Source: Aquiflexum lacus
GTDB lineage: Bacteria; Bacteroidota; Bacteroidia; Cytophagales; Cyclobacteriaceae
DNA: 64,000 nt
Direction of reading: 5' to 3'
Assembly (NCBI RefSeq): GCF_015476655.1
Contig: NZ_JABFHF010000001.1
Coordinates: forward strand, 1-64,000
The position numbers were made by a program, and so were the translations under genes. The number at the start of each line of letters is the position of its first letter. Position 1 is the stretch's first letter. The notes under the pieces are model-generated. The model ran no database searches and had not been told where the DNA came from. It saw only the letters and a program-made list of their open reading frames with translations. Positions 1 to 64,000 of the stretch are shown one piece after another.

Positions 1-90
1 ACCTCACCAACAGGGTTTTACGTCCTTAAACTGACGGCTATGGCCGGCAGGCAGGAGCGAGAGACGGGAAGCGAGAGTTTAGATTTAAGA

Positions 91-252
91 ACCAAGAGCC
101 AAGATAGCTTAACCTTTGAGGTCTTTTTTGACCTCGAAGGTTTAGGATAAGAACCAAGATTCAAAAACCAAGACAAAAGAAGCAAGATGCGAGAAACAAG
201 AACCGAGAGTCAAATTCTGTACCGTTGGATAACGGGTAACCAAGAGTCAAAA
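91..252. repeat. degenerate CAAGA-rich low-complexity stretch
   Basis: Repeated imperfect words of the form ACCAAGA, AGCAAGA and ACCGAGAGTCAAA follow one another on the plus strand with no open frame. Nothing coding is visible in 1-379. The stretch also holds one copy of the AACCTTTGAGGTC palindrome and precedes a 22-bp palindrome. Its function is unknown; it looks like intergenic repeat drift. Confidence 0.5.
111..142. repeat. AACCTTTGAGGTC hairpin repeat, copy 1
   Basis: Arms AACCTTTGAGGTC and GACCTCGAAGGTT are separated by six T. The arms are complementary apart from one T/G position, which would be a G-U pair in RNA made from the plus strand. The same element recurs near 3.2, 3.3, 33.1 and 33.9 kb. 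Confidence 0.8.
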
Positions 253-344
253 TTGGACTTGGTAGGAATTGGCTGGAAGTAGGAAACAGTGTTAGCCTCT
301 TGTAAATATGACATTTAGGATAATGTGCAATTTTCAAATCTAAA

Positions 345-366
345 ACCTGCCTGCCGGCAGGCAGGT
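345..366. repeat. perfect 22-bp GC-rich palindrome
   Basis: A perfect palindrome built from ACCTGCCTGCC and its reverse complement, flanked on both sides by short TCTAAA words. Partial copies (CCGGCAGGCAGG, CCTGCCTGCC, ACAGGCAGGCG) are seen near 42, 24620 and 41926, so it belongs to a dispersed family. It lies 13 bp beyond the end of the Arc-like gene and could act as a terminator stem or REP-like element. Confidence 0.7.
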
Positions 367-379
367 CTAAAATCTAAAT

Positions 380-547
380 TCACTCTTCAGACTTCCCCTT
401 AGACAGCCTCCCGGCCTTTTTCAAAGCCTCATAGACAATCCATTCGATCTGCCCGTTGGTACTGCGGAACTCATCGGAGGCCCACTTTTCGACGGCTTTC
501 ATCATCTTTTCGTCCAACCGGAGCGCGAATGGTTTTTTAACCGACAT
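380..547 (-). CDS. Arc-like ribbon-helix-helix DNA-binding protein
   Basis: A 55-residue protein starting MSVKKPFALRLDEKMM and ending KGKSEE. The pattern of a short basic beta strand (KKPFALRLD) followed by two helices (EKMMKAVEKWASDEF and STNGQIEWIVYEALKKAG) matches the Arc/MetJ ribbon-helix-helix fold, in which a dimer inserts the strand into the DNA major groove. It is the last gene of a minus-strand operon with two membrane proteins and an SPFH protein. The upstream gene ends two bases before its ATG. Inference: an autoregulator of this operon, as is usual for small RHH proteins encoded with their targets. Confidence 0.85.
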   Translation of the reverse strand: MSVKKPFALRLDEKMMKAVEKWASDEFRSTNGQIEWIVYEALKKAGRLSKGKSEE

Positions 548-549
548 TT

Positions 550-1020
550 TTACGCTGATTTTATTTGATTAAACTGTTTGATGGCTTTTTGCATTTCTTC
601 CGGTTTTTGAGTTCCAATCAGAAATTTCTTGTCCTTCAAGCTGACAATCAGACCATGTTTGCCACCTACATTGTATGCCCACATGGTAAAGTTGTACCTA
701 ATTCCCCAGCCACCAAACTTTGTCAGTGAGTTGTATTCGATCAATTCTAATTTTTCAATTTGATTGATGTTGTATTTCCTTTGGCCTATTAATGGGAAAT
801 AGCTAAAAGACAACCCATTTTCATCAATACGGGTCTTCAATTGAAGGCTTACAAAAAGCATGACCACCAATCCCAAAATCATAATTGGAATAATAACTTC
901 CCAGCCTTCAATAGGTTGGGTGAAGATTCCATAAAATGTAATTCCAGTGACCAAAACCAGAACGGCCCAGATCCAAGGTTGATTAAATCGCTGTGTTTCT
1001 TTGAATACGAAGCTTCCCAT
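550..1020 (-). CDS. small membrane protein, bacterial-PH-like, paralogue 1
   Basis: A 156-residue protein starting MGSFVFKETQRF. This ATG is preferred over an upstream in-frame start (1053) because it falls 2 bp after the stop of the preceding gene. Two hydrophobic helices (roughly residues 16-34 and 40-58) are followed by a soluble beta-rich domain with the phrases LKTRIDENGLSFSYFPL and KFGGWGIRY, similar to bacterial PH-like (YdbS-like) membrane proteins. It is clearly paralogous to the next gene upstream (matching helix pair, R-D/E-x-G-L and GG-x-G-(I/L)-R). Its function is unknown. Its place next to an SPFH protein suggests a membrane-microdomain partner. Confidence 0.75.
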   Translation of the reverse strand: MGSFVFKETQRFNQPWIWAVLVLVTGITFYGIFTQPIEGWEVIIPIMILGLVVMLFVSLQLKTRIDENGLSFSYFPLIGQRKYNINQIEKLELIEYNSLTKFGGWGIRYNFTMWAYNVGGKHGLIVSLKDKKFLIGTQKPEEMQKAIKQFNQIKSA

Positions 1021-1022
1021 AA

Positions 1023-1514
1023 TTAACTTTCTTTTGAAGGTTGATCTTTCCATTCTGCTAGCAGTTCCTCTGCCAGAACTGGATTTTTGAGACTAAAGGC
1101 ATATTTTCTTTTGTGAGTTTTGATTTCTAGGAGGTAGTCGGCTATGAAAATATATGCCCGGTACTTTCTCCCCATGCGCAAGCCTATTCCACCATATTCC
1201 AACATCCCATCGGTCTTTTTGACTTTTGCTTCAAGGATTTCTTCAACGCTGAATTTTTTCCAGCCATTGATGAAAGGCGGATTTCGAAATGCCAATCCAT
1301 ACCTGTCCAACCTCACTTGCAGTTTGATGTTCAAGATCATTAGAAAAAGCAAGATCATTATGGAACCGACTACGGCAACTGCAATCGGCCCATCATCCCC
1401 AAGGTGGCCGGTCTGCCAAAGGACCACCATCAGGATCAGGGTAGGCAATTCCAACAACAAAATGGCATACATCAACCAAGTTCCTCTGAAAGTATGTGTT
1501 TCATTGACTACCAT
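1023..1514 (-). CDS. small membrane protein, bacterial-PH-like, paralogue 2
   Basis: A 163-residue protein starting MVVNETHTFRGTWLM. Two transmembrane helices at about residues 15-33 and 43-63 are followed by a cytosolic-type domain containing VRLDRYGLAFRNPPF, EYGGIGLRMG and ISLKNP-like strand phrases, mirroring the downstream gene. The tandem pair probably arose by duplication. It lies between the SPFH gene (6 bp upstream) and its paralogue (2 bp downstream), so the three are almost certainly one transcript. The biochemical role is not known. Confidence 0.75.
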   Translation of the reverse strand: MVVNETHTFRGTWLMYAILLLELPTLILMVVLWQTGHLGDDGPIAVAVVGSIMILLFLMILNIKLQVRLDRYGLAFRNPPFINGWKKFSVEEILEAKVKKTDGMLEYGGIGLRMGRKYRAYIFIADYLLEIKTHKRKYAFSLKNPVLAEELLAEWKDQPSKES

Positions 1515-1520
1515 TCTTCT

Positions 1521-2369
1521 TTATTGATTGAGTGTCCCTACATTCAACACCGGACTGGCAGATCGGTCAGAACAAAGCACCACCATCAGGTTGCTGACCA
1601 TAGCCGCTTTTTTCTCTTCCTCAAATTCAATGATTCCTTTGATTTTAAGATCTTCCAATGCCATTTCCACCATGCCTACTGCGCCGTCCACTATTTTCCT
1701 CCTAGCTGCGACAATTGCTGTGGCCTGTTGTCTTTGGAGCATGGCGGAGGCGATTTCCTGGGAATAAGCCAAATGGGAAATCCTCGCTTCGATGACTTTA
1801 ATACCGGCATGATGTAAGCGTTCAGAAATCTCAGCTTCCAGTGAATGGTTGACATCTTCCACACCGGAACGTAACGTAATTTCAGCATCTTCAGCCTCAA
1901 AATCATCATAAGGGTATTTACCCGCCATTTTTCGAACCGCAGCATCCGATTGTAAGTGAATGAAGTTTTCATAATCTTCTACTTCAAAAGTAGCCTTGAA
2001 CGTATCCTCTACCTGCCAAACGACAATGGTTCCCACCATGACCGGATTACCGATTTTGTCATTGACTTTGAGGGGTTTGTTTTCAAAATTCCTTACCCGA
2101 AGCGAAATTTTGTTTTTGGTCATAAAGGGATTGACCCAAAAGAAGCCATTGGCTTTGACTGTTCCCTTGTAGGCACCGAAGAGGATCAGCACCATGGCCT
2201 TGTTAGGTTGAAGGGTAAAAAATCCTGGGAGAATCAGGATAAATCCCACACCCAAAACAATTCCGAGAATATGTATCTCATTGATAAACGAAAATGCAGT
2301 GGCCGGAATCAGGGCTATCGCCACCAAAACCATCAAATAGCCAGAGAAAGGTTTTACGATTTTTTCCAT
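1521..2369 (-). CDS. SPFH/band-7 domain membrane protein
   Basis: A 282-residue protein. Two hydrophobic helices at about residues 8-28 and 34-54 form an N-terminal membrane anchor. An SPFH (stomatin/prohibitin/flotillin/HflK) domain follows at about 58-240, with typical phrases VPVMVGTIVVWQVEDT-like, FIHLQSDAAVRKMAGKYPYD and GIKVIEARISHLAYSQEIASAMLQRQQA. The C-terminal AARRKIVDGAVGMVEMALEDL helix is usual for the family. SPFH proteins oligomerise on membranes and scaffold partners. It heads the operon with two small membrane proteins and an Arc-like regulator. Confidence 0.9.
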   Translation of the reverse strand: MEKIVKPFSGYLMVLVAIALIPATAFSFINEIHILGIVLGVGFILILPGFFTLQPNKAMVLILFGAYKGTVKANGFFWVNPFMTKNKISLRVRNFENKPLKVNDKIGNPVMVGTIVVWQVEDTFKATFEVEDYENFIHLQSDAAVRKMAGKYPYDDFEAEDAEITLRSGVEDVNHSLEAEISERLHHAGIKVIEARISHLAYSQEIASAMLQRQQATAIVAARRKIVDGAVGMVEMALEDLKIKGIIEFEEEKKAAMVSNLMVVLCSDRSASPVLNVGTLNQ

Positions 2370-2386
2370 ATTATTATGATATTAAT

Positions 2387-2396
2387 TTGATATCAA
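2387..2396. promoter_or_regulatory. TTGATATCAA palindrome upstream of the SPFH operon
   Basis: A perfect 10-bp palindrome with a second TGATAT half-site about 10 bp closer to the gene, ending 18 bp before the SPFH start codon. The operon encodes an RHH repressor, so an autoregulatory operator is plausible. This is inference from position and symmetry only. Confidence 0.25.
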
Positions 2397-2792
2397 TACA
2401 ATATACATTGTTGACTTTAAAAAAGTTGCTTTTTGGGGGAATTATTTTTTGGAATAGTTTTGAATAGCATAATAAAAAGGAACTCAAAGGTTTTTTAGAT
2501 GAGATTTTTTTTATTTGATTAAAACTACTTTTTGGGATTAAATCATAGGCTTATAATGATCTCTGTCTAAAAAGTTTCAACCACTTTGATTTTACCAAAA
2601 CCTTTGTAAAGTAAGATTCGTCAATAGATTTAGTTTTCAAATTTTGGGATTACTTTTAAAAATAAAAAGAGGCATGTAAATTCTCTTGGAAAACATATTA
2701 AAACAAGAATGATGTAAAATCAAAATACACAAGTATGAATAAGCGTAAAATAGTAAACACCTTTATTTTTCAGGACTTATTTTAACAATAAA
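2397..2792. other. AT-rich divergent intergenic region
   Basis: About 400 bp between the divergent SPFH operon and the next plus-strand gene. It is strongly AT-rich, with A/T runs and no credible open frame or RNA gene. It must hold the promoters of both flanking units, but I could not assign boxes with confidence. Confidence 0.5.
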
Positions 2793-3155
2793 ATGTATCC
2801 AAAAAATAAGCGTTCATTTGAAATGCTTTCAGAGGGTATGTTAGCTTACCATCAATTGGAATTCCCTGATAAGTTGGATTTTTCCCAAGCTCAATCTATC
2901 AGTTGGGAAGAAATCAACCTTCCTGAGGAAAGAAAGCAGCTTGCTGTGAAACACCTCGAAAACTCTTTGGCAAAAGGAGACCATTTTTTTAATCAATTTT
3001 TGGCAGCAGTTATATATGATAAATCCGGGGATAATGAAAAGGCACAACTTCACGCACGGAATGCAATGAACGATTATCCAAAACACTGGTCAGAAAAGAA
3101 AAGGAAACTTATAGATGATTTACTAAAACAAAATTTTGATTTAGCCACTCAATAA
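2793..3155 (+). CDS. hypothetical protein, helical, TPR-like
   Basis: A 120-residue soluble protein starting MYPKNKRSFEMLSEGM. I do not recognise a named family. The C-terminal half (LAVKHLENSLAKGDHFFNQFLAAVIYDKSGDNEKAQLHARNAM spread over residues 50-95) has the spacing of a tetratricopeptide helix pair. No signal peptide or membrane helix is seen. It stands alone, followed by three hairpin repeats that may end its transcript. Confidence 0.6.
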   Translation: MYPKNKRSFEMLSEGMLAYHQLEFPDKLDFSQAQSISWEEINLPEERKQLAVKHLENSLAKGDHFFNQFLAAVIYDKSGDNEKAQLHARNAMNDYPKHWSEKKRKLIDDLLKQNFDLATQ

Positions 3156-3177
3156 TTCTTTTTTACTTTACGTTTAA

Positions 3178-3210
3178 AACCTTCGAGGTCAAAAAAAGAC
3201 CTCAAAGGTT
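3178..3210. repeat. AACCTTTGAGGTC hairpin repeat, copy 2
   Basis: Arms AACCTTCGAGGTC and GACCTCAAAGGTT around a run of seven A; inverted relative to copy 1. It lies 22 bp after the stop of the upstream gene, where it could act as a terminator-like stem. Confidence 0.8.
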
Positions 3211-3218
3211 TTGGGTTT

Positions 3219-3251
3219 GACCTTTGAGGTTTTTTCAAAACCTCGAAGGTC
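3219..3251. repeat. AACCTTTGAGGTC hairpin repeat, copy 3
   Basis: Fifteen-base arms GACCTTTGAGGTTTT and AAAACCTCGAAGGTC around TTC, with the same single T/G asymmetry as the other copies. It sits only 8 bp from copy 2 and in opposite orientation. Confidence 0.8.
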
Positions 3252-3309
3252 TTAGTGTTAGATTAAAGGTCTTTCTTTTTCTTTGATCGAATTTCGGTGA
3301 AAATTTAAA

Positions 3310-3342
3310 ACTTTCGAGGTCTGAAAAAGACCTCAAAGGTTA
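3310..3342. repeat. AACCTTTGAGGTC hairpin repeat, copy 4
   Basis: Arms AACTTTCGAGGTC and GACCTCAAAGGTT around TGAAAAA. It is the fourth copy, again intergenic. Apart from the hairpins and the terminator below, I see nothing else in 3156-3630. Confidence 0.8.
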
Positions 3343-3476
3343 ATAAGCCCAATAAAACCTTCCCGATTCAGTTCTGAGTAATCTTGAATCCTGAAACTCA
3401 CCGATCACCACAAATTTTTTAGTCATTTTCAATTTTATAGTCAATTAAAATTCTGAGTCGACCTATGTGTATGTGG

Positions 3477-3521
3477 TAAAAAAATAACCCTGCAAGAAAA
3501 AAATTCTTTTTCCTGCAGGGT
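3477..3521 (-). terminator. rho-independent terminator downstream of fabG
   Basis: Read on the minus strand, ACCCTGCA pairs with TGCAGGGT, the loop itself is pairable (GAAAAA/TTTTTC), and a T-rich tail follows. It lies 110 bp beyond the fabG stop and has the right orientation to end that transcript. Confidence 0.7.
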
Positions 3522-3630
3522 CAACTTCTTGTCTATTTCGACATTCATTATTAAACATTCTTAATTTCGAATACAGAACACCTAATTTCGAATAATGAAG
3601 TACCGTAAATCTACAATCTAAAATCTAAAA

Positions 3631-4377
3631 TCAAGTCAACATTGCCCCATCCACCTGAAGCACCTGACCGGAAATATATGAACTCATGTCAGAACCCAAG
3701 AACACACAGGCATTGGCCACTTCTTCAGGTTGGCCACCTCGCTTCATCGGGATTCCATCTCTCCAGCCCTGAACTGTTTTTTCATCCAAAACACCGGTCA
3801 TCTCAGTTTCGATAAAGCCCGGGGCAACGGCATTGGAACGGATGTTTCTTGATCCCAATTCAAGCGCCACAGATTTGGTGAAGCCGATGATCCCGGATTT
3901 GGAAGCCGCATAGTTTGCTTGGCCAGCATTTCCTTTGATTCCTACTACCGAAGTGATATTGATAATCGATCCGGCTTTGGCTTTCATCATGGGACGGGTT
4001 GCAGCTTTGACGGTATTGAAACAGGATTTGAGGTTGACACCTATTACTTCATCCCAAGCTTCTTCAGTCATTCTCATCAGGAGGTTGTCTCGGGTGATTC
4101 CGGCATTGTTTACAAGGATTTCCAAGGAACCAAATTCAGCTACTACCGCATTGACCAATTCTTCAGCCGCTTTGAAGTTGGAAGCATCGGAGCGGTAGCC
4201 TTTTGCTTTGATGCCGAAAGCTGCAAGTTCATTTTCCAATGCCTGACCTTTTTCGACACTTGATAGATATGTAAATGCCACATTGGCACCTTCCTGTGCA
4301 TATCGGATGGCGATGGCTCTTCCTATTCCTTTAGATGCTCCTGTGATCAGAGCTGTTTTTCCGCTTAATAATCCCAT
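3631..4377 (-). CDS. fabG: 3-oxoacyl-[acyl-carrier-protein] reductase FabG
   Basis: A 248-residue short-chain dehydrogenase. The NADPH-binding glycine motif TGASKGIG lies at residues 12-19, NNAG at about 89-92, and the catalytic Ser-Tyr-Lys in NITSVVGIKG...NYAASKSG at about 141-162. It ends in a substrate/tetramer segment (SGQVLQVDGAML). FabG reduces beta-ketoacyl-ACP in type II fatty-acid synthesis in the cytoplasm. Length and motif spacing are those of housekeeping FabG. It is monocistronic here, transcribed toward a hairpin terminator. A paralogous SDR of secondary metabolism cannot be excluded, but the sequence fits FabG well. Confidence 0.92.
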   Translation of the reverse strand: MGLLSGKTALITGASKGIGRAIAIRYAQEGANVAFTYLSSVEKGQALENELAAFGIKAKGYRSDASNFKAAEELVNAVVAEFGSLEILVNNAGITRDNLLMRMTEEAWDEVIGVNLKSCFNTVKAATRPMMKAKAGSIINITSVVGIKGNAGQANYAASKSGIIGFTKSVALELGSRNIRSNAVAPGFIETEMTGVLDEKTVQGWRDGIPMKRGGQPEEVANACVFLGSDMSSYISGQVLQVDGAMLT

Positions 4378-4424
4378 GTTGTATTATTTTGGTTGGTGTC
4401 GTAAGGTCCAAAAATAAAAAAAAA

Positions 4425-4450
4425 TCACGCAAAGACGCCAAGAAGCAAAG
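4425..4450 (+). repeat. left inverted repeat flanking the GxxExxY gene
   Basis: 26 bp beginning TCACGCAAAGACGCCAAG. It matches the reverse complement of 4943-4968 at 24 of 26 positions. Together they bracket the 127-residue GxxExxY gene. A related copy lies at 47201-47243. Confidence 0.8.
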
Positions 4451-4490
4451 ATTAATAAATTTAAGATGGGTAGTATCCAAGTAAATTTTA

Positions 4491-4874
4491 TTAATCCTCC
4501 AACCCATTTACAATCCTCTTAAAACCATATTTTATCAATTTCTCATTGAAATTTATCAACAAACCCAGTTTGATATCCGTGAGTTTTAAGTATGTATTTA
4601 CCTGCTTAAAATGTTTGGGATGAAGGGTTTCTACAGCCTTGATTTCTATTAAAACTTTTCTTTCTACAATTAAATCTGCTTTAAAACCTTGCTCAAAGAC
4701 AAGATTGTCCCATTTAACCTTGATTTCCTTTTGCCTTACTACATGCAATCCTTTTTTTGTCAGTTCATGTGCTAAAATGTTTTCATAAACAATTTCATAC
4801 AGACCAGGACCGAGCGTGTAATGGATGTGGTATGCAGAATCAAAAATTTCTCTAGCTATATCATTTTCTGTCAT
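4491..4874 (-). CDS. GxxExxY family protein (PD-(D/E)XK nuclease-like)
   Basis: A 127-residue protein with the family-defining GPGLYEIVYE at about residues 22-31. The nuclease-like core KADLIVERKVLIEIKAVE at about 64-81 supplies the D...ExK residues of the PD-(D/E)XK fold, followed by HFKQVNTYLKLTDIKLGLLINF. The family is widespread, often multicopy, and of unproven function; a DNA-cleaving activity is inferred from the fold. It starts MTENDIAREI. The gene is enclosed by a 26-bp inverted repeat pair (4425-4450 and 4943-4968), which suggests that it moves or is maintained as a 544-bp unit. Confidence 0.88.
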   Translation of the reverse strand: MTENDIAREIFDSAYHIHYTLGPGLYEIVYENILAHELTKKGLHVVRQKEIKVKWDNLVFEQGFKADLIVERKVLIEIKAVETLHPKHFKQVNTYLKLTDIKLGLLINFNEKLIKYGFKRIVNGLED

Positions 4875-4942
4875 TTATTTCAGCATCTATATTGGAATGG
4901 CGATAACTTTTAGATTCAAGCTAATTTAATTCAATTTTTTTT

Positions 4943-4968
4943 CTTTGCATCATGGCGTCTTTGCGTGA
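4943..4968 (-). repeat. right inverted repeat flanking the GxxExxY gene
   Basis: Its reverse complement begins TCACGCAAAGACGCCATG and differs from 4425-4450 at two positions. No clear target-site duplication is seen outside the pair. Confidence 0.8.
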
Positions 4969-5012
4969 ACCCAATCCTTACTAGACAAATTTTTTTCTCT
5001 GCCCAAAAGCCC

Positions 5013-5020
5013 TATTTTTG
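5013..5020 (+). promoter_or_regulatory. candidate -7 box for lpdA
   Basis: TATTTTTG matches the Bacteroidota -7 consensus TAnnTTTG and lies 32 bp before the lpdA ATG. No clear -33 TTG is present, so this is a moderate call. Confidence 0.4.
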
Positions 5021-5052
5021 CATAGCTAATTTGAAAATTAAATAATAAGAAT

Positions 5053-6453
5053 ATGTCTTCTACGAAATATGATTTGATTGTTTTGGGTTCTGGTCCGGGA
5101 GGGTATGTTGCTGCAATCAGGGCTTCACAGTTAGGTTTGAAAACGGCAATTGTCGAAGCCGCCGAGCTAGGTGGTATCTGTTTGAACTGGGGTTGTATCC
5201 CAACCAAAGCATTGATCAAAAGTGCACAAGTTTTTGAATATATCAATCATTCAGAGGATTATGGAATCACTGTGAAAGAAGCTTCTGTGGATTTTCCCAA
5301 TATGATCAAAAGAAGCCGTGATGTGGCCGCGGGCATGTCCAAAGGAGTTCAGTTTTTGATGAAAAAGAACAAAATCGATCAACTTTTAGGATGGGGAAAA
5401 ATTCAGCCTGGTAAAAAGGTAGAAGTTGAAGATAAGGACGGTAAAAAAACAGTTTATGCTGCTGACCATATTATCATCGCCACAGGTGGTCGGGCAAGGG
5501 AACTTCCTGCTTTGAAGATCGATAATGAAAAAATTGTTGGTTATCGTAAGGCAATGACGCTTGAAAAAAAGCCAGAGAAAATGGTTGTAGTTGGATCAGG
5601 TGCCATTGGCGTTGAGTTTGCATATGTTTATAGTGCTATTGGGGTGGAGGTGACCATTGTTGAATTCATGGACAGAATAGTCCCTGTTGAAGATGAAGAG
5701 GTTTCAAAAACACTTGAAAAAATTTACAAGAAAGCAGGCATTAAGATCATGACAAGTTCCGAAGTCACTGCCGTAGATACAAAAGGCAAGGGATGTAAGG
5801 TGACTGTCAAAGATAAAAAAGGAGCTGAGTCCACTATAGAATGTGATATTGTATTGTCTGCTGTGGGTGTGGTTTCCAATGTGGAAAATATAGGTTTGGA
5901 AGATGTTGGGATTTTGGTAGATAGAGGAAAAATCAAAGTTGATGAGTTTTACAAAACCAATATGCCGGGATACTATGCCATTGGAGATGTGACCACCGGT
6001 CCTGCCTTGGCCCACGTCGCTTCTGCTGAAGGGATCACCTGTGTAGAGAAAATCGCCGGTCATCATCCTGAGCCTATAGACTACAACAATATTCCCGGCT
6101 GTACTTATTGTATCCCTGAAATTTCTTCTGTGGGCTACACAGAGGCCAAGGCCAAAGAAGCAGGTTATGATGTGAAAGTGGGTAAATTCCCATTCTCTGC
6201 TTCTGGAAAAGCATCAGCTGCTGGAGCTAAAGATGGTTTTGTCAAATTGATTTTTGATGCCAAATATGGGGAATTGCTAGGAGCTCATATGATCGGTACT
6301 AATGTGACCGAGATGATTGCTGAGATAGTGGCCATCCGTAAGTTGGAGACAACAGGAATGGAATTGATCAAAACTATCCATCCACACCCTACTATGTCAG
6401 AGGCAATTATGGAAGCAGCTGCACAAGCATATGGAGAAGTGATTCACCTTTAA
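5053..6453 (+). CDS. lpdA: dihydrolipoyl dehydrogenase (E3)
   Basis: A 466-residue flavoprotein. The FAD-binding GSGPGG lies at residues 12-17, the redox-active disulfide in GICLNWGC at Cys43 and Cys48, the second Rossmann motif VVGSGAIGVEFA at about 179-190, and the C-terminal catalytic His-Glu in HPHPTMSEA near 444-452. E3 reoxidises dihydrolipoamide in pyruvate, 2-oxoglutarate or branched-chain dehydrogenase complexes, passing electrons to NAD+. The LNWGC variant of the active-site motif is common in this phylum. It is monocistronic, with its own terminator immediately downstream. Confidence 0.95.
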   Translation: MSSTKYDLIVLGSGPGGYVAAIRASQLGLKTAIVEAAELGGICLNWGCIPTKALIKSAQVFEYINHSEDYGITVKEASVDFPNMIKRSRDVAAGMSKGVQFLMKKNKIDQLLGWGKIQPGKKVEVEDKDGKKTVYAADHIIIATGGRARELPALKIDNEKIVGYRKAMTLEKKPEKMVVVGSGAIGVEFAYVYSAIGVEVTIVEFMDRIVPVEDEEVSKTLEKIYKKAGIKIMTSSEVTAVDTKGKGCKVTVKDKKGAESTIECDIVLSAVGVVSNVENIGLEDVGILVDRGKIKVDEFYKTNMPGYYAIGDVTTGPALAHVASAEGITCVEKIAGHHPEPIDYNNIPGCTYCIPEISSVGYTEAKAKEAGYDVKVGKFPFSASGKASAAGAKDGFVKLIFDAKYGELLGAHMIGTNVTEMIAEIVAIRKLETTGMELIKTIHPHPTMSEAIMEAAAQAYGEVIHL

Positions 6454-6475
6454 TCCTATAATTTTCTTATATTCG

Positions 6476-6515
6476 AAACACAAGGTCAGATATTTGATCT
6501 TGTGTTTTTCTTTTT
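6476..6515 (+). terminator. terminator after lpdA
   Basis: AAACACAAG pairs with CTTGTGTTT across a 14-nt loop and is followed by a T-rich tail. The 3' arm covers the proposed GTG start of the following sigma factor gene, which makes that start doubtful or suggests coupling. Confidence 0.65.
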
Positions 6516-7080
6516 ATTAAAGAGAAAACCATTAAAGCCACAACTTTTGGAAGAAGAACAACTAATTGCAGGATTGAGAGCGCAGGATCGAAAAACGATA
6601 GAATATTTATACGATAACTATTCACGAGCACTCTTTACTGTCATTTCCAGGATTATCACCGATAAGGACATCGCAGAAGAAGTGTTTCATGATGCCTTTA
6701 TCAAGATTACCCGGAAAATTGACAGTTACGATGAGTCAAAAGGAAGGCTTTATACTTGGATGGCCAATATTTGTAGGAATTCAGCCATTGACAAAACCAG
6801 GTCCAAAGAGTATTCTAAGAGCAATAAGACCAATACGATTGATGACTACGTATATGGTTTGGAGAGCGAGTCAGGAACATCAGAGTTGGTCGACGGAATT
6901 GGAGTCAAGGAGCTTCTAGTGGACCTCAATGAGGAACAAAGGTTTGTGATTGAGTGCATTTATTTCAAAGGCTACACCCATTCAGAAATTTCAGAGGAGT
7001 TTAACCTTCCTTTAGGGACAGTCAAATCGCGCATCCGAGCAGCAATCAATGTGTTAAAAAAGAACTTAGATAGAATCTAG
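6502..7080 (+). CDS. ECF-family RNA polymerase sigma-70 factor
   Basis: A protein of up to 192 residues with sigma region 2 at about 25-95 (YDNYSRALFTVISRIITDKDIAEEVFHDAFIKI and the RLYTWMANICRNSAIDKTR tail) and region 4 helix-turn-helix at about 135-185 (GYTHSEISEEFNLPLGTVKSRIRAA). It recruits RNA polymerase to a small regulon when released by its anti-sigma factor. The next gene overlaps it by one base (TAGTG), so the two are translationally coupled. The GTG at 6502 lies inside the terminator of lpdA. A TTG at 6547 (giving MEEEQLIAGLRAQD) is the alternative start. Confidence 0.88.
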   Translation: MFFFLLKRKPLKPQLLEEEQLIAGLRAQDRKTIEYLYDNYSRALFTVISRIITDKDIAEEVFHDAFIKITRKIDSYDESKGRLYTWMANICRNSAIDKTRSKEYSKSNKTNTIDDYVYGLESESGTSELVDGIGVKELLVDLNEEQRFVIECIYFKGYTHSEISEEFNLPLGTVKSRIRAAINVLKKNLDRI

Positions 7081-7907
7081 TGGATATTCAAGCATACATA
7101 TCGTCAGGCAAACTCGAACTCTTCGTATTGGGAGAGTTAAGTGAGCGGGAAAGGGATGAGGTCATTCAGTTGGCCAAACAATACCCTGAGATCCAATTAG
7201 AATTGGATCAGATAGAGGAGGCATTTTTTCAATTTGACAATCAGGCTGGGATTAATCCATCATCCTCTGTCAAAAAGAAAATATTCGAATCCTTGGATCA
7301 AGGAATGGCCGAAAGTCCAGAAGTAGTTTTGACCGCTTCAAAAGAAGAAGTGACCACAAAAACTATAAGCATTCAACCTTGGAAAGCATATTTTGCCGCA
7401 GCAAGTATTGTCGCACTGTTGGCATCGGCTGTGGCAATTTATTTTGCAATGCAATACAATGATGTAGACAAAAGGTTTGCGGCTTTGCTTCAAGAGCAAT
7501 CGGTTTTGGCTGAGGAAATGAATCAGTACAAAGTGAATTTTGAGGAGGCAGATGCCCAGTTGGAAATACTTTTGGCCGGAAACTATGAAAGGATCCCGAT
7601 GAAAGGGGAAGGCTTTGAAATGCAAAAAGATGCTGCTGTGGATGTTTGGTGGGATAAGGGCAGCGCAAGTGTTTTTGTCTCGGTCAATAACCTCTCCGGT
7701 TTGGAAGAACAGTATGACTATCAGCTTTGGGCCATTGGTGAACAGGGTCCAATTGGTATCGGTCTTGTAGATGCAGGTCAGAAATTCAGTCTCCAGCAAA
7801 TGCAGGCAGTAGCCTCAGCAGGTGCCTTTGCCATTACCGTAGAACCAAAGGGAGGAAGTGAGAGCCCTACTTTGGAGAAATTGGTAGTGTTGGGGAATGT
7901 TGTTTAG
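7080..7907 (+). CDS. anti-sigma factor, RskA/anti-sigma-K type
   Basis: A 275-residue membrane protein with a GTG start overlapping the sigma factor stop. The N-terminal 90 residues form a helical sigma-binding region (SGKLELFVLGELSERERDEVIQLAKQYPEI spread over 9-40). One transmembrane helix lies at about 99-121 (YFAAASIVALLASAVAIYFAM), followed by a short coiled coil (about 125-155). The extracytoplasmic C-terminal anti-sigma-K domain has VDVWWDKGSASVFV and YQLWAIGEQGPIGIG. It holds the sigma factor at the membrane until an envelope signal arrives. The signal is unknown. Confidence 0.88.
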   Translation: MDIQAYISSGKLELFVLGELSERERDEVIQLAKQYPEIQLELDQIEEAFFQFDNQAGINPSSSVKKKIFESLDQGMAESPEVVLTASKEEVTTKTISIQPWKAYFAAASIVALLASAVAIYFAMQYNDVDKRFAALLQEQSVLAEEMNQYKVNFEEADAQLEILLAGNYERIPMKGEGFEMQKDAAVDVWWDKGSASVFVSVNNLSGLEEQYDYQLWAIGEQGPIGIGLVDAGQKFSLQQMQAVASAGAFAITVEPKGGSESPTLEKLVVLGNVV

Positions 7908-7939
7908 AAATTAGCAATTATTTATTTGGATATTAAATG

Positions 7940-7966
7940 ACCCGGCTATTTGGCCGGGTTTTATTT
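7940..7966 (+). terminator. terminator after the sigma/anti-sigma operon
   Basis: ACCCGGC-TATTTG-GCCGGGT followed by TTTATTTTTT: a strong GC stem with a U-run, 32 bp after the anti-sigma stop. Confidence 0.85.
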
Positions 7967-7977
7967 TTTAAGGATTA

Positions 7978-8457
7978 ATGCCCAATTTGCCTGTTCAATT
8001 TTCAAAACCTATGGAACTCCAACTATCCACCCCTGCACTGCTTTTTTCGGCTATCACTTTGATGATGCTGGCTTTCACCAACAGATTTTTGGCCGTTGCC
8101 AATCTGATAAGGGGCCTTCACAAAAAATTTCTGGAAAATCCCGATCAGGAAATTATCATTGACCAAATTAGGAATCTCAAAAAAAGGGTGAGCATGATCA
8201 AGTACATGCAATTGTGCGGGGTATTGAGTTTCTTACTCTGTATTATCTGTATGTATCTGATATTTGTAGACGCACAACCTGCAGCTGACTATGTTTTTAT
8301 ATTCAGTATGTTGGCTTTATTGATTTCACTGGCCATTTCTTTGTTTGAGATATTGATTTCCAATCAAGCTATTAACCTTGAGTTGAAAGATATGGAGGAC
8401 CATTTTGAGAAACGAAAAAGTAGATTGGACTCTTGGTTTAAAAAGGATAGGGAATGA
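7978..8457 (+). CDS. DUF2721 family membrane protein
   Basis: A 159-residue protein. The N-terminal phrase TPALLFSAITLMMLAFTNRFLAVANLIR at about 17-45 is the DUF2721 signature, with a membrane helix. Two more helices lie at about 79-97 and 104-127, and the C-terminus is charged and likely coiled. The start at 7978 is kept (MPNLPVQF), though ATG at 8011 (MELQLSTPALLFSA) is equally possible and gives the length usual for the family. The function of DUF2721 is unknown. It stands between two terminators or intergenic gaps and appears monocistronic. Confidence 0.82.
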   Translation: MPNLPVQFSKPMELQLSTPALLFSAITLMMLAFTNRFLAVANLIRGLHKKFLENPDQEIIIDQIRNLKKRVSMIKYMQLCGVLSFLLCIICMYLIFVDAQPAADYVFIFSMLALLISLAISLFEILISNQAINLELKDMEDHFEKRKSRLDSWFKKDRE

Positions 8458-8490
8458 TTGTGAAAATTAAAGCAAAACGTTTCTGGATAA

Positions 8491-8545
8491 GGTGGAAATA
8501 AATTGAAATAAGGTAGAAATATTGTTGAAATACAATAGAACTAGG
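8491..8545 (+). repeat. GAAATA-rich dispersed repeat tail
   Basis: Successive words GGTGGAAATA, TTGAAATA, GGTAGAAATA and TTGAAATA resemble the tail of the CCCGAGA/TCGGGA repeat family seen at 41.8 and 44.3 kb (GGTAGAAATA words there too). It lies in an intergenic gap with no coding signal. Confidence 0.35.
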
Positions 8546-8676
8546 GTAGACTTAAATAGAAATTCGGGTTGATTCTGAGAAAATCTTTTTAAGCGCTAAA
8601 TTTTTCTGAATTGTTAATTGCTTGCGGTTTCGATGGAGAGATATTTATAGACACACATTTCCATAAAAAAGAACAA

Positions 8677-9678
8677 ATGAAAATAAATCTAACTAATAAT
8701 ATTTTGACCAATACTACCAAAGCAATATTTGGTTTTCTAAATAGCAGAGCTATTTTAATTCTCCTTTTGGTGGTTTTCTCATGTGGCATCAAAGGAAATA
8801 ACGAAGGAAAATTAGAGGAAACAGAGAAACGAAGTTTCATCCAAGTGGATAATTTGGAGGAAACTGAAGACTTTTATACTTGGAATCCTGACCGTATCCC
8901 CATGGTATCTGCACATAGAGGCGGTCCTTATCCTGGATTTCCTGAAAATTCCATCGAGGCTTTTGAAAATGTTATCCAATACACCCATGCAATTATTGAA
9001 TTTGATGTAGCGATGACCAAAGATTCCGTCTTGGTATTGATGCATGACAATACAGTTGATAGGACCACAACGGGCAAAGGGAGAGTGATTGATCTGGATT
9101 TGGAAGAGATCGGCCAATTGTATTTGGTGGATTTGGAAGGGAATAAGACAGGTTTTCGAGTTCCTACTTTGGATGAAGCCTTAGCATGGTCCAAAGGAAA
9201 GGTTCTTCTCACAATTGATATCAAGAGAGGGGTTCCTTTTGAAATGGTAGTGGATGCCATTCGGACACACAACGCAGCACCTTATGCCGCTGTCATCACC
9301 TATTCCTTTGAGGCTGCCAAGAAAATTCACTCGCTTCATCCTGACTTAATGCTATCTGTTACGATTAGGAATGAAGAAGAACTTGAAAGGTATGATAAGG
9401 AGATTATACCGACAGAAAAGTTAATTGCATTTACAGGAACATCCTCAAGAACACCTGCATTCAATGATATTTTACATCAGAGAGGTATTTTCACTATTTT
9501 AGGTGTCATGGGAAATCTTGACAACAGCGCAATCGCTCAAGGTGAGGAAGTTTATATAGGCTTGGTCAGGAGAGGTGCGGATATTTTGGCTACAGATAGA
9601 CCCATAGAAGCGGCGAAGGCGATTCAAGAATTGATGCCTGAGGAAAGTACGAAGAAAAAGTATTTTGAAAAAAGATAA
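8677..9678 (+). CDS. glycerophosphodiester phosphodiesterase family lipoprotein
   Basis: A 333-residue protein when started at the ATG at 8677 (MKINLTNNIL), which gives a signal segment ending in the lipobox VFSCG at about residue 36. The GDPD TIM barrel follows, with HRGGPYPGFPENSIEAF, the metal-site phrase EFDVAMTKDSVLVLMHDNTVDRTTTGKG in two parts, and LLTIDIKRG. It hydrolyses glycerophosphodiesters to glycerol-3-phosphate and an alcohol in the periplasm, or acts on related substrates in lipid and teichoic-type turnover. An upstream TTG at 8611 is less likely because it would bury the signal peptide. The gene is monocistronic. Confidence 0.88.
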   Translation: MKINLTNNILTNTTKAIFGFLNSRAILILLLVVFSCGIKGNNEGKLEETEKRSFIQVDNLEETEDFYTWNPDRIPMVSAHRGGPYPGFPENSIEAFENVIQYTHAIIEFDVAMTKDSVLVLMHDNTVDRTTTGKGRVIDLDLEEIGQLYLVDLEGNKTGFRVPTLDEALAWSKGKVLLTIDIKRGVPFEMVVDAIRTHNAAPYAAVITYSFEAAKKIHSLHPDLMLSVTIRNEEELERYDKEIIPTEKLIAFTGTSSRTPAFNDILHQRGIFTILGVMGNLDNSAIAQGEEVYIGLVRRGADILATDRPIEAAKAIQELMPEESTKKKYFEKR

Positions 9679-9750
9679 TAGATTTGAGACACAAGATATA
9701 AGATTGTGTATTATTTCTTGGTCTAACTTTTACTTTAAAAAAACGAGAAA

Positions 9751-10764
9751 ATGATAATTGATTTACGTTCGGATACCCTTACCAAGCCCACAAAAGAAAT
9801 GCTTGAAGCCATGTGGGCCGCAGAAGTTGGGGATGATGTGTTTGAAGAAGACCCAACGGTAAACAAGCTTGAAGAGAAACTAGCTGGTATATTTGGAATG
9901 GAGGCAGGGCTTTTTTGTCCCTCCGGTACCATGACCAATCAAATTGCCATCCGCTTACATACCCGACCGCAGACAGAGGTCATCTGTCATAAATATTCCC
10001 ATATCTACCTCTACGAGGGCGGAGGCATCATGTCCAATTCCCATGCTTCTGTCAAACTTTTGGATGGGGCTTATGGGAAAATCACTGCACAGGATATTGC
10101 GGAAAATATCAGTCCGGACGATGTGCATGCCTGTGAGACCACTTTGGTTTCTTTGGAAAATACGATGAACAAAGGAGGTGGCAGTATTTACACTTTAGAA
10201 GAAGTAAAGCCTATCAAGGAAGTCTGTGAAAAGAACGCATTAAAACTTCATTTGGATGGGGCAAGGATTTTCAATGCATTGGTAGAGTCCGGAGAAAGTC
10301 CAAAAAAATGGGGACAAATGTTTGATACCATTTCTGTCTGCTTGAGCAAAGGATTAGGCTGCCCGGTAGGTTCTGTCCTCTTGGGAACCAAAGCAGATAT
10401 CAAGCGGGCTAGAAAAGTCCGTAAAGCTTTTGGTGGAGGAATGCGACAGGCAGGTTTTTTGGCTGCGGCCGGGATTTATGCCTTAGACCATCATGTCGAC
10501 CGATTGAAAGAAGACCATGCCCGGGCTAGGGAATTGGGGAAAATGCTTGAAAATCACCCCTTGGTTTCAGAGGTTTTTCCAGTTGCTACTAATATTGTTA
10601 TTGCCAGACTAAATGGAATCTCCCCTGAAGAAATGCTCACCAAACTTGCTGCAAAAGAAATCAAAGCTGTCCGATTTGGTAAAGATCAGATTAGGTTTGT
10701 GACGCACTTGGATTTTGGGGATGAGGGGTTGGAGGAGTTTGGGAAGAGGGTGAAAGGATTGTGA
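9751..10764 (+). CDS. ltaE: low-specificity L-threonine aldolase
   Basis: A 337-residue PLP enzyme of the beta-eliminating lyase family. It opens with IDLRSDTLTKPT, the characteristic substrate-binding segment, followed by LFCPSGTMTNQIA at about 54-66, HLDGARIFNA at about 167-176 and the PLP lysine K200 in CLSKGLGCPVGS. It cleaves threonine or allo-threonine to glycine and acetaldehyde in the cytoplasm. Length and all key motifs are intact. It is probably monocistronic; a TA remnant follows 55 bp downstream. Confidence 0.93.
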   Translation: MIIDLRSDTLTKPTKEMLEAMWAAEVGDDVFEEDPTVNKLEEKLAGIFGMEAGLFCPSGTMTNQIAIRLHTRPQTEVICHKYSHIYLYEGGGIMSNSHASVKLLDGAYGKITAQDIAENISPDDVHACETTLVSLENTMNKGGGSIYTLEEVKPIKEVCEKNALKLHLDGARIFNALVESGESPKKWGQMFDTISVCLSKGLGCPVGSVLLGTKADIKRARKVRKAFGGGMRQAGFLAAAGIYALDHHVDRLKEDHARARELGKMLENHPLVSEVFPVATNIVIARLNGISPEEMLTKLAAKEIKAVRFGKDQIRFVTHLDFGDEGLEEFGKRVKGL

Positions 10765-10819
10765 TTCACAGTTTTTCTAATCTATTTGAATTTGTATCTT
10801 TATTGAAAAAAATATAAGA

Positions 10820-10993
10820 ATGATAACAAAAGAAAAAGTCCTACAAACATTAAAAGAAATGCCTGAACAGTTCTCCATTGATGATTTAATGGAAAAACTT
10901 ATCCTGATCAATAAAATAGAAATTGGGATCGAGCAGGTTGGGAAAGGAGAAACCTATACGAGTTCTGAAGCAAAAAAAATGATTAAAGAATAG
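10820..10993 (+). CDS. antitoxin-like protein paired with a ParE toxin
   Basis: A 57-residue protein (MITKEKVLQTLKEMPEQFSIDDLMEKLILINKIEIGIEQ in segments, ending EAKKMIKE). It has the length and helical, acidic-rich character of small ParD-type antitoxins found before ParE in Bacteroidota. Its stop codon TAG overlaps the ATA codon that begins the ParE reading frame. If base 10992 were G instead of A, the stop would read TGG and the protein would end two residues later (W-S-K then TAA). Confidence 0.7.
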   Translation: MITKEKVLQTLKEMPEQFSIDDLMEKLILINKIEIGIEQVGKGETYTSSEAKKMIKE

Positions 10994-11292
10994 TCAAAAT
11001 AAAATGGTCCAAGGAAGCCATTGAGAATATTTTTGAGATTCGGGAATATTATATGCAAGTTTCCCCACGATACGCCGAAGAAATTACTGACCGAATATTT
11101 GATAAGGAAAATTTAATAATTGCTTTCCCAAAGATGGGGAGAGTTGTTCCGGAACTAAATAATGAAAGTATTAGGGAGATTATTTATAAAAGCTATAGGA
11201 TTATCTATGTGCTATTTGATGAAAAAAGTATAAATATTATAGCTGTTCATAGTTCATCCCAACCCCTTTCAGGAATATCAATTTTTGAATGA
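10990..11292 (+). pseudogene. ParE/RelE-family toxin with no standard start codon
   Basis: The frame from 10990 reads (I)VKIKWSKEAIENIFEIREYYMQ and continues to a normal ParE core with RVVPELNNESIREIIYKSYRIIYVLF and a C-terminal INIIAVHSSSQPL. At 100 residues it has the usual ParE length. The only codon fitting a full-length start is ATA at 10990, overlapping the antitoxin stop. The first ATG is at 11053 and would remove the N-terminal strand and helix. ParE poisons gyrase; RelE relatives cleave mRNA. Either the toxin was silenced by a start-codon mutation, or it initiates inefficiently at ATA. Confidence 0.75.
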
Positions 11293-11387
11293 AATCCCAA
11301 ATAAATAATCCCTTTCTATCTGTTTACTGCCATACAGGTAATTTTACAAACACCTACTTAAAAGAAATGATTTTTGTGGCAAATAGC

Positions 11388-11639
11388 TTATTCAATTAAA
11401 TTGTTTTCTTCACCCACCCCTTTTTCAAATTCCCTGATACCCTTAAGTAACCTTTCACCATTTTTTGGACTATTTAAAAGGTAAATAGTTTCCTGCATGC
11501 TTTCATAATCAGTTTTGGAAAGCACCTCCACATCTTCTCTGCTTGTCCGAGTGACATAAAGAGGACTATGGTCTGTGATTATCTTGTCCAAAAAGGCTTT
11601 AAGGTTTTGTCTGAATTTGGCGTATGTAGTAATTCCCAT
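11388..11639 (-). CDS. Phd/YefM-family antitoxin, orphan
   Basis: An 83-residue protein starting MGITTYAKFRQNLKAFLDKI, with PLYVTRTSREDVEVLSKTDYESMQETIYLL: the DNA-binding N-terminal domain of Phd/YefM antitoxins. The family normally precedes a YoeB/Txe mRNA interferase that starts at or just after the antitoxin stop. Here the following 95 bp on the minus strand contain no toxin frame, so it is an orphan, perhaps kept as a repressor or protective antitoxin. Confidence 0.85.
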   Translation of the reverse strand: MGITTYAKFRQNLKAFLDKIITDHSPLYVTRTSREDVEVLSKTDYESMQETIYLLNSPKNGERLLKGIREFEKGVGEENNLIE

Positions 11640-11730
11640 AGGTTTGTTTTAAAGTGAGAATAGAAATAAATTAGACCTTATACAATAAGCTGTACAGATG
11701 TTTTTATGTTCTATCAACCAATCCTAAAAT

Positions 11731-12219
11731 ATGCATCCCTACATTTCACACCTGCTTGAAGATATTTCAAAGGCATATAGCAGAAAACCCCAAGAGGATT
11801 TCTCCCATCCCCAGACCATGGAAGAGCATTTTGAGGAAATCGAAAATTGGATTGCCCATGATCCGCCAAATACCTTTGGTGATTATTGTGGTTTGAAAGT
11901 GGAAGATTTCCCGCCTGCAGATCAACTTTCTGAGGATGATATGACTACCATCTGCAAGGCTTTCAAAAAAATGATGCAAAGTTGGAATTTGGATATTGAT
12001 TTACCGGATAATTTGCCGATTTCTTTTGCCTATTCGATGACAGTGGAGACACTCAATGAAAAAACGGCAATAGTAAATCATGGCTTTATGACATTTGATT
12101 ATTGTTCCGGGTCACCGGAAGGTTGTGCTTTTAAAGAATACTGTCCCCGTATCGACCGGCTTAAAGACCTCCCACAAGATTTTGACTTGGATTTTGGAGA
12201 TGAAGAACTTCCTTATTGA
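11731..12219 (+). CDS. conserved hypothetical protein
   Basis: A 162-residue acidic, soluble protein starting MHPYISHLLEDISKAY. I do not recognise a domain. A central FAYSMTVETLNEKTAIVNHGFMTFDYCSGSPEGCAF-type region (in segments at about 95-135) has three cysteines (C122, C128 and C134 region) that could bind a metal. The C-terminus is strongly acidic (DFDLDFGDEELPY). A HicB-like gene starts 7 bp after its stop, suggesting co-transcription. The function is unknown. Confidence 0.65.
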   Translation: MHPYISHLLEDISKAYSRKPQEDFSHPQTMEEHFEEIENWIAHDPPNTFGDYCGLKVEDFPPADQLSEDDMTTICKAFKKMMQSWNLDIDLPDNLPISFAYSMTVETLNEKTAIVNHGFMTFDYCSGSPEGCAFKEYCPRIDRLKDLPQDFDLDFGDEELPY

Positions 12220-12226
12220 ATATTAT

Positions 12227-12664
12227 ATGAAATCAAGTGAAACTAAAACCGATCTCTTTAAGAGAAAACTAAAGATTGTATTGGAAAAATCCTCAACAGG
12301 CTTTAGCGCATATGCACCAGAAGAAGAAGGTATATATACCGTAGGGGAAACTTATGAAGAAGTAAAGGAAAATATTGCTGAGGTAATTGAATTTAAGACA
12401 GAATATTTGGAGGAGATGGGTAATTCTGCGGAAGCAGAAAGGTTGAGGAATGCAGACATCGAATATTTTCTGGATATACAACAATTCTTTGAGCAATACT
12501 CTATGCTCAACAAAAGTGAATTTGCCAATTTCATCGGGATGAACCCCAGCATGATGCGCAAAATCAGCAAAGGATTAGTCTCTTTGTCAGATGCCAAAGC
12601 CCGTCAAATTGAAGAGGGACTTCACCGTTTGGCAGATGAGTTTGGTAAAGTGAATTTTGCATAA
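12227..12664 (+). CDS. HicB-like antitoxin with helix-turn-helix, orphan
   Basis: A 145-residue protein from the ATG at 12227 (MKSSETKTDLFKRKL). The N-terminal half has the degenerate RNase H-like HicB fold (LKIVLEKSSTGFSAYAPEEEGIYTVGETYEEVKENI in segments at about 14-50). The C-terminal half carries a HTH (FANFIGMNPSMMRKISKGLVSLS at about 101-123). HicB neutralises HicA, an mRNA interferase normally encoded just upstream. No HicA frame is present here; a hypothetical gene ends 7 bp upstream. It is therefore an orphan antitoxin or repressor. Confidence 0.8.
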   Translation: MKSSETKTDLFKRKLKIVLEKSSTGFSAYAPEEEGIYTVGETYEEVKENIAEVIEFKTEYLEEMGNSAEAERLRNADIEYFLDIQQFFEQYSMLNKSEFANFIGMNPSMMRKISKGLVSLSDAKARQIEEGLHRLADEFGKVNFA

Positions 12665-12675
12665 TTTTTATCAAA

Positions 12676-12697
12676 AGGAATGTGGCTTTAGCCCATT
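12676..12697. repeat. GGCTTTAGCCC repeat, copy 1
   Basis: A 22-bp sequence starting AGGAATGTGGCTTTAG that is repeated exactly at 12872-12893. The core GGCTTTAGCC is a near-palindrome. Further partial copies (ATAGCCAAAATT, GGCTTTAGCCAAAATT) lie at about 12724 and 12919. Confidence 0.75.
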
Positions 12698-12805
12698 TAA
12701 TGAATTTATGGTTCAAAATGGGATATAGCCAAAATTGAATGGTGAGATCAAAGGATAGATGAATTGATTTGGATAAAGCCTGGGTAATCGGAATTGCTTT
12801 ATTTT

Positions 12806-12825
12806 CCTCCAGCTAAAGCAGGAGG
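12806..12825. repeat. CCTCC-AGCTAAAGCA-GGAGG hairpin
   Basis: CCTCC and GGAGG arms flank AGCTAAAGCA, with outer AATTGC/GCAATT arms extending the pairing. It sits between the two exact 22-bp repeats and looks like part of the same REP-type element. Confidence 0.6.
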
Positions 12826-12871
12826 CAATTGATGATAATATGTGAATTATGAGATTGAGATCATTATGAAT

Positions 12872-12893
12872 AGGAATGTGGCTTTAGCCCATT
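12872..12893. repeat. GGCTTTAGCCC repeat, copy 2
   Basis: An exact copy of 12676-12697, 196 bp away in the same orientation. No coding frame lies between; the interval 12665-12950 appears to be entirely repeat-derived. Confidence 0.75.
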
Positions 12894-12951
12894 CACAAAT
12901 GTATGTTTAGCACAAATTGGCTTTAGCCAAAATTTCTTGGGGGTTTTGCAT

Positions 12952-12978
12952 AAAAAAAAGCCCACATTTCTGTGAGCT
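12952..12978 (-). terminator. terminator of the tRNA-Leu transcript
   Basis: On the minus strand AGCTCACA-GAAA-TGTGGGCT is followed by eight T, starting 5 bp after the tRNA 3' end. Confidence 0.85.
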
Positions 12979-12982
12979 TCTG

Positions 12983-13066
12983 TACCCAGAGCCGGAGTCG
13001 AACCGGCACGAGTGTAACCTCATTGGTGTTTGAGACCAACGCGTCTACCAATTCCGCCATCTGGGC
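12983..13066 (-). tRNA. tRNA-Leu (anticodon CAA)
   Basis: An 84-nt class II tRNA. The acceptor GCCCAGA pairs with TCTGGGT (a G-U at the first pair), with discriminator A. The anticodon stem TTGGT/ACCAA holds the loop CTCAAAC, giving CAA, which decodes UUG. A long variable arm and a TPsiC arm with GTTCGAC are present. The 3' CCA is not encoded (ACA follows). A terminator follows directly, so it is a single-tRNA transcript. Confidence 0.95.
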
Positions 13067-13138
13067 ATTTCAATTATTCCCGTCTCTTGCTGAACGGGAT
13101 GCAAATATGAGTAAAGATTTTTTTCCTTGCAAGCCAAT

Positions 13139-13435
13139 TCAAGGCAGTGCTATAATTTTTTTCGAACTGAAAGCAAATGGCTTTCCAGCAAAAAGTGGCT
13201 TAGTAACTGCCCAAACAGATTTAAACAGCTCGGAATCACGGTATTGATTTAATGCCTCTTCACTTTCCCAATGGCTATACGTCGTGAAAATATTTTGTTG
13301 GTTTTCATCCTGCCAGAGTTCTAGGTGATGACAACCAGTAAAATTTCTGATTTTTTCCTTGTTGGCCGCAAAGTTCTCCAAAAACTCGCCTACCTTTTCT
13401 GCTCTAAATGTCATTCTGACTACACGTATCAACAT
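13139..13435 (-). CDS. antibiotic biosynthesis monooxygenase (ABM) family protein
   Basis: A 98-residue protein starting MLIRVVRMTFRAEKVGEFLENF, with GCHHLELWQDENQQNIFTTYSHWESEEALNQYRDSELF in segments at about 35-70. This is the ferredoxin-like ABM/DUF3291 fold used by heme-degrading and quinol monooxygenases. No specific substrate can be assigned. The ATG overlaps the stop of the upstream gene by one base (TAATG), so it is translationally coupled to the SAM-hydroxide adenosyltransferase gene. Confidence 0.85.
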   Translation of the reverse strand: MLIRVVRMTFRAEKVGEFLENFAANKEKIRNFTGCHHLELWQDENQQNIFTTYSHWESEEALNQYRDSELFKSVWAVTKPLFAGKPFAFSSKKIIALP

Positions 13436-14211
13436 TATTGATTCACTTCAAAATTGATAAATACAGGACTGTCATGTCTCAATCCCAACAAGTCCGCTCC
13501 ATGCCCAAGGTTGATACCGATTTCCAGCAAGTCAATACTGTTGAAGAAGGCAAAACAATCCCCGGCATCTACATCATCATAGGTTTGGTTGAGTTTGGGG
13601 AGTTTTTCTCTTCCAAATTCAAGGCTGTATTTTCCCGGGTTAAGCGTTTCGAAAACACTTTTAGGAATATTGGTGATCAGGTTGCCATAATTGTCTACCC
13701 GGATTACGTGGCCCAAAATCTGCTTTTTTGATGCTTTGAACTGTCGGGGGATCATTTTTTTAATCTGCATCAATGGCCCTCCAAAATCATGTATGGCAGC
13801 TCCTGAAGCCACTTTAGCGGCAATGGGAGCAAGGATATCTTTCACAGGAAAAGTACTAACCTTCACATGAATGTCTGCAAATTGCACCACGATTCCAGGG
13901 TCATAATCAGATAAGAGACTGAGCACACCGTTATTTGGGCCCAGAAAAATATGTTCCTCGAGTTTGATGCCGATATACCCTTCCGAAATACTGCTTGTAC
14001 TGTTCATGGCTACCAAATGGACGGTTCCTTTTGGAAAATCCTTGTAGATGGATTTCAGGACAAATGCAGCATGGGCAATATCATAAACATCAATTTTGTG
14101 CGTGATGTCGACAATGTTAAGTTGCGGGTTGATAGATAACATTTTTGCCTTAACTGCCGGGACGTAAAAGTCTCCGTCTCCAAAATCTGAGGTGAATGTT
14201 ATCAATGCCAT
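13435..14211 (-). CDS. SAM hydroxide adenosyltransferase (SAM hydrolase, DUF62 family)
   Basis: A 258-residue protein from the ATG at 14211 (MALITFTSDFGDGDFYVPAVKAKM). TFTSDFGDGDFYV is the family's N-terminal nucleotide-binding motif, followed by IVDITHKIDVYDIAHAAFVL, HLVAMNS and FLGPNNGVLS. Such enzymes convert S-adenosyl-L-methionine plus hydroxide to adenosine and methionine. An in-frame extension to 14346 is unlikely because it would overlap the divergent phoH start region. It is coupled to the downstream ABM gene. Confidence 0.9.
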   Translation of the reverse strand: MALITFTSDFGDGDFYVPAVKAKMLSINPQLNIVDITHKIDVYDIAHAAFVLKSIYKDFPKGTVHLVAMNSTSSISEGYIGIKLEEHIFLGPNNGVLSLLSDYDPGIVVQFADIHVKVSTFPVKDILAPIAAKVASGAAIHDFGGPLMQIKKMIPRQFKASKKQILGHVIRVDNYGNLITNIPKSVFETLNPGKYSLEFGREKLPKLNQTYDDVDAGDCFAFFNSIDLLEIGINLGHGADLLGLRHDSPVFINFEVNQ

Positions 14212-14235
14212 AGAAGCAAGTCTGTTAAAATTTAG

Positions 14236-14243
14236 TATTTTTG
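14236..14243 (+). promoter_or_regulatory. candidate -7 box for phoH
   Basis: TATTTTTG fits TAnnTTTG, in the divergent gap 72 bp before the phoH TTG start. The -33 element is not obvious. Confidence 0.35.
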
Positions 14244-14314
14244 TATCAGGTGTGAACAAAATTAGGAATTTTATCCTTACACCATAAGACAATTCATAAA
14301 TCAAATAGAATAGC

Positions 14315-15316
14315 TTGGTAGAAAAGGTAATTACTTTAGAAAACATTCCGCTGCTGGACTTTTTAGGATCAGAAAACGAGAATATCCGTCAAATAGCTTC
14401 CGCTTTTCCCCAAAGCAAAATTGTATCAAGAGGTAATGAAATTCGGATACAGGGCCGTGCACCTGAAATCCTAAGAATCAACGACCTTCTCAATATGCTG
14501 TTGCAGCATTTTCACAGGTTTGGACATGTCACTCCTGACAATGTCAAAGAATACATTGCGCTAGAAGGTGCACCTTTTGAGGAAAACCAAAAAGATGATG
14601 TCATATTATACGGCAACAAGGGATTGGTCGTCAAACCAAAATCTCCCAATCAAAGAAAATTGGTTGAAGCTGCTTACAAAAATGACCTGGTTTTTGCCCT
14701 TGGGCCCGCAGGTACAGGCAAGACATATATAGCGGTTGCTTTGGCAGTCCGGGCATTGAAAAACAGGGAAGTAAAAAGAATCATCATCACAAGACCTGCA
14801 GTAGAAGCGGGGGAAAATCTGGGGTTTTTACCAGGAGATTTGCAGGAAAAACTTGATCCTTATTTGAGACCCATTTATGATGCGCTTTCTGATATGGTCC
14901 CACCTGAAAAATTGAAGTATTATCAAGAAACCAGGGTGATTGAAATTGCACCTTTAGCTTACATGAGAGGTAGGACTTTGCATGATGCATTTGTGTTGTT
15001 AGATGAGGCCCAAAATACCACAAATGAGCAGATCAAGATGTTTTTGACCCGAATGGGTCCCAATTCCAAAGTAATCATTACAGGAGATCAGACTCAAGTG
15101 GATTTGCCTAATCGCCAGAAATCAGGATTAAAAGAAGCCCTTCATGTATTGAGGGATGTGAAGAATATTGGCATAGTAAGCCTTAGCGGTAAAGATGTTA
15201 TCCGACATAAATTGGTCAAATCAATCATAGAAGCATACGAAAAAGATGAATCCCAAAGAGAAGAAAGAAGAACAACAGATCCTCATAGAAAAAGTACTGA
15301 CGGAGGAGCAGCTTAA
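14315..15316 (+). CDS. phoH: PhoH-like ATPase
   Basis: A 333-residue protein with a TTG start at 14315. The N-terminal KH-like segment (about 1-100, FPQSKIVSRGNEIRIQGRAPEI) precedes the PhoH P-loop domain, with Walker A GPAGTGKT at 130-137, RPAVEAGENLGFLPGDLQEK, and Walker B/DEAQ in AFVLLDEAQNTT at about 226-237. The family is linked to RNA metabolism (often near ybeY) and binds ATP in the cytoplasm. The last 71 bp overlap the following acetyltransferase gene, indicating coupled translation. Confidence 0.92.
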   Translation: MVEKVITLENIPLLDFLGSENENIRQIASAFPQSKIVSRGNEIRIQGRAPEILRINDLLNMLLQHFHRFGHVTPDNVKEYIALEGAPFEENQKDDVILYGNKGLVVKPKSPNQRKLVEAAYKNDLVFALGPAGTGKTYIAVALAVRALKNREVKRIIITRPAVEAGENLGFLPGDLQEKLDPYLRPIYDALSDMVPPEKLKYYQETRVIEIAPLAYMRGRTLHDAFVLLDEAQNTTNEQIKMFLTRMGPNSKVIITGDQTQVDLPNRQKSGLKEALHVLRDVKNIGIVSLSGKDVIRHKLVKSIIEAYEKDESQREERRTTDPHRKSTDGGAA

Positions 15317-15710
15317 TACCATCTTCAAAATCAGAGAGGATGTTTTTGTTATAGAACAGGAAGTTGACCCATCGGAAGAGTATGATGAATTTGAATCTAC
15401 TTCTACTCATTTTCTAGCCAAAATCGACGGTCAACCTGCTGGAACTGCCCGTTGGAGATTTACGGATAAGGGTGTGAAGCTGGAAAGATTTGCAGTTTTG
15501 AAATCCATGAGGGGAATAGGAGTTGGTCAAGAGTTGGTCCAAGCAGTTTTGAACGATATCGCTGCAAGCCCTGAGTCCAAAGGGAAGAAGCTATACATGC
15601 ATGCGCAGTTGGATGCAATGCCACTTTATGCAAAGTTCGGTTTCAAAAAAGTTGGTGAGATGTTTGAGGAATGCAACATTCAACATTTTAAAATGGAATT
15701 ATATTTGTAA
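15246..15710 (+). CDS. GNAT family N-acetyltransferase
   Basis: A 154-residue protein. The GNAT fold is shown by IDGQPAGTARWRF (strand 4), the acetyl-CoA loop MRGIGVGQELVQAVL at about 97-111 (R/Q-x-x-G-x-G/A) and LYAKFGFKKVGEMFEE at about 130-145. It resembles the ElaA/YjcF-like branch. The ATG at 15246 overlaps phoH by 71 bp. No better internal start is visible, as the first strand is needed. The substrate is unknown. Confidence 0.88.
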   Translation: MNPKEKKEEQQILIEKVLTEEQLNTIFKIREDVFVIEQEVDPSEEYDEFESTSTHFLAKIDGQPAGTARWRFTDKGVKLERFAVLKSMRGIGVGQELVQAVLNDIAASPESKGKKLYMHAQLDAMPLYAKFGFKKVGEMFEECNIQHFKMELYL

Positions 15711-15749
15711 TCCGAAAAAAACAATAATATTTGAATTAAAATTTTAATC

Positions 15750-16286
15750 ATGAAAAAACTACTATTTGCATTTATAGGGTTAGCACTCTTGTCTGCTCCT
15801 GTTTTCTCCCAGTCATTAGAAGATCCTAAAGGAGAAGTGAGACTAAATTTTCTGAACACCATATTTTTAGGTTCTGTTGAATTGGGTTATGAACAGTTCC
15901 TCAATCATGACCAATCAATAGGTGTTGAATTACACCTTAATGACAGATTTGGGTATAGTTCTGCAAGGGATGGCAGGGATTTTTCTGTAACTTCAGTGTT
16001 GGTTTCTTATAATTTTTATTTTGCTGGTGACGAGAATGGGAAGATGTACATCTCTCCATTTTTCAAATATCGTTTTGGAGAATACAGAGAAGCTTTGGAC
16101 AATACTATTTCCATTACCAATATGAATTCGGGATATATCGGCCTGATAGGGGGGTACAGGTGGAACTTCAATAATTTTGCATTTGGACCTTTCGCTTCTA
16201 TTGCCAGAGGTTTTTCTCAGGAAGTTGCAGATAAATTTTCTTATGTAGAATTCAAAGCTGGCTTTAATGTAGGTTACCGATTTTGA
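15750..16286 (+). CDS. outer-membrane beta-barrel protein, DUF3575-like
   Basis: A 178-residue protein. The signal peptide MKKLLFAFIGLALLSAPVFSQ is cleaved near residue 21. Alternating beta strands follow (VRLNFLNTIFLGSVELGYEQFL, SVGVELHLND-like, VLVSYNFYF, MYISPFFKYRFG), ending in an aromatic residue (GYRF), the usual outer-membrane insertion signal. It resembles the DUF3575 family of small barrels. It probably resides in the outer membrane; the function is unknown. A strong terminator follows 24 bp after the stop. Confidence 0.8.
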   Translation: MKKLLFAFIGLALLSAPVFSQSLEDPKGEVRLNFLNTIFLGSVELGYEQFLNHDQSIGVELHLNDRFGYSSARDGRDFSVTSVLVSYNFYFAGDENGKMYISPFFKYRFGEYREALDNTISITNMNSGYIGLIGGYRWNFNNFAFGPFASIARGFSQEVADKFSYVEFKAGFNVGYRF

Positions 16287-16310
16287 AATTATCCGATTAA
16301 TATCAAGTCG

Positions 16311-16341
16311 AAGGAGCCCCAAAAGGCTCCTTTTTCTTTTT
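16311..16341 (+). terminator. terminator after the beta-barrel gene
   Basis: AAGGAGCC-CCAAAA-GGCTCCTT followed by TTTCTTTTTTT. Confidence 0.85.
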
Positions 16342-16372
16342 TTATAAGTAAATTCATAGAAACTTTTCAGGT

Positions 16373-18337
16373 ATGAGGTTCTCTGAATTTCCTTTTTTGA
16401 GGTACGTTGTGTATTTCATCCTAGGGGTTGTGATCTATTCCTTTTTTGGAGAGAATATTCCCAGAGATGTCATTCTTGCAACCATTATCTCTATCTACTT
16501 TTTCTACCTTATTTTGGTTGGAATCAATATTTATCAACATGAATACCGGTTCAAAATCATTTTGCCAATCTTGGCGTACGTTCTATTTGTTTTCTTCGGA
16601 CTGTATTTTGCCAATGATACAGATATCAAAAATCAACCTGATCAACTACTCAATACTAATTTTCCAATCCAAAGTTACTTGGGAACAGTCTTATCTAATG
16701 ATGAGGCCAAGCCAAATTCTATTGCGAACCAGGTTTTGGTCAAAAAGGTCTTTAGCGAAGGTTTGGCACATCCTGTCAAAGGAGAAGTTTTGATATATCA
16801 TCGATCTGAGGAGCCATTGAACCCAGGAGATGTCATTTTGATTTCTGGTAACCCGAATGCAATCCAAGGTCCAAAGAATCCCAATGAATTCAATTACCAG
16901 AGATTTATGCTGAGACAAAAGATTTCGCACCAGCATTTTATCTCAGATCGGTTTGAAGTGATCGGAAGTGTAAAGGAAAGGCCTGTTGAGGAATTTTTTA
17001 TTGATATCCGATCTATAATTATGGCTAGAATGGATTTTTATTTCCAAGATAAATCAAGCCTACAGGTAGCCAAAGCTTTACTGTTGGGGCAGAAAAAAAA
17101 CCTGGATAAGGAGGTGAGTGATGCTTATGCAACGGCAGGTGCCATGCATATATTGGCAGTTTCCGGTTTGCATGTGGGGATTATATATGGTTTTTTCTTT
17201 CTATTTGTCAAGCCCTTTAGACTCCCTGTATCCAAAAGAGTGTTGTATTTATCTTTGATAATCCTTCTAATTTGGGGATATGCAATGCTGACAGGAATGT
17301 CACCCTCTGTGATGCGGGCCGCTACCATGTTTTCTTTAATGGCTTTGGCTCAAATGAAGTCCAGAAGTCCTTCTATTTTCAATGCCATCGCATTGTCTGC
17401 CCTGATTTTATTGATTTTAGATCCATTTCTGATTTATGCAGTTGGGTTTCAATTGTCTTATATTGCTCTTTTGGGTATTTTGGTGATTCAACCTATGTTG
17501 GTAAGATTATGGTTGCCAAAAAATCGGTTTCTGGAATATGTCTGGCAGATCAGCACTGTTGGTATTGCTGCGCAGTTGGCTACTTTTCCGATCTCTGCCT
17601 ATTATTTCCATATTTTCCCGACTTATTTCATGTTGTCCAATTTGGTGGCGATTCCAGGTGCTTTTTTAATCATGTCTTTTGGTGTACCCTTTATGGTTTT
17701 TGCAGAAGTTCCGATGCTTTCAAAAATTTTGGCTTGGGTGACCGAAAAGCTGATTGCGTTGGTCAACCTGTTGATTTTTTGGATTCAGGATTTGCCGGCA
17801 TCCAAAATCACTGAAATCAGTATTTCTGTTTGGGAGGTGGTATTTTATTGGTTGCTACTCATATTATTTTTGCTGCTGTGGGTATATCCGGGCAGAAAAT
17901 TGGGAATCACTGTTGTGGTCTTAATCTTTATCGCTGGCATCTTTAGGGTCACAGGTATTGTTTTTCAACAGAAAAGCAGAGAACTATATATTTACGCTTT
18001 AAATCAAGGAATGGCAGTGGATTTTTTGGACAGATCTAGTTTATATTCTTTTGAAGAGAATGTATCCAAGGATTACACTTACAGTATCTTGCCAAATAGA
18101 AGTGATTTGAAGTTTATCAATTCCCATTCCCTTATGGCTTTCTTGAATGAGGAAGGGTTGGAATTGACCTTACCCGATATTCAAGCAAATTTATTGATAC
18201 ATGACCATCAATTGATCTTATCAGAAAAGGTTCCTGATAGAGATATTTTCCGATGGAAAGATGGTACTTGGGAAAAAACAAAGCTTTCAGATACCTTAGA
18301 CCTAAATGAAAAAGCCTTTAAGGTCCGATTTAAATAA
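16373..18337 (+). CDS. comEC: ComEC/Rec2 family competence protein
   Basis: A 654-residue polytopic membrane protein. An N-terminal DUF4131 segment with an OB-like part (about 90-200, with NPNEFNYQRFMLRQKISHQ) is followed by the competence domain (about 225-500) with MHILAVSGLHVGIIYG, AMLTGMSPSVMRAATMF and several helices. ComEC forms the inner-membrane channel for single-stranded DNA during transformation. The C-terminal metallo-beta-lactamase domain seen in Firmicute homologues is absent, replaced by about 100 residues of soluble sequence, as is common in Bacteroidota. It appears intact. Confidence 0.92.
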   Translation: MRFSEFPFLRYVVYFILGVVIYSFFGENIPRDVILATIISIYFFYLILVGINIYQHEYRFKIILPILAYVLFVFFGLYFANDTDIKNQPDQLLNTNFPIQSYLGTVLSNDEAKPNSIANQVLVKKVFSEGLAHPVKGEVLIYHRSEEPLNPGDVILISGNPNAIQGPKNPNEFNYQRFMLRQKISHQHFISDRFEVIGSVKERPVEEFFIDIRSIIMARMDFYFQDKSSLQVAKALLLGQKKNLDKEVSDAYATAGAMHILAVSGLHVGIIYGFFFLFVKPFRLPVSKRVLYLSLIILLIWGYAMLTGMSPSVMRAATMFSLMALAQMKSRSPSIFNAIALSALILLILDPFLIYAVGFQLSYIALLGILVIQPMLVRLWLPKNRFLEYVWQISTVGIAAQLATFPISAYYFHIFPTYFMLSNLVAIPGAFLIMSFGVPFMVFAEVPMLSKILAWVTEKLIALVNLLIFWIQDLPASKITEISISVWEVVFYWLLLILFLLLWVYPGRKLGITVVVLIFIAGIFRVTGIVFQQKSRELYIYALNQGMAVDFLDRSSLYSFEENVSKDYTYSILPNRSDLKFINSHSLMAFLNEEGLELTLPDIQANLLIHDHQLILSEKVPDRDIFRWKDGTWEKTKLSDTLDLNEKAFKVRFK

Positions 18338-18417
18338 GCCGAATTTTGGAAGAGCAAAAGCTGTACTCTATCTTTCAATAAATAAGCATTCTTTTATTTG
18401 ACATTTATAACCACAAG

Positions 18418-19194
18418 ATGAATCAACCCCTCAATGCCTTTGTAAAAGAGAGAATAGGCTACCTCGAATTGAACAGGCCTGAAAAAAGAAATGCACTCAA
18501 TGCAGAAATGGTAGAGGCCTTGAAAGATGCTATCCGGGCTTTCAATGAAGACAAAGAAGTAAAAGTCATTGTTATCAAAGCTGCCGGGAAGGTCTTCTGT
18601 TCCGGTGCCGACCTCGCTTACCTACAATCATTGCAAAGTAATACCTATGAAGAAAATCTGACTGACAGCCGGAGTTTGAAAGATTTGTTCTATTTGATTT
18701 ATACATCGCCCAAAGTAATTATTGCACAGATTCAAGGTCATGCAATCGCAGGAGGATGTGGCTTGGCGACAGTATGCGATTTTTCATTTTCAGTAAAAGA
18801 GGCAAAATTTGGATACACCGAGGTGAGAATCGGTTTTGTTCCAGCCATTGTTAAGGTGTTTTTAATCAGGAAAATCGGGGAGGGAAAAGCCAAACAATTA
18901 TTGTTGGGTGGCGACCTGATTTCCGCATCAGAAGCCAAAAATATGGGATTGGTAAATTGGGTTGTTGAAGAAAGTGAGCTGGAAGATACAGTTTTTGGTT
19001 ATGCACAAAAACTAATCAAACAAAATTCCGGTCAATCCATGGCGTTGACCAAGGAAATGTTTGCAAAGGTGCAGGAAAAAAGTCTGGAAGAAGGATTGGA
19101 ATATGCTGCTGCTATGAATGCCAAGGCAAGAGGTACCGCAGATTGCCAAAAAGGAATTACGGCATTTTTGAACAAGGAATCAATTCAATGGTAA
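18418..19194 (+). CDS. enoyl-CoA hydratase/isomerase family protein
   Basis: A 258-residue crotonase-fold protein: LNRPEKRNALNAEMVEAL at about 19-36, the oxyanion-hole phrases FCSGADLAYL at about 60-69 and IAGGCGLATVCDFSF at about 109-123, then YTEVRIGFVPAIV. The Glu of TEVRIGFVPA may serve as the single catalytic acid, as in methylglutaconyl-CoA hydratases. It hydrates 2-enoyl-CoA in fatty- or amino-acid degradation; the precise substrate is not determined. It is followed two bases later by recQ, so the genes are likely co-transcribed. Confidence 0.9.
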   Translation: MNQPLNAFVKERIGYLELNRPEKRNALNAEMVEALKDAIRAFNEDKEVKVIVIKAAGKVFCSGADLAYLQSLQSNTYEENLTDSRSLKDLFYLIYTSPKVIIAQIQGHAIAGGCGLATVCDFSFSVKEAKFGYTEVRIGFVPAIVKVFLIRKIGEGKAKQLLLGGDLISASEAKNMGLVNWVVEESELEDTVFGYAQKLIKQNSGQSMALTKEMFAKVQEKSLEEGLEYAAAMNAKARGTADCQKGITAFLNKESIQW

Positions 19195-19195
19195 T

Positions 19196-21106
19196 TTGAA
19201 GGACAGGGCCCACGATATTCTCCGAACAGTTTTTGGCTTCAGTGACTTTAGGCCTGTGCAGTTGGATATTGTTATCTCTGTGCTTCAAGGCAAAGACTGT
19301 TTGGCCTTACTGCCTACAGGAGGAGGGAAGTCCATTTGTTTTCAGGTCCCTGCTTTAGCAGTGGATGGAATTTGTCTGGTGATCAGCCCCTTGATAGCGC
19401 TGATGAAAGACCAAGTTGATAACCTTAAAAAAAAGGGAGTACTGGCAGCTGCAATTTATTCGGGAATGAGTAAAAGGCAGATAGATACGGTTTTGGACAA
19501 TTGTATTTATGGGAATTATAAATTTTTATATGTTTCTCCTGAACGGCTCAAGACTGAGATTTTCATTGAGCGCTTCAAGAAAATGAAAGTCAACCTGATT
19601 GCTGTGGATGAGGCGCATTGTATTTCCCAATGGGGCTATGATTTCCGTCCACCTTACTTAGAAATCGCCAAAATCCGAGAGTTTCATCCCCAAGTACCCT
19701 GTATGGCTTTGACCGCTTCTGCGACAATAAAGGTCAAAGCAGATATTGTTGGGAAATTGGAAATGAAATCCCCGGAGATTTTTGTAAAATCCTTTTCCCG
19801 CAAAAATCTCAGTTATTCCGTCCGCATGGCTGAAAACAAGCTGGAAAAAGCTATAGAAATCCTAAGAAAAGTTCCTGGTTCGGCCATCCTGTATGTCCGC
19901 AGCCGTAAGGGAACGAAAGACATTGCAGCTGTTCTCCATCAAATGGGTATTTCTGCTACCTTTTATCATGCAGGATTGGATAATAGTTTAAGGGAAGGCA
20001 GACAACAGGATTGGAAGCAGGGTAAAGTCAGAGTGATGGTGGCAACCAATGCCTTTGGGATGGGGATTGACAAGCCCGATGTAAGAATAGTGATCCACCT
20101 TGATCTTCCTGAAAACCTAGAGAACTATTATCAGGAAGCTGGCCGCGGAGGCCGGGATGAGAAAAAAGCTTATGGTGTATTACTGACCAACGAACAGGAT
20201 TTGAAAGTGCTGGAAGAAAGGGCTTCAATTGCCTATCCTCCATTGGATTTCCTTAAAAAAGTCTACCAAAGCTTGGCCAATTACTTTAGAATGGCTGTCG
20301 GAAGTGGATTTATGGAGAGTTATGGGTTTGAAATTTCTGTTTTCACAGGAATATATAACCTGGATTTAATGCTTACCTATAATTCACTGAAGGTATTGCA
20401 GGAAGAAGGTTTATTGGAGCTCAACGAAAGTTTTTTTGCCCCTTCATCCATTCATTTTTTGGTAGATCAGAGCAAATTGTATGAATTTCAGATTGCCAAT
20501 GCCAAGTTGGATGTTTTGATAAAAGTGCTATTGAGGATGTACGGCGGAGAGCTTTTTGTGGATTTTATCCGAATTCAAGAATCTAAATTGGCAAAAAACC
20601 TCGGGATATCGGATAAGGATTTGACACTACAGTTAGAGCATCTGGACCAAGTTGGGATTATTGCCTATGATAAACGGAAAGATATTCCCCAGATCACCTT
20701 TTTGACCGAGAGGTATGATGCCGGCAGATTGCCCTTAGATAGCAAACGCATTGAAGAAAGGAGGCAAAATGCCATTTCAAAAGCAAAATCAATGATAGCT
20801 TATGTCAGGGATTTGACCTCCTGTCGGGCCAATCAGATTTCATTTTATTTTGGGGAGTTGGCAGAAAAGGATTGTGGGATTTGCGACGTATGTATTGAAA
20901 AAAAGAAATCGTTTGAAAAACAATACCTGAAGAAGAAGGAAAAGATAATTCAAACTTTAAGTGAAGGAAAAGAGTTTTCTTTACATAACATCCAGGAAGT
21001 TCCTGGATTGAAAAATGATTCAATCACTCTAGAAATCTTGCGTGAAATGGAAGAAGAAGGGCTGATTTTGTCAGAACCCAATGGAATGTATAAGATAAAA
21101 AATTAA
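19196..21106 (+). CDS. recQ: ATP-dependent DNA helicase RecQ
   Basis: A 636-residue protein with a TTG start one base after the preceding stop. Helicase motifs: LPTGGGKS at 39-46, DEAH at 138-141 in DEAHCISQWGYDFRP, MALTASAT, and motif VI QEAGRGGRDEK. The RQC zinc site is represented by CRANQISFYFGE...DCGICDVC near 540-565. No HRDC domain follows, so this is the shorter RecQ form usual in Bacteroidota. It unwinds recombination and replication intermediates 3' to 5'. The next gene overlaps its stop (TAATG). Confidence 0.94.
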   Translation: MKDRAHDILRTVFGFSDFRPVQLDIVISVLQGKDCLALLPTGGGKSICFQVPALAVDGICLVISPLIALMKDQVDNLKKKGVLAAAIYSGMSKRQIDTVLDNCIYGNYKFLYVSPERLKTEIFIERFKKMKVNLIAVDEAHCISQWGYDFRPPYLEIAKIREFHPQVPCMALTASATIKVKADIVGKLEMKSPEIFVKSFSRKNLSYSVRMAENKLEKAIEILRKVPGSAILYVRSRKGTKDIAAVLHQMGISATFYHAGLDNSLREGRQQDWKQGKVRVMVATNAFGMGIDKPDVRIVIHLDLPENLENYYQEAGRGGRDEKKAYGVLLTNEQDLKVLEERASIAYPPLDFLKKVYQSLANYFRMAVGSGFMESYGFEISVFTGIYNLDLMLTYNSLKVLQEEGLLELNESFFAPSSIHFLVDQSKLYEFQIANAKLDVLIKVLLRMYGGELFVDFIRIQESKLAKNLGISDKDLTLQLEHLDQVGIIAYDKRKDIPQITFLTERYDAGRLPLDSKRIEERRQNAISKAKSMIAYVRDLTSCRANQISFYFGELAEKDCGICDVCIEKKKSFEKQYLKKKEKIIQTLSEGKEFSLHNIQEVPGLKNDSITLEILREMEEEGLILSEPNGMYKIKN

Positions 21107-21696
21107 TGACTTCCTTTATAGATGATGTATTAGGGAAATTATTTCCAAAAAAATCCAACTCTGTCCATATCAAACAGAATTTTGTGCAGACTGTGGAAGA
21201 GATCGAAAATACCGACTCTTGGATGTTGTCTGATGAGGGTCAGGCATTGATGAAACTGGCTTTCAAAAACTATCATTTCAAAACATCGGGAATAAACAGC
21301 CATCCCGAAGTTCATATACTCAATAGTCCTTATGCGAATGGATTTGCGATTTCCTATGAAAGTCCTTTTTCGGAAAAAACTTTTTCCCAACTTTTCTTTG
21401 CTTTTGGCAGGCGAATGTTAGATTTGGGATATCAACGTGTAAGTCTTGACAGAAAAATAGAAGAAATCCAAGATAATGTCAGGACTATCGAAAAGCAGTA
21501 TTTTAAACCTCCTCTCAGTAAAGTTGATTTTACAGAAAAAATCGATCAATTGTTCGGTAACGTCAGTATTGAAAAGGTAAGTATTAACGATAAGCCCAGC
21601 TTCCTCAAGATTCTTGTCACTGTTTATTCAGATCATTTGTACTTAAAGGCAAGACCGTTTGATCTTTTTATAGAAGAATTATTCCAAAGAGAATAA
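21106..21696 (+). CDS. conserved hypothetical protein, coupled to recQ
   Basis: A 196-residue soluble protein starting MTSFIDDVLGKLFPKK. I recognise no named domain. The N-terminal FPKKSNSVHIKQNF and a central FSQLFFAFGRRMLDLGYQRVSLDRKIEEIQDNV (in parts, about 90-125) suggest a mixed alpha/beta fold with a helical hairpin. Its ATG overlaps the recQ stop, and a NUDIX gene starts 4 bp after its own stop. Function unknown. Confidence 0.7.
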   Translation: MTSFIDDVLGKLFPKKSNSVHIKQNFVQTVEEIENTDSWMLSDEGQALMKLAFKNYHFKTSGINSHPEVHILNSPYANGFAISYESPFSEKTFSQLFFAFGRRMLDLGYQRVSLDRKIEEIQDNVRTIEKQYFKPPLSKVDFTEKIDQLFGNVSIEKVSINDKPSFLKILVTVYSDHLYLKARPFDLFIEELFQRE

Positions 21697-21700
21697 AATT

Positions 21701-22252
21701 ATGGATAGAAAAAAATTAAGAGAAAATCTTCAAAAGTACCGTACGCCATTTGAAGAAGAGGCATCCTTTGTGCAGGATTTTATAGCACTTACACATGATG
21801 ATTTGGCTTTTGTCAGAGAGAGATTGCAAGGTCATTTTACTGCTTCTGCATGGATTGTGAATAAAATGAGAACCCATACCTTGATGACCTTACATAGGAA
21901 ACTAAATAATTGGCTTCAATTGGGTGGCCATGCTGATGGCCATGAAAATCTTCTAGAAGTTGCTTTGACAGAAGCACAGGAAGAAAGTGGTCTTACTTCA
22001 CTGCGCTTGGTAGATTCTGGAATTTTCGATATTGATAGACATACCATACCCGAACGAGGTGATGTTCAAGAGCATTTTCATTATGATGTGCGGTTTTTGA
22101 TTGAAGCAGAAATGAATGAGCCTTTGGTGATTTCAGAAGAAAGCAAAGACTTGGCTTGGATTCCGTTTGATGCGGTAGAGGATTTGGTTGGTTCAAACCC
22201 TTCAATTCTCAGAATGTTGGAAAAAACCAGTAAGTCTGAGATACTGTTATAG
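21701..22252 (+). CDS. NUDIX hydrolase
   Basis: A 183-residue protein. The Nudix box runs from GHADGHENLLEVAL to EAQEESGL at about 76-98. The usual R before E-x-x-E-E is replaced by T (LTEAQEESG), while the metal-binding glutamates remain. A preceding HRKLNNWLQLGGHADG strand is typical of MutT/IDI-like members. It cleaves a nucleoside diphosphate-linked substrate; which one cannot be told. It is part of the recQ cluster, spaced 4 bp from the previous gene. Confidence 0.88.
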   Translation: MDRKKLRENLQKYRTPFEEEASFVQDFIALTHDDLAFVRERLQGHFTASAWIVNKMRTHTLMTLHRKLNNWLQLGGHADGHENLLEVALTEAQEESGLTSLRLVDSGIFDIDRHTIPERGDVQEHFHYDVRFLIEAEMNEPLVISEESKDLAWIPFDAVEDLVGSNPSILRMLEKTSKSEILL

Positions 22253-22274
22253 AAGATTAGTCAATTGGCGTACC

Positions 22275-22706
22275 ATGAAAAAATATAATCCAGAGGATGT
22301 ATTGTCCTCTTTTTCTTTTTCAGTACCTATTCAAGTAAGGTTCTCGGACATTGACAGCTATATGCATGTCAATAATGGCATATTTTTTAATTATTTTGAG
22401 CATGCTAGAGCCTCTTATCTTTTTCATTATTGCGGTTGGGATATTCTGAAAACCGGTACAGTTGTGGCCAATGTCAAAATTGATTATAGACTGCCCATTC
22501 ATGTTATGGACAAGCCATCTGTTTATGTCAGGTGTATTAATATTGGTAAATCCTCATTTATACTCGAACAAGTAGTAATGGGGCCAATAGAGTCGGGAGA
22601 GGTGAAAGTATTCGCTGAATCCGAGACTACCATGGTGGCAGTGAATATGGATACCATGAGGCCGGTTCCTGTACCTGCGGAATATGCAGCAAAAATGCTG
22701 GGATAG
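22275..22706 (+). CDS. acyl-CoA thioesterase, 4HBT hot-dog family
   Basis: A 143-residue protein from the ATG at 22275 (MKKYNPEDVL). RFSDIDSYMHVNNGIFFNYFEHARASYL at about 24-50 is the 4-hydroxybenzoyl-CoA thioesterase-type active site, with Asp in the D-x-(D/x)-x-x-x-H-V-N-N motif. KIDYRLPIHVMD then FAESETTMVAVNM complete the hot-dog strands. It hydrolyses acyl-CoA thioesters (YbgC/FadM-like) in the cytoplasm. A longer frame starting at 22188 would overlap the NUDIX gene and is rejected. Confidence 0.9.
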   Translation: MKKYNPEDVLSSFSFSVPIQVRFSDIDSYMHVNNGIFFNYFEHARASYLFHYCGWDILKTGTVVANVKIDYRLPIHVMDKPSVYVRCINIGKSSFILEQVVMGPIESGEVKVFAESETTMVAVNMDTMRPVPVPAEYAAKMLG

Positions 22707-22729
22707 TCTTTCATCAAGGCATAAATCCC

Positions 22730-22737
22730 TATCTTTG
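22730..22737 (+). promoter_or_regulatory. -7 box for the TPR lipoprotein gene
   Basis: TATCTTTG is a perfect TAnnTTTG match 18 bp before the GTG start, implying a short leader. Confidence 0.5.
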
Positions 22738-22755
22738 CCCAAAATTTAAAAATCC

Positions 22756-23466
22756 GTGAAAAAACATTTTATCTGGTTTGCTTTTACAGTTTTGATGCTT
22801 TCTTGTAGTCCATCAGAGCAGGAACTTTTCGATGAAGGAGTAAAATTAATGGAATCTTCTCAATATCAGCAATCTGTCTCCTATTTTGATAGAGTGATCC
22901 AAAAGAACCCTGAAAATACCTCCGCATTCAATGCCAAAGGCGTAGCATTGTTTCAGCAGGGAAAATATGATGAAGCCATAGCATCTTTTTCAGAAAGTAT
23001 CGAAAAGGACAATACATCCTATAAGCCATTCTTTAACAGGGGCAATGCCTACCTTGAAAAGAAAATGTATAAAGAATCTCTTTTGGATTATAATATGGCC
23101 AATGGGCTAGATCCCCAACAAATTGATGTTCATTACAACAGGGGATTGGCTTTACTGGGGCTTGAAGAATACGAAGATGCGATTTTTGACTTTGACATAG
23201 TCATTCGGGCAAATCCTAACCAAACTTTGGCTCATTTCAACAGGGCAAAAGCACAATTGGGGAATAATGATCCTGTTGGAGCAATTGAATCCTTAGTCAA
23301 AACTGTAAACTTGGACAATAGAAATGGAGCAGCTTATTACCTTTTGGGCGTCACTCAGATGAGTGCATTTGGACAGAAAGAAGATGGCTGTGCAAATCTT
23401 AAATTAGCGCTTAACCTTGGTTTTGCAGAAGCCAAATCTTGGATCGAAGATTTTTGTCAGGAATAA
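22756..23466 (+). CDS. tetratricopeptide-repeat lipoprotein
   Basis: A 236-residue protein with a GTG start. The signal segment MKKHFIWFAFTVLMLSCSP ends in the lipobox LMLSC at about residue 17. At least five TPR units follow (e.g. SAFNAKGVALFQQGKYDEAIASF, PFFNRGNAYLEKKMYKESLLDY and VHYNRGLALLGLEEYEDAIFDF). It is a periplasm-facing lipoprotein, presumably a protein-interaction scaffold. The stop overlaps the ATG of tsaC/sua5 by one base (TAATG), so the pair is coupled. Confidence 0.88.
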   Translation: MKKHFIWFAFTVLMLSCSPSEQELFDEGVKLMESSQYQQSVSYFDRVIQKNPENTSAFNAKGVALFQQGKYDEAIASFSESIEKDNTSYKPFFNRGNAYLEKKMYKESLLDYNMANGLDPQQIDVHYNRGLALLGLEEYEDAIFDFDIVIRANPNQTLAHFNRAKAQLGNNDPVGAIESLVKTVNLDNRNGAAYYLLGVTQMSAFGQKEDGCANLKLALNLGFAEAKSWIEDFCQE

Positions 23467-24428
23467 TGGCTGAAATTGGACAAGATATTGCAAAAGCCAA
23501 AGCTTTTTTGGAGAAAGGAGAATTGGTAGGGATTCCCACGGAAACTGTCTATGGACTGGGAGGAAATGCCCTCAATCCAGATGCTGTTGCTAAAATTTTC
23601 GCTACCAAAAACAGACCTGAATTTGATCCTTTGATTATTCACACTTCTTCTATTGAAAGAGTCTTGGAATTTGCGGTTGAAATACCAGAAGTACTGAGGC
23701 TTTTGGGGGAGAAATTTTGGCCCGGACCTTTGACCTTGCTGCTCCCCAAAAAAAATATTTTGCCTGATTTGGTTACAAGTGGTTTGGATACAGTGGCCGT
23801 CCGGATTCCTGGCCATGCACTATCAAGGGAATTGTTGAGTGGATTGGACTTTCCTTTGGCAGCACCGAGTGCCAATCCTTTTGGTTACATCAGTCCGACA
23901 AAGGCCTCACACGTCAATGACCAATTAGGAGACAAAATACCCTATATTTTAGATGGAGGGACTTGTGAAGTAGGTTTGGAAAGCACCATCGTTGGAGTTG
24001 AAAGAGATAAAGTAGTAGTATACAGACTCGGTGGCCTAGATGTAAAAGAGATAGAAGATGTAGTAGGTGATGTTAGGGTGATGACCCATTCTAGTAGCAA
24101 TCCTAAGTCTCCCGGAATGCTAAAAAATCATTATGCTCCTACCAAACCATTTGTTCTGGGGAATCTTAAAACTTTAATAAAGGAATATCAATTGAAGGGA
24201 GTTACTTTTGCGGTTTTATCTTTTAGAGATGTTTTCAAGACTGTGCCAATTGGACAACAAATCCAACTCAGTCCAAGTGCAAATCTCAATGAAGCAGCAA
24301 AAAATTTATTTGCGGCCATGAGGGCTTTGGATACCATGGATGTTTCCGTAATTTTATCAGAGCTTTTGCCTGAACAAGGTTTAGGCAGGGCAGTCAATGA
24401 CAGGTTGAGGAGAGCATCTGCAAATTAG
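23466..24428 (+). CDS. sua5: L-threonylcarbamoyladenylate synthase (TsaC/Sua5)
   Basis: A 320-residue protein from the ATG at 23466 (MAEIGQDIAKAKAFL). The YrdC/TsaC domain (about 10-200) shows GIPTETVYGLGGNA, KIFATKNRPEFDPLIIH, FWPGPLTLLL, VAVRIPGHA and AAPSANPFGYISPT. A C-terminal Sua5 domain (about 220-315, SPGMLKNHYAPTKP) follows, making this the long Sua5 form. It makes threonylcarbamoyl-AMP for the t6A37 modification of ANN-decoding tRNAs. The start is set by overlap with the upstream stop. Confidence 0.94.
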   Translation: MAEIGQDIAKAKAFLEKGELVGIPTETVYGLGGNALNPDAVAKIFATKNRPEFDPLIIHTSSIERVLEFAVEIPEVLRLLGEKFWPGPLTLLLPKKNILPDLVTSGLDTVAVRIPGHALSRELLSGLDFPLAAPSANPFGYISPTKASHVNDQLGDKIPYILDGGTCEVGLESTIVGVERDKVVVYRLGGLDVKEIEDVVGDVRVMTHSSSNPKSPGMLKNHYAPTKPFVLGNLKTLIKEYQLKGVTFAVLSFRDVFKTVPIGQQIQLSPSANLNEAAKNLFAAMRALDTMDVSVILSELLPEQGLGRAVNDRLRRASAN

Positions 24429-24719
24429 GAGATATTCCCAACCGATTTAAGAAGGTCGTCTTTAATTTAAATTATTATATAAAATTGATTAAGGAGAATA
24501 TCAGCATGAAAAACAAGTTCAATTTCTTTCATGTATGTACGCAACAATGCCAGTAAAATGGTAATTCAATACAATTCGCACAAGGAAACTGATATGTCCG
24601 GTCCATCCCTGCCAACCGAACAGGCAGGCGTCCTGTTTGTAATTGAATATTGGGTTACTGGCAAAGAAGTGAATAAATATTATTTCTTATTTCAAAAAAC
24701 CTTTTAAACAACCATAATT

Positions 24720-25919
24720 ATGAATAGCAGAATTAAAAGCGTAGACAATCTCGACTTCAATGGAAAGAAAGCCTTGGTAAGAGTAGATTTCAATGTGCCT
24801 TTGGATGAACACCAGAATGTCAGTGATGATACCAGGATAAGTGCGGCTATACCTACTATCCAAAAAATCCTTAACGATGGTGGTTCGGTCATATTAATGT
24901 CTCATTTGGGAAGGCCAAAAGATGGTCCCACTGATAAATATTCTCTTAAGCATGTGATCAACAACCTTCAGAAGCTATTGGGTAGTTCTGTCAAATTCGC
25001 TCCTGACTGTATCGGTCAAGAAGCAAAAAATTTAGCAGCGGGCCTTAAGCCGGGCGAGGTATTGCTTTTGGAAAATCTTAGATTTTACAAAGAAGAAGAA
25101 AAAGGAGATGAAGAGTTTGCAAAGAAACTTGCAGCACTTGGAGATGTGTATGTTAATGATGCTTTTGGAACTGCCCACAGGGCACATGCGTCCACAGCTG
25201 TGATTGCTCAGTATTTCGATACCACAGCCAGTGGTTATCTACTCAAGTCGGAATTGGAAAATGCAGATAAAGTGCTAGAAAATCCAGAAAAACCTTATAC
25301 TGCCATTATGGGAGGGGCCAAAATATCTGACAAGATTTTGATCATTGAAAGATTATTGGAGAAAGTTGATAACCTTATTATTGGTGGGGGCATGTCATAT
25401 ACTTTTTCCAAAGCAAAAGGAGGAAAAATCGGAGATTCTCTTTGTGAAGAAGATAAGCTTGATTTTGTTATGGAATTGATGAATAAGGCTGAGGAAAAAG
25501 GGGTTAAAATAATTTTACCATTGGATACGGTCACTTCCAAAGCTTTTGCCAATGATGCAGAACAAGGCCTCTCCAAAGCAGGAGAAATCCCTGATGGATG
25601 GATGGGATTGGATATCGGACCTGAAACCAGAAAATTGTTCAGTGATGTCATTAAATCTTCCAAAACCATCCTTTGGAACGGTCCAATGGGGGTGTTTGAA
25701 ATGAGCAGCTTTGTCAATGGAACCATTGCAGTAGCGGAGGCAATAGCAGAGGCAACCGAAGGCGGTGCATTTTCATTGATAGGAGGAGGAGATTCTGCCG
25801 CTGCAGTCAATAAGTTCGGATTTGGAGATAAGGTATCTTATGTATCTACCGGAGGAGGTGCCTTATTGGAGCATATGGAAGGGAAAGTGTTGCCTGGAGT
25901 AGCTGCTTTAATGCCGTAA
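24720..25919 (+). CDS. pgk: phosphoglycerate kinase
   Basis: A 399-residue enzyme, full family length. [10 protein letters not shown] at about 22-31 binds 3-phosphoglycerate, followed by LMSHLGRPK, the lid [10 protein letters not shown], the nucleotide-binding ILIIERLL-type helix and the C-terminal [13 protein letters not shown] with STGGGALLE. It transfers phosphate between 1,3-bisphosphoglycerate and ADP in glycolysis. It is monocistronic, with a terminator 28 bp downstream. The 291-bp gap before it contains partial copies of the GCAGGCAGG repeat (about 24622). Confidence 0.96.
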
Positions 25920-25946
25920 AATTTCAATTATCTTGTATTAATATTT

Positions 25947-25985
25947 AAAAGCAAAGAGACCGAAAATATCGGTCTTTTTGCTTTA
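25947..25985 (+). terminator. pgk terminator
   Basis: AAAGCAAAGAGACCGA pairs with TCGGTCTTTTTGCTTT around AAATA. The near-symmetric stem with A/T flanks may work on both strands. Confidence 0.8.
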
Positions 25986-26034
25986 ACAAGTCTTTATAAA
26001 TCAAAAGATTAAATAGATTGTATTTGTGGTTTCA

Positions 26035-26307
26035 ATGAAAACACTATTTTTGAGACTCTTTAAAATGAATTGGATTATGATAAGGATTTTAGTTTTTTGC
26101 TGTTTGATGTTGATTACAGGGGCTTGTCTTGAAGTAGAAACTATCAATCAGACCTGCACAGTGGTCATGAATGATGGAACTATTCTTGAAATCAGCCGTG
26201 ATATCAGGAGAAATAAAAAAACCGGTACGATCACTTACAGAGACGAAGATGATAAGTTATGGTCGATTTTTCAGGAAGACTATGAGAGTTATTCCTGCGG
26301 AAATTGA
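26035..26307 (+). CDS. small lipoprotein, hypothetical
   Basis: A 90-residue protein from the ATG at 26035; GTG at 26026 and ATG at 26065 are alternatives. A hydrophobic segment ends in the lipobox ITGAC at about 38. The mature part is a 50-residue beta-rich domain (CTVVMNDGTILEISRDIRRNKKTGTITYRDED in parts) with a terminal cysteine pair (C at YSCGN). Function unknown. It lies between pgk and the large ThuA/GSDH gene, without tight coupling to either. Confidence 0.65.
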   Translation: MKTLFLRLFKMNWIMIRILVFCCLMLITGACLEVETINQTCTVVMNDGTILEISRDIRRNKKTGTITYRDEDDKLWSIFQEDYESYSCGN

Positions 26308-26405
26308 AACCTTGATATGAACCAATCCTACTGATAATAACCCTTTTGTACCAATCAATTTATATCCGTCTTCAATTCTCGTTATATTTCCCCAAAAATT
26401 AACCT

Positions 26406-29400
26406 ATGATAACCTTCAATTACCTGAAAAAAGGCTTTATGTTTTTTTTCACAGTAGTATTACTCATTTCTTCTTGTAACAACAAGAGAAGTGGAGATCC
26501 CAAAGTACTTATATTTAGTAAAACAGCCGGTTTCTATCACGAATCCATCCCTGACGGAATTGCAGCTATTGTGAAACTTGGAGCAGAGAATGGTTTTAAA
26601 GTAGATACCACAACCAACTCCGATCTTATTAATGAAGAAAATCTAGAGCAATATGCTGCTGTCATCTGGCTCAGTACCACAGGAGAAGTACTTGATCACT
26701 ATCAGGAAGCTGATTTTGAACGTTATATACAGTCAGGTGGAGGCTTTGTAGGTATTCATGCCGCTGCTGATACAGAATATCACTGGGGCTGGTATAATAG
26801 ACTTGTAGGTGGGAATTTTTCTTACCATCCTGGTATCGGAGACCCATATCCCAATGTTCAAGACGGCACCCTACGCGTAACAGACAGAGAGCATTCCACT
26901 ACTCGTTTTTTACCTGAAATTTGGAACAGAAGAGATGAGTGGTATCATTTCCAAAAACTTAACCCGGACGTAAATGTCCTCATGGATATAGATGAGGATA
27001 GTTATAAACACACCAAACCAATGGGATTTCATCCGATGGCTTGGTATCATGATTATGATGGGGGTAGAGCATTTTATACGGCAGGTGGACATACCAGTGA
27101 ATCCTATGAAGAGGAATTGTTTTTGCAACACGTACTTGAGGGAATCAAATATGCCATTGGAGAAAATGAAAATCTGGATTATTCCAAAGCAAAAACCCAA
27201 AGAGTTCCCGAAGAAAATAGGTTTGAGAAAAAAACGCTGGTTCTTGGTGAGTTTACTGAACCGACCGAAATGACCATTTTACCCAATTTGGACGTTTTGA
27301 TTGCACAGAGAAGGGGTGAGCTGCTGTTATATAAAAGCGGAGATTCAGTTGTCAGAGAAGTGGCCAAGTTGGACGTTTATTGGAAAACAGAAACAAGAGG
27401 TGTCAATGCGGAGGAAGGTTTGATGGGTATTCAAAAAGATCCCGATTTCGCAAATAATGGATATGTTTTTGTTTTTTACAGCCCATCAGGTGATCAAGAA
27501 ATCAACAGACTTTCAAGATTCAAATTTGTCAACGACCAATGGGATATGGCTTCTGAAAAAATCATTTTGGAACTTTATTCTCAAAGAAATATCTGTTGTC
27601 ATACAGGTGGATCGATTGCCTTTGACAAAGATGGTTTGTTGTACCTTTCTACAGGAGACAATTCGACGCCTTTTGACCAAAGAGACAGTAAATATGTCAA
27701 CAGGGGTTTTGCACCATTGGATGACAGACCAGGATTTGAGCAGTTTGATGCCAGAAGGAGTTCTGGAAATTCCAATGATCTGAGAGGTAAAATAATTAGA
27801 ATAAAAGTAAATGAAGATGGAAGCTATGATATTCCCGAAGGCAATCTTTATCCAAAGGGAATGGAAAAAACCCGACCTGAAATCTATGTACAGGGAAACA
27901 GAAATCCATATAGAATTTCTGTAGATCAAAAGACCAACTTCCTGTATTGGGGCGAAGTGGGGCCTGATGCTGGTGCAGATAGTCTGGAAACCAGAGGGCC
28001 AAGGGGTTATGATGAAGTCAATCAAGCAAGAAAAGCGGGTAACTTCGGATGGCCGTATTTTGTCGGAGATAATTATGCTTATGTAGAATTTGATTACGCA
28101 ACAGGAATCTCAGGAAACCGCTTTGATGTAAACAAACCTATTAATAACTCAAAGAATAATACAGGACTTAAAGAATTGCCCCCTGTCGAGAAAAACTTTA
28201 TTTGGTATCCATATGCAACGTCTCCTGATTTTCCACAATTGGGGACAGGGGGAAGGAATGCAATGGCCGGCCCGGTTTACTATGTTGACATGTTTCCAAA
28301 GGAAACCCGTTATCCTTCTTATTATGATGGCAAATTGTTTATCTACGAATGGGTAAGAGGATGGGTCAAAGCAGTCACCATGAAGCCCAATGGTGACTTT
28401 GATAAAATGGAACCCTTTATGTCCACCACCAAATTCAATGCCTTGATAGATATGGAAGTGGGTCCAGATGGAAGATTATATTTACTCGAATATGGGAATG
28501 GATGGTTTACCAAAAATCCTGATGCGGGACTTTTCAGAGTTGACTTCAATGATGGTAACAGGACGCCGGTAGTTTCAGGAATATCAGTAGATAAAACTTC
28601 AGGCTCTTTACCTTTCACGGCAACGTTTAATGTAAATGCATCTGATCCTGAAAACGATCCTTTGACCTATGTATGGGACCTTGGAAATGGTGAACAACTA
28701 ACTACAAATGAACCTAAACTGGAATATACTTTCAATTCAGTTGGTGATTATGATGTTCAAGTACAGGTATCTGATCCGGATAAGTTGAGTGCAAAGAGCG
28801 GAATTGTTTCTGTTTATGCAGGTAATATTGCACCTATAGTCAATATTGAAATAAAGGGCAATAAGTCATTTTATTTTCCAGGTAAACCTGTTGCTTATCA
28901 AGTTTCGGTGACAGACCCTGATGATGCTGATGCGGGAAATGATCTATCAACATTATTTGTGTCGGCTGATTATATTTCAGGCTTAGATCAAGCAGAGGCT
29001 TCCAAAGGTCATTTGATCATGACTGAAGCCATGACCGGAAAAGGTCTGATGAGTTCATTGACCTGTAAGACCTGTCATAAAGAAGATGAAGTGTCGATAG
29101 GTCCTTCTTATACGGAAGTAGCAAGAAAGTACAGAAGAAATCCAGATGCCGCCATCGACTATTTGGTCAATAAAATCCAAAAAGGTGGAGGTGGCGTTTG
29201 GGGTGAAACAGTCATGCCTGCAAATCCTGATCTTAAGAATGAGGATGCAAAAAAAGTTGTCGCCTATATTCTATCATTAGGAAGAAGGGGAATGGAAGAA
29301 AAGCCATCCTTGCCAGTATCAGGAACAGTTGATCCGACAGTAGGTAAAACACTTTCAGAAAATGGAATTTTTGTATTGTCAGGTAGTTTTACAGATAGAG

Positions 29401-29861
29401 GGGGAGAAAATATCAAACCTCTTACTGGAAATAGTTCAATTACCTTAAGAAACCCGACTTTGGGAATGGAATCAGCAAAAGATCTTCAGGAATATGCAAC
29501 AGAGGTTTTCAATGGGAGAACATTTATGACAATTTCGCAAAACCAAGGGGCATTTGCTTTCCATGATATTGATTTGACTGATATACATGGTATTCTGCTT
29601 TCAGGTGGAGGGCAGGAGGCCAGCGTATCAGGTTACAAGGTTGACGTGAGATTGGACTCACCTGATGGACCAAAGATTGGAGAAGGAGAATTCCGTGTGA
29701 ACAATGCCGGGCCGCAGCCTGGGTTTATGATGGGACAAAGTCTGATTCCAATCGAAAAACAGACAGACGGAAAATTGAGATCTGTTTATTTTGTAATAAA
29801 ACCTGTTAAAGCAGGAGAACCAACTGCTATCTTATTTTCAGCTGAATTTAAGGTGAAATAA
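26406..29861 (+). CDS. ThuA / PQQ-type sugar dehydrogenase / PKD / cytochrome c multidomain lipoprotein
   Basis: A 1151-residue protein. The lipobox LLISSC lies at about 20-25. A ThuA-like glutamine-amidotransferase fold spans about 32-255 (VLIFSKTAGFYHESI, GGFVGIHAAADTEYHW). The glucose/sorbosone dehydrogenase beta-propeller is at about 280-720 (EGLMGIQKDPDFANNGYVFVFY, GSIAFDKDGLLYLSTGDN, GNRNPYRISVD). A PKD domain lies at about 725-810. A monoheme cytochrome c domain has CKTCH at 887-891 and a Met ligand candidate in VMPANPDL. A C-terminal CBM6-like beta sandwich spans about 985-1151. It is likely an outer-membrane or periplasmic sugar oxidase passing electrons to its own haem. Confidence 0.9.
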   Translation: MITFNYLKKGFMFFFTVVLLISSCNNKRSGDPKVLIFSKTAGFYHESIPDGIAAIVKLGAENGFKVDTTTNSDLINEENLEQYAAVIWLSTTGEVLDHYQEADFERYIQSGGGFVGIHAAADTEYHWGWYNRLVGGNFSYHPGIGDPYPNVQDGTLRVTDREHSTTRFLPEIWNRRDEWYHFQKLNPDVNVLMDIDEDSYKHTKPMGFHPMAWYHDYDGGRAFYTAGGHTSESYEEELFLQHVLEGIKYAIGENENLDYSKAKTQRVPEENRFEKKTLVLGEFTEPTEMTILPNLDVLIAQRRGELLLYKSGDSVVREVAKLDVYWKTETRGVNAEEGLMGIQKDPDFANNGYVFVFYSPSGDQEINRLSRFKFVNDQWDMASEKIILELYSQRNICCHTGGSIAFDKDGLLYLSTGDNSTPFDQRDSKYVNRGFAPLDDRPGFEQFDARRSSGNSNDLRGKIIRIKVNEDGSYDIPEGNLYPKGMEKTRPEIYVQGNRNPYRISVDQKTNFLYWGEVGPDAGADSLETRGPRGYDEVNQARKAGNFGWPYFVGDNYAYVEFDYATGISGNRFDVNKPINNSKNNTGLKELPPVEKNFIWYPYATSPDFPQLGTGGRNAMAGPVYYVDMFPKETRYPSYYDGKLFIYEWVRGWVKAVTMKPNGDFDKMEPFMSTTKFNALIDMEVGPDGRLYLLEYGNGWFTKNPDAGLFRVDFNDGNRTPVVSGISVDKTSGSLPFTATFNVNASDPENDPLTYVWDLGNGEQLTTNEPKLEYTFNSVGDYDVQVQVSDPDKLSAKSGIVSVYAGNIAPIVNIEIKGNKSFYFPGKPVAYQVSVTDPDDADAGNDLSTLFVSADYISGLDQAEASKGHLIMTEAMTGKGLMSSLTCKTCHKEDEVSIGPSYTEVARKYRRNPDAAIDYLVNKIQKGGGGVWGETVMPANPDLKNEDAKKVVAYILSLGRRGMEEKPSLPVSGTVDPTVGKTLSENGIFVLSGSFTDRGGENIKPLTGNSSITLRNPTLGMESAKDLQEYATEVFNGRTFMTISQNQGAFAFHDIDLTDIHGILLSGGGQEASVSGYKVDVRLDSPDGPKIGEGEFRVNNAGPQPGFMMGQSLIPIEKQTDGKLRSVYFVIKPVKAGEPTAILFSAEFKVK

Positions 29862-29876
29862 ATTTAGGTTTCATGT

Positions 29877-29943
29877 ATTCATGCCATGACTTATCCGGTA
29901 AGTATTAATTTCTTACCTAAGCCCAGAAAGTCATGGCATGAAT
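29877..29943. repeat. compound inverted repeat, 16-bp arms
   Basis: ATTCATGCCATGACTT (29877-29892) pairs with its exact reverse complement at 29928-29943, with an inner 6-bp GGTAAG/CTTACC stem. It lies between the convergent ThuA/GSDH and NIPSNAP genes and may be a bidirectional terminator. Confidence 0.75.
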
Positions 29944-29986
29944 TAATTTTACTCTGAATCTTCTTGTTATGACTCTGCCTGTACAC

Positions 29987-30050
29987 TCATGCCATGATTC
30001 AACTGGATTTGTTGAAATTTCAGATATAATCTTTAATAGCCATGGCATGA
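29987..30050. repeat. second CATGCCATGA inverted repeat
   Basis: TCATGCCATG (29987-29996) and CATGGCATGA (30041-30050) repeat the arm sequence of the element 45 bp away, with an inner TTCAAC/GTTGAA stem. The right arm ends 1 bp before the NIPSNAP stop codon. Confidence 0.7.
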
Positions 30051-30051
30051 A

Positions 30052-30801
30052 TTATTTCAAAGGAGAAAAAGGCAGTGGATTCAGGTAAACAGATTCAACT
30101 TTTTGGACAATCTTGCCATTCCTTTCCGAGGCATCTCTTACTGTAATCCAAGCAGGATCCTTTCCGAATTTCTCAAAGGAAGCTTTTCCGGTTTTTTCGT
30201 CCTTATGTGCTAAGAGATAAACCAGTTTTTGTTGTTCGCCATTTTCTTCCACTGTATACCAATACATTACATTGGTCATGCCATGTTTTTGAAATAATTC
30301 ACGGGTGTAATCTCTGAACCTTGCATGGATGGCATCTACTTTCCCTGGATACATGTAATAAGTTCTTAATTCAAACACTCTTTTACCTTCGTTGGTATCT
30401 CTGATTATTTCAGGCGTCAAGTCTGGTGCAATGGTCATAAATACCTGATCAACTTTTGCCACTAGAGGTCCATTTACCTCTGAGGCTTTGTAGACTTCCT
30501 GCCATTGAGGGTCATTGGCGAATTTATTCCAAAGAGCATCTCTAGATTCCTGATCGGGGTACGCCAAAATAAAGGTCAAAGTATTGTTTGACTCATCAGC
30601 TGGAATAAAATAAGCAATATTTTCTATACCATTTTTCTCAAACAACCTTAAAGTATGATCTTCAAATCTTTTGATCAAGTCAGACCTTTTGCCCACATTA
30701 GCGGTATAAGTCCTCATTTCGAAATATTTGGAATCCTGGGCCTTTAGAGGTGCCATGTATATGGTAAGAAGTATTAAGGTAATGATTGTCAGTTTTTTCA
30801 T
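30052..30801 (-). CDS. NIPSNAP family secreted protein
   Basis: A 249-residue protein with a signal peptide MKKLTIITLILLTIYMAPLKA cleaved near residue 21. Two tandem NIPSNAP (ferredoxin-like ABM) domains follow: YFEMRTYTANVGKRSDLIKRFEDHTLRLFEKNG at about 26-58 and VFELRTYYMYPGKVDAIHARFRDYTRELFQKHG at about 140-172 (each in parts). Family members are common in Bacteroidota next to sugar-degradation genes; the activity is unproven. It is the second gene after TMEM220 on the minus strand and converges with the ThuA/GSDH gene. Confidence 0.9.
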   Translation of the reverse strand: MKKLTIITLILLTIYMAPLKAQDSKYFEMRTYTANVGKRSDLIKRFEDHTLRLFEKNGIENIAYFIPADESNNTLTFILAYPDQESRDALWNKFANDPQWQEVYKASEVNGPLVAKVDQVFMTIAPDLTPEIIRDTNEGKRVFELRTYYMYPGKVDAIHARFRDYTRELFQKHGMTNVMYWYTVEENGEQQKLVYLLAHKDEKTGKASFEKFGKDPAWITVRDASERNGKIVQKVESVYLNPLPFSPLK

Positions 30802-30833
30802 AAGTGGTAACCGTTTAAGTGTATTTATGATTT

Positions 30834-31205
30834 TTAATTTCTTTTTTTCCAGCCTAAGTAAGCTGAATAGGATAAAACTGAAGCTATGATCAAAAGCCCA
30901 AACGTTTCTCTTGCCTCTTCTGATTCCTGGGTTTTCATACTTAGGTCTTTGTTTTCAAGTTCAAATCCTATCCATTCAAGAACAGAATCCGGGAAAAAAT
31001 AAACAGCTCCAATGATACAGGCGACAATTGCTATCCCCAATGGAATCAGAGGATGCTTGCCTCTAGCAGCCATGGCCGAAAATAAAATGGCAACTGCATA
31101 AATTGAAACCCAGATCACAGGGTCAGGATCGTTGATCTGCCAATAAGCGAATAACGAAAATCCGAAGATCCAGAAAAGGAAGAAGTATTTTGGGAAATCT
31201 TTCAT
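30834..31205 (-). CDS. TMEM220-family transmembrane protein
   Basis: A 123-residue protein from the ATG at 31205 (MKDFPKYFFLFWIF). Four hydrophobic helices are seen at about 8-24, 29-45, 52-68 and 101-117. YWQINDPDPVIWVSIYA at about 20-36 is the TMEM220 signature. The function is unknown. It lies 32 bp upstream of the NIPSNAP gene and is probably co-transcribed. An upstream start at 31253 is less likely. Confidence 0.8.
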   Translation of the reverse strand: MKDFPKYFFLFWIFGFSLFAYWQINDPDPVIWVSIYAVAILFSAMAARGKHPLIPLGIAIVACIIGAVYFFPDSVLEWIGFELENKDLSMKTQESEEARETFGLLIIASVLSYSAYLGWKKRN

Positions 31206-31401
31206 AACACAGGATGGGTTTAAGGTTTTATAGATTGGGAATTTAAGTTTCAATAAAGTTAATTTTTTGATCTTTATGAAAAGATAGAATCTATAAAATA
31301 TTTTAGTTGATAATATAAACTACTTTGATTGTAAGCTACATTGTACTAGCTCATTTGATGAAATCCTTGATGTCGAAAAAACATTTTGATATAATTTCCC
31401 C

Positions 31402-31491
31402 TTGACTACCTACAAAGTCACGGACAAGGGAAGGAGAGCATTTGAAGATTATGTGAAACCTTTAGAAGGCTATATCCGGCAAAAGGATTGA
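31402..31491 (+). pseudogene. C-terminal fragment of a winged-helix regulator
   Basis: The frame encodes (L)TTYKVTDKGRRAFEDYVKPLEGYIRQKD then a stop, 29 residues long. This is the wing and C-terminal helix of the small one-domain winged-helix (MarR/ArsR-like) regulators common in Bacteroidota, where TYxVTxKGRxAFExY is conserved. A stop (TGA at 31387) lies 15 bp upstream in frame, and no N-terminal helix-turn-helix is present. It is a decayed gene. Confidence 0.6.
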
Positions 31492-31592
31492 GTTTTTAAA
31501 ACCTGAGGATTTTTTGAAGAGTGTATAATTTTCTCTATTTTGTTCCTTATGATTTTTTAGAATATCATGAATACACCTCTTACAAATAATTG

Positions 31593-32993
31593 ATGGAACA
31601 AAAGGTTGAGTATAACCAAAAATTCATTTGGTTGGTCAGTTTGACAGCCGCCTTAGGAGGCTTTCTTTTTGGTTATGATTGGGTGGTAATCGGTGGTGCC
31701 AAACCATTTTATGAACCCTATTTTAATATCACATCACCAACAGACCAAGGCTGGGGAACTAGTTCCGCATTGGTGGGATGTATGTTGGGCGCTATCCTAT
31801 GCATCATCTTTTGTGATCAATTGGGTCGAAAGCGCTTATTGATATTTTCAGGTTTCCTTTTTTCCCTTTCTGCCATTGGGACTGCCTTGTCCGATACCTT
31901 TTGGTGGTTTAACTTCTTCAGAATAGCCGGAGGAGTGGCCATGGGAATAGCACTCAATCTTTCCCCATTGTATATTGCCGAGATTGCCCCTCCGGAGAAG
32001 CGGGGTATGTTTGTCACCATCAATCAATTGTTAATCATGGTCGGGGTATTGTTGGCCCAATTGATCAATTGGCAAATCTCATTATTGGATACAATGATGC
32101 CCGATGAAGCCACTTTTGAGCAGATTGCAGTCAGTTGGAATGGGAATTATGGCTGGCGGTGGATGTTTGGCGTAGAAGTGATTCCTGCCATGTTGTTTTT
32201 TATCCTCATGTTTTTTGTGCCGGAAAGTGCCCGTTGGCTGATCAAAAACAATGAGGAGTCAAAAGCAAGGAAGATTCTTCAGAGAATTGGGGGTGAATTT
32301 TATGAGAATCTTGCCGTCTCCGAGATAAAAACCACCTTAAGGACAGAAGACTTGGCCAAGGTAAACTTCAAAGAACTGCTCAACAAACGGGTGGTAAAGT
32401 TTTTGGCCATCGGCATATTTTTAGCTTTTCTGCAACAATGGAGTGGAGTGAATGTGATTATTTATTATGCGGCTGATATATTTCAGGCTGCTGGATACAC
32501 GCTCAAACAGATGATGCTCAACATTGTGGTCATCGGTTCAGTAATGGTATTGTCTGTTTTTATCACCATTTTTACAGTTGACAAATTCGGTAGAAAAAAT
32601 CTCCTTTTAATTGGAACCTCATCCATGGCATTTTTATACCTACTCATAGGATATTCATTTTATGTTGATCAGGGAGGATGGGTAGTAGTATTTTTGGTTT
32701 TGGCCAATGTAATGTTTTACTCCTTTACCCTTGCGCCTTTGTTATGGGTGGTTTTGTCCGAGATTTTTCCAACAAGGATTAGGGGGGCAGCCATGTCAAT
32801 TGCTGCTTTGGCCCATTGGGTAGGCAATTTTACGCTGACTTATTCATTCCCAACTATCAAAGAGAATTTAGGTTGGGCCAATAACTTTTGGTTGTATGGA
32901 ATAATCTGTGCTATTGGATTTGTGGTTTTATACATCGTCCTTCCGGAGACAAAAGGCAAATCCTTGGAGCAGATAGAAAGGGAGTTGGGGTGA
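31593..32993 (+). CDS. sugar porter family MFS transporter
   Basis: A 466-residue protein with 12 predicted membrane helices. Sugar-porter signatures: GGFLFGYDWVVIGG at about 18-31, DQLGRKR at about 76-82, RIAGGVAMGIALNLSPLYIAEIAPPEKRG (the PESPR/RG-type loop region) at about 110-139, PESARWLIK at about 212-220 and PETKGKSLEQIE at about 450-461. The DRxGR-like loop and PETKG define the family (GLUT/XylE-like proton symport or facilitation). The substrate is a sugar, not further determined. It is monocistronic, with a hairpin 14 bp after the stop. Confidence 0.92.
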   Translation: MEQKVEYNQKFIWLVSLTAALGGFLFGYDWVVIGGAKPFYEPYFNITSPTDQGWGTSSALVGCMLGAILCIIFCDQLGRKRLLIFSGFLFSLSAIGTALSDTFWWFNFFRIAGGVAMGIALNLSPLYIAEIAPPEKRGMFVTINQLLIMVGVLLAQLINWQISLLDTMMPDEATFEQIAVSWNGNYGWRWMFGVEVIPAMLFFILMFFVPESARWLIKNNEESKARKILQRIGGEFYENLAVSEIKTTLRTEDLAKVNFKELLNKRVVKFLAIGIFLAFLQQWSGVNVIIYYAADIFQAAGYTLKQMMLNIVVIGSVMVLSVFITIFTVDKFGRKNLLLIGTSSMAFLYLLIGYSFYVDQGGWVVVFLVLANVMFYSFTLAPLLWVVLSEIFPTRIRGAAMSIAALAHWVGNFTLTYSFPTIKENLGWANNFWLYGIICAIGFVVLYIVLPETKGKSLEQIERELG

Positions 32994-33006
32994 GGTTGCA
33001 GGTGCT

Positions 33007-33036
33007 GACCTTTGGTAAAACCCCAAAGGTCTTTTA
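33007..33036 (+). terminator. terminator after the MFS gene (related to hairpin family)
   Basis: GACCTTTGG pairs with CCAAAGGTC and is followed by TTTTA. The arm sequence resembles the AACCTTTGAGGTC repeats, suggesting a family member working as a terminator. Confidence 0.65.
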
Positions 33037-33078
33037 TGGTATAGCCTTTCATTTCCTTCTATTCCATTTGTTGAAAAA

Positions 33079-33112
33079 TACCTCGAGGTTAAAAAAAAGA
33101 CCTCAATGGTTA
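33079..33112. repeat. AACCTTTGAGGTC hairpin repeat, degenerate copy
   Basis: ATACCTCGAGGTT, eight A, then GACCTCAATGGTT: a weakened copy with a 1-bp deletion in one arm. Confidence 0.55.
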
Positions 33113-33150
33113 ATCTAATCTTCGAGTAGGCGCACCCAAAGGTTTAAGCA

Positions 33151-33432
33151 TTACGAATCCCTATTTTTCCCGTCAATATTTTTTTTCACCCCTTCTGTCT
33201 TCTCTTCTTTATTTCTTCCGATTCTTTTTCTAAAAATTAAAAACACAATGATGATGATTGCAGGGATAACAAGATAAATGACCACATTACTGGTTTCCGA
33301 AAGGTCAACAGGTCCACGTGGCCTGGGGATGTCCTGTTGTTTTTGGGAATAAGAAAGAAAAGGGATAAAGAGAAATGCCAAAAGAAAATTAATGGAAGTA
33401 AAATTAATTTTTATGTGTCTGTTAGGTTTCAT
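33151..33432 (-). CDS. small secreted/membrane protein, hypothetical
   Basis: A 93-residue protein. A hydrophobic N-terminal segment with a likely signal cleavage after LSYSQ at about residue 30 is followed by a proline-rich stretch (QQDIPRPRGPVDLSE), one membrane helix at about 49-67 (VVIYLVIPAIIIIVFLIF) and a lysine-rich cytoplasmic tail. The topology is clear; the function is not. It is isolated, without close neighbours on the same strand. Confidence 0.6.
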   Translation of the reverse strand: MKPNRHIKINFTSINFLLAFLFIPFLSYSQKQQDIPRPRGPVDLSETSNVVIYLVIPAIIIIVFLIFRKRIGRNKEEKTEGVKKNIDGKNRDS

Positions 33433-33559
33433 AAATAGTTGGTTTCCTTGAATATAGTGAAAATTGGATTGAATTTGAAATTTGGATGATCACTTTCAAA
33501 TAAACTTCATACAGAAAATTAGAAAATTGCATTAAACTTTTGAGTGTCCGGTGGTGTAA

Positions 33560-33667
33560 TCAAGGATTTTGTACACCCCAGGCTTCGAAAGCAGGTTCCT
33601 CAGCTTTTTCCTGGCATGAGAACCCTGCAAAGAAAATTAACATGATTAGACAGGAAAGTTTCTTCAT
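33560..33667 (-). CDS. very short lipoprotein (35 residues)
   Basis: The frame reads MKKLSCLIMLIFFAGFSCQ, then EKAEEPAFEAWGVQNP and a stop. The signal segment and lipobox AGFSC (Cys18) are convincing, but only 17 mature residues follow. It could be a genuine small lipoprotein, or the 5' remnant of a larger lipoprotein gene lost by deletion. No continuation is visible in the other frames of 33433-33560. Confidence 0.45.
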   Translation of the reverse strand: MKKLSCLIMLIFFAGFSCQEKAEEPAFEAWGVQNP

Positions 33668-33794
33668 CTTTTTGAAATTTATGACTGGGTAAAAAGATAG
33701 AATAAAGGTGTAAAATAAATATACCAGTATGCTGTTTTTACGTCAATTCTCCCGACAGGTTATCCACCTGTACAATGGTGTAGTAGAATGCGTT

Positions 33795-33810
33795 GCAGTC
33801 TGAAGACTGC
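33795..33810. repeat. GCAGTCT-GA-AGACTGC palindrome
   Basis: A perfect 16-bp palindrome in the otherwise featureless gap between the short lipoprotein and the lut operon. It resembles a REP-type core. I see nothing else in 33668-33908. Confidence 0.5.
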
Positions 33811-33908
33811 CCGCAGGGAAGCTGAATTTTTATATCGCCGAAGGCATTTATCAATTTATATTGTAGGGCATATATCTTGTAACCTTTCCGGCCTAATCTA
33901 AATCTAAA

Positions 33909-33942
33909 ACCTTCGAGGTTTGAAAAAATACCTCAAAGGTTG
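33909..33942. repeat. AACCTTTGAGGTC hairpin repeat overlapping the lutC stop
   Basis: AACCTTCGAGGT (33909-33920) and ACCTCAAAGGTT (33931-33942). Read on the minus strand, the second arm, AACCTTTGA, supplies the last two codons and the stop of lutC. The hairpin plus TTTT probably also terminates the operon. Confidence 0.8.
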
Positions 33943-34499
33943 GCCAAAACTACTCTCAAACTCTTTGCCCCATGCGCCCCTATCACCAAGGACTGCTCGA
34001 TGTCTGCAGTTTTAGAAGGGCCGGCTATAAAAAGTCCAAAGCCGGAATGTTGATCACCGATTTTTTTGTAGGCGGTATGCATATTGTCCACGAGAGATTT
34101 TTCGTCCAAGACTATTACCAAATGCTCTGTGATGAAGGGTAAAGCCCTTAAACCCATATTCTCATCCGTTAGCCAAATCGCACCATTTTCAGCTACTCCA
34201 AACTGCCCTTGAATAATGGCTACTTCTATATCGGCCAAATCATGGGAATCTTCGGGTAATTGCAAGGTTCTTAAGTCCTGAAAAGAGTTTGATAGATCAA
34301 TGATTTTGGTAAATCGGTTGATTTCCAGAAAATCCTTAAGTTGAGCTTGATCCACCACCTCGCCTTTATTTCCACTGATTGACTGGATAAAAAGCTCCTT
34401 TAGATCTCCTATCAACTCAAAATCAGGGATTTCAGGCAAAGTCTTTTGCTCTGAAGGGATGGCTTTTATTTTGGATAAAATACTATCTCTACTGCTCAT
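33933..34499 (-). CDS. lutC: LutC, LUD-domain lactate utilisation protein
   Basis: A 188-residue protein of the LUD (YkgG) family: IQGQFGVAENGAIWLTDENMGLRALPFITEHLVIVLDEKSLV (in parts at about 92-133), then GFGLFIAGPSKTADIEQSLVIGAHGAKSLRVVL near the C-terminus. With LutA and LutB it forms the iron-sulfur L-lactate dehydrogenase that oxidises lactate to pyruvate. Its ATG overlaps the lutB stop (ATGA). Its final NL codons and stop lie inside a palindromic repeat. Confidence 0.93.
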   Translation of the reverse strand: MSSRDSILSKIKAIPSEQKTLPEIPDFELIGDLKELFIQSISGNKGEVVDQAQLKDFLEINRFTKIIDLSNSFQDLRTLQLPEDSHDLADIEVAIIQGQFGVAENGAIWLTDENMGLRALPFITEHLVIVLDEKSLVDNMHTAYKKIGDQHSGFGLFIAGPSKTADIEQSLVIGAHGAKSLRVVLANL

Positions 34500-35854
34500 G
34501 ACCTGTTCTTTTTGTACCAGTCTTTAAAAGTTTCTTTTGGAGTTTCGGGCAGATCCCGCTGTTTTCCCCAAGTATTCAATCCCGAATAGGTGATGCTGTC
34601 CGGAAGGATTTTCAAGGCTCCACGCATCATGGCACCGCTGACTTTATATGCAAAGGGAACAGCAAAAATACCATTGGCGATTTTCATGGAAATGCTTTTG
34701 GCATTGGTGCCCTGATCCTTGGTGATTTCCTGCCGCCATTCATAGAGTTGCTCGTGGATATTGATCTTGACCGGACAGACATCCGTACAGGATCCGCAAA
34801 GAGTAGAGGCAAAGGGAAGTGAACTGTGTTTTTTCAAATCCAATCCTGGAGAAAGAATGGAACCAATAGGTCCTGGTACTACTGAACCGTAACTGTACCC
34901 CCCGCTTCTGCGATAGATGGGACAGGTATTCATGCAGGCCCCACAACGAATGCATTTCAGTGAGTTTTTGAATTTTTCACGGCCTAACTGTTCGGTGCGT
35001 CCATTGTCCACCAAAACGATATGGATTTCCTTTCCCGGAGATGGCGAGCGGAAATGGGAATTGTAATTGGTGATGGGTTGACCTGTGGCGGAGCGTGCTA
35101 ATAGGCGCAGGAATACCCCAAGGTCTTTTCTCCGAGGAATAATTTTTTCTATGCCCATACAGGCAATATGCACATCTGCCAAATGAACGCCCATATCGGC
35201 ATTGCCTTCATTGGTGCAGACGACAAATTCCCCTGTCTCGGCAACGCCGAAATTTACGCCTGTGATGGCAACTTTAGCCCCAAGGAATTTTTCCCGAAGG
35301 TGCACCCTTGCGGCATGAGTAAGGTACGTGGGGTCTTCATTGCCTTTTTCGGTTTGCAGCTTTTCATGGAAAATCTCTGAAATATCCCTTTTCTTCAGGT
35401 GAATGGCAGGAAGGACAATATGACTGGGCGGTTGGTTGAGAAACTGCACAATGCGCTCACCCAAGTCTGTGTCCACTACCTCTACGCCATTTTCTTCCAG
35501 AAAAGGATTCAGATGGCATTCTTCTGTAAGGATTGATTTACTTTTGACAATGGCCTTGCAGCGGTGTTGTTGCAGGATACTTAAGACAATATTATTGTGT
35601 TCTTCCGCATCCTTGGCCCAATGCACATGGATGTTGTTGGCCTTGGCATTTTTTTCAAATTCTATAAGGTAATTGTCCAAGTTGGCCAACACATTGTCTT
35701 TGATCCTGGAAGCAAGCTCCCTTAGCTGTTCCCATTCCGGAATGGTTTTGCTGATAGTGTCACGCTTGTCCCGGACAAACCAGAGCGTCTCGTCATGCCA
35801 TTTGGATTTGGCACTGTCTTCCAAAAATTCAGATGCTTTGGCAGGATGGCTCAT
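34496..35854 (-). CDS. lutB: LutB, iron-sulfur L-lactate oxidation protein
   Basis: A 452-residue protein from the ATG at 35854 (MSHPAKASEFLEDS), which overlaps the lutA stop (ATGA). An N-terminal LUD domain is followed by two [4Fe-4S] clusters, CIRCGACMNTCP at about 300-311 and CGSCTDVCP at about 350-358, and a C-terminal LutB helix region. GVNFGVAETGEFVVCTNEGN is the LUD nucleotide-like motif. It relays electrons in the LutABC complex. An in-frame upstream extension to 36067 is an artefact of overlap with lutA. Confidence 0.94.
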   Translation of the reverse strand: MSHPAKASEFLEDSAKSKWHDETLWFVRDKRDTISKTIPEWEQLRELASRIKDNVLANLDNYLIEFEKNAKANNIHVHWAKDAEEHNNIVLSILQQHRCKAIVKSKSILTEECHLNPFLEENGVEVVDTDLGERIVQFLNQPPSHIVLPAIHLKKRDISEIFHEKLQTEKGNEDPTYLTHAARVHLREKFLGAKVAITGVNFGVAETGEFVVCTNEGNADMGVHLADVHIACMGIEKIIPRRKDLGVFLRLLARSATGQPITNYNSHFRSPSPGKEIHIVLVDNGRTEQLGREKFKNSLKCIRCGACMNTCPIYRRSGGYSYGSVVPGPIGSILSPGLDLKKHSSLPFASTLCGSCTDVCPVKINIHEQLYEWRQEITKDQGTNAKSISMKIANGIFAVPFAYKVSGAMMRGALKILPDSITYSGLNTWGKQRDLPETPKETFKDWYKKNRS

Positions 35855-36606
35855 GTGATGGCTTCGTTTAGGATTTCTGCGATGTGTTTGAATTGTAGTG
35901 GCTGTTTGTTTCTGCGAGCGATACCTTCTAAATGCATGATACATGACATGTCCCCACCGGTCAGGACTTCCACCCCGTGGACAAGGTGGTCCTCCAACCG
36001 GTCTTTTCCCATCTGCACAGAAAGTGCTTCTTCGGTGACTGCAAAGGTCCCCCCAAATCCGCAGCATTCATCTTTCCGGGTCAGTTCCACCCATTCCAAA
36101 CCTTCCAACTGCTCCAAAAGTTGTTTGCCCTTGCTGAAAAAAGGTTCGTTGCGTTCTGAACAGGAACCCAAGCGCAATCCCCGGTGTCCGTGACAGGAAG
36201 CGTGGAAACCCACTTTATGCGGGAATGAACCTTTGAGGTTTTCCACTTTCAGTACATCAGTCAAAAACTCCGTCAATTCAAAAGTTTTGTCCTGAATGGC
36301 TTTTTGGGCCATTTCCATTTCCGATACGGCAGGGACATGTTCCTTGACATGGAGCACACAGCTACCCGAAGGCGCCACGATGTAGTCAAAATTCTTAAAG
36401 GTTTCCAAAAAGTGTTTGGTGGTGCCCACTGTATCCCTTTCATAACCCGCATTGGCCATAGGCTGTCCGCAGCAGGTCTGCGCGATTGGGTAGGTCACCT
36501 TGCAGCCCAATTTTTCCAGGAGTTCCATGGTGGCTATGGCTACCTTGGGGTAGAATTGGTCGACGTAGCAGGGGATGAATAACCCTATATTTTCAATTTT
36601 TGACAT
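35851..36606 (-). CDS. lutA: LutA, (Fe-S)-binding CCG-domain protein
   Basis: A 251-residue protein with two cysteine-rich CCG domains: AQTCCGQPMANAGYERD at about 41-57 and KDECCGFGGTFAV at about 160-172, each preceded by a single conserved Cys (FIPCYVDQ, GFHASCHG). These bind [4Fe-4S] or heterodisulfide-type clusters. It is the first gene of lutABC, encoding the glycolate-oxidase-like subunit of L-lactate dehydrogenase. A tandem 10-bp repeat lies 10-30 bp upstream. Confidence 0.94.
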   Translation of the reverse strand: MSKIENIGLFIPCYVDQFYPKVAIATMELLEKLGCKVTYPIAQTCCGQPMANAGYERDTVGTTKHFLETFKNFDYIVAPSGSCVLHVKEHVPAVSEMEMAQKAIQDKTFELTEFLTDVLKVENLKGSFPHKVGFHASCHGHRGLRLGSCSERNEPFFSKGKQLLEQLEGLEWVELTRKDECCGFGGTFAVTEEALSVQMGKDRLEDHLVHGVEVLTGGDMSCIMHLEGIARRNKQPLQFKHIAEILNEAIT

Positions 36607-36615
36607 ATTTTGATG

Positions 36616-36635
36616 TCGATATTAATCGATATTAA
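36616..36635. promoter_or_regulatory. tandem TCGATATTAA repeat upstream of lutA
   Basis: Two exact adjacent copies of TCGATATTAA, one helical turn apart, containing the dyad GATATTAATC. They lie 10 bp before the lutA ATG, a position suited to a repressor. No regulator gene is adjacent. Confidence 0.4.
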
Positions 36636-36963
36636 GATACTGGTAGATATTCTGGCGAAATAATCAAAGTAAATTATGGTATAGACAATATAAGTATTCA
36701 TACATTCCAAACCATCAAGTTTCCCCGACAATTAAGAGAATCTAACTGTGCATCAAGGTAATTGCTTTAAGAATAGAATTTCCAATTTCAAAAAATATTG
36801 GGGATTGATTATCCTGTGGTGTAAGGTATGCAAATCAAATGATAATTTTTATCTCAATAAAAATCATGAGAGTTAAATGTTATTCTAAAGGCATTCGATA
36901 TCATTATCCATCCCTTGTAATGTATTGTATTTTTAGTAGATTTCTGTTCTTAACTTAGCCCTT

Positions 36964-38088
36964 ATGCGAATTCTAATAGTTTTATTTTTTCTTTTCTTTA
37001 GCTGTTCTCAATCCAATAAACAAATTGATGCAAGGATTGAAAAGTATAAGATTGATACCATTATGATAGATTAAGGGTCCGACATCATTTATCTGAAGGA
37101 AAATCTTAGTTATTCTGGATTGTCAATAGATCAGAAAAAGGTGTTCAATATTGATGTTGAGCAATTGAAACTACAAATTATCGATCTTGAAAATGCAAGG
37201 CTAGAGAAGGAAGTGCTTTTGGAAAGGGAAGGACCGAATGGGATTGGGGATTGGTTTATTGGATTTAAAGTATTGGATGATTCTACTTTTGTACTTTTAG
37301 GGGATAATAGATTCTACAAGGTTGACTTAGGAGGTAATCTAAAACAAAAAATAGGATTTGACCATTTGTTTTATGTTCAGGATGAATTGGCAAAAAGATT
37401 TGGACATACAGGTTTTAAAATACATCAGAATAAAATTTACAACGTCATTACAACTTTTGGAAAACCTGAATTCAATTTGTTGATTTATGACTTTAAAGAA
37501 GATGTCTATGAATTGAAAGAAATTCCCGGTTCTGAGAATTTGATTAGCAGTACTGTAATTACCTATTTGGGGAAATCAAGTTTTACTTATGTAACAGGTT
37601 TTTCTATAGTGGATTTTTCAGATGATTTTATTTTACACAATCGCTCTTATCCACAAATGGCTGTTTATAGGACAAATTCTAATTCAATTCAGCTTACCAA
37701 TTCAATATCAAACTTCTACGAAGATGTCCCAAAAGTAGACAAAATCAAGGAAGTGCATAGTGTAAAGGAATCCGAAGATTTCAAGAGGGATCTTGAAAAA
37801 GGAATGTCATTCCTTATCCCAATATGGGATGAGGAAAACCAGAAAATCTTTAGATGGGGTTATAAGCTGTCTTCAATAAATGTCGAAATGGATAATCCTG
37901 AATATGACAATTACCTTTTTGTCATGGACAAGGATTTGAATATTGTAGAGGAATTTCTGATTCCTGAAGTCCGGATTAAACCTTACAGGATATTTATAGT
38001 AGACAATCAAATCTATCTCTATCATAATTTTGAGGATGAACTTGGATTTATTCGCGTTGGATTGGATTTTTTAAAAACTGGTCCGTAG
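36964..38088 (+). pseudogene. 6-bladed beta-propeller lipoprotein gene with in-frame TAA
   Basis: The frame begins with a lipoprotein signal, MRILIVLFFLFFSCSQSNKQ (lipobox FFSC), and continues for 375 codons, interrupted only by TAA at 37072-37074 (codon 37, between ...IMID and GSDIIYLKENLSY). The part after the stop has the family's repeated VLDDSTFVLLGDNRFYKVDLGG and LFVMDKDLNIVEEFL blades. One base change (e.g. CAA or GAA to TAA) would explain it. It belongs with two paralogues in this window (38.3 and 42.1 kb). The family is often paired with small secreted peptides in Bacteroidota. Confidence 0.75.
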
Positions 38089-38312
38089 CAAATATGGAAA
38101 ATCTGGATAAAGTTCATTTCAATGCAGCAGTTAAAACAAGTGTTGTCAGGAGGAATCCAAGAGATCCAAGTTATCTGTTCACCTCAATGTGAAAAAGTCT
38201 TTTGGTTTCTCACAGATACCATAGATGCCCACAGAAAAATATATCTGTGCAAATTCTTATAATCTTTAAGCCTTTTTTGGTCCAAATTATCCGATAGTAT
38301 GAATTCCATACA

Positions 38313-38930
38313 ATGGAACCCAAATCCGATCTGATTCAAATCACTATTCCCGAGAAGTTTGATGGGAAAATTTATTTGGCAGACATTGCCAAATCCATTG
38401 AGCGTATTCAGTTGGAAACGGCCGAGGGTGCCTTGCTTGGTTATGTCAGAGAGGTCATGCTACTTGATGATAAGTTTTATCTGGGTGACAGCAAAATTTC
38501 AGTATTCGATAGGGAAGGCAAGTTTATTGGTCGTTTCGGAAATCAAGGTAATGGTCCGGGAGAATATGTGAGCATTAGTTCTATGACCTTGGATCCGGAA
38601 GCAGGTTTGGTTTATGTGGCATCAGGAAAGAAAATAATGGTTTACACTAAAGAGGGGAAGTTCTTGGAGGAAAAGTCATTTCGAATGTTTGTCAATTATT
38701 TGATAGCAGAGTATACCATTGAATGGGAAAAGATGATGTTTCTGTATGACAAACGAATTTCGAAAGGCTATAACCTTAATGGAGGAGTATTGGATGAAGA
38801 TGGTGAACCTTTAATATTATACCCAATGGATTTAACCAAAGACATTTTCTATTTTGTCAAAAGCGTGGAATACCAGGATGCTACTATTGAAGAGGCCAAT
38901 CCTGTGATAGGGATTGTGAGGTTGAAGTGA
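38313..38930 (+). pseudogene. truncated 6-bladed beta-propeller protein
   Basis: A 205-residue frame starting MEPKSDLIQITIPEKFDGKI, with blade 1 signatures ADIAKSIERIQLE, VREVMLLDDKFYLGDSKISVFDREGKFIGRFGNQGNGPGEY. The family normally has an N-terminal lipobox and about 370 residues. Here the signal peptide is missing, and the end (EEANPVIGIVRLK) resembles the normal family C-terminus, so an internal deletion of several blades is likely. It is probably non-functional. Confidence 0.6.
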
Positions 38931-38938
38931 TAATTTTA

Positions 38939-40072
38939 TTACAGACCAACGAATTCCTCAAATTCCTTTCTACTAACCACAGCCGTCTGATGTTCAGGAT
39001 AGGATTGGAGAAAAGATGCCGGAAATCTGACTTTCTGATCTTTCCATTTGAATTCAAAGGCATACAGGACACCGTCCGCCTCTTCGATGTAGTCAATTTC
39101 CGCTTGGTCATGGGTGCGCCAAAAGTAGGAGTTGACAAACTTTTGGTTGTATGCATTTTGCTTTAATCTTTCAGAAATCAGGAAATTTTCCCATAAAGCT
39201 CCTTTGTCTTGTCGGATTTCAGGAAGCGAAAAATTACTGATGAGTACATTTCGAATTCCGTTATCATAAAAGTAATATTTCTTACCCTTCTTGATTTCAT
39301 TCCTTTGATTACGGCTAAAAGCAGGAAGTTTGAAAATAACAAAGGCTTTTTCCAATAAGTCAAGGTATTTTTCAACTGTGGCCGTATCTATATTTCCTAC
39401 GATTTGGGCCATTTCATGGTAACTGACTTCACTTCCAACTTGAAAAGCCAATGCCTTTAATAGTTTTTCGATATGGCTTGGTTTTCGGATGTTGTCTATT
39501 TGCAGTACGTCTTTGTAAAGATAGCTTTGGGCAATTTCTATCAAGATCTCCTTTTCATTCCCGGGATTGTTTACTACCTCAGGATAAAATCCATAAACCA
39601 ACCTTGAGTCCAACAGTCTTTTGGCTTCAATCAGGGAGGTATGGTTTACTGTTTCTTTGAAGGTAAGCGGGAAAAGATGAAAGGTTTTTTTTCTTCCGGT
39701 CAATGGTTCAGCAGTTTGGTTTTGAAGATCAAAAGCCGAAGATCCGGTTGCGATGATTTGTATGTCAGGTCTATTGTCGAAAATGAGCTTAAGTTTTTTG
39801 CCGATTTCGGGAATCTGTTGCGCCTCATCTATGATGACCAATTTGTTGTTGGTCCCAATAAGTTGGATCAATTGGGTACTGGTGACTGCATAAGAAAAAG
39901 CTTCCAAAATATCCGCCTCATCAGCATTGAACCAAATAGAGGAGACATTTAAGTGCTTGACAATTTCTTTTAAAAGTGTTGTTTTCCCTACCTGTCTTGG
40001 TCCAAGCAGTAAAATGGTTTTGTCCTTGAAACAGGAAGATATGATCTTTTCATCAAGTGCTCTAGTTATCAT
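38939..40072 (-). CDS. AAA family ATPase with DUF4143
   Basis: A 377-residue protein with Walker A LLGPRQVGKTTLL at about 22-34, Walker B LVIIDEAQQIPEIG at about 93-106 and sensor IIATGSSAFDL. A C-terminal DUF4143 region holds LLEKAFVIFKLPAFSRNQRNEI and an ending LYAFEFKWKDQKVRFP, which carries a nuclease-like ExK pattern. The function is unproven; such genes are accessory, multicopy and often linked to mobile DNA. The promoter region carries a striking array of 32-bp units (about 40095-40216). Confidence 0.9.
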   Translation of the reverse strand: MITRALDEKIISSCFKDKTILLLGPRQVGKTTLLKEIVKHLNVSSIWFNADEADILEAFSYAVTSTQLIQLIGTNNKLVIIDEAQQIPEIGKKLKLIFDNRPDIQIIATGSSAFDLQNQTAEPLTGRKKTFHLFPLTFKETVNHTSLIEAKRLLDSRLVYGFYPEVVNNPGNEKEILIEIAQSYLYKDVLQIDNIRKPSHIEKLLKALAFQVGSEVSYHEMAQIVGNIDTATVEKYLDLLEKAFVIFKLPAFSRNQRNEIKKGKKYYFYDNGIRNVLISNFSLPEIRQDKGALWENFLISERLKQNAYNQKFVNSYFWRTHDQAEIDYIEEADGVLYAFEFKWKDQKVRFPASFLQSYPEHQTAVVSRKEFEEFVGL

Positions 40073-40094
40073 AGTTGCTTAATTACGGATCAAA

Positions 40095-40216
40095 TATACC
40101 GAATATTTAGATTGTAATCTAAAAAATACGCCTAATTTTTCGATTATAATCTAGATATTACGCCTAATTTTTCGATTACGTTCTAAATATTACGCCTGAT
40201 TTTTAGAATTAATTCT
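40095..40216. repeat. 32-bp-period array with palindromic sites
   Basis: Short dyads centred at 40114.5 (AGATTGTAATCT), 40146.5 (GATTATAATC), 40178.5 (GATTACGTTC, degenerate) and 40210.5 (AGAATTAATTCT) are exactly 32 bp apart. Between them TACGCCTAATTTTT occurs at 40127, 40159 and 40191 (as TACGCCTGATTTTT in the last), with a weak version at 40095. The array ends about 20 bp upstream of the AAA/DUF4143 start codon. It looks like phased protein-binding sites, three helical turns apart. Confidence 0.8.
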
Positions 40217-40356
40217 TTTATTCTACCTAGAAATCTAAAAAATTAACCTCGCCAAAAAATATCAATGAATATCCACAAGTATCAAACAATATCCTTCGAT
40301 CCCCCAAACCAGATCCCATTAAAATCAGATTTTTTGAAAAATAGTATTGATTTCCA

Positions 40357-40842
40357 TCAAAGTTTCTGATACATAATATAAGCATTAGTCATTCCTAAAT
40401 GCATGTGATTAAATGCTTCCGGAATTTCCCCGATGATTTTAAATCCCAATTTTTGCCACAATCGTACTGCCCCTTGGTTACTTTTCACAACAATGTTAAA
40501 CTGCATGGCTTGATAGCCAAGACGTTTTGCTTCTACCAATGAGAATTCTCCCATAGCCAACCCTACTCCCTTTCCCCTAGCAGAAGGCAAAGTCAGATAA
40601 CCTGCATTGGCGATGTGGGAACCAAGGTCAGGTTGATTGTCTTTGATAAAAAGAGTTCCCACAACTTCTTCATCAATGATAGCAACATAAGAATGCTTGT
40701 CCGGCCCGCACCAAAATTCCAACATCTTCTCCTTGGAACTGTCAGGGCTGAAAGCAATAGTGTCACCTCCGGCGATTACCTGTTTGAGGATGTTCCAGAT
40801 TTGGTCGTAGTCGGTTGGTGTTGCTTTTTTTATTTCTATCAT
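40357..40842 (-). CDS. GNAT family N-acetyltransferase
   Basis: A 161-residue protein. ARGKGVGLAMGEFSLVEAKRLGYQAMQFNIVVKSNQGAVRLWQKLGFKIIGEIPEAF (in parts, about 89-145) contains the acetyl-CoA P-loop R-G-K-G-V-G and the N..A..L..K-x-G-F motif typical of RimI/PhnO-like acetyltransferases. It resembles Bacteroidota and yeast Mpr1/YhhY-type enzymes; the substrate is unknown. It is monocistronic, 18 bp after the next upstream gene's stop on the same strand. Confidence 0.9.
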   Translation of the reverse strand: MIEIKKATPTDYDQIWNILKQVIAGGDTIAFSPDSSKEKMLEFWCGPDKHSYVAIIDEEVVGTLFIKDNQPDLGSHIANAGYLTLPSARGKGVGLAMGEFSLVEAKRLGYQAMQFNIVVKSNQGAVRLWQKLGFKIIGEIPEAFNHMHLGMTNAYIMYQKL

Positions 40843-40860
40843 TTGTAACCGATCTATGTA

Positions 40861-41424
40861 TTAAAAGCTTTTTCCAAAACTCAGGCCTCCAAAAATCGGA
40901 AAAAAATGCAAAGTATCGCGTGCTCCAATAGGAAGAAAAATAAGAGGGGTATATCCAGCCCGGAAAAAGATTCCTCCTTCAGGCTTTTGATATCTGTAAC
41001 CTAACCTAAAAGGCAAAATCGTATTTAAATGATTGGATGTTTTTACCATATCCTCACCCGAAGGGTCAAATTCATAACTGTTCTCTAAATAAGGAGTTAG
41101 TCCTAATCCAAATTCTAAGTGATGTTTCGATCTTCCATATAAGGCATTTATTTCCAACGGCAGGGCAGGGTTCCAATATGTTGAACTTGAAACATTTTCA
41201 TGCCACATAGAAAATCCCACACTGCCTGACAGCTTGAAACTACCGTTTTGGTGAAAAAGGCGTCCATAGCTTAAGGCATATCTACCGGCATTTCCACCCA
41301 ATTCGACCGAAAGTGTGTTTTTCGCGGTAATGGTCTCTGCTTCGCTCTGTGCAAATCCATCAAAACATAAGGAACATATGAACAAAAAAGTCCCGATTAT
41401 CGCTGAATTAAAGTTAATTGCCAT
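40861..41424 (-). CDS. secreted outer-membrane barrel-like protein, hypothetical
   Basis: A 187-residue protein with a signal peptide (about 1-26, ending CFDGFAQ). Amphipathic beta strands follow (TLSVELGGNAGRYALSYGRLF, FKLSGSVGFSMW, HHLEFGLGLTPYLE, PFRLGYRYQKPEGGIFFRAGYTP), and it ends in Phe (SFGKSF), as outer-membrane barrels do. No named family is recognised. It may share a transcript with the downstream GNAT gene. Confidence 0.7.
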   Translation of the reverse strand: MAINFNSAIIGTFLFICSLCFDGFAQSEAETITAKNTLSVELGGNAGRYALSYGRLFHQNGSFKLSGSVGFSMWHENVSSSTYWNPALPLEINALYGRSKHHLEFGLGLTPYLENSYEFDPSGEDMVKTSNHLNTILPFRLGYRYQKPEGGIFFRAGYTPLIFLPIGARDTLHFFPIFGGLSFGKSF

Positions 41425-41502
41425 TATCGTGTTTTTTATGGTTGTTACTAAATTAAAAAAAATATTTATATTTTTAGTTTTCCATTACCAAAAACTACCA
41501 TC

Positions 41503-41799
41503 ATGAAGAACATATACGTAGCCTTGATTTTTATTGCGATTGGCATTTTGGTCAAACTATTCCCGAATCTAATTGCAGGCTATAGTACACTGTCCCAAAG
41601 AGAAAAAGAAAATGTGAATGGAAATGGATTTCCTACTTTTATGATGGTTGGATTTTTCATCATGGGGGCAGTCATCCTAGCGGGACATTTTATAGCCATT
41701 TGGCTGGATAAGCCATCATTAAACGACAGTTTGGGCATTTTTGTAACCTTGATCGGAGCGGTTGTTTTTATAGTTGCAGGGCAATGGTTTAGAAGATAA
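41503..41799 (+). CDS. DUF3784-like membrane protein
   Basis: A 98-residue protein with three hydrophobic helices (about 4-22, 47-66 and 77-95). The phrase LIAGYSTLSQREKENVNGNGF after helix 1 is the DUF3784 signature (LIAGYNTMSxxEK). It lies in the inner membrane; function unknown. It stands alone on the plus strand between divergent and convergent neighbours. Confidence 0.75.
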   Translation: MKNIYVALIFIAIGILVKLFPNLIAGYSTLSQREKENVNGNGFPTFMMVGFFIMGAVILAGHFIAIWLDKPSLNDSLGIFVTLIGAVVFIVAGQWFRR

Positions 41800-42147
41800 A
41801 GAATCTCCCAAGGCGTAGACCCGAGAAACGATGGAAATATGGTAGAAATATATAGAAATCGAAGTTTTGGTGTAGATCCCGAGAGTCGAGCGATTCGGGA
41901 TAAAATAAAAATATGGGGGAGATACCTGCCTGCCAACAAGGTCAAAATCTAAATTGGCGTTGTCCGGAGGTATTACATTTGTACTGCTCTGTTTGGAAAT
42001 TCCAACTTCTAGCAATTTGGGTCAAAGACTCAAAAGTCAATAATCCATCCACTTCGATAAGGCCCTTTAGTCTTGAAACAAACAACAAGAAACAAAACCA
42101 AAGATAGTTGACCATCGCCTTTACAAACTACTTGAAAAGTCAATGGG
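41800..42147. other. repeat-bearing intergenic region
   Basis: No credible open frame. It contains GGTAGAAATA/ATAGAAATC words, one copy of the CCCGAGA...TCGGGA repeat (41875-41915) and a partial ACCTGCCTGCC word at 41926. Confidence 0.5.
41875..41915 (+). repeat. GATCCCGAGA...TCGGGATAAA repeat, copy 1
   Basis: GATCCCGAGA and TCGGGATAAAATA flank GTCGAGCGAT, with TCCCGA/TCGGGA as pairing arms. The reverse complement of 44318-44359 has the same structure, so two inverted copies bracket the peptide, propeller and TA region. Confidence 0.7.
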
Positions 42148-43155
42148 TTATGAGTCAAGTAAATCGAAAACGTAAATATACCGGGTTACAAGTCCCTGAA
42201 CATAAAGTTTTTTGTCTATTGCATCAACATGAAAATATTTAGGGTTGAAATTGTCATCATCAGTTCCCGTTTGAAATTTATAAATAGCCTCCAACTCACA
42301 ATCCCTTTCATTTAACCGGAATACAAGAAGATTCCTCGCCTTCGTCCGATCCAGTCCTATTCGATCAGTAAAGGATGCATACAGTTTTCCGTCTTTATAT
42401 TGGGCATCGGTGATAATCGTTGGGATTGTATTTCTTGGGGCTTCTCCTACAGTCACTTCTAAAGAATCTAATGACCTTTTGATGGGTTCATATTTACTGA
42501 GATCAAATCGGTTGATACTTTCCCCTTCTTGATCCAATAATTCTACATAAGGTAAACTTGCGCCAATTAAGATCAAATTTCCATTTCCGTCCAGTTGAAA
42601 GTACTTCATTTGTCTGTTTGGCCCGGGTCTTTCCGGGAAAGTCGTCCCAAACTTTTTTATTACTTCTCCATTGCGATCAACTTTTATCACATTTTCATGA
42701 TTAACAGAATTAAAAACTGTAAAAAGTGCATGCTCGTCTTGGGTCAAATCAAATCTGAATCGTTGAACAGGTTCAGGGATTTTTAGAGAAGAAATAAAGT
42801 TCCCGGTTTTTTTCTCGAATTGTTTGAGGCTTTGATTACCGTGATCTAGGATATACAATTTTTCTTTTATGACATTCACTTGTTCGGGATAATAGAGGTC
42901 GCTCGGCCCGTTCCCTTCTTCATTCCTTATCCACAGAAGATTGAAGTTTTTGTCAGTAGCTGCGATAAAAGCCGGGTTTTGGCTGAGTATATAAATCCTC
43001 TCATCGTCAGTAAAAAGGGAAACATTGGTAAAAAATATACTATCAAGCTGAGTTATAATTTTGGCTGGCTTCAATAGTACCGGGGTTGGATGGGGAAATT
43101 CTCTGTTTGAACAAGCGAAAAGAAGGATAGCGATAAGTAAAGATAAATGTTTCAT
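42148..43155 (-). CDS. 6-bladed beta-propeller lipoprotein (intact)
   Basis: A 335-residue protein with the signal MKHLSLLIAILLFACSNRE and lipobox LFAC at about 12-15. Propeller blades are seen as repeated strand phrases (DDERIYILSQNPAFIAATDKNFNLLWI, IKEKLYILDHGNQSLKQFEKKTG, IKVDRNGEVIKKFGT and LDGNGNLILIGA). This TolB-like/BF3164-type family is lipid-anchored to the periplasm or cell surface. The gene directly follows a Cys-rich peptide gene on the same strand (gap 96 bp), a pairing that recalls the NVEALA-peptide/propeller pairs of Bacteroides. The ligand is unknown. Confidence 0.85.
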   Translation of the reverse strand: MKHLSLLIAILLFACSNREFPHPTPVLLKPAKIITQLDSIFFTNVSLFTDDERIYILSQNPAFIAATDKNFNLLWIRNEEGNGPSDLYYPEQVNVIKEKLYILDHGNQSLKQFEKKTGNFISSLKIPEPVQRFRFDLTQDEHALFTVFNSVNHENVIKVDRNGEVIKKFGTTFPERPGPNRQMKYFQLDGNGNLILIGASLPYVELLDQEGESINRFDLSKYEPIKRSLDSLEVTVGEAPRNTIPTIITDAQYKDGKLYASFTDRIGLDRTKARNLLVFRLNERDCELEAIYKFQTGTDDDNFNPKYFHVDAIDKKLYVQGLVTRYIYVFDLLDS

Positions 43156-43251
43156 ATACTTTCCGGTATGTTAAAGAGTTAATATTAAGATAGCTTAGAG
43201 TTAAAAATTCTACTCTAAGCTACCTATTCTTGCTAATTCAAAAGCATCCAT

Positions 43252-43449
43252 CTACTGTTGAGAACATTGGCCCCTAGTAAGATTTCCATTGGTATCATAA
43301 CATTCTACCCAACCAGATCCGCCCACGCAAATGTGACCGGAACATGCAACAGCGCCACCGTCTCCACATTCGGAGGAAACAGCACAAGCATTGGCCTAAA
43401 TACCTGTCAAGAAAAGGAACCCTGCCAAAAATAGCATTACTTTTTTCAT
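43252..43449 (-). pseudogene. Cys-rich secreted peptide gene with in-frame amber
   Basis: The frame encodes a signal peptide, MKKVMLFLAGFLFLTGI, then TAG (43396-43398, codon 18), then ANACAVSSECGDGGAV and a further 30 residues (ACSGHICVGGSGWVECYD, ending RGQCSQQ) before TAG. The mature part has six cysteines, as expected for a disulfide-bonded peptide, and cleavage would fall at ANA. CAG to TAG would explain the stop. It lies upstream of the propeller lipoprotein. Either the gene is dead, or the amber codon is read through at low level. Confidence 0.65.
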
Positions 43450-43502
43450 AAAACGTTTGTTTAATAATGGAACATTGGATTAACAACTCTAAAATAAGTT
43501 AT

Positions 43503-43516
43503 CACACACACACACA
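43503..43516. repeat. (CA)7 dinucleotide run
   Basis: A CACACACACACACA tract 54 bp upstream of the peptide start on the minus strand, in its presumed promoter region. Slippage there could change promoter spacing. Confidence 0.6.
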
Positions 43517-43691
43517 ATATCCAATACAAAATTTAACATTTTTTTAACATTACTAAAACGAATAAATTTCAAATTAAAGAAAGGTAAATGAAACCCTGAA
43601 ATAGGTTTACAAAGGAATCAGCAACCTCAAAAGAAACTTCATTGGAATCCATCCCTTGATCATATTTTTTTCAAAAACTACTTTTTTTTAC

Positions 43692-44016
43692 TTAAAGTTG
43701 TTCCAACAAAAGTTTTATGTAGGCATCTGTAACTGATTCCTGTTTGGATTTATCATAAATGGACAAAAGGAAAACAGTATTATCGGAAATTGTCAAATGG
43801 GTAATTACTCTTGCTCCGGCTGATTTACCTTTTCCTTTGCTCTTAATAGCAATTCTGATTTTAAAACAATTTTTAAAAATTTGGACACCTTGATTTGGAT
43901 TAGTTTCAAGACTTTCAATTAAAGTTAAGAACTCGTCCTTTTAAGGAGGGATATTCCTTCAATAGCTTTTTGAGTTCTTTCTCAAATTCCGGTATGGCTT
44001 TTACTTGAAAAGTCAT
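43692..44016 (-). pseudogene. RelE-family toxin, frameshifted
   Basis: The minus-strand frame starts MTFQVKAIPEFEKELKKLLKEYPSLK, then hits a stop. A single extra G near 43937 explains this: removing it joins the start to DEFLTLIESLETNPNQG and the rest of a RelE fold (NCFKIRIAIKSKGKGKSAG, ARVITHLTISDNTVFLLSIYDKS), ending at TAA 43692-43694. The span of 325 bp is 3n+1. Its ATG overlaps the antitoxin stop (ATGA). It is a nuclease-type toxin lost by frameshift, or a sequencing error. Confidence 0.75.
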
Positions 44017-44228
44017 AAATCATGAAGTAAATCTCTTGCATTTTTTGCTTCCAATTTACCCGATTTCACTTCTAACATTTCTTTATAGCCACGAGCGACA
44101 CTCTCAGCAATCTTTTTGGAATCTGAGATATCTTCCAAGGTTTTAAATTTTACTTTTAGCGCTTTTAAAATAGTTTTAACAGTTTTGGATTTCTCTTCAT
44201 CAAGCTTTTCTATCAATATATTTTCCAT
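44013..44228 (-). CDS. DUF2683-like antitoxin
   Basis: A 71-residue protein starting MENILIEKLDEEKSKTVKTILKALKVKFKTLED. DUF2683-type proteins are small antitoxins encoded just before RelE-type toxins, and here the RelE frame overlaps its stop by 4 bp. ARGYKEMLEVKSGKLEAKNARDLLHDL is the toxin-binding C-terminal tail. With the toxin frameshifted, it may persist as an autorepressor. Confidence 0.8.
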   Translation of the reverse strand: MENILIEKLDEEKSKTVKTILKALKVKFKTLEDISDSKKIAESVARGYKEMLEVKSGKLEAKNARDLLHDL

Positions 44229-44317
44229 TTACCAAAGATAAGATGATTCCATCTTTCAAGATAATAATATCTCAATATCAATCAGAATCCCAGCCAGATA
44301 TTTCTATTTTATATCCA

Positions 44318-44359
44318 CCATTTTTCTACTTTATCCCGACTCGCTACGTTCTCGGGATC
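44318..44359 (-). repeat. GATCCCGAGA...TCGGGATAAA repeat, copy 2
   Basis: Reverse complement of the structure at 41875-41915 (GATCCCGAGAACGTAGCGAG then TCGGGATAAAGTAGAAA). It lies 18 bp beyond the rhaB stop, and the flanking words GGAGCGTAGCGGA run up to that stop codon. Confidence 0.7.
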
Positions 44360-44376
44360 TCCGCTACGCTCCGATT

Positions 44377-45696
44377 TCAATTCACCATCATCCCTGCCCC
44401 CAAAGCAGTCCCCAAAGCAAAATCCGTGGTTTCAATACTAAGCCAAGGTAATTTATCCCTTAACATCTCCACAAATATAGGATTGGCATTGAAGCCGCCG
44501 TCGATATAGAGCTTTTGGACATTGGTATCCTTTAAGACTAGGTTCAAGGAAGCAACTTGCAATTCTGTAAGTTCATGTATAAAACTGTAGTAGGCATCTT
44601 CGAAGTCGGTAAAACCTTGCCAGTCGGTTTCTTTTGTCTGGGTCAAACCATAAACTTCCGGCTTGAGGTATTCAAACCTGAACCTTTTTTTGGTTTGGGA
44701 TTTGGCTTTTTCATAACGCTCTTTTTCAAAGTCCAAAGCTTTGTAATAGCCTTTTTCAAGATTGAAATGGGCATATAGCTTTTCAATCTGAATCTTGTGT
44801 TCTTCCCCTATAAACAACCTACTTATTTTAATTGCCCTTCCTTCTTTGCTCAGAAAATGCAGACAATCCTGACGGAGTTCCCCCGTAGTCAGGTTAGAAG
44901 AGTTGAAAGGATTGATGCTGATCGCCCAGGTACCTGTGGACAACAGGGCAAAGGGTTGGTTATTGCTTTGAAGGTAAGGTAAAAGAGCAGCAGAGGAATC
45001 ATGCACGCCAACCCCGATACGCATGCTATGTTTGTCAAAGGTTTTCGCGAAAGTAGTAGTGGTATCCACCACCTCGGGAAGGATTTGGTCAATCCCTTCT
45101 TTGTTGACCCAACTGTGATAGGTGCCTTTGCCAAAGTCCCAAAGTCCGGTATGGCAACCTATGCTTGTATATTCTGAAACTGCCTTTCCAGTAAATAAAT
45201 AGGAGAGGAATTGGGGCAAATGTAAGCTCTTGTGTACCTTCTTGAAGGTTTCTGGCTTGGCATATTTTAGCCAATAGAGTTGCAAGCCAGAGTTCAACAT
45301 GGCCAAAGCAGGGGAGGAGGTTTCACGGCTGAATTTTTCAGGTGGACCATATAGGGCATAAAACTGCTCCAAGATTTCCTCCGGATATTCTTTCAGGTAA
45401 TTGTACAATGGTGCCACGGGATTGCCCATTTGGTCAATATGTACAAAAGAGGCGCCGTAGGTAGTGAAATTGAGTTTGGTAATCAAAAAATCCGGCAGTG
45501 CCAAGGCTTCTTTGAGTGTTTGTTTCACCCATTTGGTCAGTTCTGTTATGGACTCACATTCTTCACCATCTTCATCTTCTATAAAGCCAAGCCTATGATA
45601 AACCCTGAAGACCTCCTTGAAGTCCTGGTCAAACAAAAAGAATTTTTTGTTGGTTCGTCCGATGTCGAATATGGCGGTTACCTTGATGGGCTCCAT
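44377..45696 (-). CDS. rhaB: FGGY-family carbohydrate kinase, probable L-rhamnulokinase
   Basis: A 439-residue sugar kinase of the actin-like ATPase fold: N-terminal AIFDIGRTNKKFFLFD at about 9-24, LLSTGTWAISINPF at about 245-258, the C-terminal signature LYIDGGFNANPIFVEML at about 395-411 and FALGTALGAG. It phosphorylates L-rhamnulose at C1. It lacks the full FGGY consensus, but the operon with an L-rhamnose isomerase and a rhamnulose-1-phosphate aldolase fusion makes rhamnulokinase (versus fuculokinase) the best call. The rhaI stop lies 1 bp before its ATG. Confidence 0.85.
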   Translation of the reverse strand: MEPIKVTAIFDIGRTNKKFFLFDQDFKEVFRVYHRLGFIEDEDGEECESITELTKWVKQTLKEALALPDFLITKLNFTTYGASFVHIDQMGNPVAPLYNYLKEYPEEILEQFYALYGPPEKFSRETSSPALAMLNSGLQLYWLKYAKPETFKKVHKSLHLPQFLSYLFTGKAVSEYTSIGCHTGLWDFGKGTYHSWVNKEGIDQILPEVVDTTTTFAKTFDKHSMRIGVGVHDSSAALLPYLQSNNQPFALLSTGTWAISINPFNSSNLTTGELRQDCLHFLSKEGRAIKISRLFIGEEHKIQIEKLYAHFNLEKGYYKALDFEKERYEKAKSQTKKRFRFEYLKPEVYGLTQTKETDWQGFTDFEDAYYSFIHELTELQVASLNLVLKDTNVQKLYIDGGFNANPIFVEMLRDKLPWLSIETTDFALGTALGAGMMVN

Positions 45697-45697
45697 G

Positions 45698-46975
45698 TTA
45701 TAGTACGCTGGCTTTACTTTCCTTCCCTCTTTCTTTGATCAGGGACTCTCTCACTTTCAGTTCCCTGTAGGATTGGATAGGGGAAATGGCTCCTCCGCTT
45801 TGGCGGATGGCTTCCCTAACCAAGGGCCTCAAGTCAGTGCGGAAAGCTTCCTGTAAAATCTCCTGTCCTTGACCAACATCTTGGCTACCTTGAGCTTCAG
45901 CTAAGGATTTTCTATCCACTATCAAAGCCTGTGCATAAGCCAGCTTGATAGCCTCCACGGACTGCAATAGGTCCTCCATAGGATCTTTCAAATTATGGCT
46001 TGCATCGATCATCCAGGCTGAGGCCGGATTGGATGTTTCTTCAAAACCGGCTACCAGTTCGTTGAAAATCAAAAAGAGTTGATAAGGTTTGATGCTGCCC
46101 ACGGTCAGGTCATCATCTCCGTATTTGGAGTCGTTGAAGTGGAATCCGCCCAATTTGCTCTCAGTCATCAAGGTAGCCACAATCTGCTCGATGTTCGTGT
46201 TGGGAAGATGATGCCCCAAGTCCACTAAAGTAAAAGCCTTTTCTCCCAGTTTGTTGGCCAACAAAAAAGAAGTGCCCCAATCGGAAATCACTGTACTGTA
46301 AAAGTAAGGCTCGTAGGGTTTGTACTCTATCAGCATCTTCCAGTCATTTGGAAGTTCTTGGTAAATCTCATGTAGGGATTCATGGGTATTTTGCAGGGTT
46401 TTTCGGAAGCTGTGTTGCCCGGGAAAAGAACTTCCATCCGCCAACCATACCGTCAGCGCTTTTGAACCCAGTTTTTCTCCGATTTGGATCACCTCTTTGT
46501 TATGGGCAATGGCCAGTTCTCGGATGGATTTGTCATTATTCGCCAAAGAGCCGAATTTAAAGGAAAGGGATTGATCTGCTTGATCCTGAAAGGTATTGGA
46601 ATTGACTGCATCAAACCTGATTTCCCCTTCTGCGGCTGTTTGCAGGATAGCATCATAATTCTGAGGAATATCCCATGGAATATGTAGGGAAATGGAATCA
46701 CTGGAACGGTTAAGCGCATGAAGAATGCCCACATCTTGAATTTTTTGGATCAGTGAGGACGGTTCACCCCCACCTGAAAATCTCCCAAAACGTGTACCCC
46801 CCGTCCCCAATGCCCAAGAAGGAATCGCAATCTGCAAGTCTTGCAGTTTCTGTATCAAAGCTTCTACATCCAGTCCTTTTTTCTCCAGTTTTTCAGCAAG
46901 GAAGTTGAATTCCCGGGCGTGGTTGATTTCCAATGGTTTGTTGGAGGATTGGATATGGTCGGTGGTGATTTTCAT
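45698..46975 (-). CDS. rhaI: L-rhamnose isomerase (RhaI type)
   Basis: A 425-residue TIM-barrel isomerase from the ATG at 46975 (MKITTDHIQSSNKPL). FARFSGGGEPSS-like GTRFGRFSGGGEPSSL at about 60-75, VWLADGSSFPGQ at about 178-189, EYKPYEPYFYSTVISDWG, LVDLGHHLPNTNIEQIV, and GGFHFNDSKYGDDDLTVGSIKPYQLFLIFNEL (in parts) supply the metal-binding Glu, Asp and His residues of the Pseudomonas stutzeri-type enzyme. It converts L-rhamnose to L-rhamnulose (Mn2+/Co2+). It lies one base upstream of rhaB in the same transcript. Confidence 0.92.
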   Translation of the reverse strand: MKITTDHIQSSNKPLEINHAREFNFLAEKLEKKGLDVEALIQKLQDLQIAIPSWALGTGGTRFGRFSGGGEPSSLIQKIQDVGILHALNRSSDSISLHIPWDIPQNYDAILQTAAEGEIRFDAVNSNTFQDQADQSLSFKFGSLANNDKSIRELAIAHNKEVIQIGEKLGSKALTVWLADGSSFPGQHSFRKTLQNTHESLHEIYQELPNDWKMLIEYKPYEPYFYSTVISDWGTSFLLANKLGEKAFTLVDLGHHLPNTNIEQIVATLMTESKLGGFHFNDSKYGDDDLTVGSIKPYQLFLIFNELVAGFEETSNPASAWMIDASHNLKDPMEDLLQSVEAIKLAYAQALIVDRKSLAEAQGSQDVGQGQEILQEAFRTDLRPLVREAIRQSGGAISPIQSYRELKVRESLIKERGKESKASVL

Positions 46976-47060
46976 ATTGTCTCGCAAATGCGCTAAGAGG
47001 GCAAAGTAGGTCTGGTTTGAATTTGAATTTAAGGAATAATTTGGAAGAAAACCTCTCCTT

Positions 47061-47135
47061 CATTTCGACCGTAGGGAGAAATCTAATTCCAAAGAAAAGG
47101 GTAAATAGACCTCTCCTGTCGTCGAGGTGACAAGG
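47061..47135. repeat. REP-like TTTCGACCGTAGGGAGAAATC element
   Basis: CATTTCGACCGTAGGGAGAA (47061-47080, continuing ATCT) and GTCGTCGAGGTGACAAGG (47118-47135) form imperfect inverted halves of a type seen as interspersed REP elements across Bacteroidota (recalled, not searched). It lies in the 269-bp gap between rhaI and rhaD. Confidence 0.5.
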
Positions 47136-47200
47136 ACAAGCCATTGTCAGTAATAATCCTCAAAACATAGGAAACACTTTGATTTATTTATCAATCAAAT

Positions 47201-47243
47201 CTTTGCGCCTTAGCGTCTTCGCGGGAAACAAAATCTTTGCGCC
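47201..47243. repeat. GCGCAAAG/GACGCTAAG repeat, third copy
   Basis: On the minus strand it reads GGGCGCAAAGATTTTG, then CGCGAAGACGCTAAGGCGCA. It shares CGCAAAGACGC(C/T)AAG with the inverted repeats around the GxxExxY gene at 4.4-5.0 kb. It abuts the rhaD stop codon. No GxxExxY gene is beside it, so it may be a solo remnant. Confidence 0.65.
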
Positions 47244-47244
47244 C

Positions 47245-49353
47245 TTACCTAACAAATGCAGCCGCAATCCCGCCATCCACATTAATGATATTTCCGGTAG
47301 ACTTGGCCAGCAAGCCACCCACAAATGCAAAAACCCCATTGGCAATATCCTCCGTAGAAATGATTTCATTCATTAAGGTTCTTTTAGCATAGAAAGCGGG
47401 TAATTCCTCTACTGCCACCCCATAAGCCTTTGCCCTTCCTTGTGCCCAGGTGCCTTCCCAGATTTTGGAGCCTTCGATGACTGCATCAGGATTGACCACG
47501 TTGACACGGATTTTGTCTGGGCCGAGTTCAGCGGCCAGTAACCTTGACATGTGGGCCTGAGCTGCTTTGGCAGTACCATAACCCACATTGTTTGGTCCGG
47601 AAACCAAAGCGTTTTTAGAGACGATATTGATAATATCCCCACCTAATCCCTGGGCTCTCAGGACAGAAACTCCAGCTTGGGATACCTTGAACTGACCTTT
47701 TACCAATATATCATTCAGCAAATCCCAATCAGCTTCGGTGGTGTCGCCCAAAGGTTTGCTGATGGCCAATCCGGCGCAGTTGACGATGATGTCAACTCCA
47801 CCGAAGGCCAAACAGGCTGCTGCATAGGCTTGAGCAATAGTGTCATTATCCAGCACATCAAGTTTGACAGCGATGGCTGCATCTTTTCCAAAGTCTTTTC
47901 TGGCATTGGTCAATCTATCTTCATCGATATCAGAAAGGACAACACAAGCGCCTTCAGCAGCAAACTTATCCGCTATTGCTTTTCCAATCCCTCCTGCACT
48001 TCCCGTGATCAAAGCTACTTTTCTGGAAAGTGGTTTTTCTTTTGGCATCCTTTGGAGTTTGGCTTCTTCGAGCAACCAATATTCAATGTCAAAGGCTTCC
48101 TGCAAAGGCAGAGAGACATATTCGGAAACAGCCTCAGCCCCACGCATCACATTGATGGCGTTTATATAAAATTCAGAGGCAACTCGGGAAGTCTGTTTGT
48201 CTTTGGCATAAGAAAACATCCCTACACCAGGCCAAAGGATGATCACCGGATTGGTGTCACGAATGGCGGGGCTGTTGCTGCGCTTATGTTTTTCATAATA
48301 GCCTTTGTACCCTTCTCTGTATTGAGCAAAAAGCTTTTCAATATGTCCTTTCAAAGAACTCATGTCAGACAAATCCTGATCTGCAGGAATATCAAGAACC
48401 AAAGGTGCAATTTTTGTCCTGAGGAAATGGTCCGGACAGGAAGTTCCCAATGGTGCCAGTTTGTCCAGATCATTTGAGTTGATAAACTGTAGGACGGTGT
48501 CGGAGTCGTTGAAAGTTCCAACCATGCGGTTATAGCTAGATGCTAATCCTCTCAACAAGGGGGCGATTTTGGCAGCTTGGTCTTTTCTTTTGCTTGGATC
48601 CAAGGCTTGGATTTTTTCACCACCAAAAACAGGTCTTTTCCTGCCGTAGTTTTCTTCTAAGTAGGCGGATGCTTTTTCGATGACTTCCAAACTGTTGACA
48701 TAGCATTCGTAGGCCGTGTCTCCCCAAGTAAAAAGTCCATGTCCGCCCAGCATGATGCCGCGGATACCGGGATTAGCTTCCAAGGCTCTTTTCAATTGAA
48801 GCCCCAAATCAAAACCCGGTCTCTGCCAAGGAACCCAGGCAATCTGCCCATCAAAAAGTTCTTTGGTGATTTTTTCACCCTCTTTTGATGCTGCAATAGC
48901 TATAGCCGCATCTGGATGCAGGTGATCGATGTGTTTGAAGGGCAAAAAAGAATGGAGCGGCGTATCAATGGAAGGAGCTTTTGAGTCCAGGTCATATATA
49001 CAATGGTTGAATAGTCCGACCATTTCATCTTCCTGTTCAATACCTTTGTATACCCCTTCCAAAGCCCGTAGTTTGTCCACATAGAGGGCAGCCAATCCGG
49101 ATTTGGTCAAAGTGCCGATATCCCCGCCGGAACCTTTTACCCACATCACTTCCACGTCCTTTCCGGTCAAAGGATCTTTTTCAATGGTCTTGCAGGAGGT
49201 GTTACCCCCGCCGTAATTGGTAATTCTTAAATCTGCTCCGAGGATATTGGAGCGGTATATCAACAAGGCAACTTGGTCGTCGCCGAGGGATTTTGCTTTT
49301 TCTTCGTCCCAGAGGAAGGAGACGTGGTTGAAGGTTGGGGTAGCTGTTTTCAT
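47245..49353 (-). CDS. rhaD: bifunctional rhamnulose-1-phosphate aldolase / lactaldehyde dehydrogenase
   Basis: A 702-residue fusion. The N-terminal class II aldolase domain (about 1-430) has NYGGGNTSCKT, the zinc-site HLHPDAAIAIAAS and GGHGLFTWGDTAYECYV. The C-terminal short-chain dehydrogenase (about 440-702) has TGSAGGIGKAIA, NCAGLA and the Tyr-Lys pair in VGYGTAKAA. It splits L-rhamnulose-1-phosphate to DHAP and L-lactaldehyde, and the dehydrogenase oxidises lactaldehyde to L-lactate. It is divergent from the GntR-type regulator; rhaI and rhaB follow after a 269-bp repeat-bearing gap. Confidence 0.93.
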   Translation of the reverse strand: MKTATPTFNHVSFLWDEEKAKSLGDDQVALLIYRSNILGADLRITNYGGGNTSCKTIEKDPLTGKDVEVMWVKGSGGDIGTLTKSGLAALYVDKLRALEGVYKGIEQEDEMVGLFNHCIYDLDSKAPSIDTPLHSFLPFKHIDHLHPDAAIAIAASKEGEKITKELFDGQIAWVPWQRPGFDLGLQLKRALEANPGIRGIMLGGHGLFTWGDTAYECYVNSLEVIEKASAYLEENYGRKRPVFGGEKIQALDPSKRKDQAAKIAPLLRGLASSYNRMVGTFNDSDTVLQFINSNDLDKLAPLGTSCPDHFLRTKIAPLVLDIPADQDLSDMSSLKGHIEKLFAQYREGYKGYYEKHKRSNSPAIRDTNPVIILWPGVGMFSYAKDKQTSRVASEFYINAINVMRGAEAVSEYVSLPLQEAFDIEYWLLEEAKLQRMPKEKPLSRKVALITGSAGGIGKAIADKFAAEGACVVLSDIDEDRLTNARKDFGKDAAIAVKLDVLDNDTIAQAYAAACLAFGGVDIIVNCAGLAISKPLGDTTEADWDLLNDILVKGQFKVSQAGVSVLRAQGLGGDIINIVSKNALVSGPNNVGYGTAKAAQAHMSRLLAAELGPDKIRVNVVNPDAVIEGSKIWEGTWAQGRAKAYGVAVEELPAFYAKRTLMNEIISTEDIANGVFAFVGGLLAKSTGNIINVDGGIAAAFVR

Positions 49354-49516
49354 ATTGTAAAATTCTGATTATTACTTCAAATAGATTTTAAATATAAAGG
49401 CCTAAATGCTGCTTTCTGTCCTGCACTATACTGTTGGAAAAACCAGAATTCAACCAAATGTATTTGTTTTTAAAAAGTATTTCTTCTAACCTTACCGCTA
49501 TTTAGCCCATTAACCT

Positions 49517-50551
49517 ATGAACAAATTTGACCTGTACATGGATGAGCGTTCGAGTGTCCCAAAATACATTCAAATAGTCAAGTCCATCAAAAGTATGATT
49601 ACTGTGGGCAAATTGAAATACGGAGATAAAATTCCCTCTATCAATAACCTGAGTGCAGAATACTATCTTTCAAGGGATACCGTAGAAAAAGCCTATACCA
49701 TTCTCAAAAACCAGGGAATCATAGAGTCTGTCAGAGGGAAGGGATTTTACATCAGTCATCATTCTGACCTGTCCAAATTTAAAATACTGTTGTTATTCAA
49801 CAAACTCAGTGCTTATAAAAAGGAGATTTATAATGCGCTGTTGATTCAATTAGAGGATAGGGCAGAGGTGGTTTTCCAGGTTTACCATTGTGAATATTCC
49901 CTCTTCAAAAAAATCCTGGATCAACAAAAAGAGTCCTATGATTATTACATCATTATGCCTCATTTTAAAAAGGACTGCGAACAAAAAGCCATTGATTTGA
50001 TCAGACAGCTTCCCAAAGAAAAGCTGATTATCTTGGACCATCAGATAGAGGGGATAAACGAATATTTTGGAAGTGTATTCCAGGATTTCAAAATGGATAT
50101 TTATATGGCTTTGAAGCAATTGAAGTCTAAGTTGGAGAAATATCAAAAGCTTGTTTTGGTATTTCCATTTCACTCCAATTATCCTTATCCTGAACAAATA
50201 CTTTTAGGTTTTAAGAAATTTGCGGTAGAGGAAAATTTTGATTTTGAAATAATCCCTGAAATCAGTACTGAAAGAAACCCAATCAAAGGAGAAGCATACG
50301 TGATTATTGAGGAAAATGATCTGGTGAACCTGATTAAAAAGACAAGACAAATTAAAGGGTTGAATATTGGGAAAAATCTTGGAATCCTATCCTATAATGA
50401 AACCCCTCTGAAAGAGGTCCTACAAAAAGGAATAACGGTAATCACCACGGACTTTTCTGCCATGGGAAAGCTTACCGCAGATATGATTTTGAGTAAAGAG
50501 GGGAAAAAGATTAAAAATGAATTTAAGGTAATTGTAAGGGAGTCGCTTTAG
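49517..50551 (+). CDS. GntR-type transcriptional regulator of rhamnose genes
   Basis: A 344-residue protein. The N-terminal GntR winged helix (about 8-75) has KYIQIVKSIKSMITVGKLKYGDKIPSINNLSAEYYLSRDTVEKAYTILKNQGIIESVRGKGFYI (in parts). A C-terminal LacI-like periplasmic-binding fold (about 85-340) has YNALLIQLEDR and FKMDIYMALKQLKSKL, and would bind an effector sugar. It is divergent from rhaD and upstream of the permease. It likely controls the cluster in response to L-rhamnose or a derivative, the usual arrangement in Bacteroidota. Confidence 0.88.
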   Translation: MNKFDLYMDERSSVPKYIQIVKSIKSMITVGKLKYGDKIPSINNLSAEYYLSRDTVEKAYTILKNQGIIESVRGKGFYISHHSDLSKFKILLLFNKLSAYKKEIYNALLIQLEDRAEVVFQVYHCEYSLFKKILDQQKESYDYYIIMPHFKKDCEQKAIDLIRQLPKEKLIILDHQIEGINEYFGSVFQDFKMDIYMALKQLKSKLEKYQKLVLVFPFHSNYPYPEQILLGFKKFAVEENFDFEIIPEISTERNPIKGEAYVIIEENDLVNLIKKTRQIKGLNIGKNLGILSYNETPLKEVLQKGITVITTDFSAMGKLTADMILSKEGKKIKNEFKVIVRESL

Positions 50552-50620
50552 ACAGGACATGACAGGATATCATAATATCCAAGATTTTTGTACTTTTCAA
50601 CCTCGACCCAAAATCAACCT

Positions 50621-52021
50621 ATGGAAAACAATGCAATTCTGCAGGAACCCTCCCGAAAAGGAGAATTTGAACGCCAACCTGTTCCTCCCTATCATTTTAA
50701 GGATTGGAGGAAGTTTTTGGGTATGTATGCCGGGGAACATGCTGCAGGTACTGAATTTGTCATCGGGCCTTTGTTTTTGACTGCGGGTGTTTCGGCTTTT
50801 GACTTGATAGTAGGATTGTTAGTGGGGAATTTTTTGGCGGTGCTGACCTGGCGGTACATTACCACGCCCATTGCGACTGCCGATAGGTTGACACTTTATT
50901 ACAAGTTGGAAAAAATAGCTGGCCGTAAATTGGTTATCGGTTACAATTTGGCCAATGGACTATTGTTTTGTTTTTTGGCGGGGGCAATGATTACTGTTTC
51001 AGCGACGGCAGTAGGGATTCCATTTGATATGCCCATGCCGGCATTGACCGATACAGTGCCAACAAGCATATCATGGGTTTTGGTAGTGTTGGGAGTAGGG
51101 GCAGTGATTTCTGTAGTAGCTGCCAAAGGATATGATGCTGTTTCCAAGTTTTCCAATATTGCAGCACCTTGGATGGTGATGGTGTTTTTGATTGCTGGAA
51201 TAGTGGCCGCCAAAAGATTGGGAGTGACTTCCTTTTCAGACCTTTGGGCGGTTTGGGGAACAGGTTCGGAGCCTTTTCCCGGACAGATCAAATTTACCTT
51301 TTGGCACGTGATGTTCTTTGCTTGGTTTTGCAATGCAGCGATGCACTTAGGGATGTCTGACCTATCCGTTTTACGCTATGCCAATAAAAATACCATTGGA
51401 TGGACGACTGCTGCGGGGATGTATGTCGGGCATTTTATGGCCTGGATCTCGGCTTGTCTTATGTTTGCGCTTTACTTGAGAAGTCCCGAAGCGGCTGCCA
51501 TATTCGCAGGTGGGGGAGTTCCACCCGTGGCACCCGGGCCATTGGCTTATGAGGTGGTAGGTATTGCCGGACTGATATGTGTGGTGGTAGCAGGATGGAC
51601 TACCGCCAACCCAACCATTTACCGGGCTGGATTGGCTTTTCAGGCCATTTTTCCCAAAAGTTCTACAGTCAAAGTCACTTTGGTGACGGGTGGGATTGCG
51701 ACAATTGCCGGGCTATTTCCCGCCTTTGCCATGAAACTACTGGATTTTGTGGCTGTGTATGGGTTTATTCTGGCTCCGATCGGTGCAGTGATTTTCTTTG
51801 AGTATTACTTTTCGGCAAAGTTGGGATTGTCCAAAAACTATGCGCAAGTGAAAGGTACTTCTTTCAATGTAGCCGTCTTGGCTGCTTGGTTGATCAGTAT
51901 GGTGGTGTTTTATGCATGGTCTTTATATCAGGATGTTTTCCTGTCTTTTTTCACTTTGCCAGCCTGGGTGGCCTGTGGATTGTTGTTTTTGTTGTTCAGT
52001 AAAATCTTACAGAAAAAATGA
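50621..52021 (+). CDS. NCS1-family permease in the rhamnose cluster
   Basis: A 466-residue polytopic protein from the ATG at 50621 (MENNAILQEPSRKGEF). About 12 membrane helices; the start PPYHFKDWRKFLGMYAGEHAAGTEFVIGPLFL and the central FWHVMFFAWFCNAAMHLGMSDLSVLRYA fit the cytosine/purine/hydantoin permease (NCS1) fold, which normally moves nucleobases, hydantoin or vitamins by Na+ or H+ symport. Here it follows the rhamnose regulator and no other sugar transporter is in the cluster, so L-rhamnose (or a methyl-pentose) is the inferred substrate. It overlaps a small membrane protein by 4 bp. Confidence 0.85.
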   Translation: MENNAILQEPSRKGEFERQPVPPYHFKDWRKFLGMYAGEHAAGTEFVIGPLFLTAGVSAFDLIVGLLVGNFLAVLTWRYITTPIATADRLTLYYKLEKIAGRKLVIGYNLANGLLFCFLAGAMITVSATAVGIPFDMPMPALTDTVPTSISWVLVVLGVGAVISVVAAKGYDAVSKFSNIAAPWMVMVFLIAGIVAAKRLGVTSFSDLWAVWGTGSEPFPGQIKFTFWHVMFFAWFCNAAMHLGMSDLSVLRYANKNTIGWTTAAGMYVGHFMAWISACLMFALYLRSPEAAAIFAGGGVPPVAPGPLAYEVVGIAGLICVVVAGWTTANPTIYRAGLAFQAIFPKSSTVKVTLVTGGIATIAGLFPAFAMKLLDFVAVYGFILAPIGAVIFFEYYFSAKLGLSKNYAQVKGTSFNVAVLAAWLISMVVFYAWSLYQDVFLSFFTLPAWVACGLLFLLFSKILQKK

Positions 52022-52200
52022 AAAGCACCTACTTTGGCCTATTCGTACTTGTTGTTATGTTTTCATTGGCAATACTGTTTTATCAAGATCTCTTGAACCA
52101 ATCCCAGTTGAACCTTGGTTTGTTGATTTGTACGGTGGGATGGTTTGGAGGATTTGCGGTCTTGAACTTTTTGAAGAGGGGTGGGGGAAGGATGAAGTGA
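52018..52200 (+). CDS. small two-helix membrane protein coupled to the permease
   Basis: A 60-residue protein, MKSTYFGLFVLVVMFSLA..., with two hydrophobic segments (about 5-23 and 31-48) and a basic tail KRGGGRMK. Its ATG overlaps the permease stop (ATGA), indicating translational coupling. Small auxiliary membrane subunits are known for some secondary transporters. No family name is recognised. Confidence 0.7.
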   Translation: MKSTYFGLFVLVVMFSLAILFYQDLLNQSQLNLGLLICTVGWFGGFAVLNFLKRGGGRMK

Positions 52201-52650
52201 AAAGATCGAGAGATTAGAAGCGAGAAGGGAGGTTTTTATTTTAATGGTTTGATTGATGCGAACTTGGAAACAATTAGTTATCGTGGAACTCAAACATCCC
52301 TCAAATATTGATGCATTTGTTGAAGCTAGAAAGAGTTGACTTAGGGGAAGAAGATACAGGGTTTTATTTAGAGAAGCTAAAATAAAATAAACCTGAGGTG
52401 TTTTATGTTTATTTATAAATCCCCCTTATTTATTTCTAAGGTTATGTACAAAAGTTCTTGAATCAAGACCATCTTTTTTTGAATTGAATCGTACTTCATT
52501 CGTTTAAAAAGAACAATATTTTTTTATGATCTTGAATGAGTTTCTTCTATGTATATCGCTTAAAATAAGTTGGTTAGAAAAAAAACTTTGTTAAAAAAAT
52601 TTTTTTTCTTGTAGCATTTATTTATTTTTATTTTAATAATCGAATTGACC
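52201..52650. other. AT-rich intergenic region
   Basis: No convincing gene. A short frame near 52323-52385 (LLKLERVDLGEEDTGFYLEKLK) reads like a protein tail, but has no start or recognisable family. A/T runs dominate 52400-52650. Confidence 0.4.
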
Positions 52651-53316
52651 ATGAAAAGTTGTAATCCTTATATCTTAATTGCAATTTTTATCTCAACTGT
52701 TTTCTGCTTGAATTGTTATGGACAAACTTTTCAAACATATGAAACTAATATCAAATATTATTATGGGTCAATAGATAGAGGTAATTCAACTTTTTTCAAG
52801 TTTTATATTCCAGCTGACCAAATGGCCGTCTTTACATTAAAGACCAAGAGTTATGGGAGTGATTATGACATTTATACATATAATTCATCTAATCTTGGTT
52901 CGGTGATGGAGCAAAGCACTAATCCTGAAAATGAACCTGAACTCATTGTAATGCCTGTTCTGAATTATGGTAGATGGATATATGTTAAAATTCAGAATTA
53001 TGGAAATTATGGTGAATATTACTTTTTTGCACATAATGTAGATATTGGTGAAAAATTCGGAGAAGCTCTAATATTAGCGATGTTGGAAGGAATTTTTTCT
53101 ACTGGCAATGAAGTTGATGATAGAGATTTATCTAGGGGATTAAATGTTGCATCTTCAATTCTTAAAAACTCTAGTTTGGAAGATGCTTCAAGAAGTTATA
53201 TTTTAAATGAATTAACCAATAATTTGAGAAAGGAATTAGGTTATGGTGCAACAGCCGGGTTTTTTGTGAATTTCATTGTCTCACTTTATGATGATATTTT
53301 GAAAAACGTTTGGTAA
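52651..53316 (+). CDS. secreted protein with PPC-like beta domain
   Basis: A 221-residue protein with a signal peptide MKSCNPYILIAIFISTVFC, cleaved near LNCYGQ. A domain of about 80 residues with YYYGSIDRGNSTFFKFYIPADQMAVFTLKTKSYGSDYDIYTYNSSN (in parts) resembles bacterial pre-peptidase C-terminal (PPC) beta sandwiches. A helical C-terminal part (about 120-221) is unassigned. It is very AT-rich relative to its neighbours, suggesting recent acquisition. Confidence 0.65.
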   Translation: MKSCNPYILIAIFISTVFCLNCYGQTFQTYETNIKYYYGSIDRGNSTFFKFYIPADQMAVFTLKTKSYGSDYDIYTYNSSNLGSVMEQSTNPENEPELIVMPVLNYGRWIYVKIQNYGNYGEYYFFAHNVDIGEKFGEALILAMLEGIFSTGNEVDDRDLSRGLNVASSILKNSSLEDASRSYILNELTNNLRKELGYGATAGFFVNFIVSLYDDILKNVW

Positions 53317-53546
53317 AAATTATACTTTTGATGACATTAATAAAGATTTATCGTTTAAATTATTTTAGTAAAAAGCACCCTTGGGAAATTAAAGTTCTTA
53401 GATAGGTAAATTCCTAAATCTTTGAAATATAGGTAGATCGTTGAACAAATGTTATTATTTCTTTGTATTTATTCAAAAATTCCGCCTATCCAAATAGCGG
53501 GCATTAATTGATTCCGCAAATTTTATTGGGGGGATCTTGATCTTAG

Positions 53547-53762
53547 ATGGTGAAAGCCAAACCTATTATTCCAATGAATTTGGGTGGAGTAAAAAGGACA
53601 GCTTCCAGTTCCACTTTTATGATCCCGAAAGGCATTATTGCATTGGAGACGGGGGTGGTGGAAAATGACTCAGTCCTCTTTGAATGGGACGAGGAAAAAT
53701 GGGCATTTTTGAAGTTATTGGGGTTTATAAACCAATTTGAAGGAAAAGTCGGTGAAGGATAA
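53547..53762 (+). CDS. possible small protein, weakly supported
   Basis: A 71-residue frame starting MVKAKPIIPMNLGGVKRTASSS and ending NDSVLFEWDEEKWAFLKLLGFINQFEGKVGEG (in parts). The second half looks protein-like, with Asp/Glu and aromatic residues, and it ends just before a terminator. A competing frame (ILILDGESQTYYSNEFGWSKKD) overlaps it, so the true frame is uncertain; a frameshifted gene is possible. Confidence 0.3.
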   Translation: MVKAKPIIPMNLGGVKRTASSSTFMIPKGIIALETGVVENDSVLFEWDEEKWAFLKLLGFINQFEGKVGEG

Positions 53763-53797
53763 AAAAAAGTCAGCACCTAAATTAAGGTGCTGACTTT
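53761..53797 (-). terminator. terminator of the 53.8 kb gene
   Basis: On the minus strand AAAGTCAGCACCT pairs with AGGTGCTGACTTT around TAATTT and is followed by T-runs. It is 20 bp past the stop of the minus-strand gene. Confidence 0.8.
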
Positions 53798-53816
53798 CTG
53801 TGTATTGAAAGGATAT

Positions 53817-54044
53817 TTAAGCTTCGGCAAACTGATTGCAACCAAAACTGGCACCGGTAATGTATTCGATTGATTTGGTGTCAGGATTGATTGGTTTGCC
53901 GTCATTTAAAACAGGAATGATATATTCCGGATCCATTTTGGATTCAATGTGACTCAATTTATTACATTCCCCGTAATTTTCTTTTTTCGCAACTACTGGC
54001 GCCTGTGGCTCCCAGTAATTACAATTTGAACATACTCTTTCCAT
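53817..54044 (-). CDS. small Cys-rich (zinc-ribbon-like) protein
   Basis: A 75-residue protein starting MERVCSNCNYWEPQAP. CSNC at about residues 5-8 with C27 (YGEC) and C70 (FGCNQF) can form a four-cysteine metal site. No family name is recognised; it appears in its own transcript with a terminator. The function is unknown. Confidence 0.65.
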   Translation of the reverse strand: MERVCSNCNYWEPQAPVVAKKENYGECNKLSHIESKMDPEYIIPVLNDGKPINPDTKSIEYITGASFGCNQFAEA

Positions 54045-54494
54045 AGTTGTTGTCGTTTGGTTTCACTCTATTAAACTCCCATAAAACAGGGTAATGTTTC
54101 AATAAAACCCTGAAAAATAACAGTTTATAATTAAACTAAATAAACACCACGGTAAAACTTACATTAAAACTTGATGAGTGTGTTACTTTAAAAATTCCTA
54201 TCATTGGTAGTGGAGAAAATTGGGATTTACAGTAGAGGGTACGACATTTAATTCCACGTCATACTGAATCCGAGGTACGAGGTAAAAGAACTCAAAGCCT
54301 TACATTAAAGACTCTTATCCCCTATTTTTCTACCCTTTAAATATCAAAAATAGATACCAAATAAATTAGGATTTCGTTTCGTGGGATTCTATAACCCCAT
54401 GATGATGCTCATATTTCAATTGGGTAAACCTCCTAAAAGGTATCCATAAGGACAAAGTAAACTTTTATTTAAAATTTGAAGTAAAAAAAACGAT
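54045..54494. other. intergenic region with REP-like fragment
   Basis: No open frame of note. CGTCATACTGAATCCGAGGT (54257-54276) resembles REP-type palindromic elements. Otherwise AT-rich. Confidence 0.35.
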
Positions 54495-54695
54495 ATGAGA
54501 ACGCTCAATATTTCTATTTCAGAATTTGAATTTAATAAATTTGGCATTAAAAAAGATAGCCTGGCTTTTACAGAATTTGTAGAACTTGTCAGTAGAGAGT
54601 TGATGAAACAGAACCACAACAAGTGTGTGGAATTAGCCGAGAAATATGAGCTATCCACAATGGCAATAGATGAAATCAACGAAGAAGTCAAAGCA
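54495..54695 (+). pseudogene. antitoxin gene split by IS21-family insertion (5' part)
   Basis: It begins MRTLNISISEFEFNKFGIKKDSLAFTEFVELVSRELMKQN and runs to ...EINEEVKA, where the IS starts. Excising the IS and one AAGCA copy joins codon 67 to VRNAKNNR and TGA (57350-57376), restoring a 75-residue protein. The type (MRTLNI..., ...VKAVR) matches Bacteroidota antitoxins that precede PIN-domain toxins. The 3' part is fused to a truncated PIN frame at 57357. Confidence 0.75.
54691..54695. repeat. IS21 target-site duplication, left
   Basis: AAGCA directly before the left IS terminus; repeated at 57345-57349 after the right terminus. Confidence 0.85.
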
Positions 54696-54700
54696 TGGAT

Positions 54701-54875
54701 ATTCCGGAGCATGCTGACCCCTCTTAACCGGAATGTTTTTGAACAGTGAAAGTGGTCTGATTGGCCAGATTCGACTGACATTCCGGCGGATGTTGACCCC
54801 CTAAAGTAAGAATTTTGATAATATTCCGGAGCATATTGATCCCCCTGAGTCAAGATTCCGGAGTATATTGACCCC
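54701..54875 (+). repeat. left-end subterminal repeats (four copies)
   Basis: ATTCCGG(A/C)G(N)AT(N)TTGA(C/T)CCC occurs at 54701-54721, 54780-54800, 54823-54844 and 54855-54875. These are typical multiple IstA-binding sites of IS21 ends. Confidence 0.85.
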
Positions 54876-54936
54876 TCTGATTAATGGTTTTGGTTTTTTT
54901 TAGCGGATACTTTCGATAACCGCTAACTATAATCCG

Positions 54937-56529
54937 ATGGCTGGAAAACCAAAACCAATGAGTCAGATAAAGCAATTGATAATACTTAAAAGACAGGGCA
55001 AGGGAGTCAAAACCATTGCCCGTATTCTGGATATCAGCAAGAATACCGTCAAGACATACCTTTTTAAGCTTGATAAGCTATTGACAGGCAAAAGGGCTGA
55101 GAAGATGACAATATAGGCACTTCTAAACCTTGACGAGCCTGAATTATACACACTTTTTCATCCCGGAAATCCTTCCTATAAAGACTCAAGGTATGAGTAC
55201 TTTAAAGCCAACCTTGGGTATTACCAAAAAGAGTTGGAAAAGACCGGGGTAACCAGAATGCTCCTTTGGGAAGAGTACAGGCAGTCTAATCCAGATGGAT
55301 ACAGCTATTCACAGTTCTGTTTTCATCTTGACCAGCAACAAACAGCAAAAGGAAAACCGACCATGGTGCTGGACCACAAACCAGCGGAGAAACTCTTCAT
55401 AGATTTTGCAGGAAAAACGATTCCCCATATAGACAGAGAGACCGGAGAGGTGATATCATGTCAGCTTTTTGTTGCCTGTCTCCCTTACTCTGATTATGTT
55501 TTTGCCATTGCTGTACCATCCCAGAGCATATCTGATTTTCTTTGTGCTCTCAGCAGGTGTCTGGAAGATTTAGGAGGCGTACCACAGCTTTTGGTTCCTG
55601 ACAACCTGAAGGCTGCTGTGATCAAAGCAGACCGGTATGAGCCTGACATCAACCAGGCTCTTGAAGATTTTGCCAACCACTACGGAACAGCGGTACTTCC
55701 TGCAAGGGTGAGAAAGCCCCAGGATAAAGCTCTGGTGGAAAACCAGGTCAAGATCCTTTATTCAAGGGTATATGCCAAACTCAGGAATATGCAGTTCTTC
55801 GACATGACATCTCTCAATCAGGCCATCAGACTGAAAGTGAAGTCACATAATCAGACAAGAATGCAGAAGAAGCCCTACTGCAGGGAAGAGAAGTTTATCG
55901 CAGATGAAAAAACGCTGTTGGCAAAGCTGCCTGATGAGCGTTTTGAGTTGCGCAGCTACTCGATGCTAAAGGTTGCCAAAAACAACCATATCTATCTGTC
56001 TGCCGACAAACACTATTACAGTGTTCCCCACACCCTTATGGGGTATACCGTAAAAGTTGCATATACAAGATCGATGGTCTACATCTATCATGAAGGCAAG
56101 AAAGTAGCCGTACATTCCAGAAACTTCAAACTTGGGGCTTACTCTACAGTCAAAGAACATCTCTGCTCACATCACCGGCACTACAGGGATAGAAGTCCTG
56201 ATTATTACAGGAATCTTTCCGCTAAGATATCCAAGGTGCTTTATGAGTATGTATGTCTGCTTTTTGAACAGAAAAGATATCCCGAACAGCTCTACAGATC
56301 CTGCGATGGGTTGCTTGCCCTGGCAAGAAAATCAGATACTGAAGCTTTGGAAAAAGCATGTAAAACAGCAATGGAGAATGGAATATTCTCTTACAAGTTT
56401 ATCCAGAACATCATAGAGAACCACATGGAAGACGAATCTATCCAAAGCAACATCACAGCACTGCCCAAGCATCAGAATGTAAGAGGTAAATCATATTACA
56501 GTAATCAACAATCAATAAATTTTGAATAA
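54937..56529 (+). pseudogene. istA: IS21 transposase IstA with in-frame amber
   Basis: The frame from MAGKPKPMSQIKQLI (helix-turn-helix ILDISKNTVKTYL at about 33-45) runs 531 codons, with TAG at 55114-55116 (codon 60) between MTI and ALLNLDEPELY. The remainder is a normal IstA DDE domain: LFIDFAGKTIPH (first Asp), VPDNLKAAV (second Asp), and ALVENQVKIL (Glu). A later methionine at 55234 could still start a truncated 431-residue product lacking the DNA-binding part. CAG to TAG would account for the stop. Confidence 0.9.
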
Positions 56530-56531
56530 CT

Positions 56532-57254
56532 ATGACAAACCAGATCGAATCGCATTTTGCCAGACTCAAGCTGCACGGTATGTCCAAAACATGGACAGCC
56601 ATCAAAGAAACAAGAAAAAACCAAAGTCTATCGCTATCAGAAGGTCTTGAACTGTTGCTGCAGGCCGAAGAGCTTGAAAGGGATAACAGAAGGTTCAGAA
56701 GACTTGAAACGAATGCGGCATTCAGATACAAAGCATCTCTTGAAGAACTCAAGCTCGACAGGACAAGAGGTCTTGATGATATGATGCTTACCACTCTTGC
56801 CACAGGAGAATACACCACCAAAGGAGAGCCTGTACTGATCACAGGAGCCACCGGCTGTGGTAAAAGCTATCTGGCATCTGCGCTGGGACATCAGGCTTGT
56901 ATCCTGGGATATAAAGCCGCTTACTTCAATACACAGAAGTTGATGCTCAAAACCAAAATGGCAAGACTTGAAGGTACAGTAATGAAATTCTTTGATAAAC
57001 TCGCCAAGGCAGATCTCCTGATCATTGATGACTTTGGTCTGACACACTTGGAAAAACAGCAACAGATGGACTTTATGGAAATGGTTGAAGACAGACACGG
57101 GAAAAAATCAACAATCATTGCCAGTCAGCTACCTGTGTCAAGTTGGTATGATATCATAGGAGAAGAGACAATTGCAGATGCTATTCTTGATAGATTGGTC
57201 CATTCTTCCTACAGAATAGAGTTAAAAGGAGAAAGTCTCAGAAAAAAAATGTAA
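56532..57254 (+). CDS. istB: IS21 helper ATPase IstB
   Basis: A 240-residue AAA ATPase. Walker A GATGCGKS is at 105-112, Walker B DLLIIDDFGLTHL at about 156-168, sensor SQLPVSSWYDIIGE, and arginine-finger AILDRLVHSSYRIEL. The N-terminal helices (FARLKLHGMSKTWTAI) fit IstB. It regulates IstA strand transfer. It starts 2 bp after istA and appears intact. Confidence 0.95.
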   Translation: MTNQIESHFARLKLHGMSKTWTAIKETRKNQSLSLSEGLELLLQAEELERDNRRFRRLETNAAFRYKASLEELKLDRTRGLDDMMLTTLATGEYTTKGEPVLITGATGCGKSYLASALGHQACILGYKAAYFNTQKLMLKTKMARLEGTVMKFFDKLAKADLLIIDDFGLTHLEKQQQMDFMEMVEDRHGKKSTIIASQLPVSSWYDIIGEETIADAILDRLVHSSYRIELKGESLRKKM

Positions 57255-57297
57255 AATTGTCAGTCTAACAGATTATAGAACCAAACCCATTTTTAGA

Positions 57298-57339
57298 GGG
57301 GTCAATATGCCCGGAACAGGGGTCAGTATTGTCCGGAAT
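57298..57339 (-). repeat. right-end subterminal repeats (two copies)
   Basis: GGGGTCAATATGCCCGGAA (57298-57316) and GGGGTCAGTATTGTCCGGAA (57319-57338) are the inverted counterparts of the left-end repeats. Confidence 0.8.
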
Positions 57340-57344
57340 ATCCA

Positions 57345-57349
57345 AAGCA
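57345..57349. repeat. IS21 target-site duplication, right
   Basis: AAGCA after the right terminus, matching 54691-54695. Confidence 0.85.
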
Positions 57350-57356
57350 GTAAGGA

Positions 57357-57389
57357 ATGCAAAAAATAATCGTTGACACAAATGAATAA
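57357..57389 (+). pseudogene. remnant of a PIN-domain toxin (first 10 codons)
   Basis: ATG overlapping the antitoxin 3' end encodes MQKIIVDTNE then TAA. IIVDTN with the conserved first Asp is the hallmark start of PIN-domain RNase toxins (normally followed by LWISF...). The gene is cut after DTN, so only the N-terminal strand survives. Confidence 0.65.
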
Positions 57390-57420
57390 AAGTTACACCA
57401 ACTCCATTTGCCCCACCTTT

Positions 57421-57428
57421 TATCTTTG
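57421..57428 (+). promoter_or_regulatory. -7 box for the RHH antitoxin gene
   Basis: TATCTTTG is a perfect TAnnTTTG match, 16 bp before the first ATG. Confidence 0.5.
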
Positions 57429-57444
57429 AATTAAGCAAAAACTT

Positions 57445-57690
57445 ATGAGATATATGAAAACACTTTGTTTAAAACTTGAGCAGCGTATTTTCCAGGAAAC
57501 TGAGGAGTTATCAGGAAAAATGGAATCCTCAAGAAATAGATATATTAATCAGGCTATTGATTTTTACAATAAGATCCAAAAAAGAAAGATGCTTGAAAAA
57601 AAAATTTTTGCTAAAGAATCGGAACTTGTAAGGGAAGAGTCCATGAAAGTTTTGGCAGAATTTGATTCTTTCGCTGTTCGATATTTGTAA
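57445..57690 (+). CDS. ribbon-helix-helix antitoxin (MazE-like), orphan
   Basis: An 81-residue protein starting MRYMKTLCLKLEQRIFQETEELSG, with SSRNRYINQAIDFYNKIQKRK at about 29-49. This RHH antitoxin type usually precedes a PemK/MazF toxin in Bacteroidota. The frame ends with AEFDSFAVRYL, which deviates from the family tail. The downstream 55 bp contain only a GAGGATT/AATCCTC palindrome, so the toxin is missing. Confidence 0.75.
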   Translation: MRYMKTLCLKLEQRIFQETEELSGKMESSRNRYINQAIDFYNKIQKRKMLEKKIFAKESELVREESMKVLAEFDSFAVRYL

Positions 57691-57708
57691 TGTCGAACCC
57701 CAGATAAT

Positions 57709-57725
57709 GAGGATTTGTAATCCTC
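57709..57725. repeat. GAGGATT-tgt-AATCCTC palindrome
   Basis: A 17-bp stem-loop between the orphan antitoxin and the ebo operon's 3' end. It may be the scar of a deletion or a terminator for eboF. Confidence 0.5.
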
Positions 57726-57744
57726 CTCTCTAAACTTTTACAAA

Positions 57745-59121
57745 TCACCCCCCAAATACCTCCTTCAATATCAAATCCATCACATCGACTGCTTCCAACT
57801 TTTCTCCTTCAAAAAGACTCTTGTTTTTGCTAACAAATATAGGATGGTCCAAACTTTCTTTTGGAATAGCCCCGTGTGACCCTTTGACCAAAGTGGCATC
57901 CAAGGGAATCACATCCATCAAGTAGCGGAAACCGAGCTTCTTTTTGAGGATCTTCATTCCAATTTTTGCTTTCAGCAATTTGATGTTCGGATCGGCAAAC
58001 ATCTCCACCGGGTCATATCCTGGCTTGCGGTGGATATCCACACATCTTGCGTAATCCGGTGCCTTGGCATCATCCAGCCAATAATAATAGGTAAACCAAG
58101 AATCCTTGTCTGCTACGGCCACCAACTCTCCGGCCCTACCGTGATCGATATGGAATTTCTTTTTTCCTTCCTCATCCAATACCAGTTCAATTCCCGAAGT
58201 GTTTTCAAGAAGTGCCTTTACAGCCGGGATGTTTTTTTTATCCTTGATGTAAATGTGTGCCAATTGATGGTCTGCTACAGCAAAAGCCTTACAGGTTCCG
58301 GCATCCAAGGTTTCCAATCCCAATTCATCCTTTACAGCGATATATCCCTTCTCCCTCAAGATCCTGTTGATATGGATAGGGTTGTTGACTGAAGTGATGC
58401 CATATTCTGAAAGTAGAATGACATTGGTACCCTGATTTTCATAGTAGGTAATCAGGTCTTTGCAGACGTCATCAATTTCCTGTAGCTCCTTGCCGATTTT
58501 GGAAAAGTCGATGCCACATCGCTGCAGGTTGTAATCCAAATGTGGCAAATAGATCAAAGTAAGGGTTGGATTATGCCATTCATCGACTTTTTTTGAGGCT
58601 TCCGCGATCCACTTCGTGGAGGAGATATTGGCGTTTGGTCCCCAAAAAGAAAAGAGGGGGAATTGTCCCAGTTCTTTTTGTAACCTGTCTCTCAGACCCA
58701 TGGGATGGCTATGGCAATCCGGTAATTTTCTACCATCAGCGGGGTAAAGCGGTCTTGGGGTTACCTGATAGTCAGCATTGGAGTACATGTTGTACCACCA
58801 GAACATATTGGAAACGGTAAACTCAGGGTTTATCTTCTTGGCATGGTCCCAGATTTTTTCACTTTGGACCAGATGATTAGACTGTCTCCAAAACTTCACT
58901 TCACATTCATCCCTGAAATACCAGCCATTGCCAACAATTCCGTTTTCAGAAGGCCATTTTCCGGTAAGGTAAACTGACTGTGCCGAACAGGTCACTGCCG
59001 GCAGCACAGGATCGATGGTTGCTTTTTTTCCTTTGGCGATCCATTCTTTCAAAAATGGGGTATGTTCACCGATTACCCTGCTTGAAAGGGCAACAATATC
59101 TATGACTACGGTTTTTTTCAT
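57745..59121 (-). CDS. eboF: EboF, alkaline-phosphatase-superfamily protein
   Basis: A 458-residue protein from the ATG at 59121 (MKKTVVIDIVALSSRVIGE), overlapping the eboE stop (ATGA). The nucleotide pyrophosphatase/phosphodiesterase fold is shown by LPAVTCSAQSVYLTGKWPSENGIVGNGWY (in parts, about 41-70, with the metal-binding Thr), YLPHLDYNLQRCG (Asp and His), LLSEYGITSV and KGSHGAI. It hydrolyses phosphate esters or pyrophosphates of an unknown metabolite. It is the last gene of the ebo operon, whose products act in trafficking of a precursor metabolite. Confidence 0.88.
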   Translation of the reverse strand: MKKTVVIDIVALSSRVIGEHTPFLKEWIAKGKKATIDPVLPAVTCSAQSVYLTGKWPSENGIVGNGWYFRDECEVKFWRQSNHLVQSEKIWDHAKKINPEFTVSNMFWWYNMYSNADYQVTPRPLYPADGRKLPDCHSHPMGLRDRLQKELGQFPLFSFWGPNANISSTKWIAEASKKVDEWHNPTLTLIYLPHLDYNLQRCGIDFSKIGKELQEIDDVCKDLITYYENQGTNVILLSEYGITSVNNPIHINRILREKGYIAVKDELGLETLDAGTCKAFAVADHQLAHIYIKDKKNIPAVKALLENTSGIELVLDEEGKKKFHIDHGRAGELVAVADKDSWFTYYYWLDDAKAPDYARCVDIHRKPGYDPVEMFADPNIKLLKAKIGMKILKKKLGFRYLMDVIPLDATLVKGSHGAIPKESLDHPIFVSKNKSLFEGEKLEAVDVMDLILKEVFGG

Positions 59122-60332
59122 GAGTTTCCACTGTTTTTGATGACCCATTGAAGTTCTCTGGTGATAGAACTCCCTAGATCCAAATTGATGCCTTCCGGCA
59201 AAACCTCCCAAGTGTAGGTTTCCACTTCCAAATGGTTGCAGACTTTTTTCCTACTGATGTATTTCAACACATCAAGTAAATCTGATTGGGTGGAGGAGAT
59301 TTTTCCATAATCAGCCAGAAAAATCGGGACATGGTAATGAATGCGCCATTCCAATGCATCTGTTGATTCAAGCGTATTCATCGCTTCAGGCAGATCGTTG
59401 AAGGAAGTTAATTGATCATTTGGTTCTCTCGCTACCACCTGATGCAGGTATGTGGATTCGGAAAATGGAGCTATCAAAGCTTCCATTTCCTTCCTCTCAT
59501 TTTTATCCTGCGGAATGTCAGCCTTTAAAGCAGCACTGATCTGGATTTTACCGATTTTGATCCCTTCAGCTTCAAAGGCTTTAAAAACATCATCCGGATT
59601 TTCATAGACCACTGCAAAATGACATACATCATAGCAAATTCTGATATGTTCTTTCAGACATTTTTCGGCTTCCTGACCGGAGAGTCCCAATTCTTTTTCA
59701 AGATATTCAGATCCAATAGGAACCAACCAATTTTGATAGAAATCAATGACTTCCTGTGTGTTTTCAAGAATGCCGTCCGGCTCGGGTTCGATGTCGAGGT
59801 GCAGGAGTGTACCTGTTTTTTGCTGTATGGTATAAAGTTTAGCAGCTATTTTGGCCAAATGGATTGTTGACTTTTGGGTGGCATTTTCCAAATCTGATTT
59901 GGTATTATACCAATGTCTGTAGGAGAGGGGAGAAGTCGAAATCCCACCATCCATTTCATCAGGCAAAAGGTCTGCAAGAATATCAAAAAGCCTTTCCGTA
60001 TAGGCGAATCTTTCAGGAGTGGTCCAATCCGGTTGGTGCACTTCATCTTTGACTACCTGTCTGTGAAAACCCCCGTAGGGGAAGCCATTGAAGGTAAAAA
60101 CATAACAGTTATTTTCTCTCAGCCAGGTTTTAAAGTCAGCCAGATTTTCTGGTTTTGCCAGATCCAAACTTGCTTCGTGGGAAGACCTGAGTCCTATTCC
60201 AAAAGGTTGATTTGGAGAAAGTTCTTTTTTGATCCTAGGGATATATTGCTTTAGATTTTCAAAAGTATCCGCCCAGCTTTCTCCGGGATGGATATTGGTG
60301 CAATACGTCAGGTGATGTCCTTTTGTAAACAT
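59118..60332 (-). CDS. eboE: EboE, metabolite-traffic TIM-barrel protein
   Basis: A 404-residue protein starting MFTKGHHLTYCTNIHPGESW (the characteristic EboE N-terminus). TIM-barrel (xylose-isomerase-like) residues are visible as LLHLDIEPEPDGIL at about 196-209, CYDVCHFAVVYENP at about 253-266 and KIGKIQISAALKADIPQ. Metal-coordinating Glu/Asp/His are present. The substrate is unknown; sugar-phosphate-like epimerase or isomerase is inferred from the fold. It is 42 bp after eboD and overlaps eboF. Confidence 0.88.
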   Translation of the reverse strand: MFTKGHHLTYCTNIHPGESWADTFENLKQYIPRIKKELSPNQPFGIGLRSSHEASLDLAKPENLADFKTWLRENNCYVFTFNGFPYGGFHRQVVKDEVHQPDWTTPERFAYTERLFDILADLLPDEMDGGISTSPLSYRHWYNTKSDLENATQKSTIHLAKIAAKLYTIQQKTGTLLHLDIEPEPDGILENTQEVIDFYQNWLVPIGSEYLEKELGLSGQEAEKCLKEHIRICYDVCHFAVVYENPDDVFKAFEAEGIKIGKIQISAALKADIPQDKNERKEMEALIAPFSESTYLHQVVAREPNDQLTSFNDLPEAMNTLESTDALEWRIHYHVPIFLADYGKISSTQSDLLDVLKYISRKKVCNHLEVETYTWEVLPEGINLDLGSSITRELQWVIKNSGNS

Positions 60333-60374
60333 TGAAGTTTTGGAATTGGATTAAAATTTCAACAATCCCACAAT

Positions 60375-61529
60375 TTAGGAATCAGCAGCCACTTTCTCCT
60401 GATGAAATAATTTTAATTGATCAATGGATTGAAGAATCAGGTCATTGTCCATTTGATGGACTTCGACTCCTTGGCCCATAGATTCCAATAAAGTAATGGT
60501 CAATTCACCGCCAAGATGTTCCCTGAATTCCTCAAGACCCTTTAGCAATTCCTTACCGGATAACTCATGGGCATAAATTCCAAATCCAAGTGCTTTCATG
60601 AGGTTAATGATACGCATCAAATCTACTTTGGAAATCATTCCCTTCAAATAGGAATATGTACTATCCAAAGCAATCCCAATGGCCACTGCTTCCCCATGCC
60701 GCACCTGATATTGTGTCAAATGTTCCAATTTGTGGGCTGCCCAATGTCCGAAGTCCAAAGGTCTGGCAGAACCTGATTCAAAGGGGTCTTTGCCGGCAAT
60801 ATGGTCCATGTGCATTTGGGCACATTTGATGATCAATTTCTGCATGGGGGCCATTTCACGGTTGGCCAATGCTGTTGCATTTTTTTCCAGCCACTCAAAA
60901 AATTCAATATCCTTGATCAAAGCCACTTTGATGGCTTCTGAGATTCCTGAACGCCAATCTCTATCATCGAGTGTGGTCAGGAAATTAAAATCATTGATTA
61001 CCGCAAAAGGCGGAGCAAATGTTCCCAGGTAATTCTTTTTGCCATAGGCATTGATGCCGTTTTTGACACCGACTCCGGAATCGTTTTGGGATAAAACAGT
61101 AGTCGGTATGCGAATATGTCTGATGCCCCTATGGGAAATAGCAGCGGCAAATCCAACCATATCCAACACTGCCCCGCCTCCAATGCCAACAATATAAGAA
61201 TGACGGTCTATCCCGAAAATACTCGTGGCATCTACAATCTTCTTGAAAGTTGCTTCATCATTTTTGGAGATTTCACCTCCTTCAACTATCAGAGGTTCCG
61301 CACTCAAAATAAACTTATTCTGATAGGCATCAGCATATTTTCGGATATCATTCAGGAGGTTCGGAAAAGCATTTGTTACGCCACTGTCCACCACAAAAAA
61401 TGCCTTGGCTTTTTTTCCGTTATCCAGAAAAGTGGCCAATAGTGGATTTGTTAAATCAAAAATCCCTTCCAAAAAACAGACCTGATACCTGAAGGGTACC
61501 GCAAAAGTCTGTTCAATTATCTTTTCCAT
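60375..61529 (-). CDS. eboD: EboD, 3-dehydroquinate-synthase-like enzyme
   Basis: A 384-residue protein of the sugar-phosphate cyclase superfamily. GIGGGAVLDMVGFAAAISHRGIRHIRIPTTVLSQNDSGVGVKNGINAYGKKNYLG (in parts, about 114-170) and the zinc-binding Glu/His pair in SGISEAIKVALI at about 192-203, FGHWAAHKLEHLT and RHGEAVAIGIALD. The core is dehydroquinate-synthase-like, with cofactor NAD. The family includes cyclitol synthases; the product here is unknown. It lies third from the end of the ebo operon. Confidence 0.9.
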   Translation of the reverse strand: MEKIIEQTFAVPFRYQVCFLEGIFDLTNPLLATFLDNGKKAKAFFVVDSGVTNAFPNLLNDIRKYADAYQNKFILSAEPLIVEGGEISKNDEATFKKIVDATSIFGIDRHSYIVGIGGGAVLDMVGFAAAISHRGIRHIRIPTTVLSQNDSGVGVKNGINAYGKKNYLGTFAPPFAVINDFNFLTTLDDRDWRSGISEAIKVALIKDIEFFEWLEKNATALANREMAPMQKLIIKCAQMHMDHIAGKDPFESGSARPLDFGHWAAHKLEHLTQYQVRHGEAVAIGIALDSTYSYLKGMISKVDLMRIINLMKALGFGIYAHELSGKELLKGLEEFREHLGGELTITLLESMGQGVEVHQMDNDLILQSIDQLKLFHQEKVAADS

Positions 61530-61615
61530 TTTTATAAACTTAAATCTTCTTGTTAATCCCTAAAGGATATGGAATGTTTTGCAATTTAATAAACTCTAGT
61601 TATCGAAATAAGATT

Positions 61616-62527
61616 TCAAGTAACGGCAAATTTCTTGGCCAGCCATAGCGAAACTGGCAAAAGGATCAATACAATTAGCCCAAATTGCCAACCTGCAAAA
61701 ACAGAAGCCAATGTGGCATTGAGAATAATCAGGGAAATTACTCCTGCTTTTACGGCTTTTCCAATCATTTGTGGGATTTGAGACCTGATTGCTTTGATCA
61801 AGGGAGGAAAAATCATGTAAGCGAATAGGACGAGGAAAGGAATCACATGAAGTGGATTTTTCCCTTCGAAATACGCCAAATCAATCAGGGCCAAAATGAT
61901 CAGGCAGTACATCGCAAACCCTCCGATCAAAGCTTTTCTGTTTTTCCCATGTACTTCCCCTCTGCTGATCATGGTAATGGCTGCCACAAATACCAAAGGA
62001 ATAATGCCCAAAAACCAATAACTATTAAGCATGATTGGAAAAGCACTGACGCCCAAAAGGAGATTTCCTGCACGGCAAAGTCCCATATTGATAGGCCCAA
62101 TAATGGACTGATGCTTTCCCCAATAATCATATAGAACAGCAAGGCCGGCCACAATTAAAGCTATCAATCCGCTGATTGGCCCAACCAAAGATGCTGCCAC
62201 AACCCCCATAACCAATAACAAAAAAGCCATCCAAGCAGCATTGCCTTTTGATACCCTTCCACTTGGTATGGGTCTTTCTGGTCTTTCCTTGGCATCCAAT
62301 GCCGCATCAAAAACATCATTGAAGGCAACACCCCCGCCATACAAGCCTATGGTCGAAAGTGTCAACCAAAGCAAGTTTTGAAAAACGGGTGAATGGATAA
62401 GGACAGTTTCATCGGCAAATATAACCAATGCTCCACCGGCGACGGCGAAGCCTGCCCAAATATCTGCAATAGCAGTAACGATATTTGCGGGTCGGGTGAG
62501 CTGTAAATAAGCTTTTATTTTTGACAT
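61616..62527 (-). CDS. eboC: EboC, UbiA-family prenyltransferase
   Basis: A 303-residue polytopic membrane protein with about eight helices. The Asp-rich motif NDVFDAALDAKERPERP starts at N70, with D71, D74 and D78 the diphosphate-Mg binding residues; the second motif is YDYWGKH-like at about 130. UbiA enzymes attach a prenyl chain to a polar acceptor. The acceptor here is not known. It starts 9 bp after the eboB stop. Confidence 0.92.
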   Translation of the reverse strand: MSKIKAYLQLTRPANIVTAIADIWAGFAVAGGALVIFADETVLIHSPVFQNLLWLTLSTIGLYGGGVAFNDVFDAALDAKERPERPIPSGRVSKGNAAWMAFLLLVMGVVAASLVGPISGLIALIVAGLAVLYDYWGKHQSIIGPINMGLCRAGNLLLGVSAFPIMLNSYWFLGIIPLVFVAAITMISRGEVHGKNRKALIGGFAMYCLIILALIDLAYFEGKNPLHVIPFLVLFAYMIFPPLIKAIRSQIPQMIGKAVKAGVISLIILNATLASVFAGWQFGLIVLILLPVSLWLAKKFAVT

Positions 62528-62536
62528 TAAAGATGC

Positions 62537-63445
62537 TTAATTCTCCACAAAATCAGATCCTTCCACTTTAGGTTCCTGTCCGCCTCTCAAGACCGAATTA
62601 CCAAATTGTCTTTGCCTTTGGTCAATGGGTTCCGGCCTCAGCCAATCCAATTCATCCATCTGACCACTTTGGGAATAGGCGGTCAATGCATTCTGATAAC
62701 AGGTCATTCTGATATGCTCTTCAGGAATTCCCATTTTGCGCATCAAAGCAGCAGTTTTTGGAACTGCCAATGGATCGCTGATTCCCCAATCCGCGGCACT
62801 GTCCACGATGATTCTTTCCGGGCCGTATTGTTTGACGATTTCCACCATGCGCTCACTTCCCATTTTGGTATGTGGGTAGATGGTAAAAGCTGCCCAATAT
62901 CCTCTATCCAAAACTTCCTTTACTGTTTCCTCATTGTTGTGGTCCACGATTACCATTCCCGGATCAACGCCATGTTCCTCGCTGACATCCATGCTGCGGG
63001 TAGTTCCTTTTTTCTTATCCCTATGGGGCGTATGGATCAAAACGGGGAGGTTGACCTCTTTGGCAAGTTCCAATTGTAACCTATAAAATCTATCCTCAGC
63101 TTCAGTTTGGTCATCATAACCGATTTCCCCAATGGCAACCACACCCTCTTTGCCTACATACAGGGGCAATAATTCCATCACCTCTTCTGCCAAAGGAATA
63201 TTATTGGCTTCCTTGGAATTCAGACCCATGGTGCAATAGTGGACTATGCCAAATTGCTTGGCGCGGAATCTTTCCCAACCAACCAAAGTGCTGAAATAAT
63301 CCTTGAAGCTTCCTACCTCAGTCCTGGGTTGACCCAACCAAAAGGCTGGCTCAATAATGGCCACGATACCTGCTTTGCGCATGGCTTCGTAGTCATCAGT
63401 GGTTCTTGAAACGACATGTATATGGGGATCGATAAACATTTCCAT
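62537..63445 (-). CDS. eboB: EboB, TatD-family metal hydrolase
   Basis: A 302-residue TIM-barrel hydrolase. The metal ligands are MFIDPHIHVVSRT at about 3-15, IGEIGYDDQTEAED at about 105-118 (Glu), IHTPHRDKKKGTTR (His) and IIVDSAADWG (Asp). It is related to TatD/PHP-type hydrolases, with the substrate unknown. It begins MEMFIDPHIHVV. It is located in the ebo operon between eboA and eboC. Confidence 0.92.
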   Translation of the reverse strand: MEMFIDPHIHVVSRTTDDYEAMRKAGIVAIIEPAFWLGQPRTEVGSFKDYFSTLVGWERFRAKQFGIVHYCTMGLNSKEANNIPLAEEVMELLPLYVGKEGVVAIGEIGYDDQTEAEDRFYRLQLELAKEVNLPVLIHTPHRDKKKGTTRSMDVSEEHGVDPGMVIVDHNNEETVKEVLDRGYWAAFTIYPHTKMGSERMVEIVKQYGPERIIVDSAADWGISDPLAVPKTAALMRKMGIPEEHIRMTCYQNALTAYSQSGQMDELDWLRPEPIDQRQRQFGNSVLRGGQEPKVEGSDFVEN

Positions 63446-63662
63446 CTTGTTGTATTTTTAATATTGTTGAAAACTAGTAGTTTTTGATTTTAAATCAAAT
63501 GCGATGTTGATCTATTGGTTTGTATTATAGTTTCGACAGTTTTTTTTCTTAGTGGCTAGAAGATGGAAGACCGAAGTAACCATAAATTTAAAGTTTGGGA
63601 GATTATCCGTTAGGTTTTCATAATTACTTTTATCATTAACTATAATCATATTGACGGAAGGT
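63446..63662. other. gap between eboA and eboB
   Basis: 217 bp without coding signal, AT-rich; long for an operon, so a second promoter for eboB-F is possible. Confidence 0.4.
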
Positions 63663-64000
63663 TTATTTGCCATATTGGAATTCTTCTCCGATCAACTCCC
63701 AGGTTATCTCTTCGTTTAGTACAGCATTTCCCATTTCGGGATTTTGATCGATCAGTTTTTTCGCTGGTGCAAAATCACTGCTGCTACAAGCAAGCAAGGC
63801 TGCTTTTTGCTGAATGGGATCACCTGTTTGAAGCACTTTTTCGATATCACTTATATTTTCTTCATTGATAAAAGGGCCTACAAAGCGCCACAGTTCTGGC
63901 ATGACAGTTCTTCCTGCTGCCCATCTTTCATGAGCAAAATCTACCAGTATTTTCGCCAATGTAGGATTTGCCCTTTCATCGGCATTCTGAATTTGATATA
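63663..64000 (-). CDS. eboA: EboA domain protein (5' part missing at window edge)
   Basis: The visible C-terminal 112 residues read YQIQNADERANPTLAKILVD then FAHERWAAGRTVMPELWRFVGPF, with a helical, HEAT-like continuation (ISDIEKVLQTGDPIQQKAALLACSSSDFAPAKKLI in parts). This is the EboA domain, the first gene of ebo operons. The frame is open to the window edge, so the start lies beyond 64000. Function unproven. Confidence 0.85.
   Translation of the reverse strand, partial: YQIQNADERANPTLAKILVDFAHERWAAGRTVMPELWRFVGPFINEENISDIEKVLQTGDPIQQKAALLACSSSDFAPAKKLIDQNPEMGNAVLNEEITWELIGEEFQYGK

Follow-up and report, generated by a model that had tools for sequence, protein, structure and literature searches.

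The window, as we call the whole 64,000-nucleotide stretch of Aquiflexum lacus DNA analysed here, carries on its minus strand the gene for a 377-residue AAA_14/DUF4143 ATPase, preceded by an array of 32-bp repeats. On one side the array faces the start of this gene; on the other lies a GNAT gene (40357-40842), also on the minus strand, whose 3′ end points towards the array. An initial annotation of the region correctly placed the array upstream of the ATPase gene. Its further statement that nothing else adjoins the array needs qualification, as the GNAT gene ends on the far side and a promoter-like box precedes the ATG. The features of the locus are the following.

38939-40072, minus strand: AAA_14/DUF4143 ATPase gene, 377 aa, PADLOC type PDC-S01 (profile matches; AlphaFold2 model with pLDDT 92.3)
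39650-40024, minus strand: AAA_14 domain, residues 17-141 (Pfam PF13173, E 9.9e-33)
39287-39562, minus strand: putative winged-helix-like helical segment, residues 171-262 (named from the secondary structure of the model, boundaries set by eye)
39044-39514, minus strand: DUF4143 domain, residues 187-343 (Pfam PF13635, E 2.8e-41)
39047-39094, minus strand: PD-(D/E)XK signature, D327...E340-x-K342 (from the sequence; the fold match is weak)
40091-40098, minus strand: promoter-like box TATATTTG, fitting TAnnTTTG, starting 26 bp ahead of the ATG on the gene side of the array
40102-40219, no strand: 32-bp array upstream of the ATPase gene (TRF, shuffle test; dyads out to 40219)
40106-40123, no strand: dyad 1, centre 40114.5, nearest the promoter-like box, 16 of 18 bases symmetric
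40123-40138, no strand: interleaved spacer dyad, centre 40130.5, 12 of 16 bases symmetric
40138-40155, no strand: dyad 2, centre 40146.5, 14 of 18 bases symmetric
40155-40170, no strand: interleaved spacer dyad, centre 40162.5, 12 of 16 bases symmetric
40170-40187, no strand: dyad 3, weak, centre 40178.5, 10 of 18 bases symmetric
40187-40202, no strand: interleaved spacer dyad, weak, centre 40194.5, 10 of 16 bases symmetric
40202-40219, no strand: dyad 4, centre 40210.5, 12 of 18 bases symmetric

The array heads the 34 tandem-repeat rows that TRF returned for the 64-kb window, with a period of 32 and 3.2 copies over 40102-40204 (score 136). Lag-32 autocorrelation of positions 40086-40245 reaches 0.66; 1000 dinucleotide shuffles gave at most 0.50, and the best unrelated place elsewhere in the window gave 0.47. 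The four dyad centres originally proposed do lie exactly 32 bp apart, with the one at 40178.5 weak, and the array thus consists of three fair dyads and one weak dyad. The spacer said to be shared at 40127, 40159 and 40191 (TACGCCTAATTTTT) is exact at the first two positions, while the copy at 40191 has one mismatch (TACGCCTGATTTTT). These spacers form a second, interleaved series of dyads, so that the lattice may be viewed as a run of half-sites, each about 16 bp long, whose orientation alternates.

The array adjoins the putative promoter of its own gene, the TATATTTG box at 40091-40098. TAnnTTTG is the −7 consensus of Bacteroidota promoters. The distance from the dyad 1 centre to the box start is 16 bp, a register on the lattice that is also found in relatives.

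A CRISPR array was considered and excluded, as had already been concluded in the initial annotation: the spacer itself repeats, the entire 32-bp unit is tandem, and there are no unique spacers. Rfam CRISPR direct-repeat models align at 40318-40348 and 40215-40241 below gathering score (E 0.019 and 0.41), most likely by chance. A stretch of 10-bp period (aatatcaatgaatatccacaagtatcaaacaatatcc) lies behind the array at 40253-40293, and such a stretch also occurs beside an array that stands without an ATPase gene in a sister species (L252, about 1400-1450).

The window protein matches the PADLOC model PDLC04789 over residues 1-375 (E 6.1e-162), which places it in PDC-S01, a candidate phage defence consisting of a single gene. 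The best fold matches of its AlphaFold2 model are two archaeal AAA+ ATPases, PABY2304 (2qen; Z 17.1, rmsd 3.2, 253 aligned residues) and SSO1545 (2fna; Z 16.7, rmsd 3.4, 257 aligned residues), followed by NLR/CED-4 chains at a Z of about 14 and, lower, Orc/Cdc6. Both archaeal proteins align with residues 1-279 and exclude the PD-(D/E)XK part. On this model, the window ATPase is predicted to have a STAND-like AAA+ fold. Matches to the AAA part fill the list of the whole-model search, and no PD-(D/E)XK chain is among its best 50 matches. The isolated C-terminal model (pLDDT 83.9) shows a weak likeness to PD-(D/E)XK nucleases, with a best Z of 5.3 and rows that comprise many nucleases alongside unrelated proteins; Foldseek with this model returned nothing below E 0.016. 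The PD-(D/E)XK signature is kept in 104 of 118 family members, the window protein among them.

The window's genome contains 17 DUF4143 matches, and 31 of the 61 Bacteroidota genomes drawn have a match at E ≤ 1e-10. The load is uneven within Bacteroidota, with 15 matches in one genome (G138), seven each in two others (G131 and G175) and none in others.

Repeat arrays across the ATPase family

Inspection by eye of the paralogues in the window's own genome revealed that many have repeats or dyads directly before the start codon, differing from one paralogue to the next. Repeats of 22 bp (L001), 32 bp (L004, L005, L007) and 33 bp (L012) were seen, as were dyads at L010, L014, L016 and others. In 51 of 77 loci of relatives a direct repeat was significant at p ≤ 0.005, in 49 cases at lag 32; among controls the figure was 11 of 240. 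This set includes many close relatives, and its controls, upstream regions of other frames unfiltered for intergenic position or further family members, are cruder than those used below. Three of an original 80 loci were left out, two as partial matches (L098 and L110) and a third, presumably L069, for an N in the region.

A less redundant set was scored for direct or inverted repeats within 150 bp upstream, with 184 intergenic controls drawn from the same loci and the window. Of 226 profile-matching frames 200 were kept; those dropped lacked a Walker motif or start, were too short, encoded an identical protein, had less than 150 bp upstream or contained N. The initial annotation had suggested looking for arrays at other AAA/DUF4143 genes, and they are present there: a significant upstream repeat or dyad was found at 78 of 117 members less than 70% identical, against 9 of the 184 controls (Fisher p 5e-32). 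The signal persists at 34 of 58 members less than 50% identical (p 7e-18; 58 of the 59 representatives in this tier were tested) and at 14 of 26 less than 40% identical (p 2e-9), both against the same controls. No upstream repeat was detected at p ≤ 0.005 in 39 of the 117 members, nor at p ≤ 0.02 in 25 of them.

Members on plasmids and viral contigs behave similarly: of 16 put through two tests, 12 reach p ≤ 0.025 in one or both, and 8 reach 0.005. They span Spirochaetota, Pseudomonadota, Chlamydiota, Deinococcota and unknown hosts; those without a significant repeat come from Nitrosomonas, one Thermus, Acinetobacter and one viral contig. The sample comprised 15 plasmid records, picked by eye for diversity from 60 listed (548 had a match), and the three relatives found on viral contigs, one of them a fragment. 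Two of these 18 loci were left out, one from Runella with no start assigned (L236) and the fragment (L234), and for two viral loci the 'start' is the start of the match and not an ATG. The upstream array is thus a family-wide feature, which also occurs outside Bacteroidota. At one further locus (L170), a palindrome of about 60 bp (ctgactgaattaacgtaaattgcgtcagttaactgacgcaatttacgttaattcagtca) lies directly before the gene start.

The spacing of the repeats is helical. Significant lags (p ≤ 0.01) among 29 members less than 50% identical fall at 22-23 bp (6), 32-34 bp (19), 40-41 bp (2), 19 bp (1) and 36 bp (1), and the two main clusters correspond to about two and about three helical turns. Clustering on the helical repeat is also found for the lags of 12 members less than 40% identical (Rayleigh p 7e-4), so that the phasing on helical turns originally proposed for the window array holds across diverged members. 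Within the window-type clade of 46 loci, whose unit consensus is TAATtTTTaGAtTaTAATCnAAAaATTAGGCc, successive dyads are exactly 32 bp apart in 51 of 52 cases and 33 bp apart in one.

Of the 117 members, 45 have a TAnnTTTG box no more than 80 bp from the start, compared with 28 of 184 controls (p 8e-6). At 19 of the 46 window-type loci an exact box follows on the downstream side of the last dyad found, and its start lies 16-18 or 46-49 bp from the centre of that dyad, in register with the lattice; at the other 27 no exact box was found there.

Array sequences travel and diverge with their genes. In 541 of 561 pairs of window-type loci the DNA on both sides is unrelated, and the arrays nonetheless align, with a median score of 39.5; a flank stretch gave 9.0, and shuffled arrays gave 11.5 and never more than 21.5. 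A conserved neighbour gene, which could have encoded another regulator, was not found, as only 10 of 1188 locus pairs below 75% identity share any neighbour. Array similarity tracks protein identity with a step at about 60%, its median being 10-14 below this value and 31-56 above it. In a partial correlation of domain identities, AAA-domain identity is the best predictor of array similarity (partial 0.22), and the winged-helix segment barely predicts it (partial 0.05, with 67 of 500 permutations as high).

Within its own genome, the window array matches itself and the array of a 50%-identical paralogue (E 2e-8), everything else having E > 0.1, and the arrays of five further paralogues each match one place. 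The arrays are private to each paralogue, and their sequence follows the protein and not the genomic place. It had been argued at the outset that homologues lacking an array, with the repeat scattered instead over random intergenic places, would refute the operator reading. In the main the opposite was found, the repeat occurring in the own genome only at two related ATPase genes; in relatives, however, 4 of 27 places are solo arrays and 2 lie beside truncated genes.

Downstream copies, solo arrays and an empty site

These 27 places derive from 40 matches to the window array in 19 of 114 related genomes. Sixteen lie beside an intact ATPase gene, two beside a truncated one (L260, L262) and four are solo; the remaining five are short, weak matches (E 3.6e-4 to 7.6e-4; L263-L267) in loci with no ATPase-like frame, and were taken as chance and not as solo arrays. 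Four genomes (G020, G039, G040 and G043) have an ATPase gene with window-type arrays on both sides.

Across the family, a downstream copy of the upstream sequence was detected for 21 of 192 members and for 4 of 158 controls (p 0.003). Among the 21, L113 looks by eye like a duplicated stretch distinct from the array, and L119, L137 and L188 are weak, with scores of 17.5-24. Where direct and inverted orientation give clearly different scores, the copies are direct (for example L121, L083, L153 and L134), with L126 as the exception. The window locus has no downstream copy of its array.

At the locus corresponding to the window, a sister species (G001) carries the GNAT gene, a solo array of two dyads and lldE, and no ATPase gene. 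Another genome (G064) has the array and lldE, likewise without the ATPase gene. In G053 the array is joined to a remnant of the ATPase gene, and remnants are also present in G039 and G043, with one dyad match in G043. The truncated genes in G053 (L260) and G018 (L262) are fused directly to an array unit, as if a deletion had ended in the array.

A second locus, beside a TonB-type receptor gene (named by eye), could be compared in eight genomes of the genus Belliella. Three of them (G040, G176, G182) have the ATPase gene with an array on each side, and in G180 two further frames lie between the ATPase gene and the downstream array. G177, G178 and G179 carry a solo array, of one dyad in G178, whereas G181 has neither array nor ATPase gene. 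The cognate ATPase is absent from all the solo-array genomes, G001, G064, G177, G178 and G179, in which the best protein matches are 31-51% identical.

G177 represents an exact empty site, with a single array between the flanks of G176. Its left flank and array match the left flank and upstream array of G176 at 93% over 191 columns, and its array and right flank match the downstream array and right flank of G176 at 81% over 196. The two matches overlap by 98 bp, which comprise a hairpin and the array. The event may have been a gain or a loss, and ordinary recombination between direct repeats would suffice to produce it. Taken together, the solo arrays and downstream copies suggest that arrays may also be end points in the gain or loss of ATPase genes. 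Two other comparisons yielded no exact empty site: at the ACR3-PurU locus (G021 and G026 against G020) the flanks are too divergent to place a junction, and for the bracketed paralogue L010 the unit is present in the sister species G001 in rearranged form.

Other repeats were observed near these loci. A dispersed repeat containing AGTCTGAAGACT borders L010 (about 544-592 and 728-777) and occurs at many places in the window's genome (G000) and in G001. A short palindrome of the AACTTTTCCAAAGTT / AACTTTGGAAAAGTT type recurs by arrays in Belliella and relatives and also at sites without an array. It lies directly downstream of the ATPase gene in L056, L063, L064, L065 and L067, is intergenic in L280, appears in L312 at about 4858-4880, and belongs to the 98-bp segment common to both empty-site matches.

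The operator reading and its alternatives

One genome holds different arrays, each following its own protein, and the simplest candidate for the binder is therefore the ATPase itself. We consider it probable, at roughly 0.7, that the array is a private operator in helical phase, where the ATPase would assemble beside its own promoter and restrain it. ATPase protomers, with a predicted AAA+/STAND-like fold followed by the winged-helix-like segment, would bind the alternately inverted half-sites, presumably cooperatively. With one main dyad every 32 bp, or about three helical turns, the protomers would be aligned on one face of the DNA beside the promoter. An ATPase bound in this way would hold its own expression low, and its release from the array, for instance on phage attack given the PDC-S01 label, may induce the nuclease-signature protein. 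As each paralogue has its own array sequence, paralogues within one genome need not cross-regulate.

The comparative evidence gives the operator proposed in the initial annotation good support, with family-wide recurrence, helical lags, co-divergence of array and protein, near-uniqueness in the genome, box register and the absence of a conserved neighbour in its favour. Against the reading as a private operator bound by the ATPase stand the low partial correlation for the winged-helix segment (0.05), the 39 of 117 members without a repeat at p ≤ 0.005, the 27 of 46 window-type loci without an exact box, and the arrays that persist in genomes without the cognate ATPase. A plain promoter operator also leaves the downstream copies unexplained. 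Since arrays occur downstream of genes and on their own, a description as an operator only may be incomplete.

These same features give some weight to an alternative that we regard as unlikely, in which the main role of the array is that of a recombination or target site for a small array-ATPase-array unit. Such a unit would have long direct repeats and solo copies, the ATPase/nuclease itself might act on the array, and regulation would be secondary. Downstream copies in excess of controls, a single array between the same flanks at the exact empty site of one Belliella genome, and solo arrays where the cognate ATPase is absent are all consistent with this. Elements with long direct repeats and solo copies offer a parallel in how they work only: some loci here have an array at both ends of the gene, and one array sits at an exact empty site. 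However, the unit here contains no transposase or integrase, and 171 of the 192 members, including the window, are not bracketed by a downstream copy. Moreover, ordinary recombination between direct repeats gives the same empty site, the remnants at the lldE locus look like deletional decay, and the promoter-box register favours regulation.

A combined role is a rather doubtful prospect. The STAND-like ATPase with its nuclease signature and its private lattice would then form a self-contained unit, in which the lattice would serve both as a self-silencing docking strip and as an entry and exit sequence. Array-to-array events would leave solo arrays behind, and the ATPase/nuclease may promote such events, as in homing. 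If this were the case, the nuclease would receive its arming signal when the lattice is lost or becomes occupied.

It is improbable that the array is an operator for another host DNA-binding protein, such as a nucleoid protein or a general defence regulator. The persistence of solo arrays without the ATPase and the negative outcome of the winged-helix correlation test would fit such a protein, but paralogue arrays differ within a genome, each array accompanies its own protein from genome to genome and from place to place, and the neighbouring genes are not conserved. A role as RNA, either a type III toxin-antitoxin-like repeat RNA or leader hairpins, is very improbable. Tandem repeats of similar length do occur before a gene in such systems, and the strand of the array folds better than its shuffles (z −3.95), but inverted repeats fold well regardless of their role. 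In addition, the spacing is helical, an Rfam search of 39900-40500 found no family at gathering score, and the promoter-like box between array and ATG means that the array probably lies outside the mRNA. That the array is a chance or low-complexity repeat can be dismissed, for although A+T is abundant in the region and repeats are also seen at 9 of 184 control promoters, the shuffle test and the recurrence over the family refute it.

Relation to known systems and implications

A 2026 paper (PMC12988326) ranks PDC-S01 fourth in frequency among the defences of prokaryotes and describes it as an ATPase fused to a member of the PD-(D/E)XK group; most candidates of this kind, it notes, still await validation. 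The window protein is alike in its architecture, the PADLOC definition being AAA_14 plus DUF4143, and joins an ATPase to a putative PD-(D/E)XK part. The accessible portions of the published PDC-S01 descriptions mention no upstream array, operator or downstream copy.

Repeat operators before defence genes are already known, as the available part of the report on RptR shows (PMC12255303). RptR is a homodimeric repressor of a restriction-modification island and binds promoter repeats that hold a small palindrome. The likeness lies in the series of palindrome-bearing repeats in a defence-gene promoter. In contrast, RptR is described as a separate protein of small size with a site conserved from genome to genome (PMC12255303). 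At the loci studied here no separate regulator gene was found, and each paralogue has its own array. For the archaeal ATPases SSO1545 and PABY2304, no report of arrays was found in the open-access literature consulted, and the same holds for descriptions of arrays with DUF4143, COG1373 or PDC-S01. Three points are new: throughout a large family the arrays are private to their genes and diverge along with the proteins, they stand in register with a promoter box, and there is an empty site of the array-to-array kind.

Each private array would provide the DNA ligand of its ATPase, readable directly from the genome. Binding, specificity, the arrangement on DNA and induction could thus be tested directly, and many natural protein-DNA pairs are available for comparison. 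The solo arrays and the exact empty site further point to a route by which such ATPase genes may come and go.
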